In this document: piece after piece, positions 1 to 64,000 of the stretch
Numbering within the stretch: the stretch's first letter is position 1
Layout of the letters: the number at the start of each line of letters is the position of its first letter
DNA from: Lactifluus volemus
Taxonomy: Eukaryota; Basidiomycota; Agaricomycetes; Russulales; Russulaceae
Assembly (NCBI GenBank): GCA_022376515.1
Contig: WTXI01000115.1
Span: forward strand, 1 to 64,000
DNA length: 64,000 nucleotides
Direction of reading: 5' to 3'
The notes under the pieces: model-generated
Databases searched by the model: none
Seen by the model: only the letters and a program-made list of their open reading frames with translations
Told to the model about the DNA's origin: nothing
Made by a program: the position numbers and the translations under genes

Positions 1-3000
1 AACGCGCAGCAGATCCCCCTTCTATCCCAAACGAGTAACCTTCCCATCGAGGGCGGTCCCTCTGTGGGAGCAGTACCAGACAGCCAGACGGATATGTCAA
101 ATACGCTCGATGGCGCTGAGAAGGCTTTTGAAACAATGAAGACATGGAGTAATGCTGTTGAAAAAGTCAAATGTGTAATCGACGTCGTCGGTCCAATCGC
201 AGGGGTATGCTTTAAGAAGGTCTTATCCAGTGCTGAGCTAACTTGCTCTCTTCAGCTCAGCCCATATGCGAAGACGGCTTGGGCTCTGCTCTCATTTATT
301 CCTCAGGTGCGTCTCCTTGCCCATTCGGAGAATATGGCGCATTCATTCACCTCGCTATCAGACTTTACTACAGCAGGTCGAGCGTGATGACAACGTCAGA
401 ACACTACTTGAGGCAATACGGGACGGATTTGAATTGCAAAGGAGGCGGCTATTTTGAGGAATATCCAGCCGGGATCCATGCAAGTAAAAATCCTCGATGA
501 GATGCTGCAGTGCGTCGCCAAATCCGCCGAATTCGTCGAGTCATATGCGAAGGATGTGCAAATCGGTACGTCGTCTTGACCTCTCTCGTTGCTCAATATG
601 AACGTGTGACTTTCAGGAAAGCGGGCTTTGAAGAATATGGTCGGCAAAGTTGACATAAAAGTCGAAGAGTACCGCGCCACTCTTGTTCGACTTCGAGAAG
701 CGTTCCTCGCATATGCTGTTGTCAACACTCAGGCTGCTGTCCTTCAGATGCGGGACGATAAGTCGAATCAAGCATTAGACGCTGGTGCGCGATTCAGACA
801 GCTCAAGACCGGATCGTCGAACTGACAACGAATACACAGAATTAGACAGAAAAATCGGAGAATTACCCTATAGGGAGGCTGGCGATACGGTGACGAGAAG
901 CGATGTCTTCCAGGCACGCGTGAAGACTTTTTGCACTTCATCGTCAAGTGGGTCGAGAATCCCAAATCTGAACGTGCGCTCGTTCTTCTCGGTCAAGCGG
1001 GAACAGGAAAATCTTCGATTGCACATGAGGTTGCACGCCGTTTCAAAGGCAAATGCCTCGGCTCATACTCCGCCTTTTTGCGCAAGGAACAGTCCAAAGA
1101 CGAGGCTTACATGCTCTTCACGACAATCGCTCGCGATCTCTCCGATCGCATTCCTGAGTACAAGCACACCCTTGGGGGGTCATCAAGGATAATTCCTCTC
1201 TTCGTGGTACCCGAGACTATCGTACACTTTTCGAAAACCTCCTCGTGGATCCGCTCAAGAGCCTGCCACTTCCTGGTCCAATTCTTATAGTTATCGATGC
1301 CCTGGATGAGAGTGGGGACGCAATCGGCAAAAATGGATTACATTCATTTCTCGCCGAGCACCTCATCGAGCTTCCATCCGAATTCCGGATACTCGTCACG
1401 TCCAGGCCTGAAGATGGCATCGAGCCTGCGTTCTCAAAGCTTCGTCCATCAATACGCTTTACATGGATGACGCCGAACTGGCTCTCAAGATAGAGCAAGA
1501 TATTGGGGTGTACCTTGAGAAGGAGCTCCCACCGGACGTATTCAAAAGCGATGGGGTCAAACTAGCAAAAGCGGCAGAGGGCCTGTTTCAATGGGCAGCT
1601 GTTGCATCCGGGTTCATAAATAGCCCTCCTGCTAGCTTTGGGTTTAGCAAGAAAAAGTGTGTTCAACGCTTGTTGGGACACTCCCGAGATCGCAGTGGAC
1701 AAGATCCGTTGGACAAGTTATATGAAGAAGTTCTGGGGGCGTACTTCAAACCGGATGAAGCACAGATTCTATTTCGGTCTGTAATGGGACAAATTTTCGC
1801 TGCGATCGAACCGCTCTCGATCGATTCTTTAATTGCTCTGCGAAGGCATGCCTCTATTGAAGAACCCGAGGATCCTGATCCAGCTGTACAAATGCTCGGA
1901 CACCTCGGCTCGCTGCTGAGCAATGTGACTTCATCTGACCATACGCGTCCCATCGTTCCTCTCCATACATCATTCCGTGACTTTCTGACGAGCAAGAAGG
2001 GAGGTGTGTTTTCCGTGGACCTTCAGGATTCGCACCGTCAGTTGGCACATTCCTGCCTTGCTTCGATGCTCGACAAACTGGAGTTCAACATTTGCAAACT
2101 CGAGACATCATATCTTGCGAACAGCGACGTTCCAGATCTTGAATCTCGAATTATGAGATATATCCCACCTGCTTTGTCGTATGCCTGCCGTTTCTGGGGC
2201 GATCACTTGGATCATCTACTTTCGATGACGATCTCTTCATGAAAGTTCGATCGTTGCTCGAGACAAAGTTACTATTTTGGCTGGAAGTGCTTAGCATCAA
2301 GAGCAGTGTGCCCCTTGCTTTACGGGCAATGTCGTTCCTGTCGACGTGGTTGCAGCAGGAGGTAGGTGCTCCTCACAATTCAGTATGACATGCGGTGACT
2401 TTTGGGTAAAAATCATAATAGGGTTTCGCAAACGGAGGTGAAGAATTTGTTGGGATTAGTGAATGATATGTCGAGATTTGTGCGGTATTTCGGAATGACG
2501 ATGGCAAGGAGCACTCCGCATATCTACATCTCGGCGCTCCCATTCACACCCAGCTCTTCCCACATCTTCAATCGATACATTCGCAAATTCCCTTGTACAT
2601 TGACTTTGGAGCGTGGGCAGTTGTCTCACTGGCCGGCATTGCAAATGATGATTCAAGCACATGATGGCCCGGTCTTTTCTGTTGCTTTCTCGCCAGACGG
2701 GCAGCGCGTCGCATCGGCCTCGGGCGATCGCACGATTCGGGTGTGGGATGCCACAACGGGAAAGATGGTAGCGGGCCCGTTTACTGGACACACCAATTCG
2801 GTCAATTCTGTTGCATTCTCACCAGACGGACTGCGCATCGCATCGGCCTCGGACGATAAAACGATTCGGGTGTGGGATGCCACAACGGGACAGACGGTAG
2901 CGGGCCCGTTTACTGGACACACCAATTGGGTCAAGTCTGTTGCATTCTCGCCAGACGGACTGCGCATCGCATCGGCCTCGTACGATGAAACGATTCGGGT

Positions 3001-4780
3001 GTGGGATGCCACAACGGGACAGATGGTAGCGGGCCCGTTTACTGGACACACCCATCATGTCTCTTCTGTTGCATTCTCACCAGACGGACTGCGCATCGCA
3101 TCGGCCTCGTACGATAATACGATTCGGGTGTGGGATGCCACAACGGGACAGATGGTAGCGGGCCCGTTTACTGGACACACCAATTCGGTCAAGTCTGTTG
3201 CATTCTCGCCAGACGGACTGCGCATCGCATCGGCCTCGGTCGATGAACGATTCGGGTGTGGGATGCCACAACGGACAGATGGTAGCGGGCCCGTTTACTG
3301 GACACACCAATTTTGTCAGGTCTGTTGCATTCTCGCCAGACGGACTGTGCATCGCATCGGCCTTGTCCGATGATACGATCCGGGAGTGGGATGCCACAAC
3401 GGGACAGATGGTAGCGGGCCCGTTTACTGAACACACCGATTCGGTCAATTCTGTTGCATTCTCGCCAGACGGACTGCGTATCGCATCGGCCTCGAGGGAT
3501 AAAAGGATTCGGGTGTGGGATGCCACAACGGGACAGATGGTAGCGGGCCCGTTTACTGGACACACCAATTCGGTCAATTCTGTTGCATTCTCGCCAGACG
3601 GACTGCGCATCGCATCGGCCTCGTCCGATGAAACGATCCGGGTGTGGGATGCCACAACGGGAAAGATGGTAGCGGGCCCGTTTACTGGACACACCGATTC
3701 GGTCAATTCTGTTGCATTCTTGCCAGACGGACTGCACATCACATCGGCCTCGAGGGATAAAAGGATTCGGGTGTGGGATGCCACAACGGGACAGATGGTA
3801 GCGGGCCCGTTTACTGTACACACCAATCGCGTCAATTCTGTTGCATTCTCGCCAGACGGACTGCGCATCGCATCGGCCTCGTACGATAAAACGATTCGGG
3901 TGTGGGATGCCACAACGGGACAGATGGTAGCGGGCCCGTTTACTGGACACACCAATTCGGTCAATTCTGTTGCATTCTCGCCAGACGGACTGCGCATCGC
4001 ATCGGCCTCGTCCGATGAAACGATCCGGGTGTGGGATGCCACAACGGGACAGATGGTAGCGGGCCCGTTTACTGAACACACCAATTCAGTCAATTCTGTT
4101 GCATTCTCGCCAGACGGACTGCGCATCGCATCGGCCTCGTACGATAAAACGATTCGGGTGTGGGATGCCACAACGGGACAGATGGTAGCGGGCCCGTTTA
4201 CTGGACACACCAATCGCGTCAATTCTGTTGCATTCTCGCCAGACGGACTGCGCATCGCATCGGCCTCGTACGATAATACGATTCGGGTGTGGGATGCCAC
4301 AACGGGACAGATGGTAGCGGGCCCGTTTACTGAACACACCGATTCGGTCAATTCTGTTGCATTCTCGCCAGACGGACTGCGCATCGCATCGGCCTCGTAC
4401 GATAAAACGATTCGGGTGTGGGATGCCACAACGGGACAGATGGTAGCGGGCCCATTTACTGAACACACCAATTCGGTCAATTCTGTTGCATTCTCGCCAG
4501 ATGGACTGCGCATCGCATCGGCCTCGTCTGATAAACGATTCGGGTGTGGGATGCCACAACGGGACAGATTGCATCGGGCCCGTTCACCGATTTGGTCAGA
4601 TCTGTCCGTGAGCAGCACATTGCCTCAGGGTCAGGCGACTGTACAATTCATGTCGAGAGTATCGTGACAGAAGATATTGAGAAGCTCCTATTTACAGACC
4701 AATCCCTGGTTGTGGTGATGGTTGGATATGTCACGGTGGAGAACCCAAACAGCTTCTTTTATGGATTCCCGTGTTCATAG
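1..4780 (+). pseudogene. NACHT-WD40 (HET-E-like STAND) protein, 5' partial, frame-broken
   Basis: Likely a fungal NLR-type signalling NTPase of the heterokaryon-incompatibility/innate-immunity class. The reading frame is already open at base 1, so the start lies upstream. Visible pieces are an N-terminal helical region, a Walker A motif GQAGTGKSS near 991-1017, a Walker B-like ILIVIDALDESGD near 1283-1320, the NACHT winged-helix part (1463-2242, with PIVPLHTSFRDFLTS), and about 15 WD40 units from about 2640 to 4600. Each unit is 129 bp (43 residues) with the pattern VAFSPDGLRIASAS...TIRVWDATTG. Several introns are evident, for example about 307-357. The frame is broken by an apparent 1-bp loss near 437, another break near 895, single-base losses near 3247 and 3275, and one near 4533. 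It therefore looks like a pseudogene, unless these are sequence errors. Confidence 0.85.
2640..4600 (+). repeat. Tandem 129-bp WD40-coding repeats (about 15 units)
   Basis: The string GCGGGCCCGTTTAC recurs every 129 bp from about 2770 to 4450, with a 127-bp step where two bases are lost near 3247-3275. Units are nearly identical in nucleotide sequence. Differences concentrate in a few codons, after the GPFT(G/E)HT motif and in the residues before TIRVWD. This is the high-identity WD repeat type known from fungal HNWD genes, where unequal exchange reshuffles recognition surfaces. Confidence 0.95.
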
Positions 4781-6022
4781 GCCGTGTCTTCATGGACCAA
4801 GGACTGTCTGGATTGCAGGCGAGCATGACACCCGGCTTGATTTCTCAAAATTCGTTCATGGATCAAATTGGGGTAAAACATATGACCGGAATATCTGAAT
4901 AGGGTCAATTGGTATGTTCTTTTATTATAAGAACTGCAGTGCCACCTCTAAACTTTGCGGCGTATGCCAACAGTACCCACCCAAACACCCTGAGTTCGCT
5001 CACTCCCCAACGCAAGCCGTCGAAACGTGACCCACGCAGGGAGGCAGCTGCACCTGTATACGTTGTTCCTGCTTCTCTCCCGCTGGGGTTTGAGCACGAG
5101 CTTTCTTTCAGCATGCCGCTCTGCCTCTTCTGCACGATCGTATAGGCACCATCCCACATGGACATTGAACTATTGCTCACCCAGGTGTCGCCTTCTGATG
5201 GGAAAGGAGGTGGTCTGGGTGCGCAAGCACCTTTGCATATTTTTCCCACATGCGCGAGGCCTCGCCGAGCAGTGCGGGACGTTCCAATCCAAGAGTATTC
5301 GAGTGGCATAATTGGCAGAGGCATCCACTGTCTGAGGGCGTATATCCAGCACGTAGTAGACGACCTTCCACCAACTAGAATTTCTCGACAACTTTCCTTC
5401 GTCATGTATCTCATCCTTTGTAGCCCATCAATGCATAGACCCCCGCGCGTGCCATCAAATCATACCTCTGCATGTTTGGTGGCGTCATCACGGCCACTAT
5501 CTGTCTTTGCGCCTCGGGTCTGGTGCTGCTGCAGTGCACTGATGCCCGATGCCCTTCGAGACCTATGTTCACGCCTCCAGTTCCACGTCCTCTCATCGCA
5601 CTACTACTTGTGTAGGATAACATTTCGCCAGTACTAAAGGCTTTTTTACCATAAGTAGATAGGCCCCTTGCAGCAAAGCGTCTCCACGTGCAGTGGCACG
5701 GCTATTCTATATATCATCGAGGCTTCATCGAGTAGGTAGGCTCGCGACTCCTTCGGTGATATCGGGAGTCCCGACAATTGAATCGTCTGGGTATAAGTCT
5801 TTCAAAAGTCCCAGGTTGCTTGGCTGTGCGAAGAAGGCAAGAAATGTTGTTTTTGTCTATACACCAACACAATCCTCGTCGAGATACATATATATTTCGT
5901 CTACCTTACTATTAGTAGATACGGACGCATCTTAATTACACCACTTGAAATCCGATGAAACTGGGCTTTTAGCGCTAGGCCAGAGATGGCGGTCATTGTT
6001 TTCCAGGTAGTTGCACGATCTA
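4781..6022. other. Stretch without a recognised gene
   Basis: No intact gene is recognised. On the minus strand, fragments at about 4905-5620 look protein-like in shifting frames, for example RYDLMARAGVYALMGYKG near 5411-5480 and LLGEASRMWEKYAKVLAHP near 5190-5290. This suggests a decayed gene whose family I cannot name. Confidence 0.4.
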
Positions 6023-7022
6023 TTAGGAAAGCGACGCCATGCGCCCATGAAGAGGAATAAAGCCATTGTACGCGTCATAAACGCCAAGTGCTGCGACTAA
6101 AGCGTGGCTGTTACCCGTGGACCCACAGGCTTCCAAGTCACTTTGTCAAATACCATCGAAAGGACATAGTTATCAGGCATGTGGTCGGCGAGGACAAGAA
6201 GTGTCTCTTCCGCCCAGTTTCTGATACTACCGTCAAGCTTTCGTATACCTCGAACCCTTTGAATATGTCCCCGTTTTATGTTCTGATCAAATTGGCGGAA
6301 GAACTTGAGGAAACGTCTGTGACCTGAGTTCACCGATCAAGTCCCAGGTCAAGAGTGCGTCGAAAATCTGCTCTGACGCATGTAACGTCCCAAATATACT
6401 GGCTAAGTGAAAATATTCAGCTGAATTGCCTACACAAGAGAGGATGATCACTCACGTTTCTCCGAATAGCATTTCTTCGAGATAGAAACCTAACAGCGCG
6501 TTGGGTTGGTCAGGAGGAAGGCTCTCGCTGATGGGTAGATCTTCTGAAAGGCATCTCCAATAACTTCAGGCTCGAAAGTGCACGATCAGAACACGGTTGA
6601 AGTGTGCCGAATCGCAACCCAAAGACGGGTCAAAGTTGAGTGTGGAAACCAGTGAGAGGGCTGTGCCTTTTCCAGAACGCCCTCCTGACTTCACGTCGGT
6701 CACATTGGTCTCGCTCATAAATCCTTCCTCCTCGTTCCAGAACGTCTATGCGTGAGAAGTTCAGTGTGAATGTCAGGATCAACGAGAATAACAACTTTCC
6801 TGGAGATAGTCAAGGATACTTGATGCCTGGCTCTCATATTCAGAGCGCTATCATCACGACCTATGATTCGACCGAGGCGGGCTCCTGCTTGAAGTGCGCG
6901 ATGCTGCAGTGAAGCAGTCCAGTAGGAGCCTCCCATACGGCACCACCAGAGATCCCAACTGCGATAGGTGCTGAATTATTAATACCAACAAGGCCTAGTG
7001 CCAACTGCTTACGAGCTCTGAG
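6023..7022 (-). pseudogene. GH15 glucoamylase, 3' half (separated from its 5' half by an insertion)
   Basis: Glucoamylase releases glucose from the non-reducing ends of starch and is normally secreted. Read on the minus strand, the pieces follow family order: WDLWW...GGSYWTASLQHRAL near 6950-6890 (the DLWE..FFT..VQHRAL block of GH15), FDPSLGCDSAHF near 6630, then the AEYFHLASIFGTLHASEQIFDALLTWD type block near 6350-6430, a PDNYVLSMVFDK block near 6150, and a C-terminal LVAALGVYDAYNGFIPLHG run ending at a TAA at 6023-6025. An intron with GTAAGC...CGCAG borders lies at about 7012-6958. Frame changes between pieces exceed what introns explain, so this half is also decayed. The 5' half lies at 11003-11753. 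Confidence 0.8.
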
Positions 7023-7408
7023 CATCAGGAAAAACCTCAATTGCTAATCTTGACTAGTGTCGCAGTAATTAAAGTATCCGCGCCTAAGACATCTTAACAT
7101 ATGAAAACCTACCATAACACGCAATAAAATGCAATAAAATGCCACATGCTCGCTAGACGTTCCCTCGGCTAAAATGCAGCTAGCGAGCACCATTATTGTA
7201 TCAAATTATCTCCAGTTTACCATTCTTTTGCTTAATTGTTGCTAACTTAGTACCGCATAAATGTCTTTATCAATAAATCATGTATTTCCTGCCTAAAATT
7301 CAGCTAGTAATGTTAAAGGTATGCTAAATTCGCTAAGTCAGGTTTACATAAAATGTGCAACATTGTTCTAGTATTACGCTGGACTGTTTCGTGGCTGGGG
7401 GGTATGTA

Positions 7409-8332
7409 CTACATACTGTATACTACAGGCAAACGCGAGTACACTAATCGGCAGGGTTTATTCTGCCGCCTCTTCTGCGGATTGGGTTGTCCCAGGTCCC
7501 AGACTTGTCTTGGGATGCAGGGGTGGGTTGACTTGATGAAACGGCTCATGGCCTCACCTCCCTGGGCTGTGCTAAGAAGGATGGGCAGTGAGGAATCACA
7601 GTTGACCAGCTGGAGGATGTCACGCTGGGCCTCAGTGTAAAGTGGACAGACGGAGATGACGTGTTCGACGGTTTGTGCAGGGGCTCGACAAAGGCAGTTG
7701 GTGGTCAGATCGGGTCGGAATCTTGCAGTGTAGGAGCCGATAAACGTGTGACCCGTGATGAGGTGGATGAGGGTGGTGAAGACCACTCGTTCGCAGCCTT
7801 TCGAGCCTTGGATGGCGGGTGGGTGTTTGCCTGTGGGCGGGACGAGGAGGGCGATGTATGTTTGGAAACAAGGGCCGTTGTTTCGCCAGCAGGTGCCCCA
7901 CGTGTCGATGGCTGTGATTTTGGCTACTTGCCGTTGGTAGTTGATGGTGAGGTCACCGTGTCGGGCCCGGGCGAGTGCGACATCGTTCGACGGTAGATGC
8001 ATGCCAATGAAGCAGCACGGGACCGTGGCGTTGCGCGAATGATGTAGATAGCTGTGTGGTGTCAGTCGCAATGTCACAGCGAACGCAACTTTACCTTCAC
8101 GAATGGGGGGCCTCAGCTTGGAGTCGGTGTGTCTCAGGACGTTGAAAATGACGGTGGAGGTGTTATACCTGAATGAGGATTCAAAGGCGACACAACTTTG
8201 GGCCCGGTCGAGTGCTTGGGTTGTATCGCGGGCAGGGATCTGGCAACCTTCCATCCAAGAACTCGGGACGCCGGCCCTATTAGAGATAGGAGATGATAGA
8301 GTCGAGGGTATGGGGGAAGGAGAAGATGGCAC
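7409..8332 (-). CDS. Reverse-transcriptase/RNase H-associated C-terminal ORF (LINE-type remnant)
   Basis: An open frame of 307 codons without introns; the ATG at its upstream end is the only start evidence. The middle-to-end part contains LIHLITGHTFIGSYTARF followed by a Cys-rich C-x-C-x10-H-x5-C pattern (CLCRAPAQTVEHVISVCPLY). This is the RNase H-tail/zf-RVT-like segment found at the C-terminus of non-LTR retrotransposon polyproteins and in derived proteins of basidiomycetes. No reverse-transcriptase catalytic block is visible, so it is a C-terminal remnant or a domesticated piece. It lies inside TIR element A. Confidence 0.55.
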   Translation of the reverse strand: MPSSPSPIPSTLSSPISNRAGVPSSWMEGCQIPARDTTQALDRAQSCVAFESSFRYNTSTVIFNVLRHTDSKLRPPIREGKVAFAVTLRLTPHSYLHHSRNATVPCCFIGMHLPSNDVALARARHGDLTINYQRQVAKITAIDTWGTCWRNNGPCFQTYIALLVPPTGKHPPAIQGSKGCERVVFTTLIHLITGHTFIGSYTARFRPDLTTNCLCRAPAQTVEHVISVCPLYTEAQRDILQLVNCDSSLPILLSTAQGGEAMSRFIKSTHPCIPRQVWDLGQPNPQKRRQNKPCRLVYSRLPVVYSM

Positions 8333-9144
8333 TTCGGGGGTGTAAACACCTCATATCTCGGCAGTGGCGGCGGCAATGTCTAGCCCTCCAGTACCCATGC
8401 CACTGAAATCATAGACCACACCTGAGCAAGGCAGATGTCACAGAACGCTGGAAGTGCGCTCTGCAGCCTCTGCTACTGGTAAAGGCAAAAGCAACAAAAT
8501 CAAAGTTAGTAAAGAATGTCCCTAGGTGCCGAAAAACATGGTGGCCCGGACTGGGAAAAGTCTGTGAAGGGATGGCGACCCTGGCTGACAAACGAAGCAG
8601 TGGGTACGTCCCGTCGAAAACTGTATGCAGAAGCTAGAATGAGCGAGAGTGAGAGTAAGTATTTGTGCCAGTGAGAATCCGTCAAAGTCTTGTTTGACTT
8701 GCCCTAAATCAGAACGTGACCGAGACGTGATCCAAAGTTGAACTTCCTTTCTTCTTACCCACCGCCACTGCCTTCATTCGTCTCGCCCATCTCCTCATCA
8801 TAACCCTTCGAAGTACCCGAAAACAATATGGATGCAATTGATTACTGCCAAACATCCATGCAGTGAGTCTACAGTATACATGGTTGGTGCATCAGAGACA
8901 TGGGAACTTATGACACCATTGTAGGTCGTAGCTCTGTCCTCCACTGTAGTAAAGGGCATTCCATTTTCAGCTGGCATGGACTATGTGTGTCGTGGTCATC
9001 ACATCTCATTTTGATATTAAAAACACAACTTGCCTTCCTTGACAGTATCTGAACGACTTGTGCTACCTAGTATGCCAATCCTGGTTGGTGGGTCTCTTAA
9101 TATTCCCACACCTCCGCACCTTCCAACTAACACCTATTTATGTG

Positions 9145-10116
9145 ATGATTGACAGCCCATATGGAGGGTGCGGTTTGGATCTCGGTGGCGACAAGGACAG
9201 CGGCAGCGGCGGGGTTAAGAGCAAGGGAGGTAAAAGCGGTCCCTTGGGTGGCATGGACAGTAACGAGGACGGCAAGGAGAAGAAACGAAAACTGGTGCCT
9301 AAGTTGGACGAGGCCCGTTTGCTTGGCCTGAATGGGTTTCCACAGCTGGTCAAGGACACGAAGAATTTCAAGCCCAAGGGGGGAGGGTCATGAGGTCAAA
9401 CCTTTTTTTTCCCTGGCGTGCTGCTCTGAACCCATCCCCCACCCCTCTATAGGCGACCGACTTGGATCGCTTTCTTCAACGGTACCAATTCTGGACTCAC
9501 AAATCATATCCAAAGACGAGATTCAAGGAGACGGTAGATTGGGCGGAGAAGTTATGCCACTCGAAGTGCATGCAGGTACTCTCCATGTCTCTTGCATTCC
9601 TCCCCCACGCATTCTTAAGTCTTGATAGGTCTCGCTTAGTGTTTGGCGTGACGAAGCCAAAGGACTTGTAAACGGCGTTCGCCCGTCGACAGCCGATAGT
9701 GACAGCGAGTCGGACGCCCCTGGTTCTCCGCACGGTGACGCAACATCAGCCGATCGAAGCGCGACGTCATCAAACCAGCTATCTTCTGCGGATCACCCTA
9801 TTAGCAATTCAGAAGACGACAGCGATGGCCTGCCCGTCACGAGCGACGCGGAGTGCCCGCCACCATCGTCGCCTGATCGAGACGAAGCTGCGGCTGCCGA
9901 GTTGGATGCGCTCAGGAAGAGGAGGCGGTGCAGCGCGCCGCGGTTCACACTGGACTGACAGGTCATGCTTGGATGAATTTGCAGATGTCGAACGGTGATG
10001 TGGTTATGGATGGGGATGTCGATTTGTGGGATGCCCTTGGCACGGATGCACCAACTTCCGCTTCGACGATGGCACCACGCCCGCCTCCTACAGATGAAGA
10101 CGAAGATATGTACGTA
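9145..10116 (+). pseudogene. csm3: Captured fragment of the Csm3/Swi3/TIPIN replication-fork protein
   Basis: The Swi3 domain of the Tof1-Csm3 (Timeless-Tipin) fork-protection complex is readable: KLVPKLDEARLLGLNGFPQLV at about 9290-9350, then after an intron (about 9392-9452) DLDRFLQRYQFWTHKSYPKT and KLCHSKCMQ (9453-9573), then after a second intron (about 9574-9627) VSLSVWRDEAKGLVNGVRPS, an acidic Ser/Asp-rich tail and RFTLD with a stop at 9956-9958. A further in-family tail (VDLWDALG...PPPTDEDEDM) follows in another frame to about 10116. One extra base near 9386 breaks the first junction. Retained introns show DNA-level capture. The copy sits wholly within TIR element A and looks non-functional; a functional copy is expected elsewhere in the genome. 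Confidence 0.75.
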
Positions 10117-11002
10117 CTTCTTGTTGCCGACAGAGCAGGTGCGACCTTCACACTTGGGTTGCTAGATGACCTCGTCAGGAGGATTGTGCATCACCAGTAC
10201 GCACGTAGTGAGCACACACTACGCATCGAGTTTGCCTGGATCATCCACTCCACCAGTGAGTTGTTTCCCTTCCCCTCTCGTATATGCTACTCAACAGTAT
10301 CACATTTCAAGGCATGCAGTGGTTCGCGCCCATGCTTCTGGACATTGCAGAAATGGCAGCGGGCTCATCTCTTGACCTTCATATCGCCATATTTGTGACT
10401 TGTTTGTGTCAGCCCGAGGCTGTTCTGCCAATCCCGATATTGATCGTCATGACCACACGACCGCATGACCACCACTTCGTGTGCATGCTCTCTCCCCACC
10501 TCGGAAGTGAATGACGTGGATGATGAGAGCAGGGAGAGGGATAAATGTGTTGTTGGCCAGGGTGGTGAAGGTATGTGTGCTAGTGGCCAGAAGGTCTGAC
10601 TTGTGAGCGGCTACCGCTGTGGCAAGACTGGAGTCCATGCATGCAAGGCGTGTCAGCGGGATAGCACTTGGTTTTTCAGACATAGATATTAGATCCGACT
10701 TAGCTCTTGGTTTTAATAATTTAGCAAAACTTTCGTAATTATTTGAAACCAGCGTGACAAAATAATAATTTTAGTGCTAATTCCTCTAACTTATTAGACG
10801 AATTAAGTGTAGGTGAATTAGTGCTAGTTATCTCTAAGTTTTAGAAGCGGGACAGATTAGCCAAGTTAGAAGGAATTAGTAGTACAGTAATTGTGATAAA
10901 ATTATCGGGGGGATAGTTAAAATCGATAATGGGCGCTTGCCTGCAAATTATTCATGATTAGCGCTAATTAGCTCTAATTAGCAAGTGAGGTTTTTCCTGA
11001 TG

Positions 11003-11753
11003 GATTCCAGTGTGAAGAGATCCATTGCAGGTCGAGGTTGATAGCAGGCCAGAGAACATTGGCAACCCAAGTACCATTCCTTTGTTCAGGCTCAATGAGC
11101 CACTCCACATACTTGATTAGGATTACAGCGCGGAAGGGAGGTCCATCTACAATACCCGATTAACATCTGGATATAATGAGAAGCGTGATACACACCAGCT
11201 GCTGGAGCACCAATACGGGATGCAGGGTCTGTGATCTTCTCGAGGTGAATGTCGAAAACGGGCTCTTCTAGTCCACCTGTGAAAACATTTCCGGAAAGAC
11301 TGACAACATGCTGGGTCCTGACAAGAGCATGTACGGAGTCATCCACTAGCGTGCGGAGAAACTTGGTGTTGTCATAGGGTTGCGACATGGTGAGTTCATT
11401 AAGCCATGTGTGGTACACTCGACACCCATCCCTGAGCCAGAACACGGTATATTCCGGGTGCTCTGGATCGGGAATGACGGGAACAACGACACCTGGCTGT
11501 GTGAAAAGAAAAAAAAATAGGTTGAATGAATGGGGAGAATCTGACTTGGAGAGGGAGATGCATTTACATCGGATCCAACTTTTTGACCCATCAGTTCGTG
11601 GGTGATGACGTTCTTTGAGACGGAGACAAGTCGGTCCAGGTAATCGTGGACGGCTCGAGAAGTATTTGTGGACCTGGCAGTGATACCTGCGAATTGGCTG
11701 GCTGCCACCCCATTCGCAGCAGAGAGGGCTGAGAGAAGCAGCGGAAGACGCAT
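11003..11753 (-). pseudogene. GH15 glucoamylase, 5' half
   Basis: Start ATG at 11753 gives a good signal peptide (MRLPLLLSALSAANGVAAS). After an intron (roughly 11560-11500) the GH15 N-terminal signatures follow: PGVVVPVIPDPEHPEYTVFW-RDG, LRTLVDDSVHALVRTQHVVS and GNVFTGGLEEPVFDIHLEKI, then ANVLWPAINLDLQWISSHWN, where the gene meets the element end at 11003. In the family the catalytic-domain frame (W-x-RD, TGGLGEPKF, then YW-N...DLW) is continuous, which makes the interruption clear. A TATA-like run (TATATTATTTAT) lies upstream near 11800-11812. Confidence 0.8.
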
Positions 11754-13279
11754 GTCAGAGGACAAAAGCTACAGTAAGGACTGCATGCCCATCCCCGCTT
11801 TATATTATTTATCCTTCAAAACGGATGGCGAGCCCGAGAACAATTCCTTGTGATAAAAAGGCATCCTGTCACGGTGACCTCGGCGGTAGTTTAGAGAAGG
11901 TCTCCAAATGGTCACTACTAGCGGTGAAGTCACAAAGCAGGTGGGTAGTCCCAAAAAGTTTCACTGCGATCAAGTTCCTCCTACAAAAAGTAAGAAATCA
12001 AGCGGCGCCGCGTCGCCGGCACCACTCCAAGTTCCGGCCCAGTCACGTGTTCCAAGTGGATCGCAGCAGTGGCACGGATCCATACATAGTCACGGTCAGG
12101 CGTACAGGCGTCCCCAGTGGGTGATTGAACAATTGACGTGGAGAATGGCGTTAATTTGGCGCATGTTATTCAGGGATGTAGGTGTCATAATGGTTAGATC
12201 GGTGCCTGGGAGCCTGAGGGCCAACGCCACTTGACCTCTTGCGCAGATGCGCTCCTTTTAGCTTGTTCGAGCTACTGTACGGCACAATATGTTTCCTAAT
12301 AAGGGGTATCGTGGTGTCGTTGAGGTGCCCCTTCCAGAACTGAACTGCTCTGGGACACTACAGCGATCCAAAAGTTGGATGATGGACTTTGATGGTTGCT
12401 AGTACTAGTAGAGAGGAGCAATACACGTTCCTGAAATCATATTAATCACTATCTATCATAAATTGAAGGACCTTATTATGATGGCGTCAATCGAGTTCAA
12501 ATGAGCATAGCATCGAATAGACTCAGGTCTCACCGATGGATGTTTGTCAATTTACTGCGTCAAGATGCCAAACGGCCTTACCGTAAAGAATCTAAAGACA
12601 GTGACCATACTTACTATGACTAATGTGAGTACAAAAAAGCCTCCTTAGCCATGAGGTCAAGAGCTCTAAATATCTAAGGTACGATGACGAAGGTTAGGTC
12701 ACTCTGACGTCCCATGTTTCAAATGCACGCGCCCAGGATAATACCTGCCAATACTACCACCTCGAAGGGGGGGTTCTCCCATCCCGCCCATCTCTCAGGT
12801 GGTGATGGCGCTGGCCACGACACAGCCATATACTTGCCCGTACACGTATTGTAGCCCATCAAGACAGGGAATATGTGTACGCCGCCTAACATTAAATAGG
12901 GCTCAGCTTCGCATTGTTCAGGGCATGGCTTTAAATCTGGAGCGGCAGCCTTGGACAAGTACATGGAATACCCAATACGACTGCACCTCCTCAGGCACAA
13001 TGTACTCGTATAACAGCAAAATGTACCAGACACCACGCGCTGGCCAGCAAACCCAATTGAGCCTCAACCATAAAACGGTTCGACGTGGACGTAACTTACT
13101 GACAGTTATGACGATGACTTTCACCTTACAGGACCGCATTCCCTGTCCCGCGCTCAAAATATGTAGCGTGATACTCCCCCAGACGATACTGTAATGCATG
13201 GCTGCGTGGTATGACGCGTCGGGGCGGGCCAACGAGCGCTGCCCCTGCGTGCAGTGAGATCTACGGAATTGTGCTCGTT
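11754..13279. other. Glucoamylase upstream region and unassigned DNA
   Basis: About 11754-12300 is the presumptive glucoamylase promoter. Between about 12300 and 13280 no gene is recognised. Short open frames on the minus strand (12719-13036, 12918-13286) lack family motifs, and the second overlaps the ELP6 end. Confidence 0.5.
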
Positions 13280-14030
13280 TCAGCACGTATAGTATATAAC
13301 AGTAGAAGGGAGTCGAGGTACTTCGCCGCTGACCGCCCCACTCTTCCCGCTGGAGAGGGGGAGCACTTCGATGTGGTATCCAGAGAGCTGGAGCAGTATT
13401 CTCAAGACATTATCAAGATCGTCGAGTGTAGCAATGTGGTATCGTACGGCTAGTAAAACGCCGCTCTGTGTATTGAGGCGAGTCTGGATAAAAGCGGTAG
13501 GGGATGGAGAGGCGTTTCATAACTCGCCTTTGCACAACATGCCACAAGCGCGCGCACAAAGCGCGAAACGTCTAATGAGGAATGGCCGATCCACTCAAAG
13601 CATGCAAGCTCGTCGAAAATGAGGAGTGGAAGTGTGGCACCACGTATTCTTTCAATAGAGTCTCGTATCATGTCGAGTAGGGGTAAGAGGGTGACCCCCT
13701 CGGATGGAGACAGGTCAGGGATTCGAGTTGGGACATCGATGAAGACGATAGAACCCTGCTCTAATTTTTGTGTCATGTTGAAGCCCTAAGTTTCACAGAA
13801 AACTGAGAGGAAGTATGAAAAGTACAGCAAGAACTCACCGAGCGCGATGCAATGGCGTTCCACTTTGCGAGATCTTGGGACGTTGAAATGATGATGCACT
13901 TTCCATCGGGTGAGCCCTTGATAAACTCTGATAATAATTGGTGCAAAAGAAAATCTGCTGGGGATGCAAGATGGTCCGTGATAACTATGGGACCAGAGTG
14001 AGTTAAAAGTTGGTTGGCAGAAAAAGACAT
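13280..14030 (-). CDS. ELP6: Elongator complex protein 6 (ELP6)
   Basis: ELP6 is a RecA-fold ATPase-like subunit of the Elp456 ring of Elongator, which acts in tRNA wobble-uridine modification. Start ATG at 14030. Exon 1 is about 14030-13839 (ITDHLASPADFLLHQLLSEF, IISTSQDLAKWNAIASRS), intron GTGAGT...TTAG 13838-13786. Exon 2 is 13785-13524 (IPDLSPSEGVTLLPLLDMI, LLIFDELACFEWIG, SRFVRALVACCAKA), intron 13523-13450. Exon 3 is 13449-13280 (YHIATLDDLDNVLRILLQ, GYHIEVLPLSSGKSGAVSGE). Stop TGA at 13280-13282. Length about 208 residues, all in one consistent spliced frame. It shares a roughly 119-bp divergent promoter with COG3. Confidence 0.85.
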
Positions 14031-14149
14031 TGCAGATAAGATTAGATTTTTTCTCTGTTTAAATCCCGAGTTGATGGCCTCCACAGCGCAAATATGCCCA
14101 GTCTGAATATTCGCTCTCAACAACAAAAATCTGCTCTCGCTATCGAATA

Positions 14150-16555
14150 ATGAGAAAAAAAGCACCACTAGGAGATGCTGAGATCAAAAGCGTGGCGGCC
14201 CTCAAGGCTGCTGCTGAGCGGAGACTCACACCCTTTCTACCATTATCCACCGTCAGAGTCAGTCCATATTACCCCTTGGAATCATCTCATCATTACAGCC
14301 TTCACAAGAGGACTCTTCCCGACCATCAACTCCCCTACAACGCAAACTTGGTTCACGTTCCCGTCCTCCCACGCCGACGGGCTCGCGTCGCCGCACTCAA
14401 TCGGCCGTTTGCCTGCGCACATGCCCTCCATCCGAAGCAGCCAGGCTCCACAGCAATTTTACGACCAGTTCGCGCTGATACACCGACCGCTCAGTGGCGC
14501 ACAGCCAGGAGGCACACTTTCGACAGCTTCTCTTGCGCGTCTCGGAACATCTCGACAGGCTCGTCGGCCGCATTGACCAAGCCGATGCAGATGTTGGGAG
14601 TATTTTGGATAAGTGGAAAGGGGTGGAGGAGGGCAGAAAAGATCTGCAGGGCGTGAACCAAAAGCTGTTCGATTTGCGGGTGCGTATCGCCTCACGCACG
14701 CACATTTCTCGGATGCGTGGAGGAGCTTGATATTTGCGTCGTCGTTTTACAGGATCAATTGGTGGAGTTGCAAGCGGAATTGGGACGACCTTGGATACTT
14801 TCAGGACATGCGACGCGCCTGCTCAATCGGACATCTGCATGGAATCTCTCGAATCCCACGTACGTTTTATTTTTCTCTGTTTGGACGTGCTCTTCTTACC
14901 TCTCTACCCTCCTCTGGGGACAGTGAAATTAAAAAGAAGCGGAAGTATATCTCCTACGAGTCCGGCAAGGTATGACGCGTGCAATGACGCCCATCAAAAT
15001 GTATTTTGTTGGATCCCTCCGCGCACTCACCCAGGATGTCTCGCGACGGCTGTTCGAACAGGTACCTTTCTGCGATACATCTTCTTTACACGCGTTTCAC
15101 CAGCGTAGCTGGACAGCTTGCACCTGTTCTTGGAGAATTTGATTGCCGTGCCCACTCACACTCTGAGGACCTGGGTGCTCTGCTCTCAGAGTGCCACACC
15201 TATTACTTTGGCGCACGGAAGAACCTCCTGGTTTCACGCCTTTCTGAGCAGATCCGCAGTCTGGACCCTATGAGGACGGAACCTCGTGGAAATGGTACGC
15301 CTTTTTTCATAATATCCTCAGTCATCTAACTAAACGTCATGAACGCGCTATAGACACGCGCCGGGTGCAGCTACCTGCACTGAAAATTTTGACTTGTATC
15401 GGGCGATTTTCAGCACCGGGAAGGAGGAAACGCTTTGTGACGACCTCTACCCTGCGCCCTCGCATCCTACACGAGCCTCGGCTAACTGTCGTCTGCGAGG
15501 TTTGCACTGCTTCGAGCGCCGATGGTGCTCGATCAGCCACTGGACGACGAGATTGAGGGAATGAAGAGAAGAGTGATGAACATTCGTCATCTACTGCAGC
15601 GGTGCTGCAGGATGCGGAAACGAGGCTGTTTTTCAAGGCACAAGCGGTGATACAGTCAGACATACGATATTATACTCCGACAGCCCAGGATCTAGCGTAC
15701 CTAGATAGGTTTGCTGGTAAGTGTTACCTGTTACCTTTTATTCTGTATCTTTGTTAAAGGTATGCGTAGCTGCCCAGGGAGAACAACGATATACGAAATT
15801 CGAGAGAAGCAGAGTATCAGCCGCCTTTTTGAAGGCCCAGGGCTCAATCAACAACGCTTGCCAAGACCGTCTGGGTGCTCTCCCAACTCCGCGACTTTGA
15901 TCAGGCAAGCCACTTACGACCCTGTGACATTTATCGATCCTGATTACATCCAATGTACGTACAGCCGACAAATTTCTATGATCTTGCCCACGACGCCGTT
16001 ATTCTATGTAGGGCAAAGAGCGCATTCAATGGACAACTCTTTCTTGTCCGCGCACGTCGACGCTCCTTCCCGGTTCATTCTTCATCACGTCTCCCGCCAG
16101 TACGCGCGCAGAGCACCTCGCAGATGCGAACGAGTATGCATCCATACTTCTTCCAACATTACCCGTCCTCCCATTTTTCTCACATATCCACGCTACTTAC
16201 AGGGAATCGATACGCCTGCGATTGCGTCATTTCGGCAGCATCAGAGCCGTTCTGCACACTGCTGTGTGCCTTTTACGGGCCACCCAGCGTCAGCCGCCGA
16301 AGCTGCTATTCTCGACGAGTGCTTCCGCAACGCGTGTGCACGTGACTTGTGGGCACGGCCGGCGTGCTCGTGCATCATGCACTGGGCTACGTCGAGGATG
16401 CGTATTCTGTGTTTAGCCCCGCAGCAAGACATGTCGAAGCCCACGTTTGGAAGGGCCAGGACTGTTTGATGGATGATGAGTTGTTGAAGCAGTTGTTGCA
16501 GGATGTTTGTGGAGATGAGCTGGATGATGCAGGTTCTCCGCCAGCTCAGATTTAG
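14150..16555 (+). pseudogene. COG3: Conserved oligomeric Golgi complex subunit 3 (COG3/Sec34), frame-broken
   Basis: COG3 is a core lobe-A subunit of the COG tether for retrograde intra-Golgi vesicles. Family pieces appear in order: APLGDAEIKSVAALKAAAERR from 14150, QQFYDQFALIH (about 14450) and AHSQEAHFRQLLLRVSEHLD (about 14497), DQLVELQAELGR (14752), MTRAMTPIKMYFVGSLRAL then QDVSRRLFEQ (about 14970-15065), LLYTRFTSVAGQLAPVLGEF, LGALLSECHTYYFGARKNLL (15080-15240), RILHEPRLTVVCEVC (about 15463-15510), DAETRLFFKAQAVIQSDIRYY (about 15612-15672), and a C-terminal run to a stop at 16555. Introns explain some frame changes, but single-base breaks near 14490, about 14800 (two), about 15068 and about 15455 do not fit introns. 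It is either a pseudogenic copy or carries sequence errors. Confidence 0.75.
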
Positions 16556-17668
16556 CGCAGCCTGTGGACCTTTGATACGGTATCTGTCAAAAATAGATGG
16601 TCAAAGTGACTAGTGACGATGGTAAAGTACTAGTAGTGGAAGGTGCGGTCACCGGCGTACGGGAGAGGCGTTCCGCTTACTGTCAGGTAGCCCTTCCAAG
16701 TCAATTTTGAAAAAAAAAATCGTTGTAAATAGCAAGACCCCGAGCCATCAGTACTCCTACAAACGTTTTTCCACGCTTGAGCTCTTTAAAGTAAAGAAAG
16801 CTGGAAAAGTGTGAAAGTAACGTATGTTATACTTCAGTAGTGTGTAAGTAAGATTTCAACTTATGAATTGAATTACTAGAACGAACATTTAGCTTTTGTA
16901 TTGGGAGAGCTTGCAAACGTAAAACTTCTGTACAAATTTCTGATGGCCTACATGGGGCGATTATTAATTCTCAAGCTATCGAAGTGTCTACAACTCCCCC
17001 AGTTTTCATAAGCTCCGTTGAGCGATGGGAATTATCTTATGATATACACTCGCTGGCTAAGCATGAGACACGAGAACTAAAGCTACTGCGTGGGTCTACT
17101 ATCATGGGCCACACGAGTACCACGTGACTGGCTGATTGGCATACGTGGGGCGTCGCCGCGCGTGCTTTCTTCGTCTCTCATCATTACAGTAATTGGCGAA
17201 CGCCGTGCGCCCTACAGTTCGACCTCACGATCTTGGACATTACGTGGCTTTTTATGATGTGTTCTAGCCGGCATGGCAGCTTCCCTGCTGTCCCACAGCA
17301 ACCGGTGACATTGGCCTCCTCACAACGCTCTTCACCCTGGAATGTATTTCTATAACCTGAGCTTTTTCTTGTACAATCTTGTGGCGTGGTCACTTCTTTG
17401 AAAAAATTATTTTCTCGGCTCCAGTTTCAGTGCTCACGGAAGTCAATTGAGACTCGGAACGCTTGAGGCAACCGTGGCTGAACAAAGTCTATATCCGGCT
17501 CTTTGCTCGTAACGGTATAAGGGTGACTGGTTTGCTCATGGAAATCATCAGTCTCTCGATTTCGCACACGCCATCCCTTATCTCCCTTTCTCTCTCCCTT
17601 TCTGGTTCACGGCGTACTTTCCCTCGTGGCACCACCCCTGCGCACTCCTTGAAATTTTTATTTATTTG
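16556..17668. other. Intergenic, no gene seen
   Basis: AT-rich, low-coding stretch between COG3 and the RlpA-like gene. A pyrimidine-rich tract (CCCTTATCTCCCTTTCTCTC) at about 17574-17605, just upstream of the next ATG, is typical of fungal core promoters. Confidence 0.5.
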
Positions 17669-18278
17669 ATGATGCAACTTTTCACTGCATTTGTCGCTGT
17701 CGCAACCCTCGCCGCTCCAGTCTTCGCTACATATCTCCCCTTTCAACGTGGCGAGCTTTCTGCACGCTGTGACTTCCTCTGTGGAAGTCAAATAGGCCAG
17801 GGTGGGTTCACGCCGCTCAGATGATGGGTGACATTTGATTCCAACAAGAGTCTCTTTCATGATAGGTACTTGGTACCAAACCGGTCTCGGCGCATGTGGT
17901 ATCACAAATAAGGACTCGGACCACATCGTGGCAGTGTCCCACTCTGTTTTCGACGTGTACCCGTGAGTATCCCTGGATGGCTTCACCTCTAAGCTAACTA
18001 AACGCCGTTCATCGTAGGGGTTACACTGGCGCTAATCCCAACGACAACCCTATCTGTGGTAAACAGATTCAGGCGAACTGCAAGTCATCTATTCTTCATC
18101 TCTATTCCATGTGCAGCTAACATCCTTTAAAAAAGACCAAGGGAAAAGCGTGATCGTCACCGTGACCGATCGATGCGTGTCATGCGATATGACTGATCTG
18201 GACTTCAGCCCGAGTGTGTTCAGAGAACTTGCTGATCCGTCGGTCGGTCGTATAGGTGTGACTTGGAGCTGGGTTTGA
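17669..18278 (+). CDS. Secreted RlpA-like double-psi beta-barrel (expansin/barwin-fold) protein
   Basis: A small secreted protein of about 145 residues. The ATG at 17669 is followed by a signal peptide (MQLFTAFVAVATLAAPVFA). The barrel has the motifs GTWYQTGLGACGITNKDSD, VAVSHSVFDVYPG, ICGKQIQAN, then VIVTVTDRCVSCDMTDLDFS and an end TWSWV with TGA at 18276-18278. Exons join as 17669-17814/17863-17963/18017-18079/18136-18278 (approximate borders). The third intron, 18080-18135, starts GCAAGT and ends AAAAG, a GC-AG intron, and is required to give N-Y-Q-G-K. Such proteins in plant-associated fungi bind cell-wall polysaccharide or inhibit papain-like proteases; which applies here is not decidable from sequence. 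Confidence 0.85.
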
Positions 18279-18617
18279 ACATCCTGCGGCCAATGTATAG
18301 CTGTGGCAGTTTTGACAAATGTAACTTGTTTTCCAAATCGAACGTACGCGAGATATCAGACTCGTATTGGCGTCTAGATGGCGTAACCCCAGTGGTCGGG
18401 CCATGGCGGTTGAACCTCTGGACTGAATGAGTAGTGTCGGAACATTATTATCACTGAATTCTGCACGTCGAACGTTTCTCTGATCGCTTCTCATATCTGA
18501 TCTAAGTCTTGGACTTACATACGACCTTATAGGATAGTAAATATAGCAAGATCACATATAGTAAGTAGCTCGACGCACGACAGCAAGGAGGAAAGACATG
18601 CAGCAAAAACACAAAGG
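18279..18617. other. Short intergenic region between convergent genes
   Basis: 3' flanks of the RlpA-like (+) and kinase-like (-) genes; nothing else seen. Confidence 0.5.
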
Positions 18618-19950
18618 CTATGCTGTGGGATCGGGAATGGCAGCTTTGCCACCAAAGAGGTAGCTAACGGTACGCCCCCACTGTCCAACGGTCCTCCCAC
18701 CCCTCGCAAGCCAAATCTCATTGTCGCGAGCCATCCGAGAACGCAGCTTCCACGACCCAAGCTTTTCCCGGGTCTCCGAAAACTTGTTCACAACTTCTTC
18801 CATCGTGGGTCGTGTTTCGGGTTGATTTTTGACCATCTTGGCGACGAGTGGCTTCATGAACTCCAATCCACGATATTTCTGATGTTTACTGATCAAGGAG
18901 ATTTTCCTCAAGGACAATGAAAAGCACAAACCTTGATGAAATGTGTTCGGATAAATTCTCCGAGGTAGTATACATCCGTACGATATGGGTTACAGGGCTC
19001 CTTTTCGGGAGCTCGGTTTTCTTCATCACCAACAGGTCGCGGCATGTCCAGTGGGTCCCCATTAGCGGGATCATATTGGCGTGAATGGGCGAAGCCGACG
19101 AGAACGTATCTCGTGGGACGCTTGGTCCGCGAGTATCCTTTTGCTGTGTGCTTGAGATCCCTACTTCGCTTCGTGTTTACAGGATGGAAAGATTCGGGAT
19201 ACATGTTTGATGGGTCAAGCATGATGCTATCCCGTGTGAAGTCCCTGATGCGTGTCAGTGTTTTGAATAAAGGACATAAAGTACCAGGATATACCGATGG
19301 GCAACATTGTTCTGGTGCATGAATCGTAACCCCTTGTAACTTATTATAAGATTCATACCGTTTCAGAGCATCGGAGACCAACCTCGCAAATTTGCGAAAA
19401 AAAACTGACAAATTCTCCGTACGTTTGGAGGGGAGGATCGTCAAATGGACGCAGAAGGGGGTGTACCATGATGAGAGGATCATTTGGGCCATCAAGTGTG
19501 ATCTCATGCAGTAATTGTGCACAGTGGTTTTCGGGGCGGGGAGACTCGGAAAGAATTCTATTTATCCGGAGTTCGTTTGAAGCCTCTTCCGAGCCATTGA
19601 CGACCTTCTTCAATATAACATATCTTCCATCAGAGGTCTGAGTTGCATCCATGCACAAATTTGCCTGAAAAAATGTTGAGAAAGAAGCACCTGGGATCAT
19701 AAATATCATAGCCGACCGATTGGATTAGACCATCTTCATAGTCAAACCATTGCTTTTCGCCACGAATCCATCCAAACCATCGCTTTTTGTTACCCCACGA
19801 TGGCCGCCAGTCGGGGTCGTAGCGGGGTCGGAGCTTGTACCCGGCAGTCTCCAGCTTCTGGTACCGTTCGACCCACCAGATTTCATGGCGCGTCAGATTT
19901 TTTTTCGGTCGATCGTCAAACGCTTCGGAAATCTCTTCTTCTTGGGACAT
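18618..19950 (-). CDS. Protein kinase-like domain protein with degenerate catalytic motifs
   Basis: Start ATG at 19950 (MSQEEEISEAFDD). The N-terminal part is rich in Trp/Arg (HEIWWVERYQKLETAGYKLRP). The kinase-like fold follows: GRYVILKKV near 19600-19620 (VAIK-lysine region), CAQLLHEITLDGPNDPLIMV, and the segment FMHQNNVAHRDFTRDSIMLD, which forms only after splicing introns of about 51 and 50 nt near 19383-19333 and 19296-19247. The C-lobe has DVYYLGEFI and, after an intron, KPLVAKMVKNQPETRPTMEEV. The catalytic loop keeps HRD, but the metal-binding Asn is Ser, and the DFG position reads GFA (VLVGFAHSRQYD), so the metal-chelating Asp is absent. It is probably a pseudokinase of a family expanded in Agaricomycetes. 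Stop at 18618-18620. Confidence 0.75.
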
Positions 19951-20303
19951 TGGGAAATGCAAGTAACGCGAAAGTCGAAACTTGGGTCCAAGTACTAGTA
20001 CAAGGACACAGCCTGACAACGTGTACCTTATAGCGTGATCGTTGGCGCCTTTGTCCCGTATGAGGCTAGTTGCATTGATGTACAACTAGCTCTACATCAT
20101 ATCCTGCTTTTTTTCCGTACAGCCTCTTCTCTGCAGCGCACGAAACCATACTCCACACAGCACTAGTTGGGGAGCAGGCAGTAGAAAGTGCACGGTAGGT
20201 GGACAGACGCGATCACGTGCCCACGTTTGAAATGAGACGCGTTCACGGTTCATGATATTTGTAGTCTCAAGTTTTGTTCCATACACGTCAACGCCAGCCC
20301 CGA
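19951..20303. other. Divergent promoter region
   Basis: About 350 bp between the kinase-like gene (-) and the 20304 gene (+); no further feature seen. Confidence 0.5.
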
Positions 20304-22432
20304 ATGACCGCTAGGCGCAGTCTTTCGCACACAACAAGTGCAGAGCTTTCTGTTGCTAAAATCAATAGGCTCTTACGACCGCTTCGAAATAAATGTGCGA
20401 TCCTGGCCTCCGCAACATCCCGCTCTTCTGGCTCAGGAGCACCCATCACCTACGGATCCAGCACTTCACCATTTCTAGAAACTCGCGTTCCGCCTTCGTT
20501 GGATGTATTGCGCGATCCGAAACTTGTCATCTCGCGCGCGCATCAGGAAAGCCGATTCTTGGATGCCCTGGCACGTCAAATTTACGCCGTAACGAATGCG
20601 TATCGTAATGTGGTAGAGACGGCTCTGCGAAACGATGTTTCGGAAAGCTGTCCAGGAGTTTTATCCCTGACAGATATCTGTGCGGCGTCGGTGGGTTGGA
20701 ACATTCAAGCGGAGGTTGCACGTGGCCTGGACACGCTAGAAGAACCAGATGAAGCCGAGGAGACGGCCCTCGTCGATGAGCTGTACGAGTCCGTTCCTGT
20801 GCGGTTTCGAAGGTGTGCCGCGTCCATTTTGTCAAATCGTAATGGCCACCGATGTCTCATGCCCGCAGGTGGACCCTCGTTGCGCACGCGACATCCATTA
20901 TTGTCGACACCTGCCCTAGTCACCCCATGTTGATGCTCAGTCTTCTTGGCGTAACCTTGGCCCATGGTCTTCTGACTGAATCCAAGACCTTTCTCCGCCT
21001 ATTCCTCACTGCCCTGGTACGATCCCCACGCCCCGGCGTTCCACCCGCTATCGCCCATCCATTGTATCCTTCATATCTGGTTGAACTTTGCTTCGAATGG
21101 ACCCACCTGGCTTCGAAGCCCCGCGCTGGAGCATTTACGCATCGGGCTTTTGTAGCAGTGACATTAGAAGTGCTCATGGAGCACGGCCCCGCAACGGCAT
21201 GGACATGCAAATCGATCACCCGTCTCGCGCAACTGCTTCGCACCCGAGATTTCGGATGTTTCCTCAGCTTCTTGCACGGGTTAATCGAGACGCTGACCGC
21301 GCCGCCTCTGCACATGGCACATATGGACCGGGACGAGAGCCTTGCATTATTTGCTCGGCTGGCAAAATGGACGGGCGTTATCACTTCGGACTTTTTCCCA
21401 GTTAGAGATGGACGAGACGTCGGCGAGGCACCACCACCACCTGCGGACCAATTCTACTCGATCGTTGAAATTCTCGTCTCTGCTTATGATGCGGGCCTGC
21501 ATCGATCTACCATCAACGATAGGACCGATTCTGACCTCCGCGATCCACAGACTGCACTCGTCGGCGCGGCTATCCACTGTCTCTCAGCCCCGCTCTTCCT
21601 ACCTACGGTGAACGCTCGGCATCAAAACGCCATCCTCGCGCTCCTACGCGACGTCCCGCCGAAATCGTCAACCTTTGATGACGCCTCACTCGCCGGGCGG
21701 CCCATCGCACAATTACGCGTCTTGGCGGGGGCCCTCCGCTCGCACGATCTCTGTGCATTAGAACCTGCGTTCTGGCGGGGCGCTCTCGAGCAGTCCTTGC
21801 GCAAGGGCGAGCTTTCGGGCGTGTTGAAGGCCATGCACGATGCACTCATGGAGGCGGTTGAGCGAGAACAGGAGGAGGAAGAGGAGGACGGTCGTGAAGC
21901 GGTTGGGAATTGGGTGAGCAAAACTTCGACGTCGAGATCGCCACCGAGAAAGCGAGCACGACGCAAGTCCGAGATGGCGCCGAGTAGGGGATCATCGGTG
22001 TGGCAGCGACGGCGGCGGGTACCTTCGCCCTGCAGCTCAACATCCATATCCACCGCCTCAACGCCATTTCTATCGTCCGCTTCGTCGTCGTCATCGTTTT
22101 CCGCACGGTCATCGCTCTCGGGGTCTCCGGTACCGGGGGAGGTATTAGGGGAGATGGTAGGGTTATCTGAGGATGAGGGTGAGGAGACAAGTCGTAGTGC
22201 GTATGCAGTACCGTTCGTCAAATTCAAGTCGGTACTTGCGGATGCGCTCAAGACGCGAATGGATCTCAAGGCGGAGCGGCGTCGGGTTTCGCTACGCGCT
22301 GAATTGGTACGTGACCGCGGTCATTCGGTGTCGTTGGAAAGGGGGAACGATAGCGAAGAAGAAGAAGCGGTCCGCGCTCTGCCGAGTGAGGGCGATGTCT
22401 TGGATATGTTTGCCTACGATGGCCACTTTTGA
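20304..22432 (+). CDS. Conserved hypothetical protein with acidic and basic C-terminal tracts
   Basis: ATG at 20304. One intron, GTGTGC...CGCAG (about 20813-20868), joins VPVRFRR to WTLVAHATSII, giving about 690 residues. The first 500 residues are mostly helical and leucine-rich (KINRLLRPLRNKCAILAS, LSLLGVTLAHGLLTES, ITRLAQLLRTRDFGCFLSFL). After them come an EQEEEEEDGRE acidic run, a basic nuclear-localisation-like run (SPPRKRARRKSE), a long Ser-rich segment, and a C-terminal VLADALKTRMDLKAERRRVSL helix. I do not recognise the family. The NLS-like tract suggests a nuclear protein, which is inference. Codon use and spliced frame are clean. Confidence 0.7.
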
Positions 22433-22905
22433 GCTTACAGCTCACTATAATACGATCTTATATAGGCTTAGGCACATCAGTGGGCTCCCGCTGTAAGTTA
22501 CGAATGGCGGTGGGAGAGCATCGGCAAAAGTTCGGGAGTGATCGACGGGATCATATGATGCAAGAATATGAGCTATCTGCGCCAGCACTGCGGCGCAGCA
22601 CGTCCAAGTCAATGGAAGGCCAACGCGGTGTAAGGGAGAGGCTGGCGAATAAATGGGCAATCAAAAACCCTCAATATGCCACAAATTTCACGCAAGCAAG
22701 TCGTGGCCGCATCTATTTGGCCTACCTACCATTCGGGAAAGGAATTGAATACACATATTGATCACTGCAATATACTATATGCCGATGTATGCGGAGGTAT
22801 ATCATCGTAGGTGACGCAATTGCGTGATAGCCGTGATAGCGCTTCTGCGTAGAATAGCAGGATCAGCGGGCCGACGCTGCCGAACAGTTTAGAACACGAT
22901 CCACC
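22433..22905. other. Intergenic region, no gene seen
   Basis: An open frame at 22429-22761 has no recognisable motif. The rest is 3' UTR and promoter-like sequence. Confidence 0.45.
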
Positions 22906-23211
22906 ATGTCGTCCAAGGACAAGGCCAAGGCGCCGACAAACCCCCTCAGTCTTGAGGATACGCTGCGTGACCTCGCAATATTACGCACATCCGATGTCGA
23001 TCTCGCCGCCATTCTCGCATCGACGATGCCTGCGCCGAGCGCAGCCTCTCCGACCGCGGTGGACACATCGGTCGCGCGTTCGTACGAATTTGTACAAGCG
23101 GCCCGCGGCGCGATCAAAATCAAAAATAGGGGAGCCGTGGAAGCTCAGGGGGGGCGCGTGAATGTTGTGAGGGGCAAGCTGGAGGATGTTCTGGAGGGAC
23201 TCGATACGTGA
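22906..23211 (+). CDS. Small conserved hypothetical protein (101 aa)
   Basis: An intronless frame from ATG 22906 (MSSKDKAKAPTNPLSLEDTL) to TGA at 23209-23211. Composition is that of a real protein: a helical N-terminal segment (LRDLAILRTSDVDLAAILAS), a Pro/Ala/Ser linker, and a second helical segment (ARSYEFVQAARGAIKIKN, VVRGKLEDVLEGLD). The start context CCACC-ATG is strong. No family name is recognised. It may be a small scaffold or subunit protein with two helices. Confidence 0.6.
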   Translation: MSSKDKAKAPTNPLSLEDTLRDLAILRTSDVDLAAILASTMPAPSAASPTAVDTSVARSYEFVQAARGAIKIKNRGAVEAQGGRVNVVRGKLEDVLEGLDT

Positions 23212-23875
23212 AAGAGACCGCATGATCCGTAAACCTTGTCAACATGCTGTCACCTTTCGTGCCTTCCGTGCACAGCATTGACGTGCACAATGCAGGACTT
23301 TCAGATATGATGGAGCGATTCCGGACACTTGACTTGATAAAGGAAAAAGGATGAGGTGGCAAGTCGGCCTTGGCTTGTATACTTTTAGCGTCGGCTCACG
23401 GCTCAGATAGGTTTCTAGGCAATGATGTCGCGTGTTTTAAATTTTCTCTATTTGTTGCGTCAAATTTTGGAGTCAAATTTCATTTCCTAGCCACGAGGCT
23501 ACCTCGAGGCGTCCTGGTATCTACCGTAGTACTAAGGTGTGCTTGGCATCCCGTATCAAATCTGATCCACATGTTGAGGGTGAGGCTGCGGACCAGGCGA
23601 TGGGGCATGACCATCAGGACGCGAAAGCATGTGTAGCGTCGTCGTCGGGATCGATAAGGGCGGGTTAGGGCAGTCACTGACAGTGTGGACGGGCGCGGGA
23701 TAATAATAAATTTGGTCTCGGAGCTTATAATAAGCGCGTGGTCGACGCGCTCAACCCTCTCACTCACGCGCCTCTTGGCCGCATACATCCTTCTAGTAAC
23801 CCCCATTTTTCTTCTCTCATTCGCTTTTCTTTCTCTCTTTTATCACGCTTTGACGATAATCTTGCGACGATATTG
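23212..23875. other. Intergenic/promoter of the ABC transporter gene
   Basis: No gene recognised. A pyrimidine-rich leader (CTTCTCTCATTCGCTTTTCT) lies just upstream of the ATG at 23876. Confidence 0.5.
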
Positions 23876-26800
23876 ATGACCATGTTCGCGACTTCCACCG
23901 TCGCGATCAACACCCCACTTTTCATACTCAGAATACTATCCCCTTCACTCGTCCTACTCGCAACTATCTCTCTCATCACTATCCGACCGTTGCCACCATC
24001 ATCACCCTCTCCGATAACTTCTGTCGTCGTTGCTGCTCGTATCCCCCGTCGTGCTGTGATCTTATCATGTCTCTCTTTTTCTTCTTTTACCTATCTTCTT
24101 GATGGTCTTGCTTTTGTCCTATATGCTGTCATAAACAAATACTGGCCTCAGCAAACAGGCATAGATATCAATGCTCTTATCGGTCTCGTTGCATTTGCCG
24201 GTCTGGCCGCCTTGGGAAGCTGGAAGGATGTCAATGGCGTTGATGTCTGGTCCCTCAAGCGTCTCAAGATTGCCATCTTTCTTTCCCTCGCCCTCGACCT
24301 GGCGCAGGCCGTTCTTTATGGAATCTCGATGCCCAAAGACAGTGCGCAACTTTCATTTTACGCCCCTTCTCATCAGAGCTTAGCGCGCGCCCCCGCGCCA
24401 TCTTGACAGGTCTTCCTCATCCTTACCCATTTCCGTACGACATTCAAATCCTACTTCACCTGACCTTCCCCGTTTTGCGCATTCTTCTTCTTGTCCCATT
24501 ATTCTTCGCTTTGATCAATCCCGTTGTTACGTATACCACAGTTACATCCGGCGAGGTAGTTGAGGATGCGCCCATCTCAACTTCCCTTCTTCTCCCCCCA
24601 GAAGAAGGTATTAACACTTCTACCGGTCTCGCTGTTGGTACGGCCGATGGTAGCAAGTATGGCACTTTCCCTAGTACTGCATCTGCCGCAGCTTCGAGGC
24701 AGACCACACGTCCTCCATCACCTGATCGCGGTGGGACCAAGGTTCAGGTACTGCTTACGCCATCCTCATATATGCAGCGTGCTCATCTCATTTCCGCAGT
24801 CATCGCCCGACAATGAGGTTGACCTTGATCCTTCCTGGAATGAATTGTTCAGACGTTTACGTCGTATCACACCCTACCTCTGGCCAAAGAAAAGCCGTCC
24901 CCTCCAGCTCATTGCGGTGTGTCCTGACTCCATTTCCACTGGACTGCGTTCTCGTTCTATAACTTTTTTTTTCCAGCTTTTCTGCGTTCTCATACTCGTC
25001 CTCGGCCGATTCGTGAACCTCGCGGTCCCTTTCCTGCTTGCACGACTCATATCCATCTTTGAAGGGGGTATTAAGCTCTCACCTTGGCCATATCTTCTTG
25101 GCTATGTCGGTTTGCGCTTCCTCCAGAGCAGTGGCGGGCTCCCTGCGCTCCGCGATGTATGTTGGACTCATTCAATCTTCTTCCTCACAATGTTCATTTC
25201 AACTTGTGTTGGGTAGGCACTCTGGATCCCCGTCATGCAATACTCGGATCGCGGTACGCAGGATGAATGTTTAACGTGAGCTGAATACCGATTCCTTTCT
25301 CTAGAAATGTCATCACTATCATTCAACCACCTCCTCAATCTCTCCTTCGCATGGCACACCCGCCGCAAAACTGGTGAAGTACTCCGTATCCTCGACCGTG
25401 GCGCTGCGATCAACAACACCTTTGAAGTATTGGCGCCCCATGTCTTTATCTGATACCAGTAGCGCTTATCCATGCCTGGCAGCTTGTGTTATTTTCCGTG
25501 ATTCCGACGTTTATCGATATCGTGGTGGCGCTCGTCGTGTTCACTCTCACGCTTGACTGGATGCTTACCGTCGTCATGTTCTTCGTCATGCTTGCGTATG
25601 GTGCGTATCGAGGTATTTTGACGATTTTCATACACCACCAATTCAACTCCATTTAGTCGTGGCTAGCATCCTGCTTACACAACGACGTACGAGATTGCGG
25701 CGCGCTATGAACGATCGGGATGCGGTGCGTTGATATACTTTCCCTCAGTTATGCCTTCTGAATTGTAGCACTAGATTACACGTGCGATTCACACTGACTG
25801 TCTTCTTAACTATGAGACGGTCAAGTATTTCAATGGTGAAGAACATGAAAGTGAGCGCTATTGCGACTCTATCAGGAAGTACCAAAAGCTCGAGTACCGC
25901 GTCATTAGTGAGTGTCATCGATAGAACTCTCTAGTATTGTCGCGCTGACCCGCGTGTCACAGCTGCGATGAATCTACTTAACTTGGTCCAAAATCTTATT
26001 ATTGTAGGCTTCTGCGCATGGCATTTCCCCCAGTTGAATAACAACTTTTGTTCTAGACCGTCGGACTACTGGTCGGTTCCATGATCGTCGCGCGACGAGT
26101 GGTCAATGGCCAGCTAGACACCAGTGACTTTGTGTTCTTTGTCACGTACTTGGCTCAGGTAAGCGGCTTCGTTTGAGACGACTCGACAATGCTTGACCTT
26201 GACATTTCTGTAGCTTTATGGCCCACTCAATATGCTTGGATCTATCTATCGATCAATCCATCGGTCGTTAGTGGACGCAGAGAAACTACTCACGCTCCTC
26301 AATGAGTCGACCGACGTGAATGATAAACCTGGAGCACCTGACCTTCTCATTACTGACGGAGAGATCGAATTCGGTAGGCATTGCTGTTCCTCGCTTCCAC
26401 TGATCAACTCAATGCATTTGCAGAAAATGTCAAGTTTACGTACGATGGGCGCAAACCTGCCCTACACGGAGTATCTTTCCGTGTTCCTAAAGGAGCATCA
26501 GTAGCCCTCGTCGGCGAGTCCGGCGCGGGCAAGTCGACTATCCTCCGCCTCTTGTACCGATTCTATGACTTGAAGGAGGGTGAGGGCCGCATTTTAGTTG
26601 ACGGGCAGGATATCCGCGACGTGACACAAGCAAGTTTGCGTAAGGCGATTGGCGTGGTCCCACAGGATGCCGTACTTTTCAATGCAAGTATAGGCTATAA
26701 CATTGGGTGCGTATCTCTGATATCATCTCTGGCCCTGCGCCTCTAATGGTGAGCCTTGCAGCTATGGCAAGTTTGGGGCGAGCCCGGAAGAACTGGAGGA

Positions 26801-28031
26801 AGCGGCGACAGCGGCACAGATGCATGACCGCATCATGTCGTTCCCTGAAAAATATGAGACTAAGGTTGGCGAACGCGGCATTCGACTCAGTGGAGGAGAG
26901 AAGCAGCGTGTGGCTATTGCGCGCACTCTGCTCAAGAATCCCCCTATATTGTTGCTTGACGAGGCCACCAGGTCTGTTTCATGCCCAAAATTGGCGGATC
27001 GATGGCTGATTGATACGTCACTATCAGCGCCCTAGACACTTCTACGGAACGTGACATCCAGAAAGCTCTGCAGAATCTGGTTCGCGGCCGTTCCTCGCTA
27101 TCTATCGCCCACAGGCTTTCGGTGAGTCTATTTCTGCGTCTGGAACACGGCATCTGACCTGCCTCGCTCTTTATAGACTATTGCCAATGCGGACTTGTGA
27201 GATATCCTTTTTCTGGCTTCCTTGACGTGTCCTCACTCATAGAATAACAGGATTCTTGTTCTCAAGGACGGTCAGATTATCGAACAGGGAAATCATAAGC
27301 AGCTTCTCGAACTCAACGGCGTTTTTGCGGCCATGTGGGCCGACCAGATTAGTGCGGACGGTGGACTACCGGCGGATGGGGGACTTGGGGAAGCGGTCGG
27401 CGGATACCAAATTGACGATGCGAACCAAGGCCAATCTATCACTCAGGATATCGACGCCGCCCCTACACAAGACACCGCGGAGCCACCCGTGGTGGAGACT
27501 GCACCCGCTCAGGACACCCAAGTAGACGAGACGCCTGTCACCTTTCCTTCGTCCGATATAGGCGAGGCTCCGACCATCGAGACCATTCCCCCGCAGAAGG
27601 ACAATCCCGTCACCTCAACGACCGACCCTGCACTTGTTGCTTTCCCGGGCAGATCGTCCGATGACGCTCCATCGCAGAATGCTCCTTCGGCCCAAGGTAT
27701 CACGTTCGCACCAGAGGTGGGGACACCTGAGCGCAGAGGCTCTCCGGACCCTGATGCCGAGCCGAAGCGCAAGCGCATTTCATCCCAAAACTTCCAGCGG
27801 CTTGCGCGACGAATCTCTGTAAGAGCTGGCTCCGTGTCGAACATCCCAATCCTAGGCAGCCTTCGGCGTGACTCATCGTCTGCCTCGGCATCTGCGCAAG
27901 CGCAGCCGTCGACGGACACCGATGCAGCGCCTACCGTGACTTCGGAGTCGCCAGCTGCCAGCATCCAGAGCGAGCCAGATAAGGATAAGGGCAAGAAGAA
28001 GGAGAAGGAGAAGAAGAGGAGGTTCCTCTAA
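23876..28031 (+). CDS. Half-size ABC transporter, HMT1/ABCB6 class
   Basis: An organellar (vacuolar or mitochondrial) ATP-driven exporter of the heavy-metal-tolerance/Atm1 group. Start ATG at 23876. An extra N-terminal membrane domain (to about 24550) precedes a short acidic segment and the ABC membrane domain ([78 protein letters not shown]). The NBD is complete: Walker [10 protein letters not shown] (about 26515-26541), Q-loop VVPQDAVLF, signature LSGGEKQR (about 26887), Walker B ILLLDEAT (about 26946), D-loop SALD after an intron, H-loop AHRLST (about 27110-27180). More than ten short introns, all in frame. Unusual is a roughly 220-residue C-terminal tail, acidic/Ser/Pro-rich with two basic runs ([30 protein letters not shown]). 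The N-terminal extension is the HMT1/ABCB6 hallmark; the substrate is unknown. Confidence 0.88.
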
Positions 28032-28392
28032 GTAATCCATCGTGTCGTATGAGGCACCCACCTATGTTTACTTGTTTTTCTCGACGTTGCTTTACACATT
28101 CACGACTGAACCGATATCTCGAAAAGCTTAAAGCCAAAGGGGGGTTGCCGTGACTATCGGCGGTCGGCTGACGTGTGGGTCTAGAATCAAGGGCCTCGGC
28201 TGTGTTTTAAGCTGAGATTGAAAATTGACGGAGTAGTATATAAGGAAGGCCGAAAAGATGACACGGGGATTGCGTACAGTCGGACGACGACACCCCCAAC
28301 CGTTCCGTTCTTGTTCTCGTTTTTGCCTCTTCTCTGCTTTTTTTCTCGGTTGTGTTCCCGTCTGTTCTCCGTTTCATTGTATTATTGCAATC
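28032..28392. other. Intergenic and promoter of the RRM gene
   Basis: About 360 bp. A TATA-like TATATAAGG lies at about 28238, roughly 150 nt before the ATG, followed by a T/C-rich leader. Nothing else seen. Confidence 0.5.
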
Positions 28393-29428
28393 ATGTCTGC
28401 AAAGATTTATGTTGGGTCAGTCGTGCGCGCTTGTGATATCTTATCGTCCTCATCGCTTCTTCCCGTTTTTGAAAACGGGGGGGAGCGTGACCGCTGATAG
28501 TAATTTTTTGTACTCTATGTTAGCAATCTGAGCTGGAATTCGACCGATGAACATTTGCGCGCAGTTCGTCTGATGTCCTGGCTCTGCTTATATTGTTCCT
28601 GATCTTTTGTCCTTGCCTTGCCTGGTTATCTTTTTTTTATTGCCGTGCCCCCGTTGATAGGCCTTTGCGCCCTATGGCAGCATTGTTGATGTACGCCTCT
28701 TTGTCCACCTGCGTGAATTGATTTTTTCCTGATTGACGAGGGATACATTTTTTGGTGTTCCCTTGCTGTCTGCCCTTTTTTTTTTTTATCGAACAGTCGA
28801 TCGTGATGCGTGACCGCGAGACGCATCGCTCGCGTGGTTTTGGTTTCGTAACTTATAGCACTGAGGCGGAAGCCCACGAAGCTATCAATCGGATGAACGA
28901 CACCGAGCTCGATGGCCGCAGGATCCGTGTCAACATCGCTAACGCTCGCAGTGGCGGCGGCGGCGGCGGTGGTGGTGGCGGTCCGTCAAAAACTCCATTT
29001 TTCTATCCGTTATAATCCTTCTCACTGCTGTTAGGATATCAAGGTGGCGGCGGCGGCTACAACGGTGGCGGTTCTGGATATAGTGGTGAGTAGAACGCAA
29101 ACTTGACTTGAGATAGTCGTATCCTGGCACTAAGCGAGAAACTCGGGATGATATAAGGTGGTGGTGGCGGCTATTCCTCTGGTTATAACCAAGGCTCCGG
29201 TGGTGGTCAGGCTGGATATGGTGGCCAAGCAGGCTACAGCGCTGGACAGGGCTATGGGACCTATCCTGCGCAAGGTGGTAGGTCAAGATAATATTGTCTG
29301 ATGATCAGGTCTTTATCATTCGTGCAGGGTACCAAGGAGGTTACCAACAGGCTGGTTACCCGCAGCAGGGAGGCTACCAGCAGGGTTATCAGGGAGGAGC
29401 AACAGCGGGAGGCTACAGCGGCTACTAA
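28393..29428 (+). CDS. Glycine-rich RNA-binding protein (single RRM)
   Basis: ATG at 28393. Exons splice to [51 protein letters not shown], giving RNP2 (IYVGNL) and RNP1 (RGFGFVTY), followed by [20 protein letters not shown]. The second half is Gly/Tyr/Gln-rich low-complexity (repeated GGYQ, GGGGYS, QGGY), spread over at least three small exons, ending GGYSGY with TAA at 29426-29428. About 170-180 residues. This is the cold-inducible/GRP family, acting in RNA chaperoning, splicing or stress granules, with a C-terminal region prone to phase separation. Introns hold long T runs (for example around 28780). Confidence 0.88.
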
Positions 29429-30440
29429 TCTCATCCATTGCGGTAGTGAGTAGCAACTTTTTCCAACTCACATATAGCTTAACCTACTCCCTTCTTATAG
29501 CTCACCGCTGCGCGAATTCGTATCGCTTACCCATTTATGCATTCCTTTTTTCTACTCTTTTTTATTCACCTGTCACCTTCCCGTCTCCCCTCCCCCCTAC
29601 CCTTGTTTTTTTTACTTGACGCGCTCATCCCACACATCTCCTTACCATTCACTGTCGTTTTCCCATCTCTCCTCCACAGCACTCGTCGTGTTTCGTCCTT
29701 GGCTCGTCCCTAAAGTCTCGGTTATACCACAATCCGGCCTGTACTACTACGACTACGATCTTCGCCGTTTTTTTCTGCCCCCGCTTCTCTTCTTGCTCTA
29801 TCGTGCGTGGGTGGGTGTGTCATTTATCAAATCCCTCCTTGTATTTTTTTTCTTTCAAATAACAGAAAAAAGTTGGTGCTTTGCGCCGACTCCTGCTTTC
29901 TTATCTTTGACGTGCCAAGGTCCACGCGTTTTCACGTGTTTGGTGAACCTGTGTGAATATTTCCGACTTTGAAAGAAACGAAAGTTCTCGAGCCCGAAAA
30001 ATCTTTGATGTGGATCCAAGTCATTGGTCCTCGCTCACCTGTCTTGGGGGGATCTTCGTCTTCGTCAGAGTTAACGGCCGGCCATACATGTGAAACCCCC
30101 TTCCCTGGGCGGCATATGGTACAAGTATGGTATGATAAGCAGTACGTCTATGATCAACCCAGAACCAGTGCAAGTCACTGTCGAGACTATGTCTCCGTGT
30201 TACCCACGGGGCTTTCTTTTCAAGGCATATCAGTTATAAAAAAAAACCAAGTCTCGTAAACTCTGCAAGGCGCTCGTCTGCTGGACTTTTTTTTTTCACC
30301 TGTAGCGTTGAAGGTGATTTGCTTATGATAGAGAAAAAGGTTTCATAGACTTCTAATAAATCCGAGTTATATTATTATTATCTAGTTGTTTGAGATGAAT
30401 CCGATAATATAGCAAAAAGACCAGGGTCTCCCCCGGTTTT
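29429..30440. other. 3' UTR and intergenic DNA
   Basis: T-rich 3' flank of the RRM gene and AT-rich intergenic DNA. Open frames here (29616-29972, 29969-30259) have no protein-like features. Confidence 0.5.
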
Positions 30441-32394
30441 CTATAGCATGATACAACCCCAAACGACGATCGTCAAGAGCGTCGCGCAAAAGAATAACAA
30501 TCGCGCTTCTTCACCCGCCGGCGAACGTTCCAGCACGAGAGCGACTAACGGTGATCGACGTGTACCGGGTGTACCAGCCGGACGCATGTCGAGCCTGAAA
30601 CGGCGGACTGACTCGCCGGGCCAGAGCATGCGCGCGTGACGCTCAATGACGTGCAGTGCGAGTGGGAGTCCGTGAGTGTCGGTGGCGGGCGTGAAGGATG
30701 CGCGAGAGCGTACGGTGGACCAGGTGAGTGCGCGCGGGCCGGCGCGAAAGAGGAAGATGAGGTCGAAGGAGGTTAGGTATGGGCTGGCGCGGACTAGACG
30801 GGCGCCGCAGGTGCGTAGAGATTCTTCGCCTGGTGAGGGCACGATGTGCAGGGCGAGGGTGCGAAGCTGGCAAAGTGGGCGGATGCACCGTGCAAAGGTA
30901 TCCTGTGGGTGAAGTTTTAGTTGGAGGGAGGGACGGGGGTGTATTTATTTATTTATTTGGGAGGGGCTTACTATGGTGAATGAGGGTCGACAGGCGACTG
31001 TCAAGTCGAGGTGGCGTAGATGGGGGCATGATGCGACGATGGTGCGAAGGATGGAGCCATTGTCGTACCCTTGCTCGAGTCGGAATGTGATGGTGAGGGA
31101 CGCTAGCGCGGGTAGCATTGTGAGAGACGAGCTGACGGTGAGCGATGTGCCCTCACGGAGTGAGAGAGCATCCGGCACGCGCAGGGTCTTGAGTGATGTG
31201 CGAGCAGGTAGGACCTGAGCTTGCCCGAGGGCGCCACTGAACGTGTTGACCCTGGCAAGCGCATCGGGATGTAAATCGGCGAGGACGTTAGGAGCGGCGA
31301 CGCTCGGCGCGTGACTCTGGAGGTGCAACGCTTCCAAGTTGAGGTGCGCGTTGAGGAAGGCGCGGAATGGACGGCCCAGAGCTGGGTTCAGGCCGATGTG
31401 CCAGTCGAGCACGACATCGCCGATCAGGAGCGATCGGAGCTTTGGCCAGTGGCCGTGGACGAGGCCGTGTGCGTCTACGGGGGCATGTGGTGAGTGTCCA
31501 TCGATGGCAAGATGTTCGAGGTTGGGACAGCGCTTGATGAGCATGTCCCAGAGCCGATGATAACCTGGCACAGGCTCATCTGCATCCGGCAAACTGACAT
31601 CAGGCGTCAGCGTAAGAGTGTAGAATCAAAAACGCACCGTGGGACACGCCGTCGTTCTGCCAGTAAAAGCCGCTTTTGAATGTGAGGGAGAACCCGTAGA
31701 GGTCGTTAAAGTCGAACAACTAGATAGAGTGGAAGGCAAGGCAGGATCAGGATTGCGGAGTATTAGGGTGGAGAAGAAGCACGCCACGCACATGACTGTT
31801 TGGTGAGGGTAAGATGGACCCAAGCGTGGTCGAGATGAATTTGAGATGTGGACAGCTAACAGAAAAATCCCCCACAAGAAGAGAGGATGATTATCATCTC
31901 GGATGGCGGGATCTATTATGATAGACGCACAAGATGCGCAATGCGAACCACATGTCGTCATACGGAGGTAGTTCCTCGCCGTCCCAAGCAAAACATCGGA
32001 GAACCTCGAAATTCCTCGCTGCGCGACGTACGGCAGACGAAACGGCATATCCATCCGGCAAGGCGCTGCGACCCCACCTGGATGCTCGCCCGGTGATCAC
32101 TGAGTCCGGGTTGACCTTGAGAGAGCGAACGTGTCGTGCGCGGTCGGGTCGAGAGTAGAGCATATCGAGGGTTCGCATGCATTGAGCGGGGCCTCGAAGG
32201 ATGATGCGTGAATAGAGGGCTGGGGTGAGCGCATCGGCGATTCGTGAGGACTGTATGGGTGACGTGAGGTGAGTAAAATTAAAAATGATATTTTTGGCGC
32301 GCACGGTAAGATAGAGATGAAGTATTTCAGATGAACATGACAAATAATCGACAATCTCTAGTAGGATATCGGCAGGGACAGTGTTCAGAGACAT
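30441..32394 (-). CDS. F-box/LRR-like protein with a C-terminal hydrophobic anchor
   Basis: ATG at 32394 begins MSLNTVPADILLEIVDYLSC, a short N-terminal F-box. Middle exons carry leucine-rich patterns (CPNLEHLAIDGH, WPKLRSLLIGDVVLD, LNLEALHLQSHAP, LASLTITFRLEQ, CPHLRHLDLTVACR, LRTLALHIVPS), typical of basidiomycete F-box proteins that present substrates to SCF ubiquitin ligases. Introns are at about 31895-31830, about 31590-31625 and about 30940-30890. The last residues (LLFFCATLLTIVVWGCIML) look like a tail anchor, which is unusual for an F-box protein. Stop at 30441-30443. Confidence 0.7.
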
Positions 32395-32689
32395 CGTCAG
32401 AGACGATGATAGTGGGTCAGGAAAGAAATCAAAATTTGCGTGAAAAGCCCGAGCCCGAACGGAGCGGGATATGGAATGCCCGGTTATCATGGAGAGACAG
32501 ACGCCTATAGACATGTTCATTCATTCGACCAAAAAAAAGGTGTCATCATCCAAGGGTAGTTACTACTACACACTCAAACAAATTAATACAGACATGACAA
32601 TTTTGATCATTCTATGCTTGACTGGGGATATCAATACCTGCAAGTGGCGAAAGATGTAGATATGCAAGGCAAATACAACAAATTGGTAA

Positions 32690-34255
<1,566 letters not shown>

Positions 34256-34307
34256 GATCGTGACTCGGTCCGCAGTTTTAAATCCACCACGTCACCTTAA
34301 TTCCACC

Positions 34308-34915
34308 ATGATCATTGACGCTCCAGTACGTCCACTTTTTTTGTCTTTCTGAACACACTCTCATATTCTCTAGATGCAAAACGACGCTCAAGTGCCCACC
34401 GAACTTCCACCAGCATACGAATCTGCCATTTCTAGCACCAGTGAAGGCACGTACTCTCTTTTACTCGTAAGACCGGCATGGATGGCTCATGTCTTTCACA
34501 ATACAGGACTATTATCCAAGGCATCCAAAGCCAATGCCCCACAAGACACCCAGCCCAAGCCGGCCCCGTTAATGATCTCCGGCAGCTCACAGGCCGTGTA
34601 CGGTGCGACGTCGTCAAATCCGACTGTCTATTACTATGAGGATCCACGCACGGGGCAGCGCGTCGCCTCGCTCTTGCCTCCAGATCACCCGCAGATGGTG
34701 TGTCTCCAGGCTGGTGAACACGTTCCTGAGACGCGGTATGGGTGCCTCGGTACGTCGTGCTAACCTTCCCGTCAACGTGCCAGAGCTTATGTGTATTGGC
34801 AGGCGTGTTGGCCGCAATCGTATGGTTCCCGCTTGGTATCGGATTATGTCTGCTCGATCGCCGTGTACGCTGCGAACGCTGTGGCGAGTCACTCGAGAAC
34901 GGACTGTGCGGTTAA
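34308..34915 (+). CDS. BRI3-like small membrane protein (PPxY, hydrophobic segment, CxxC)
   Basis: ATG at 34308 (MIIDAP), intron 34326-34373, then MQNDAQVPTELPPAYESAI (a PPAY WW-binding motif), an in-frame 66-nt intron 34441-34506, RLLSKASKANA..., YYYEDPRTGQRVASLLPPDHP, and after a last intron (34752-34801) the hydrophobic VLAAIVWFPLGIGLCLLD followed by RRVRCERCGESLENGLCG and TAA at 34913-34915. This order (PPxY, single hydrophobic segment, juxtamembrane basic residues, CxxC) matches the BRI3/I3 endolysosomal protein family. Length about 145 residues. Confidence 0.7.
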
Positions 34916-36711
34916 TGTCCTCCGTCACCTCGGGCCTAACGTCACTTTGTGTGATCATTTGCGTCCCATCATTCCTCTCTCCATACCTCATTCCGTGATT
35001 TTTTATGTGGAATAAGACGAACAATCTGTTTTACGTTGGTCTTATCGTCAATGCCCCATCAATTTGTACATTCCTGCCCTTGGTTTAATTCTCGCCCCGA
35101 CCACCACTTTATTGCTTTGCTTCTTTTCCCACCGATTCTACGGATGTCGTTTGTACTCTGGATTGACTGCCTGGCTGCACGATGGATGGACTTGTACATT
35201 ATTACAAAACCTATGCTACTTATTATGCGCCGCGCCGCAAATCAATCAATCCTTCCTTCCCGTGCCTTTCCCTGTAACACATAACTTGCTTCCCACAGAC
35301 TTGCCGTAGCACGGACCGAAATCCGACCTCTTCCCACTCCCCTTGCCCCTTAATTTCCAGCGGAAATGTTATCCGCTTCATTGGACGCGCGACGTGAGAG
35401 GGGGGTCGTGTAAAAAGTGCCACACAGATTCAGACTAATCCACTCACCCGGCTAACCTCACTTCCGACATTCCCCAAACCCAATTTGGATGGGCTCGCCC
35501 TCGCGAAGAAAAAAAAACTGTGCTGCGGAACCCTGCACGTCGGCGTTTTCAATGATTGGGCCGCTTAGGAGCAAAGAGAAACACGGAACTTTACCTTTTT
35601 TTCTTTTTTTTTTTTTACCAGAAAGAGAAAGAGTCGGCGTTCAACGTTCAACAGTGGTGTATACGGGTCAAAGACACCACTTTCCCCCCCATTTTCTTTT
35701 TCTCGATTGTGTGTCTGTGTGTGTGAAAGAATGGACAGCTTTGCAGGGCGGCGCTTATATGGTTGCTGCCAAGTTAGCTTTTTTTTTAATAAAAAAAAAT
35801 GAAGAGAGCTGTCAAAAAGTCTCAACGCAACAAGGCAAAGCCAAGAGAATCAAAAAAAAACAAGAACAACTTTTTCCGATTGGCACTTCCCCGGCGCCCG
35901 ATGAAGAGGGTCCGATGAGACGCACTTTTCGGGCACAGCCCTCACGCGTCTAAGTTAATAGAATGTGTTTCTTGTGTCTCAGAAATAACAACTTACGATG
36001 GATGTGAATTGGAAATCGTAAAAGAGTTGGGGGGGGGGGTTTTCTTTTTTTTCTAGTTTAACTGGGCAGGCCAATGTGGTCTCTACAATACAAATAAACT
36101 CGGGAGAAGCCAGTCAGATCCTACTAAGCGCCCTGGTAAATCAACGCGTTCATACGTCATTTGTTGTACATCCCGCAAAATCGAAACCCTCAACAGAAGA
36201 CACGTCTTTATTTCGCTTCTATTTTTTTTAATTTTTTTTTGACTACTTTGCGTTGTTCGGGTCGGGATTGCCCCTTGGAGATCAAAAGTTAAACGTTGCT
36301 TTTGAATAAATTCTCATGAATTGATGGGGAAGGGGGGTTAGGACCCCCTCATATCCTACCTGCCTCTTCACGTACACGCACAAAACACACCAGAAACCTC
36401 AGAATGAGCACATTTCGTATTTTATATCGGGTGTTTAGATGGGTGTACGACCGAACCGACAATATGTCGTCATTTCTTTGAATCCCCGGCACGGTGACCG
36501 GCAGCAGAAGCCACAAGCATTCTTCTTCGTCTCGGATGCCCGCACCCGGCCCACCCTTACCCCATTATTGTGCAGCCGCTCTTTACGGGTTAGTCCATTG
36601 GAAAGGGGCTACTGTGGGACGGACGCTAGTTTAGCACAATGATCTGTCATCATCCGGTATGTGTGAGAGCAACCACCGGACGCAATCGAAAGGAATCGGG
36701 TCCCCCCCCCC

Positions 36712-36740
36712 GAGTAATAATAATAATATTATTATTATTT
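36712..36740. repeat. Self-complementary (TAA)n/(TTA)n microsatellite
   Basis: An AATAATAATAAT run is followed directly by its complement ATTATTATTATT, making a perfect palindrome that could extrude as a cruciform. Confidence 0.7.
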
Positions 36741-38029
36741 CATTTCCCACTTGGATAGGAGGTGGATATGACATCAACGACAGGGAAGATCGGTGCCTGT
36801 ATTCATGCAACCGACCGCGACCGAACCGATCACTGTTGTTTGCGTTCTCTCCGCCGCAAAGAATGAGGGAAAGGAAGATGAAAAAAAAAAAATGGGCGCA
36901 TCCAAAAATTAATCATTGCGACTTCTAGCTAGTTCCGATTTTACCGATGAAAATGAGACGCCGCTCCGAGAGCGGCGTCCACCCAGATAACTAAAAGATG
37001 AGGGCAGAGAAGACAGCCAAGGTATACAGGTATACGTACCCAGGTCAATTGGTGGTCATCAACTTGTCAAGGACTATTTTTCCGACGGAAGCATTTGCAG
37101 CGATTAGAAAAAAAAAACGAACCCCCACCGTGGCGTTGGTGCCAAAAATCCAAACGCGAACGTGCTGAAAGCGCACCTTCCGCCAACCTAGCCGGGTTTG
37201 TGGCGTAAGAAATGAGGAAGAACTGGAAAGGGGGGGGGGATGGCGCATATTGAAATCAATCTCTCACACGCCTTTGTCTAACCCCATCGAATAACTCCGC
37301 GGTGGCCGGGGGATAGTGTACCATAGCCTGAGAGAACGTAGTACAGGGCCGTATAGGATCGAGAGGCAACAGTCAAAAAGAGGCGTGGGTAACAACGCGG
37401 GTGGGCTTTGGTCGAGACAGGATCCAAAGGCAGTGTAGTGGGCATCAGAGTTGCGTGCTCCACGGTTCTTTGTAAGCATCATACACCTACAGTACCTACT
37501 TACCTACCTATCTCCCCTCTTGCCAGTGGTCGATGGGGTTTGGTGGGATGCCGAGTTGTCCGAGGCGAGGAGCAGGTTTTAGTTTAGATAGGAACTAGAG
37601 GTACTGTACGAGGGAGTTGCCTGGAGATATCCGGGACCGCCTGATGTGTGTGTGGGCAGATTCGGGATCTGTTGAGGAGGACGACAACCAATATCTTCTG
37701 GCATCAAGATAGATTGATGGGTGACCTCGTGTGGGTAACCCATGGCGACGGTACCACTAAGCCAGATCCCTAGTGAGTCCGTGAGGATTGGGAGAGGGGT
37801 ATCGGGTAGAATGAGGTGATGAAGGAAGGGAAAGGTAGAAATGTCGGCGAGGCGGGGGTAGGTTCGGAAAGAGGATCGGGAGATTTGGGAGATTAGCGTT
37901 GGACGATTCTTGACAGTTACCACGTGGACGAGGATGACTGGTACAGTGTGTGAAATTTCCAAAAAGAGAATAAGACTTCTAAATAGAGAACAAGACTTCC
38001 TCCTCACTCAAACCCCTTCCTCTCTCTCT

Positions 38030-38085
38030 CACTCTACCTCTACCTCTACCTCTACCTCCACTCCTCTTCTTCCTCCTCCTCCTAC
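38030..38085. repeat. CTACCT-type hexamer microsatellite
   Basis: At least five tandem CTCTAC/CTACCT units followed by TCCTCC repeats, ending just before the candidate start at 38088. Confidence 0.75.
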
Positions 38086-38087
38086 TC

Positions 38088-41000
38088 ATGCACCCTCTAT
38101 CTAGACTCTCTCATATTCCTGCTTCATTTACACGCAACAAAAATTTGGATACCTCTCCATCCCACTCTGGAAACCATACATCAGATTCCTCCAGTGATTC
38201 AGCCATTCATGTCCATCGTGCACCCCTTGCGCAAATAGATCAACAACTCTTCAACCCCGCACCTACGGACATCATATCTCCCGCTCTCACCCCCCTCTCG
38301 ACCGCATCATTCGATTCTATCCCTCTCACGACTCGTACCTTTGGAAAATCCATGACGCCCAGACGTTCTTCGTATACGGCCGAGGACATTCTCTACTCGG
38401 CTGGTAATGGCTCACAAAACTCTGTTCATCGTCGTTCTTCTCAGTACGTGTTCAAATTTACTTTCCCTCTCTCTCTCTTTTTTCCCTCCTCTCTCCAATT
38501 TGATTAGCTCTCGGTCTTCTTTTGACCCTCCGTCCGATCCTAGTAAACTTATCTTTTACCACGCGGACCTCATGGCCGTACCTACTCTACCCCTACTTCG
38601 CACTCGGTCGATCTTTATGTGCTGCTTCCCAATCGGGTTTATTTTTCCCTCAATCTGCGTGGCCATCGCACGTCAGCCGCCCGTATGGCTGTAACAGTAA
38701 TCCTGTGAACCTGTGAACCAGATCCTCGGTAGCTTCGCGCTTATTTCTATGCCCCTCCCTCCCCTCACTTGCCTCGACTTCCTTTCCTTTCCCTTCCCTG
38801 ATTTCTTCCTCGGCCCCAGCCGTGCGCTCAATCTTCCTCCTCAAAATAAAATTATTACATTTCCCCTTTTCATAATATTCTTTTTATTTTATTTTATTTT
38901 TCTTTATTCACTTCTTCATCTCAACTTGTTACTCGGGCTCTGAATGCTAACCCCCCCCTCCTTCCGGCCCACCTTAGGTCTCGCACCATCCCGACGGCAC
39001 CTTATCCACCATCCAAGCCCACGCGGCGTCCTGCGCACACCCACACTCAATCCACGTCTTCTTTAATATCTACGCGCCGAGGCTCTCTTCCCGCTCTCCA
39101 TTTACATTCCACTCCCTCTCTCTCCATCTCCCCACCCAACATGCAGGAAGACTCTGAAAATCTCAACGATGATGAATATTATGCCTTTCACAGTTTGGCT
39201 ACCTTTTCTTTTGGCTCCGCGACTGCTCATCGTCAATCTTACGACCCCGATATGCCCAGTCCGCTGTCCATCCAGGCCCCCAGTGATAGCAGTCACTCGC
39301 AAAGTACGACTAGTTCCGATCGCACCCCCCGTCCCTCCATCTCCCACACCCGTGGCCCCGATGATGACCGTGCCGGGGACGAATCCCGTCGCACTCGCGC
39401 TAAAATGCGCGCCATCGATGACGGTGGGCGCAGACCATCCCTTCCTACCAACCTCTACACTTCCGATCGTCCTAGTGCAGATAGCCTCCCCGACCCCTCT
39501 TCTCGTCGCCGTCCACACGCTTCGGGAAGCGACTCTGACCCCACAGCGTCCAGTGGTGCCTCTGACGCTGACATTGACCCCGGAAGCGAGTCTGGTATGG
39601 TCGATACAGATGTCGAACTCGATGGTATCCCCGCCTATGCCTCACGGAATACCTTTGGCCTTAATCAGGTCCGCTCCACATACACTTTCGATTCGGGGCC
39701 CGAGTCTGATGGCGATGGCCTCCCTGGCACACAGGAGTGTGTAGAATGGTATATCGTAGATCCCAATGAGCGTCGCCAGGAGGCCGGCTCCCCCGTCATA
39801 TTCGCAAGTGCAGGTAGCGACGACGATAATGACGACGACGACGACGCTGACTCTGATGTATCGGAAACCGGCACCCGCGGACTTGCGGCAATGCGCCGCA
39901 ACAGCGTTGCCATTCGTATAGCTTCTGTTCGCGATCCTTCTTTTCACTCAACTGACACAGAACCTGCACAAACACGGACAAATATCCGGGAGCGCGAGGA
40001 CAGCATCGCCACGGTGCGCCGTCCAAGTTATGATCTCGAGGCCGGGTCACACACGGCCTCCGGTTCCGACCGGGAGCAACAGCCTGCATTACCACCTGCC
40101 AACTGGAGCATGTTTACAAATCCGTCCGGTGTCTCGCCACCAGACGATTCGGGCGAGCACGTATATCAAGGCATCGACCTCGATTACATCATGAGCGTCG
40201 GTGGATCAGCGGTTCCGGGCTCCCGTCGTTCGTCACATTCATTCGTAGCGCCTCAGCCCTTGCCCTTGCCTCCATCGGGAAAGTCAAGGGACAAGGATAA
40301 GCGCAAGAAGGATAAAGGCAAGGTCAAGGGGGTCCTCGATGTAGCCGCGATGCAGGGCCTCATCGGTCAGCCCAACCCCCCGCCAAACCTGCTAGATGTT
40401 GCACCATGGGCCACCGACGCTGATGACATGACCGGTCCTCGTCGCCCTAGCACCGTGACCCTCGACGACTCATTTGCTGGGGGCCTTCGGCGCCTTGACC
40501 CTGACTACGCCATACGCCGCAATGAATGGTCCTTCATCCGTGAACTCGAGCGGATCGTCGTCCCTCCCCGCGATCCTGATCGCGGTCCGAGAACCTGGGA
40601 TATTTGGCGCTGTGCTCAGATCGGCCAAATTCGCATAGAAAGAGCTGTCCTGCCGCCTTGTACGTATAGCTGTCTCATTCCAAACATATTCTGATGTGAA
40701 GCGTCCTACGACAGCCGACCCAGAAAAGCCGAACCAACAGCGTCTCAATGCAGAGCATGACATTGACCCCGAATCGGCAAATATTCTCGGTGGGCCGACG
40801 ACCGTCGTTCATCGTCACTCGAGGGCGCTCGCGTTCTCTATTTATCGCCATTACAACCTGAGAAACTCTCGCGCGCGAGAGAGCGGAACCCGGAACAGTA
40901 CGACGACGACGAGCAGCACGCGCCCCCGATCATCTACCGAAACTCGTGGAGGCACGTTCGTGATGCCGACGCATGATGGCATCCTTCTCGCAACGAAACG

Positions 41001-42411
41001 CGTCCAAGAGCACTTTACGTTTACCAAGAGTACTTCGAGACTGGACGCACACGGCTTGCTGCCAGATGACGGCGGTGATGGCCGACGCGACCCTCACTCC
41101 CGCCGCGCTCAGCAAGACCGGTCAGGGAATCCATCCCATCGGGATTCGCCTGGGAACCGCCAAATCGTCGACCTGAGCAGGTTTGAAGACTTGGCCAATC
41201 AAGCCATGGGTCTGCGTCGGAGCCCATCAACTCGCACTGACAATTCTTCTACCGCTTTCGCCTCATCCTCGACATCTCACAAAGCTTCTTCTGCGTCTTC
41301 CGTCGGGACTTCCTCCTCACCAACCTCTCCTGTTTCTGAGCAACCGTTGATTTCTCAGGAGGAAGATAGTGACGGGGACCTTGTCAATCCCGTTCCACGC
41401 ACTTCCCACGCCGAGGCCTTCGCCACTCTTGATAACTATGCGATCGATCAACTCAAGAATGGACAGTTGCCTGCGGTGGCCACGAGGCGAACTCACGGCA
41501 GCTGGATTCAGCGCATCATTGGCCCACCGAGTAGCACGTCACGCATGCATTCACCCAACCTCTCCCCCATCAATCCCCCCTGGATGACGCTAGTATCACG
41601 CTCCATGCAGGAAGAGCAAGATCGTGCGATTCAGGGTCTCAGGTCGTCATTCAAGGACGTGGGGCTGGTCCCATCGTCTCGCTCCCATCGTGGTGCAGGG
41701 ATTGGCCGCAAGGGCATGGGTAAGAACAAGGACATGCTCACGCAGGTGCCGGACGACTCGCTGTATATGCTTCTCCCCCTGTGGCCCCACGAGACGGACC
41801 CCGCGAGCGCAGCGCGTGAGCGGAGTCAACGCTCCACCAAAGGCTCTGACCGCGAACAGAACTTGTACTTGCTTGTTTATTACGTGCCATTTGACAAGCA
41901 CGGTGAGGGCAGTCCCCCCAAGAAGCGCTCGCGCTCGCGCAAGGATGGTGATCGCGAGCGGCGCCATCCAATGCCGCTCTTCGATGTTCGACTCGGCTTC
42001 AAAGTCGTCGGCAGGCTCATCGCGCACGCTGACTTGAACGGCTCTGGCATCCGCCTGCCGGTCCGCGGGCTGTCGGTGACGGGCTCGTTGGCAGAAGCGG
42101 AGCTTGGCATTCCGTCCGCCTCGCTGCGCGACGTTCACTCGGATGACTTTATCATCGGTGCCTGTCTCGATCGCAGCGGGACTATCGAGTTTGTACCAGA
42201 AGGACTCGAGAAGCTCGGTTTGTGCGTCCCGCGCACTGAACCCCACATCAAACTTCACACGCACCCGGGCATGCAGACGGCTGACCCGGTGGAAGAAGAG
42301 GTGGTACCCCAACCACTTACCGCCATTGGGCGCGCAGCAGTTGAGATCGCATGGCTCGGCTGTATGGCTCTCACCACGTTCTATGGCCCCCCATCCAAGG
42401 ATCGGGCTTGA
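38088..42411 (+). CDS. Large serine-rich, largely disordered basidiomycete protein
   Basis: The candidate ATG at 38088 gives MHPLSRLSHIPASFTRNKNL and a Ser-rich N-terminus. After introns (one at about 38442-38508; another, poorly resolved, ending near 38980) the frame continues SRTIPTAPYPPSKPTRRP and runs unbroken to 40660 as a Ser/Asp/Arg-rich region with an acidic DDDNDDDDDADSD tract. An intron at about 40662-40714 joins to a 571-codon final exon ending at TGA 42409-42411. The C-terminus contains the only folded-looking parts: LYMLLPLWPHETDPAS, YLLVYYVPFDK, MPLFDVRLGFKVVGRL, DDFIIGACLDRSGTIEFVPE and VEIAWLGCMALTTFYGP. Basic KDKRKKDKGKVKG and KKRSRSRKDGDRER tracts suggest nuclear location. 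Family not recognised; it may be regulatory. The start and the second intron are uncertain. Confidence 0.7.
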
Positions 42412-45400
42412 ATTGTGCCCCTGTCCGTGGCTCCCCGCACCGGGTCTTCCTTCCCCGGGTTGGTGTTTTTGGGAATGCATTTTTGACTTTTTTTGGTGTT
42501 TATCTATTATTTTTTTTTCTTTGCTCTCCCCGCCAGCTACCAGACAGACGTCTCTTCGCTTGTGTGCGTGCGGATGCCGAAAATCGTTCTTCTATGTTCA
42601 CTTAGTTTATTCTCTCTCCCCTCAATTTGACCAAACAGACCCGCAGACTGCTGCTATACCCCAACCCGTATCCGGAGTGTAACAACGACAATTTTTTTTT
42701 TTTGAATCACCCCCCCCCCTCCGCAGTCTGTATATATCTATACGTTTTGTGTGGCTTTTGTCATCGCATCACCGGCTCTCTTCTCTATCTATCTATCTCT
42801 CTCCCCCCTCTGTATTTCCTCTCAGATTGTTTACCGCAATGTGTTTTTTTTTGTCCTAGCTATGTAGTACCTGGACCCAATTCATAATCTGACCAACTGT
42901 ACGCGACCGGAACTGGACGCTCGCTTATACTGAACGATCTCGATGACCAGCCCCGGAAGTCTCAGATTTCCGGCTTTTGTTATTGGCGCGACTTTCTTCC
43001 CCACACAAATCCCAAACTCCCGCTATTTTATTTTTTGCTTTTGACTCATTTTTACGTCTTGAATTTACTTTTTGTGGACTAGTCGCTCTGGCTAAACACC
43101 CCCGGCTGAAGTTTTTTGTTTTTCTCATTTGCTAATCGAAGGGGGGGGGGAGGACGGACCAAGAAGGGACTCTCGGAGTTAAGATTAGGCCCAAAGTCAT
43201 GGTTTCTCACCACAAGTGGATCTCGACTACTCTCCGGTATGGCTTTTATCCCGAGTTCCTGAAAAAGAATGGGAACCAGGCCTGTAAACCCTTCGTTCTT
43301 CCTCCCAAAACTTGTCACCAAGGAAAAAATAAAAGGGAAAAGTGATCGATGGGGAACATGGGGTTAAGCCGCCCGCGCTTCCCTTTTTTTTTTTTCATCT
43401 TTCGTTTCTCCGTAAATGGATTTGGGTGGATGGATTGTTGATGCGCTCGTTTTTTGTAAGGGGCGTCATCACGAGTAGTACGTACGTTACTGGTAACTAA
43501 CTTTTGATTTACTGTCAATGCCAAAACTGGTTGCAGCAGCAGCAAGGGGGGGGGGGCTGTACAACTGTATGACTGACTAGTTACTAGCTTATCAAAAAGA
43601 GAAAACCAAGGACAGTTATCCTTGTCCCCTCGGTTTTGTTCGGCACCGAGACCGCCATCACTGGAGCTTTTTGCCAGCTTTTTGGGGGAAACCTTGGCTG
43701 ATGCCTCTTCTTTCCCCGGCGGCGGCGGCGGCGGCGGCTCCCTGTTTTTAGGACACTTCCCCCCCCTTCGATCAAGGGTCTCTCCGATGGTTCTTCGGGA
43801 AGTCCGTCCCGGCGGAAGTCTGACTGACACGTTGTAGTAGCAGGCAGGCCCTTCGGACTTTTTTTGTTGGGACTCCACTCACTTGACCTCCCGGAAAATC
43901 CTTCCCGCGCTAGATCGGCAGGAAAAAAGTAAAATAGCCAAGTTGATTATCAAAGAGGGGCGGAGGGGGTGAGCTGATTCTGGGCTTCGAATTGCTTTAC
44001 AAGTTATTTCTGAGAGGTTTCAGCCTTTTTTTTTTTTTACCCCGATGTCACGCCCGGTGTGAGACGGTGATTGTACTGTATCACCTGCTGAGTGGTACAG
44101 TGTCTTATTTTTTTGAGGGTGCTTTCTCGCTCCAGGTGGGACGGGGATAGACTCGGGACACCAGGGATTTTTCCTTTCTTTTCATTTTGCGTCTTCCTTT
44201 TGTCCCTCTTCACCTTCTCCAGATAGCAGTGGGCGTGGAGGTCCAATCGGTCGGCTGGCAGTGTACGGATGCAACTAACTGCCTATATCTCGTACGTTGC
44301 GCAATCTCGTGGGTCACCTCTCATCTTTGTGCAACCTTCCACTCACGGTACAAGAAACACAACATGAAGCCGTCTGTTCGTCTTTGTTCGTCTAGTACTG
44401 GGTCAATTTCACTACTTCCCTTTCCCCCCCCCTCCTCTCCGTGTTTATCTGAAACAAGGTTTCGATCATCCTGATGCATACCATGCCGTGCGTGCGTGCG
44501 TGCACGAAGAGAAAACTACACCTTTCACATCGTTCACCCGGCAAAGTTTTTGGTTTGAGGGGGGATCGTGAACGTGAACGGAGATGAGAGACCTCGACCT
44601 TGTCTTCGATCTTTGCACCGATCACCTCGCCTTGGTACTCCGCGGGCGTTCATACCGACATCGCTCATCGGCCTTCTTGCGGTGATGAGGGACCCCTTAT
44701 CGAATGAGAGCAGGGAAAATCCCGGGACCCTGATAGGGGTTGCAGCACGGCAAACTTGAACATGGTGTCATCATAGGTTTTGCAACTTCTGTGCTGTTGC
44801 AAGACTTTGCGCCTTCGGCTCCATCGATCACGACGCTTCATATGCTGCAGAGTCTAATCTACCTTAAATGATGATCTTTTGCGGCTGCTCGGGCTAGGGA
44901 TCCCTCTCCTGTCGCTGGCTGGACCAATGGAATGCAGACGCCCTCCGAATAGTGGCGATTCCGCTTACCTGGCATGGTTTGCATGTACTCTGTCGGTTGG
45001 ATCAAGTACCGCGGCCGTAACGAGCTTGATCAAGTCGAACAAGAAGACTCAGGGTTGCGTCACACTGGCCAGTTTGCCACTGACTTGACACCTCAAATGC
45101 CGCACCGCGCTCGGGCTTTTTTTAGGCCTTTTCCCATTTCCCGTAGATGGATGATCGACCGTAACTTTCTTCTGATTGCAAACTTCCAATCACTCAGGTG
45201 GTTCGCCATCGGTCCAAACGGACCCATGTGAGAGTTGGTGGGGTTAGCTCCCCATGTGGTGCCAGTGGAGGAATGCAATCTTTGGTTGATGGTGGCGTTG
45301 TCAAGCTGATAGCTGATAGGAATATGTATTTTTGTGTTCCATGGCCAATTGTGACTCATCAAAGGTTGGCAGGTTCCCTTCGATCCACATGCACATGCAC

Positions 45401-48400
45401 CATGCTGTGACCAGTATAGTTGACATGACAAATGTTTTAAGATTCCAGGCATCCGCAGAGACAGTTCCGCGGATCCAAGATCACCCCAGTATGTGCGTGA
45501 GATGCGTGGGGCGCATCGCGCATTAAATTGAGGATCAATTGAATACAGTGCTGCACGTTGCAGAAATGACCCGATGTCGGATGACCAAGTCACAATCTCG
45601 CTTGAAATGCGGAAAAGAGCGGAGCGTGTTGTACAAACAGGTACAGACAATCTCATCCCCGTTGCCTTCTAAACCAGTCCGAAATGTGTTCTTTCTCTCG
45701 CACATTTCATTTTGCGGATATTATATTATAGCTGTCGGAGCGACGCGTGCCAGTGCGGCTGCATGGGTGGGAAGTGGCAGAAATGATTGAATGCCGTCAT
45801 GTTGCTGGGAAAGGGCCCGGGTCGCATATCCCTTTTGAGCCACTCCTTCCAACCTTGGACCATTACAACAATACGGAACGTAAGTCAACAAAGGGGGAGG
45901 ACGTTTAACTTTTTCACGGCGCCGGCGGGTTGGGTTGCAGGGGTGCTTGGAGTGCTTATTACCCCTTTCCTTTCTTTCGTTTTTGACCAAAGACTCATGT
46001 TGATTTCTCCGGTCCGATCCGAGAAAAAACATTTTCCCCCAAGCAGCGCGATGGAGGGAAGGAGGTTTTATTTTTTCCCTGGTGGCTCCAACGAGACCAG
46101 AGCCAGCCCGGCCTGAAAGGCCTTCCCGCGCCCTGGCACGGTAAATTGTATCAAGCATGCGCGGCGCGGGGCGCGCGATATTTTGACTTCAAGGTACCAA
46201 AAAAAAAAAAACGTGTTTACCTCTCTGAGACCGCAAGGCACTCCTCATGTGCTCTCTCTCTCTCTCTCAACACATCTAACTTACCACTTCGGCGGCCGCT
46301 GTGCCGAGACATTTCATCAGGTTCGGTTCACAAAAATGGGTAATCGGAAAGGAGAATAGGAGTCGCCAGGTGGTCCTCACCTCCACCCGTACTGTGTATG
46401 CACGCGGCGGGCGCTCCATTAAAATGAACTTTGAACCTCGTCGGTAAGTTTCTGACCGTGGCGCAGGGCGCAAAGGCCCGAATCGTCGCTGTGTTGCCGT
46501 GTGGTATGCACGATATGAGCGGTCCGCTTAGAGTCTCAAATTTGTCCTTACATGCGCGCAGCGCCCGTCGATTCCTATGTATGGCGCTACCTTTGTAGAA
46601 TCGTGTGCATGTTGGAGAAATGATGAGCATGGAAAGGATTTCGGTTGGTGCCACATTTAAATTTTTGTTTTTACGTATTCTACCACAGGCTTGATGGGAT
46701 GCATCGATGATGCCTTGTGTACGTGAGAAAAGAAAGAGGAAATCCAGTCAGACGTCAAGTTATTTGACAAATATGAGGTGATACAGGTACGACGACGTAT
46801 GGCCGAGGAAGCGACGGGTCACCAGTCACCGCATAGTGGCGACCAATTAGACTTGGTAGGCATTTTGTTTTTGCGCGCTTTCCCTTGCGGCGACTGGCCA
46901 AGGTTGCCATTTTATCGCAAAAGCATGACTCCGGATCTGTTCCTGTGGGGACCGCATGCGCTTCGAAACTTGGGTATCCCCCCTCAGCTGACCGCGTTAT
47001 CGTATCGTATCTGATCACGCTTAGGAAGGCTTCCGAATTCTTCATTGGCAAAACGTAGTAGATGAGTAGGTGAGGTCGTCTGATCTGGGTGGCGTGGCGC
47101 TCAGGAAGAACTTTACGAAGGATTACAGTTCACAGGAGCGGCGTGGGTATTCCGAGGGTATCGGAGGGTTAAGCCAGACTTCAAATAAGAAAAAAAAAAA
47201 AACTAGAGTTTCTGAAGTATTTCGAAGCAGTTGGTGACGCCGTGCCTGATCGGCGGAGACAATAACTTGAATCCTGCGAGCGCACAAATCCGAGTAGACA
47301 GAACGTTGGGATAAGATCATCACAAAATGAATACTGCTCTGAGTAAAGAAGTCTAGTGAGGCATCGTTCGCCGGTGATAGGTTTCTGAGAGGCTGGAAGT
47401 GTGGCATGCCAGTGGATGACTCGAATGCATGGAGCGCTCATGCGCGGCTGGGTAGTACTCACGGCGGTCATGCGTACGGCACACAAGACGAAATACTAGC
47501 AGCCGCGCTACATATAGCACAGTCCCTGGACCAGTTCGAAAGAAGGATAGTTACCCGAAGTGAGTAACTTTACTGAAAGCCCCTGTTGCAACCAAGGTTT
47601 TGTTGAGGAAGCGAATCCTGAGCAAGATGACAAAGGGGGGAGGAATCTCAGGGTAACCCGGTAGGTGGTCGTTTCCAGATACGTCTTCGAGCCCCCCAAA
47701 GTCCAAGAGAGGCTAGTCAAATGTAACTTGGTACAGTAGCCTGTAGGTCAAACCAACGAAGCATATGTCGTAATCGTTATTTGAAAGACTCGGAGGTTTC
47801 CGAGTCTGACCGCGGCCGCGCATCTTGCTAACTTTGGGCTCTCACGTAACTGAAGCTCGTCTCAAAGTTGAAACGGCGTTGAAGATCCTCCATCTAAGTA
47901 AGACCCAGATTAGAGTAGTGTGACCAAAACTTGTGATTCAACCACACTCTTTTGCATACACTAACGATTCTTAGAAAGACACACCCTTTCCTCTCGGTGC
48001 CGGGAAGGCATCCATGTCTCGCAGTTGTTCGCTCACAACCTCGCCAAGTTGTTGTGGTAGAAGTTTGTTGGTCAAGGTTACGTGCAAAGTAGCAATATTG
48101 GGTGTTAAGGTACCTGATTCCACATCCACCACAGACTCGGGGGAGCAATGAGTTTTGTAATGTTGCTGGGTGTGGAAATTTGTAGAAACCAGCAGGAGTT
48201 TCCACTGGCACTGTAGTAATGCAAGGGATGGTCATTTCCAAGTCGTCCAAACGCTGGAGGTTGATAGCTTCTCGAGGGCGGGGGAATTCAGGTTGGTTTG
48301 TAGAGCGCCCAATCGCTCTACTAGTACCGACTCTCGAAAACTGTTTGAGAGCACGGGGACAGCTGAGTCAGAGATGCCGAATATGAGTGCGATCAAGTCG

Positions 48401-49585
48401 GTGACGATTGGCAGGGGCATTGGACGGAGGTACAACCCGATATATATCCCGGCTCAAGAGATCAGAATAATTTCAACAGGCCTTACAAAGAGAGACAGCG
48501 ACAGGAAAGAAATGAGAGTCCAGATCAATCAAAGATAAATGGTAGTGACGCAACCTGTATAGCTCCTCGTCGCATCTCCGCGCAGCCCTGTTTATACCTT
48601 GCTCTGAGTTGATGACCCACTTCCCCGCCCTGCATGCCGAGAAGCTCCCGCTGCAGCTACTGGGTGACAGCCTGCCGTTCTCTTCCTAGGTGAGAGCGGC
48701 AGGCGAGAATCTGGTATTTCGGTCGCCACTGAGTCATCCTTGTCTGATTCTTCTACTATCTGGTGCCACGCAGCGGGTCACCTCCGAGTCAAATGGTGCG
48801 CCTCAAGTGGTGTAGGTAGAGGTGCAGGAAGTAGCAATCGTGAAGGGCGATGGGCTAACAATTCATGAAATTGAGCTCACAACGGGTGTATTGGGCAGAA
48901 GGAAGGGGCTGTTGGGCGGGGAAGTGGACCTATCAGTGACGCTTGATCGACTTCACGTATTGCTTCAGTATTGACAAAAGCCACACCAAGAAGCGTTCCA
49001 CCCGTATCTGACAGTGAATTGGACGAGTTCCTCAGTCGTATATGTTCCGAGTCATCTCTTTCAGGAAAGATCTGATTAGAGCGTCGAACGGCGTGCCAGC
49101 GTGTCACAGGTGTTCCCGTTGCTTGCACATATTCTTCCCCTGCGACACCAACGGCACAGTATGCCTCCTGGCTGTGCTGATGGTGCCGTCCAGTGACCTT
49201 GCTAACGGAGCCCACAACATATCAGAGTAGGTGACGGGGGCACTTCTGCGTGGAAACACTTTGCAATCAAAGTAGGTAGGCCTGGCTAGAGTGCAGATGG
49301 CCATGGGATGCCAGCGGGCTGCGATAGAACCTAAAGACACTGGCAGCGCAAGGTACCACGATGATCAGCTGGCCGGTCAGGGAAGTAAAGGGTTTGGGGC
49401 GCAGGCTCTTCATGTCCTTCACTGTATCGAAAGAAGCCCCAGCTCGTAGATGAGGTCAATGAGGGTTTACTGTGACATGGCAAGTAAGTTCAAGTTAAAT
49501 AATGCAGAAATGCGACACCATCTATCAACTGTTTACTGAAATCCACAACATCACTGCTAAATGTCCCAAGTTTGAATGCAAAATC
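42412..49585. other. Long region with no confidently recognised gene
   Basis: 42412-46700 is 3' UTR and intergenic DNA with many homopolymer runs (C runs near 42710 and 44420, G runs near 43140 and 43545, T runs near 43385 and 44027). A 187-codon minus-strand frame at 45093-45656 has no recognised motif. 47.9-49.4 kb on the minus strand holds protein-like stretches in changing frames (IALIFGISDSAVPVL near 48380; LTPNIATLHVTLTNKLLPQQ near 48060; YCAVGVAGEEYVQATGTPVT near 49120) that could be a decayed gene of unknown family. A hairpin with 9-bp arms (AGACTCGGA) lies at 47786-47807. Confidence 0.4.
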
Positions 49586-50108
49586 TAAGGGAGTGGCTTT
49601 GGGAAGAAACATGAAAGTTCCAACATCCACTTTGATTGTTGTAAGTAAGGGGATGGTATGGTTCTTTGGTGACTTGAGCTTGTGGAGGGATTGAACACTG
49701 GATTCTTCAATCCCTCCACAAGCTCAAGTCAGCAAAGAATCACTATTACTTATGATGATCAAAGTGGATGTGGGAACTTTCATGTTTCTGTTGAAATATG
49801 AGCCTGGAGGCAAAAGCCTTAATATTTAATGTACAGAAGGCACAGTTCTTATATCCCCCCAAGGGGGGATTGGACATGTATATATGTGTATGTACATGTT
49901 ATTAAGCCTTCTAGATGGTTCAAGAAATGGCTCTAAGTAGTAAATAGTAAGCTAAAAGGGGGGTGGAAGAGCACCCATAAGTAGCAGAAAGTGTACTGTA
50001 AAGTGGTATATTAAATAGCCAAATCTGGAGTTTTTTTACCTTGTCCGAAATTCCCGTGTCACTCGGAGTGTTGATTTCCAACAGTTTCTTCCCAAAGCCA
50101 CTCCCTTA
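49586..50108. mobile_element. Mariner-type MITE (523 bp) with a nested fold-back
   Basis: Perfect 25-bp TIRs starting TAAGGGAGTGGCTTTGG at 49586-49610 and inverted at 50084-50108. If the outer TA is the target duplication, the ends fit Tc1/mariner-derived MITEs. There is no coding capacity. Just inside the left end lies a long hairpin, annotated separately. Confidence 0.75.
49605..49789. repeat. Long imperfect fold-back hairpin (arms about 84-91 bp, 10-bp spacer)
   Basis: The left arm 49605-49695 (AGAAACATGAAAGTTCC...GGAGGGATTGAA) is the imperfect inverse of 49706-49789. The outer 30 bp and inner 25 bp match almost completely; the middle has several mismatches and a 7-bp length difference. 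Transcribed, it would form a precursor-like dsRNA stem. Confidence 0.85.
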
Positions 50109-50379
50109 AGTAGCAAAGGTGAGTGAGCCTGAGTGGCCCGCCGGGATGGCAGCGGCAATTTTTCCACGTGCAAGTTCTCAAAACTCGGTAAAGCGATCTC
50201 TTCTTACACATGTGCATCACTTATGAATGGATGGATTCTAACATAAGACCTCATCACCCTTCATAGTGTTGTTGTGTCCCGTCGCCCATGATCTGACATG
50301 AGGAGACCCAGCGAACTTCTTTGCCTTGTCAACCACCATCATGATGGACCTTCTTGCACATCCGAGTCGGTTCACAATC

Positions 50380-50576
50380 CAACTGCAAGATCGAGACACC
50401 CAGCGCTATTCTTGATGTACTTAACAGCCAATACAATCCATTCGATCTCAGAGCGACAGCGGGACCTCTGAAAAGTGGCTCAATAACACCGTTACTGTTC
50501 TGTGTACATTTTCTGCTGCCCTTGGCCAGGGGATTGGCATGGTAAATTTCCAGAGGTTGGTGTCTTCTTTCAGGTG
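50380..50576 (+). pseudogene. Decayed NACHT-type NTPase gene, 5' piece
   Basis: In a frame with stops, the sequence reads QPIQSIRSQSDSGTSEKWL then NNTVTVLCTFSAALGQGIGM. This resembles the N-terminal region of the NACHT/ankyrin or WD proteins common in boletoid and related Agaricomycetes. It ends where TIR element B begins at 50577. The assignment rests on family memory and on the NACHT pieces at 52220 onward. Confidence 0.4.
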
Positions 50577-52219
50577 CATCAGGAAAACACGATATTTTTC
50601 TTACGGTGATTATGGTGCTTATCACTGCTTACTTTTGCTTAATGATCTTGATTACTGTCCTCTGCTTAATAAAAAATTTCTTTTTTTTCTTGCTCAAGCA
50701 CGTTAAGCACATTAAACCCATTAATCCACATTAAGCACAACTAAGCAGGTTTTATCATGGCTAATAATGAAACCTAAGCAAACTTAAATCATGTTAAGTA
50801 AACAAATAGTTTAAGCAACCTAAGAGAATTTTAAGCACCTTTTAATTGTGTGCTAAGCAAACAGAAATAATTTATGTAATCTAACTGAAGTCCAAAAAAT
50901 ATGCTAAGTCGTGAAATTATGCCAAGTTGCGAAATTTTCGCTAAGTCGTGCAGCAACCACGTGGTTTTGTTTACCACTGTTTGCACGATGTTGATTTCTG
51001 TGCCTCATCGTTTTCATGTCTGCGCCTCTTTCCATTCTTCCCTCTGTCCCCGTCCCCATGTCATTCTGCGCCGCCTCTTGATTGCGTTGTCAAATTGCCC
51101 CGCCCCAACGCTAGCCCTGTTCCTCTCGCGTGGAAAAGTTCATCGTTACTCGTTTCAACGTTGTGCCTCCTCCGCCTCCTCTTTGCCTCTGCCTCTGCCT
51201 CTGTCGCGTCGTTATGTTCTTTTTTCCTGTGCCTGCGCCTCCCCCACCGCTTTCGCCTCCTCCGGGATCCACAGGCGGTCTGCGGTATCACGCTGCCCGC
51301 GCCGACGCTTTCTGCGCCTCTCCCCGGTACGTTGTCGCATTGCCCAGCCCCCGCCCAACGCTTCCTGGCTAATTTTTTTTTGCCTCCTCCTCTCCTCCTC
51401 CGCCTCTGCCGCCTGGAACACCACTTCCTGCGCCACTGCCTCCGCGCCTCCCGTGGGCCTTGCAACCCCCGCGCCTCCCGCGCGCCTTGCGCCTCTCACG
51501 CTCTCCTGGAGCGGACTGCGGGGGTCCACGGCGCACGCTGCCTGCGCCGTGCCTTCTGTACCTCCTCCCTGGTACGTTGTACGCTTCCTGCTTCGCCCCA
51601 ATGTGTCCTGACCTTTTTTTTTTGCCTCCTCTGCCTTCGCCCCCGCCTCCTCCTGTGCCGCGGGCTCCCCTGCGCTTCCTGCGCCTCCCTTGTCTCCCGC
51701 GCCGCATCCCGCGCCGCGGCTTCTCCTGCGCTTCCCGCGCCCCGCGCCCCCTCCTGCCTTCTGCGCCTCCCGCGCCCCGCCGCGCCTCCTGCGTCCTGTG
51801 CCTCTGACACTGCCACCACCACCTCCTGTGGCCCTGCAGTCCCACCCCTGCCAGGGCTGTGTGCAAAGCCTGTAGATTAGTCCTAGTATTAATGTTGTAG
51901 TTTTATCTTGAATATATAAATTTTGAGCCTTATTTGATTTGAAAATTTGAAATTATGATGAAAAGTTAAAAATGTGAAAGATGCTTGATGTTACTTAGAT
52001 CTTGCTTAATTAGCTTAATTAAGCAGAATGTGCTTAATTAAGCAAAATCTGCTTAATCAAGCGCAATTAAGCAGAAAAGTGCTTAATTAAGCAACGAGGT
52101 GGTATTACCTGTGCTTAATCCCATGTTTCTTAAACTGGCTCTTAATGTGCTTGAAATTCAGATTAAGCACGTTAAGCAACGTTAATCACCACTTAAGCAA
52201 ATTATAGGTTTTCCTGATG
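50577..52219. mobile_element. TIR element B, 1.64 kb, same TIR core as element A
   Basis: 12-bp ends, CATCAGGAAAAC at 50577-50588 and the inverse GTTTTCCTGATG at 52208-52219. Dense arrays of GCTTAA/TTAAGC lie inside both ends (about 50605-50880 and 51990-52200). The core (about 51010-51890) is extremely pyrimidine-rich on the + strand, with GCGCCTCC-type repeats. No transposase is recognised and no clear target duplication is seen. It splits a decayed NACHT gene. Confidence 0.7.
51160..51850. repeat. Pyrimidine-skewed low-complexity core (CCTCC/GCGCCTCC repeats)
   Basis: About 700 bp in which the + strand is dominated by C and T with interspersed GCGCC. Long frames on both strands here (Pro/Cys/Leu-rich on +, Arg/Gly/Glu-rich on -) are composition artefacts. 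Confidence 0.75.
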
Positions 52220-53600
52220 TGGTGCGTTGCGTCATTTCCTTGATTGATGCAGACAAGTCTGACCCTAAGCTTTTTCGAATTCCTCAAGACCTACGCTCAA
52301 GTGCGACCGACTGAAGCGACGAAGAACTTGATTGTGGAGATAATGGCTGAGATCGTTGAAATCCCAGCTATTGCGACAAAAGTGACCAGGCAGGGATGGA
52401 GGAGTGCGTTGGTCTCTTGGCAGATTCGTCACTTGATCTTGACTTATCGTCCTCAGAAAAAACGCTAGGCCATCCTATGTCACCTACTTATTTATTTTTT
52501 CATTTTGAGGACGGAAGCAGGACCTTTGTGCTTAACAATAATATCTCCTCATCCAGCTCTGTGCTCAATCCGATCGTTGCTTCAAAATGCTTTGCGACTT
52601 GTATACTTCACACGATCGTGGTAAACAGCAGCCTAGTGATGAGCATCCTCTTGAGGCATTGTAAAAGTGTCGTTTTTACAACGTCTCAAGAGGATGCTTC
52701 TTGTCCTGGGAAATCTTACCTTATTGATGCACTTGACGAATGCTCTAATATTTTTGAAGGCAATTGGGGTGCCGCCCTTGCGTCAAAAGGTCTTGGTGTG
52801 TGAAGGAACTCATCGAGTTTTGCTTTTCAAATTTGTGTATATGTGTAACAAGTTACACCGAGTTCGATATCAGAGTTTTCTTGAACGATCGGCACATTTC
52901 AAGTTGTCTCTGCAGGACCAAGGTGCCCAAAAGCAAGACGTCATATCCACTCAATGAACAGAGAGCAAATGAAGAAGTGGAGACAAGAGGTTAAGGACTT
53001 GACCACCAAAACCCTCTCCGAAAAAGCGGATGGAGTGTATGGGTGTCGCTCTATATTGATAAAATGTTCTCACATCCTTTCTCAGGTTTTGATGGGTTGA
53101 TGTCAGCTGTCTTTCACGCAATATTGAGTGTCCCCAGCAAATTGCCGCAAGTCCCTGGATGAAATGTTTGAAGGATGCCGAAAAGTGTGGCTTATCGGGA
53201 TCAAAGAGATGTTCCATACGCGGGATGTCCGTGACATATCCCCGGACTGAGCATGGTCGATCCAATCGAGCAGCATATGGAAAGATGTTCTCGGTATGGT
53301 ATTCTTTAGTTATACATGATTATACGGCGATAGACACCTGCAATGCTCAAATCGTATGACAGAGATGAAGTCTTCAATGTGGATACCTTTCTTCCCTTTT
53401 TCCCACTGGTTACCGGCCAGCGATCAGACGCACCCCCCTATTTTCGTTTTGTCGCACTTTGTAGACTTTTCAATGGCACCCTGGCAGTGTTCCTCATTTT
53501 TCAGCATCTAAAAGATGTAAATACCCGTGTGGCTGCATCGACGGGAAAATACCTTCATATTGCACAGTCACTTTATGTACATGGTGCGGCTGTGGACGCT
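52220..53600 (+). pseudogene. Decayed NACHT-type NTPase gene, 3' piece
   Basis: Recognisable STAND/NACHT pieces in shifting frames: FFEFLKTYAQVRPTEATKNL and VEIMAEIVEIPAIATK (52270-52390), a Walker B-like YLIDALDECSN (about 52715-52750), VCVKELIEFCFSNLCICVTS (about 52795-52855) followed by FLERSAHFKLSLQDQGAQKQ in another frame, MNREQMKKWRQEVKDL and TLSEKADG (about 52955-53035), and degenerate downstream pieces (RKSLDEMFEGC near 53150). Multiple stops and frame changes; the Walker A exon was not found. A pseudogene, partly split by element B. Confidence 0.65.
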
Positions 53601-53714
53601 GTAGGTACTCTACACGGGAATCAATACACTACTCGGCCATGGGTGGGGATGTGAATGACCGGGAGTGGCTGTCCCCATCATGATCGGTTGATGCCAGTGT
53701 GAGCGTGAGAAAAT

Positions 53715-53855
53715 GCCACGTATTAAACAAGGCGACGTGGCAGCGACACTTTCTTCACCTACGGCCACGTACGTCCTGCGCGCCCTCCGCAGTCGCATCC
53801 TCTCTACTTTTACCAAGTCACTCACTCCTCTCTCTTTCCTCATCTACTGCCACGT
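53715..53855 (+). promoter_or_regulatory. Cluster of four GCCACGT/ACGTGGC sites upstream of HAC1
   Basis: GCCACGT at 53715-53721, 53764-53770 and 53849-53855, and its inverse ACGTGGC at 53735-53741, all within 155 bp of the HAC1 ATG. ACGT-core sites with flanking GG are bound by XBP1/HAC1-class bZIP proteins (UPRE consensus TGACGTGG), so autoregulation is a reasonable inference. Confidence 0.5.
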
Positions 53856-53869
53856 ACTTATTCCAAGCC

Positions 53870-55056
53870 ATGGCTATCGTTGACTCTTCTTCCTCCAACA
53901 ACCTTCCCTCATCATCATCGCCTTCTCATACTCCAGACTCTTCCACGTCACCACCGCCCTCGACGACCGCTACCTCCAAGTCTTCGGCAAAGTCCCGTCC
54001 AGCGCCCACATCCAATGAAAATGGTGCCCCACCACGAAAGCGGTCTCGGTCTGACATTTCTCCTGAAGAGCGCAGGGAAGCCCGTGCACACCGCAATCGT
54101 ATTGCAGCTCAGAACAGCCGTGACAAGCGCAAAGCACAATTTAGTGCCCTCGAGGCTCGCATCGACGAGCTTGAGGCTGAGAACAGAGCTCTCCGCGCAG
54201 GCGTGGCCCCTCCTCTTTCAATGGCTGTTGATAACGTCGAACACCGTGCAGCAAACGCAGCTCGCGAAGCTGAGAACGATGCATTACGCGAACGTGTGCG
54301 CACTCTTGAGACTGCATGGGAGGCAATTGTTCGCACCCTCCAGACTCACAGCGCCACTGCGGGCCTCCTACCAGTTTTGCCCCAGGGATCAACTAGTGCG
54401 CCATCGCCATCATCCTCGGAACCTTCAGCATCAGCACCGTCACCGTCACCTTCTACAACAACGTTCCCAGTCTTTGTACCACCTACCCCCGTCTTTTCAC
54501 TCGACGACGCCGTTTTCCCCCTCTCCCCAGCACCGAGCAATGCCAGCATTTCATCTAACACATCGAGCCCTGACTTCTTCAATCTCACGCATGAACCCAC
54601 TTGCCACTCAGCACGGGTGGTGAGCGCCCCCTCTTCGGTGGCGCCCCTGCAGCGGGTGGATCCATGCAAACAGACGAAGATGTTAGTGCGCTCCTTGGTG
54701 CCGGCGCGGGCGAGACTATTGACGAAGCGGCCATGGACGATCTCTTCCGCGAGATTCTGGCGGCGCCCCCCACGCCGGCCTCCGCATCGCCGTCACTGAC
54801 GGGCGGCGAGGTAGAGGTACCGGATCAGGATCAGGACTCAGCCGTCGTAGGTGCTGATGTGGATATGGATATGGGGAAGGTGTTAGAGAGGGAGATACAA
54901 AGGCTTTTCGACCTGGTACCTGCGGCCAGCTCTGCGCTCGGGCTCACTTTGGACAGCGTACCGCCTCTAGCCATTGAAGAGAGCGGCAATGTTGCGCTTG
55001 AGCTGGACCTCGGCGCGTGGGAGGCATCAATAGGCCTCACACAGCCAGTTTTATAA
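53870..55056 (+). CDS. HAC1: HAC1/XBP1-type bZIP transcription factor (UPR), with unconventional 38-nt intron
   Basis: ATG at 53870 (MAIVDSSSSNN), a Ser/Pro-rich N-terminus, a basic NLS (PPRKRSRSD), then the bZIP: basic region RREARAHRNRIAAQNSRDKR (about 54072-54131) and zipper FSALEARIDELEAENRALR. This is the signature of HAC1/HXL1/Cib1, the effector of the ER unfolded protein response whose mRNA is cut by IRE1. Unspliced, the frame ends at 54799 (309 aa) with a basic tail. Removing 54612-54649 (38 nt) shifts to the frame ending at 55056 (382 aa), with an acidic tail (MQTDEDVSALLGAGAGETID, VLEREIQRLFDLVPAAS, LELDLGAWEASI). No conventional intron makes this switch. The intron and its hairpins are annotated separately. 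Confidence 0.88.
54600..54658 (+). promoter_or_regulatory. IRE1-type unconventional splice sites (two RNA stem-loops) flanking a 38-nt intron
   Basis: 5' site: 9-bp stem 54600-54608 paired with 54616-54624 (including three G-U pairs), 7-nt loop CAGCACG (54609-54615), cut after the third loop base (54611). 3' site: 5-bp stem 54642-54646 paired with 54654-54658 (one G-U), 7-nt loop CTGCAGC (54647-54653), cut after 54649. This is the C-N-G|C loop geometry known for HAC1/XBP1 mRNAs. The excised 54612-54649 is 38 nt (2 mod 3), as needed to join the two frames at a GCA codon. Confidence 0.82.
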
Positions 55057-56463
55057 ACTCTCAATTCGAATCCGGGTTCTCCAAATAAAAGACTGTATAT
55101 TCCTTTCGCGCTTTCCATTCTATTCTCTTTCATCTCTCATCTAGTACCCTATCGTCTTGGCTTATTTACATTACTCCGGCGCCATTCTCCTCATGTCTCT
55201 ATATCTTCTCAGTCATTCCGCATCGTTTTCTAGGTTTTATGGCTCATTACACGGTATTCACACAATACGGTTCTCCTTTTACTCCCCTTTATCCTTTTCG
55301 TTCCCTTCCACCTTCTCTACTCTTCTCGTCTACATCGAAGGTGCTTACGCGTACAAAGGGGCGCTCGTGCGCGCGCGGACATCGACTAACTGCTGATCCT
55401 GCTGTTCCCGCTGTGCCATGCGATTCTCCCCTACGGGGTTGAGAAACGCGTACGTTGCGGTGGTGAGCGCGGGCCGATGTGGTGTGTCGCTTGGGCGTGT
55501 GTTGTGCTGGTGTTTTTCTTGTGCCGTGTCCGTCTACGTGTGTCGCCGAGATGGGGCTCTTCATATGGTGGCGGAGAACGATTGATGGATAAGGTGGACA
55601 CTAGTTTTGTATGTACGTGTGAAGACGTTCCATAATACTACAGAATGACTTTGCGGATGAACTTGGATGGACGCTCGGTGTGAATCGGGACTCGGAGTTG
55701 GGAACACGGGAAAATCGCGGGCTAATAACGTCACAAGTGTTGAGCCGAGACTCAGATGCCTTCTGCAATAAAGATGATTACGATAAACACCTTTTGGAGG
55801 GCTGCATCGTATCACCCTCTGGGCTCTTGCCTCTTGGGCTACTGTACGTTTTGCGGTGTGATCAGCAAGCGCCGCGGCCAAGGTGTCCCATGTCGCACTT
55901 CGTCGAAGTTGACTATGTTATTGTCAATGTGCGCACGATCTGACTTATTCATTTGCTACTGAAATAGACATCACGCACTGGCAGGATCGTGCACCTCTGG
56001 AACGAAGTGGCTAGTAGTACTAGTGGTACAATTCCGGAATGGGAGGACCCAAGTCGACACGGCAGAAGAGTCGCCACTTCCTCGAGTTGTTCAATAGCCT
56101 AATTGAACCTGAAGCCCGGCATCACGGTTAATAAGTAGTCTATTAGGCATGTCCGAGTCAGCTCAACACAACCAGTTTTCCACTTAGGCTGAACGAAAAG
56201 CTTGCAAGAGCGTCACGATCGTTGGGGACCACCGTGACCGCCAAATACAAATACTGCCAGCCTTGAATGCCTTTCAGTTCGGATGTAAAACACCAGTAAG
56301 ACATACAACATCTCGCTAACTTGAACTCGATACCTGAAGGTAGAAGCTTCTGTTAGTCCTCTTTCCGTGTATCCAGTACACCCGGAACGTACTAGTAGGC
56401 GTTACGTGGCGGCGACTTGTTATATCTCTGAGTTGATCGTATTGGTGACAGACTTGGCTCTTC
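55057..56463. other. HAC1 3' flank and intergenic DNA
   Basis: A pyrimidine-rich 3' UTR to about 55350, then DNA without a recognised gene. Confidence 0.5.
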
Positions 56464-58715
56464 AAGCCCAGTGAGAAGTGGAATGTAGTAATCCGAAGTA
56501 AACTGCAAAAAATTGAACCATTCGATTTAATCCAAAAATCCGAACAATAGCCATTTTAATTCAATGGAAAATTGAAGGCATTATAATTATTCTGAATCGA
56601 ATTGAATACCAGATCAGATCGGATTGAATTTATTCGATTGCAATCGAATCAGGAGAATTGAATTAATAACCATTTATTTTCTATTTACGGTTACAGTTCT
56701 ATTCAATTTTATTCTACTCAATGCTAATCACCTTGCCCCAGCCCGGCGACGCATCAAGCAATCCAAGTTGTTGTGATGCTCACCGTGTCTGCAAACACGA
56801 CCACCGTGGTAAAAAAACCCACCACCTCCAAATCATCTTCTTTGTCCCCATTGTCCGCTCTGGGTGTGCACATGGGAGCTCCTCGGCTTCAAGCTCGTGA
56901 TGGCATGCGCGTGGATTTGCGGCTGTTTGTGCAAGAGGGGGGCGGATGTGGGACGGAGATGTCGTGGGACTCTCCACAGGGCGGCGGCAACGGTGAGGTG
57001 AGGGTCGTTGTCGTCGTTGTCATCGTTGTTATTGTTTTGCCAATGACAGCGTGACCACCACCACTACCAGGCGCCCATTTTTGGAGTTCTTCGAGAAATG
57101 TTAGGATTTCAGAGTGTGTGACAGTGGGGGGTTCACTCGCCATTCCAACCAGCCCGAGATCTCCTTCCTCTTTCAAGTCTGGTTGATGAGTTGGAGACTT
57201 CGTCCTGTAGACTTGCCTATCGCCTTGATGAGCAGGCTCTCGCCGATCCTGAGTTCAATGCCCGTATAATCTGGGCAAAGCTGTAGATATATGCATATCA
57301 GCCGAAAGAGCGCTACATGGGCGGTTGAAGAGAATGGACGCGAACACGAATAATGCACAGATAAACCATCCGGAGTAGAGAGTTGGCCCGGGTATCTGCA
57401 GCTTTGTGTCTTTGGATGATGAGCAGCATCAGGCCTGTAAGCAGAGACGTCTTTTCTAGCTGCTTCGTAGTCACCTCAATAAGTGCGAACGCTTTTGCAA
57501 GTGCAGCATATGGTACACTAAGCCAGTGTCAGTGACATCGAGCACTTATTCTAAAATGAACAAAGGAACGTACAGATCGCCAATTTTCCAACCCTTCACA
57601 TCTATCTCGTCCCTCCAATCCAAAGCCGCTTCCACACTTGCAACAAAGCAGTCAGTAGACGGAGTGAGAAGACCGGAGGGATTAGGCACCCACCTTTTTG
57701 ACACAGCTTTCCGTTCCTCCGCATCCTCTCCGGTCCCTCCGCCGCACCTTTCCTGCCCACGTCCTCCATATCCATGTCTTCGTCCTCTGCAGTGGCGACT
57801 GCCTTTCCTTTTACCATTTGCCTTGGTCGTAGATTTAGACACTTTAGACACCCCGAGAAATTCTCGTCCTTGGACGACAATGATACATTTGAAATCACCG
57901 CGCTCATTCGGAATGCTGAAAAAACGAAAGTGCTGGACACACTTGGCATCAACACCGTCGTTGCATCACTGTCAGATGATAGCAAGATTACTGAGGTCGC
58001 CAGTGACTCACCACTACATTGAACATTGTTGTGTGCATTTATGGCCCCAACGACCTCTTGGGAGGGAGAAACGTAGCCATAGAAAAAAAGAACTGACCTG
58101 ACGGCCGCAGTGGCGGCTGGGGGATGGGCAGGGGTTTGGCACAGAGATGCCAAGATTGAGAGGAGGTCGTCGAAATTGCAGCTCGGGCCATATAGTGTCC
58201 CAAGTGGTGTCCCCATACGATTGCTGGTCTGAAGAAGGTAGGAAGGAAGACACTCACAAAAATTTGTAGAGAGTATACAGGCCTCACGAGCAGCAGAGGA
58301 AAGAATAGGGGAACACGTTGAGAAGGAGAGGAAGAGGGAAGAAATGTATGAGTCAGAATCAGCGCGCAACACGAAGTCGATAGATGTAGCACGACAAACA
58401 ACCACAAATAGGACAGTGCCTGGGTCAGTAAGTACTCGATGCAGGTTCAATGAAGTGGATAAACAGTGCGCGATTCAGTTCATTCAATTCTAATCAGTTG
58501 CTTTCGATCGAGAAATAAATCTCGTGACTCAATCATTTGTATTCAATAAAATTCATAGAGAGATTGAATGTGATCGAGCGCTATTCAAATTTTATCAATG
58601 AAATCGAATTAATATTATTGTTATCATTTTATATCAATTCACATCAATCGTATTCATGTCATTCAATTTTATTCGATCGGATCATATTTAATTCTATCCA
58701 CTTCTCACTGGGCTT
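56464..58715. mobile_element. TIR element C, 2.25 kb, carrying DNA ligase I exons
   Basis: 19-bp perfect inverted repeats AAGCCCAGTGAGAAGTGGA at 56464-56482 and 58697-58715. AT-rich arrays of ATTCAAT/ATTGAAT motifs lie just inside both ends (about 56510-56730 and 58470-58690). The core holds a minus-strand DNA ligase I fragment and no recognised transposase. The TIR differs from A and B but the architecture is the same. A CAAGCTT tandem (about 58716-58747) adjoins the right end. Confidence 0.75.
57080..57850 (-). pseudogene. LIG1: Captured fragment of DNA ligase I (N-terminal exons)
   Basis: Reading the minus strand: an acidic/basic linker (KAVATAEDEDMDMEDVG; EDAEERKAVSK) at about 57830-57690, FVASVEAALDWRDEIDVKGW and KIGD (about 57650-57575), an intron, VPYAALAKAFALIEVTTKQL and LLTGLMLLIIQR (about 57510-57410), LLRMVYLCII, an intron, LCPDYTGIELRIGESLLIKA and STGRSLQLI (about 57285-57185), then DLKEEGDLGLV (about 57175-57145). 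These match the DNA-binding domain start of ATP-dependent DNA ligase I (CDC9), which seals Okazaki fragments. The fragment stops before the adenylation domain and its catalytic lysine motif. Introns are retained, so capture was at DNA level. Inactive as a ligase. Confidence 0.75.
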
Positions 58716-58988
58716 CAAGCTCCAAGCTTCAAGCTTCAAGCTTCAAGTTTGGGACTGAGTCACGGCCGGAGCTCAGAACTCTTCGGCTCTTCTGCCAGTT
58801 GGCCTGACTTTCAAGACAAAACAAAGTACCGCTTTGTGAACGTTGCATGGCGCTGACGGCAGACATGAGGCACGGCGTAAACAACCGCCCAAATCTAGAT
58901 ATTGTGATGGGCCTCATGGCGTCCGCCGACACTCTCAGGCTGAGCCCTTCTACAATCCCTCTTCCAATTGTACCCACTGCACGGCAAT

Positions 58989-60358
58989 ATGCCTGACATT
59001 GAACTTGAAACCACCCATGTTCAAGATGGACAACCCACTCTCGTCTCCTCTACAACTCAGGAAGAAGAGCATCGACCTAGGAACTGGCGGCGTTGGGCTC
59101 CGTGTCTGCCAATCGAGTTCAAGTTCAGGGTGACAGCACACTTCTTGTTCACCACGGTCCTAAGCGCGATCCTTGGCATTGTGAAGACAGCATCCCATCA
59201 TCGTTCGGGAGGACCACTTGATTGGGTGGTAGTATTTCTCCCTTTTATGTACGCCCTCATCAGCGATGGAAGGCCGCTAAGCTAATGGTAGCATGGTCAT
59301 GGTACACAGATATGGCTTGCTTGCGGAGCTTAAGAGACAATACCCTGAAATATGGCAGTGGTTCTTTGAGGGTGACTGCCTTTCACCTATTCTGACATTT
59401 GTGCATCATCCGCCTTGTGAGTTTGGTGAGATGACAATTTACTGTAGTAATCAATGAGATGCTAACTGCATAGTCCACCCTTGTGCTTATAGTAATTTGG
59501 ACATTCTTGACGATTTTCCCTTTCATTAAAACGAATGGCATAAGTGGATTTGAACTGCTACTGGTAGAATTCTGGGCATCTCAGTCACTGCTTCAAGTTC
59601 ATGAAACCCACGTTACCCAGGTCCTGTTCAAAACATCATTCACAAGCGTCTTGGCCATGATAATCTTAGTCCATTTTTCTGTCCTATATACCTTTATGGG
59701 AGCACTGATATCACACAGAAGGCGAAACCATCTAAGTGAGTCTTATATTAGTAACAGTATATCAGCCAAGCAGGTCCATGACATTCCATTGTTCAAACAG
59801 GGGTCACGAGGGAATCTGAAAATTATCTCCCGATACTGCTGGTATCACTGTGCTGGGCTACATCCACAACCATCTTTGTTTTCATACTCAACTCTCAACT
59901 TGGAAAGTTCCCACAACCCTCTGCAATATTTCTCCTCAGTCGTATCGTTCCTCGCGTTCACTTCCAATCCTCTGTCCACCTGATGATTATCTGTTATACA
60001 TTTTGTAACACACATACAATTTCTAGAAGTGAGTGCTGTGGCATTTATTATTATTAAAAACGAAGGAAGTGCTGACTTTGTATGGTCTTTAGGAACTTCC
60101 ACTTACCTTTTGTTCTTATTCATTGTGCCAGGATTTGCTCTGTCATTATATTTTGGTGAACAGGTGGAAGCGAAGTTTGTAATTGTAAGTGTAACGATAT
60201 GGTGTCACTTTATTATGGTTCTCTCGATGTGCGGATCCCTGGCCGCCCTTCTAATCAGCTGGCGAGAGATATTAACAGCAGTAGGAGCCACCTATAATAT
60301 TTTGGTCATGGTCTCAGTTACTCTACTCAAGGTGTGGGATTGGGTACTTCGTAAATAA
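58989..60358 (+). CDS. Multi-pass membrane protein of unknown function
   Basis: ATG at 58989 (MPDIELETTHVQDGQPTLV). An N-terminal soluble segment, then hydrophobic helices across several exons: FRVTAHFLFTTVLSAILGIV (about 59127-59180), LDWVVVFLPFMYAL, VLIVIWTFLTIFPFI (59480-59525), SVLAMIILVHFSVLYTFMGA, VSLCWATSTTIFVFILNSQL (about 59850-59900, spliced frame), LGTSTYLLFLFIVPGFALSL and ILVMVSVTLLKVWDWVLRK, stop at 60358. About eight membrane segments. Introns near 59265-59310, 59390-59480, 59735-59800 and 60000-60030. No transporter or enzyme motif recognised. Confidence 0.6.
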
Positions 60359-60998
60359 TATGATTCTACATACGTATGTTACCTTTGTGCTAGTTACGGT
60401 GATACACAACGAGCGGTGATTTTCCATGTGCAACTCTCCTGGCTATAGCCTACATCGGTATTAAAGGGGTGTTCCAGACCGGAGCCCATCCATATCGTCG
60501 GCGTCGAAGAACTGGCAACTCAAACCAAGGTGTAGAATCTAGGAAATTACTCGCAAAGCTAGCAAAGACCGAAAAGTTCATGGTGATCCAAGATCGGCGC
60601 GAATCGAGTTGCACAAATGACGTGCAACAACTCGACCGACATTCATGTGCTATCTCCTCAGGCTCCTCGCACCGTCGCACGTAACTGGATCTGCAGGTTA
60701 TATCTGGTGTTCATCAGTCACCGTTGCAATAGTTTAAGTCATATATCCAACACTAATGGACGACTCGGATTCCAGTCCGCATGGAAGAATTTCCGCGACC
60801 AGAGCACTAGCGCTGACTCGGAGCGCTCAGCAACCTGATGTGCCAGCGCGCACTTGAGCACCTGGGACGGTACATTTGCCAGAGACTTTTACAACGCGTT
60901 TTTTTCATTCTTTGTCGAAACGACGGATTGAAAACAGTACGAAGGACAGATTCCCCCATCTCTGGGCAGAGTACGTTAAAAACAAGGGGGGGAGGACA
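60359..60998. other. Intergenic between convergent genes
   Basis: No recognised gene; short frames at 60469-60838 have no motif. Confidence 0.45.
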
Positions 60999-61510
60999 CT
61001 ACATATCTTCGTCCTCATTGTCGTCGTCACTCAACCCGGCTTTTTCGAGCGCCTCTTTAGATGTATAGTCGACCCGCACCCCGCGTGTGCGGCGCGGGAG
61101 GATGGCACCATAGTCAATACGCTGAGCGGTCACGATCAGCAAAAAAGAGGGGGGGGGAGAATCGGGTAAACACTAAACGGGTCTTACCTCGCCGCCAGCT
61201 TCCTCTTCCTCTTCCTCATCTTCTTCCATCGCATCTTCATCGTTTTCATCTTCATCGTCATCCTCGTCATCATCTTCGTCGTCATCGTCTTCTTCCTCAT
61301 CTTCAACGCGGCGAGTTACGCCCTTTCCCTTTCCCTTCTCTTTACCGGGAGATTCAGGTTTGGTCGGGCTCTTCGAACGCCGCTTCGGACTCGCTTTGCC
61401 TCTGTTATCATGGAATGTGAATTTGTGGGCGCGGGCGCTATCGCGAAGAGAAAAAATGAGTCGATGACTTACGCAGAGGACGTGGGCTTTGATGGTGCAG
61501 TCGATGACAT
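60999..61510 (-). CDS. CHZ1: CHZ1-like histone H2A.Z-H2B chaperone
   Basis: ATG at 61510 (MSSTAPSKPTSSA), intron GTAAGT...AACAG (about 61471-61402), then a basic KASPKRRSKSPTKPESPGK region, a 45-residue stretch almost wholly Asp/Glu (EDEEEDDDDEDDDEDDDEDE...EEEEEEAGGE), an intron (about 61186-61121), and RIDYGAILPRRTRGVRVDYT followed by SKEALEKAGLSDDDNEDEDM, stop TAG 60999-61001. An acidic tract followed by a CHZ motif (RRTRG..VDY) and a short acidic end is the CHZ1 layout; CHZ1 carries H2A.Z-H2B dimers to SWR1. About 125 residues. Confidence 0.72.
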
Positions 61511-63785
61511 TTTTTTTAAAGTTATAGAACTTTTTGGTGGCGGTTTTGAACCGTTGGGATGGAGTGGATTGAAAAGACAGATGAACGCGTACGCGACTTG
61601 TTGGTGTCAAAGGCACACTTGTTGCGATGATGATAATAGGCGCGTTTGGTCAGACGTTCACACGGCATCGGTGGCGGTTCAAGTTCATCGACGTTCGTTC
61701 ATCGACAATTCATCAATGAGTCTACTGTATTGCGTTGCCGAAATTGTGAAGCGTTCTCTTCGTTGGAGACTACCTGTTGTGGGTAATGGAACAATTCGGC
61801 ATACACACGTCCTCTTAATTCACTTTGAACCATCACTCACGGCGACGACAATGCCCGCCCACCTTTCTCAATGATCTCCCTCTGGGGCTCATCCGGGCAG
61901 GTTTGTGAACCACTATCGTGTTGTGCTCGTATTCCGAAGTCCGGGCCTGCGAGCGTCTTGCGGTGGTACTGTACACTCAGCACGCCGCAATCTCCCTAGA
62001 GGGTCGGACTTTCGCCAATCAACAGTACAATATGTTCGCTGTGCCCATCGACGCCTCACTGTCACTGATTCTTAAGCACCTCCACCACTAATTTTTATCT
62101 TCTATAGAGCCCCTTGCAGCCTTGCTTGAGTGAGTGTACGCGCTGTAGCAGCAGAACTTTGATGATGACGATGGTTGGCAACGCCCCATCATCATGACGC
62201 TGAACTATCCAAAACGACCCGAAAGCAGTTCGGCTTGAAAGATCAGAGTATCACACCCTTACATGTGATGGTTACAGTGATATTCCCGTCGAATAAAACG
62301 TTTCTATTATAAATATGGGTAGACGGCCTCACCACATCACCGACGCTGAAACGAATCATTACCCTATGGGGGTCGGGCGCAGAGCTCGTTGTTATCCTAG
62401 TCTCCATCTCAAAGCTCCTCGGCTTGTGGAGATACTGCTGCTCTTGCTGTCATATCGTCCACGCCAATCATGGCTGACGAAGCGTCACGGTGACTCTTCT
62501 GGTTCAAGTTTGGATCGCGTTCTGAATAGGGCAGGTCAAACACGACTTAAACGACAGCCGCTTACCACATCCTATCTGCCATCTTTCTGCATTTGTTACT
62601 ATCCCCTCCTGCGTCCGGGCCGTCCCTGGGACCTGGTTGTTGTGGCTCTACGCCGACGGCTTTCTCTTTTTCTGTGCAGAGACAAGCTAGGCGAATGTAC
62701 CCTAGGACTCGGGTTGTTCACCTGGGCCAGTGCAACTGATAAATTCACGGAAATCGCTCGCCGGCCTGACTTATGTAGCTGATGCAACGCGCTCACAAGG
62801 AGTACAATGTGGAGCAACACCCAGACGCAAGTCACTCCTATGCTCGCCGGCATCCTGACAGTACCGATGATACTTCGAGCGCTACCCCAAAATATATGTT
62901 GAGAGTCCCTGGTGGTGGCATATGTAATAAAGAGACGGAAATAGAAGCTTGGAAGAGCGCCAAAAAGAGCCGGAGGGAGATCGATTGGCAAGACAATAGC
63001 CAAATACACAGGGCAACAGACCGAGGGAAGACGGTTTGGACTCACAGTTGTTTGCGTGAGAAGAAAAAGAAACATGGCGGCGCGTCATGTCGTAACGTAG
63101 TGGTAGACAAGGTATCCTCAGGGCTGATTTCCGAGACGAGGACTCAAGGGATAGAGCTACCCAGCGCTGGATTGACAAGCAGGAACTTGAAGGAGGCCGG
63201 AATTGATATACAGTAGAACCCTGTGAATTGTGTATGAGTGCACCATATGGCCACATGATCAATCGCGCCCACAGTGTGCGACCGTAACCCAAAAAGAGTC
63301 CTTGTAACTTACTCTATCCTGTCCCTTTAATGGGGACCCTCCACATGTTGGTCCGCGGAATTAAGAAAAGAATCACGTGTGATGCACCTTTTAAGATTTT
63401 GGATTTGATTTTATGGCGCCACCAACCAAGTTAGGCTAATAATAGAGCAGCGCCAAGTGAGGTAACGGCAAAAAGCACTGGTTCGGCATCATAGGACATC
63501 GCCTCTGGTCGTCTATGCTTTCACCTGCCTGGATCCGGTGGACCGCACAACTATCCGTTTATAGAAATTAGTGAAACGCTGAACTGGTTCTCACTCGCGT
63601 CTTTGATCCTAATGGCACTATCAGTGTGTGTCGCATGTACTAGTCCGGTACTTTCTGGTTGAAATGAGATAACGTTACTTTTCGCATATGGTAAGCCAAG
63701 TACTACGATGGATGCACGGGCGCTGATCAAATTCGGTTAAAAGGGATGGGTTTAGAACTCTTCTCACACCCCACTTCTTTTCAAC
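61511..63785. other. No recognised gene
   Basis: 2.3 kb. Frames at 62315-62782 (+), 62782-63216 (+) and 62882-63292 (-) are open but without motif or convincing splice structure. Confidence 0.45.
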
Positions 63786-64000
63786 ATGTCTGATACCAAG
63801 GAACCGGTTACCTCCCAACCTCAGGTATTCCTTCTTCCCTTTATCTCTGGCGCTGTAATACTCAATCATTTTCCCCCTAAAGGCTACTGGTCAGATGGAT
63901 GTGAATGCAGGTGGTAATAGGAACGCTCTGAACCGCGAAATCGGAATAGACGGAATGCGTGATTGGAGCCATGGCTTGTTCGACTGCTTCGCTGAATGTG
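63786..64000 (+). CDS. PLAC8-family cysteine-rich protein, 3' partial
   Basis: ATG at 63786 (MSDTKEPVTSQPQ), an intron GTATTC...CTAAAG (63825-63882), then ATGQMDVNAGGNRNALNREI and MRDWSHGLFDCFAEC at the window edge. R-x-W-S-x-G-L-F-D-C-F is the start of the PLAC8 (Fcr1/DUF614) domain, whose CC-W-C core would follow beyond the window. The family includes small membrane proteins linked to metal handling and cell size. Confidence 0.75.

Follow-up and report, generated by a model that had tools for sequence, protein, structure and literature searches.

IRE1-spliced HAC1 mRNAs are already known from yeasts, moulds, Cryptococcus and Ustilago. A locus in a 64,000-nt stretch of Lactifluus volemus DNA, analysed here as a whole and called the window, raises the question of how two overlapping open reading frames that are out of phase are brought into one protein. 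The first of them (53870..54799; features lie on the forward strand unless stated otherwise) encodes a 309-aa protein that has its bZIP domain at residues 65-112 (54062..54205; Pfam bZIP_2, E 6.1e-12) and ends in a basic tail. The second, acidic frame is open after a stop at 54592, and its own stop ends at 55056. The initial annotation had described the locus as a HAC1 homologue with an IRE1-type intron, and recomputation gave the same phase relation and the same positions throughout. Excision of exactly 38 nt (54612..54649, with the ends CA...TG) joins the frames into a single one of 382 aa, as had been proposed. Exon 1 (53870..54611) then carries the start codon, the bZIP domain and a proline/serine-rich stretch, and exon 2 of the spliced form (54650..55056) the acidic tail with the stop codon; both bZIP_2 and bZIP_1 score above their Pfam cut-offs and are encoded upstream of the intron. 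The announced exchange of a basic for an acidic tail also holds, with 26 D/E and 4 K/R after the junction and 1 D/E and 16 K/R in the unspliced tail. We put the probability that this locus is the HAC1/XBP1 orthologue and that the 38-nt stretch is an IRE1-type intron, acting as laid out below, at about 0.93; the 38 nt are very probably cut from the HAC1 mRNA by IRE1 as a folding-stress switch.

The borders of the predicted intron lie in two hairpins whose 7-nt loops and stem lengths agree with the initial annotation. The 5' splice hairpin (54600..54624) has nine pairs, three of them G-U, and the loop CAG^CACG at 54609-54615 (^ marks the cut), and the 3' splice hairpin (54642..54658) has five pairs, one of them G-U, and the loop CUG^CAGC at 54647-54653. 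As sequence, these are two 7-nt stem-loops with the scissile G at position 3. They had been called textbook examples, and this stands for the 3' loop, CUGCAGC, which fits the consensus CNGNNGN described for the studied yeast and animal sites (PMC3149027), but not for the 5' loop, CAGCACG, which has C and not G at position 6. The full consensus in both loops is typical and is not treated here as defining; the HAC1 locus does not show it. In ViennaRNA, C1 pairs with G7 and the 5' loop shrinks to 5 nt. When both strands of the window were scanned for 7-nt C-N-G loops with at least five stem pairs, 68 hairpins were found (30 on the forward and 38 on the reverse strand); among pairs of them spaced 15-130 nt apart, only the HAC1 loop pair joined frames that stay open over 300 nt or more on either side. 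The same scan of the 64-kb window yielded no pair in which both loops were fully CNGNNGN.

Folding of the RNA gave a mixed picture. The minimum-energy and centroid folds and the Rfam alignment share a region (54589..54667) with an outer stem formed by GCAUG (54589-54593) and CAUGC (54663-54667). Folded alone, the 5' hairpin reached a z of -2.48 and the 3' hairpin one of -0.72. Within an 88-nt context, the innermost 5' pairs had a probability of 0.83 and the 3' hairpin pairs one of 0.06 at most, and forcing both hairpins cost about 4 kcal/mol. The 88-nt fold was not unusually stable (z -1.22, with 20 of 200 shuffles as good) and was therefore left out of the evidence for the intron; structure prediction by itself would not have proved it. 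The Rfam family RF04247 ('bZIP non canonical Hac1/Xbp1 intron') aligned at HAC1 and placed both splice loops in register; its score there, 19.0 bits (E 2.1), was under the gathering score of 41. Genome-wide it gave no match at E 10, a null result that is uninformative because the family also gave sub-cut-off matches in 7 of 14 bacterial and archaeal control genomes.

More was learnt from homologous proteins. The set comprised 145 sequences, namely 144 distinct matches listed (from the best 120 of 397 and the best 120 of 362) and the protein of the window itself, and classes were assigned by patterns, not by reading each gene model. The homologues are agaricomycete proteins, many of them named 'X-box-binding protein 1' in UniRef, which bears out the initial identification of the gene. 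The exact IRE1 junction, H[LSP]A^AGG, was present in nine of the 145 listed proteins, from Russula earlei, Trametes elegans, Gelatoporia subvermispora, Trametes maxima, Cristinia sonorae, Mycena floridula, Mycena vitilis and Mycena rosella, together with P0132, a 'jgi' protein from a 1,284-nt contig; four of these carriers, whose orders were looked up, belong to the Russulales, the Polyporales and, twice, the Agaricales. By the same patterns, 71 of the 145 have the unspliced frame only, with the same frame break and both motifs. The acidic frame was read through the intron in 17 listed proteins, a short join with the acceptor CTGCAG^CGGGTGG within the 3' site was used in 12, the join lay downstream of the 3' site in six and elsewhere in 25, and five were partial or unclassified. 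The 42 listed proteins of the read-through and otherwise joined classes (17 and 25) look like GT-AG guesses or intron read-through, and varied joins are as expected when gene finders force two frames together.

These models bear on the possibility that an ordinary spliceosomal GT-AG intron joins the frames, as it does in public models such as P0007; a GT-AG splice of this kind had been named at the outset as a result that would speak against the IRE1 intron. For donors at 53900-54796 and lengths of 16-600 nt, an enumeration of the GT-AG and GC-AG pairs able to join the frames in the window gave 782. Of these, 252 are GT-AG; three of the latter (149, 167 and 173 nt) have 54611 as their last nucleotide, and another (257 nt) has 54652. 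Conventional joins are thus at hand, and 17 of the 145 listed models do read through the predicted intron while 12 use the short join. However, none of the 782 produces the conserved A^AGG junction, so that no GT-AG join accounts for what is found in nine listed proteins of three orders; moreover, the proposed joins vary between groups, many of them remove the conserved 5' motif, and the short join of the 12 listed proteins would measure only about 23 nt by codon count. We therefore regard conventional splicing as very unlikely. The 38-nt stretch as such was also considered as a spliceosomal intron and rejected: it can be placed in four equivalent ways (CA..TG, GC..CT, AC..GC and CG..CA), and GT..AG ends occur in none of them. 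Nor is a conventional intron required elsewhere in the HAC1 coding frame. Since none of the 782 joins of the window makes the junction and the equivalent placements lack GT-AG ends, the exact-junction models most likely rest on transcripts. P0132 has the join inside a single ORF of its short contig, as would be expected of a spliced cDNA.

The IRE1 intron is further supported by the residues around the two cuts. A first count, in a set chosen by the motifs, had by construction given a frequency of 1.00 for the residues A, R, Q and R, which were recounted without requiring the motifs. The 5' anchor, with no requirement on the residues that follow, was found in 122 of the 145 listed proteins and was absent from 23; it was followed by xAR in 113 of the 122 and by xAA, the spliced form, in nine. 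At the 3' site, [LQR]QR was present in 65 of the 67 listed basic-tail proteins, the other two having no clear 3' motif. C-N-G codons exist for L, Q and R alike, in keeping with what the loop CNG^CAG requires; Ile at the CNG codon was seen in one of 77 listed proteins (P0117), which is probably a wrong gene model. Intron lengths implied by 76 listed proteins were 47 nt (31 proteins), 38 nt (15), 44 nt (14), 41 nt (6), 50 nt (6), 53 nt (2), 35 nt (1) and 74 nt (1), the last of which is probably a wrong model, and 75 of the 76 fall between 35 and 53 nt. All are of the form 3k+2 because they were computed that way, and this regularity is therefore not evidence. An implied length of 38 nt was common to all 13 closest unspliced-frame sequences among the matches listed, that of the window included. 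A search of viral contigs with P0001 as query gave no relative.

Given the weak 3' hairpin and overall fold, it might be argued that the hairpins arose by chance, that the 309-aa form is the sole product and that the acidic frame goes unused. Against this, the core of the acidic tail (DEAAMDDLFREIL, 54721..54759) is kept in related frame-joined proteins of many species, and both cut-site motifs are kept between variable flanks; of all the alternatives weighed here, we consider this the least probable, and next to negligible. The conservation of the basic tail is possibly explained by its overlap with the acidic frame, and we therefore claim no function for it.

The DNA directly shows just two overlapping frames, and the break between them could in principle be a sequencing error or be bridged by ribosomal frameshifting. 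The 62.4-Mb assembly (G000), in which the window lies on contig C19, contains a second HAC1 copy on contig C379 (98%), and we infer that the two are alleles. They differ by 18 substitutions in 53870-55056 and by none in 54566-54810, so that the splice region is identical, and their coding indels, of 3 and 6 nt, are in frame. Both alleles thus have identical frames, and the frame break with both motifs recurs in 71 of the 145 listed proteins. Frameshifting, moreover, would not lose the residues whose loss makes A^AGG. An error or a frameshift is accordingly most improbable, even more so than a conventional intron, and we retain excision by IRE1 as the explanation. The lack of substitutions in the dual-frame stretch 54595-54799, for which the chance is about 0.03 if substitutions are uniform, is suggestive only.

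The protein P0007 (BGW80DRAFT_1254311, Lactifluus volemus, 340 aa) shares the amino-acid changes that set the C379 copy apart. This public model of the second allele (C379, about 111900-113000) enters the acidic frame at TGGERPLF, just past the equivalent of 54611, and loses the conserved stretch HEPTCHS; it is probably a wrong model with an invented-looking join. Near-identical gene copies were also observed on the contig pairs C46/C152, C242/C534 and C1/C492 besides C19/C379, so that at least part of the 62-Mb assembly seems to represent both nuclear haplotypes.

The enzymes needed for this kind of splicing are encoded in the same genome. The IRE1 RNase domain (PF06479) was found on C46 and C152, together with a kinase domain; a TAG inside one of the PF06479 matches closes a conventional intron. 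By eye, the N-terminus in the IRE1 open frames is signal-like, and a transmembrane-like stretch is present as well. The RNase core, KFRKY...RNKKHHYQDLP, matches solved IRE1 chains (2rio, E 2.3e-27; 3fbv, E 2.4e-27), and Y, N and H, placed by eye, stand at the positions of the yeast residues Y1043, N1057 and H1061 that are discussed in PMC3149027. A Trl1 RNA ligase, with PF08303 and PF09511, is encoded on C242 and C534. Together with the nine listed proteins that carry the exact junction and with the UPRE-like elements ahead of HAC1 and of four genes for ER chaperones or oxidase, these genes uphold the assignment of the intron to the IRE1 type.

Upstream of HAC1, the element TGCCACGT occurs three times within 53714-53855, at most 160 nt before the ATG at 53870, and these are all of its occurrences in the window. 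Two UPRE-like copies are on the forward strand (53714..53721 and 53848..53855), and one of the three extends to TGCCACGTCG (53733..53742, reverse strand), a perfect match to the UPRE of pit1/2 in Ustilago maydis (PMC4836707). According to the same source, the UPRE bound by Cib1 in U. maydis is TGCCACGT followed by CG or GT, and the pit1/2 motif is also present in the cib1 promoter (PMC4836707). Three copies of TGCCACGT per 64 kb are not an unusual count, since 27 of 100 shuffles held three or more; what is unusual is how they cluster. The shorter motif CCACGT occurs four times in the 600 nt before HAC1; elsewhere in the window, 286 of 1,249 overlapping 600-nt stretches contain at least one and none contains four. 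This cluster was noticed ahead of the comparison with the Ustilago UPRE, which is consequently not a blind test. The clustered elements suggest that HAC1 may activate its own gene, by analogy with what has been reported for cib1.

Over the 700 nt that precede the first domain match, a stretch that may miss the promoter where this match starts in an inner exon, CCACGT was counted twice at BiP (with an HDEL end), twice at ERO1, once per allele at calnexin and once at an HSP70 that we read as Lhs1-like; over the same distance there was none at six other HSP70 loci, two of which look like alleles. Genome-wide, TGCCACGTCG was not clearly enriched (120 occurrences versus 102 for the reversed control), and therefore the element alone does not predict a UPR regulon. 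A further element was observed in the same region: CCACGTACGTCC (53765..53776) has nine occurrences in the 62-Mb genome, the HAC1 alleles accounting for two, versus one for the reversed control. N-terminal ORF extensions of relatives (P0026, P0034, P0057, P0082, P0090 and P0108), with PRTS, HVRP or TYV, are compatible with its presence upstream of their start codons. The HAC1 genes of Agaricomycetes may therefore have it in common, as a conserved element of the promoter or the 5' UTR.

The mechanism that we propose is as follows. Without stress, the mRNA would retain 54612-54649 and give the 309-aa bZIP protein with its basic tail. Upon ER stress, IRE1 would cut after G3 in each loop (CAG^CACG and CUG^CAGC) and Trl1 would ligate the halves, the frame shift giving the 382-aa protein with the acidic tail, a putative activation domain by analogy. 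This form would activate UPR genes, probably including HAC1 itself via TGCCACGT. The excision in L. volemus, its dependence on stress and on IRE1, and the autoregulation are all steps that we infer.

The departure of the 5' loop from the consensus may not be peculiar to L. volemus. In 113 of the 122 anchored listed proteins, the 5' cut codon is followed by Ala-Arg, and position 6 would not be G because Arg codons start with C or A; Leu precedes Ala-Arg in 98 of the 113, which puts U at position 1, and Ser does so in the other 15. This reading comes from protein sequences, with the same register assumed throughout, and suggests that the missing G6 of the 5' loop could be common across Agaricomycetes. 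A rule for the agaricomycete 5' site might then be (U/C)-N-G^C-N-(C/A)-G, unlike the CNGNNGN of yeast and animals, with position 1 pairing with G7 to leave a 5-nt loop, and with the 3' site keeping CNG^CA. Mushroom IRE1 would thus read two unlike loops, which would amount to a lineage-specific change of RNase specificity; to this rule and its consequence we give even odds.

The locus can be compared with several known systems. In Cryptococcus neoformans, HXL1 is reported to contain a 56-nt unconventional intron removed in dependence on IRE1 (PMC3154848). Like the L. volemus gene, it encodes a basidiomycete bZIP protein whose C-terminus is altered by removal of the intron, but it has CAG at both borders and a conventional intron upstream (PMC3154848), whereas the L. 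volemus intron has 38 nt and the borders CAG and CUG. The Ustilago maydis gene cib1 is likewise described as homologous to Hac1, with an active form that arises by splicing and a UPRE in its own promoter (PMC4836707, PMC6918084). Yeast HAC1 and animal XBP1 share with the L. volemus gene the two 7-nt loops cut after G3 and a frame shift that adds a new C-terminal tail, and differ in that the consensus of their loops is CNGNNGN (PMC3149027, PMC4891664), while the 5' loop of L. volemus lacks G6. Lengths given for such introns range from 19 to 379 nt and, later, up to about 850 nt (PMC6222058). The agaricomycete 'X-box-binding protein 1' entries have the same bZIP domain, the motifs xAR and [LQR]QR and the acidic tail, although in most of those listed the frames are unspliced or joined in another way. 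A literature search at the level of titles and abstract openings found no description of an agaricomycete HAC1 intron; Hooks and Griffiths-Jones (2011) may already list some. What is new is the L. volemus member, the clade-wide protein signature and, likely, the deviation of the 5' loop.

The 2014 genome paper of Pycnoporus cinnabarinus states that no clear Hac1 orthologue was found (PMC4101180), and the annotation gap is therefore real; a HAC1 homologue of this species, now Trametes cinnabarina, is among the matches listed (P0075). With the exact junction in just nine of 145 listed proteins, the UPR switch of mushrooms is often mis-annotated. Mushroom-forming fungi produce many secreted enzymes and form ectomycorrhizas. 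The signature of xAR and [LQR]QR followed by the acidic frame would allow the HAC1 models of Agaricomycetes to be corrected and, if the rule for the 5' loop does differ, mushroom IRE1 would offer a natural test case for the evolution of RNase specificity in IRE1.
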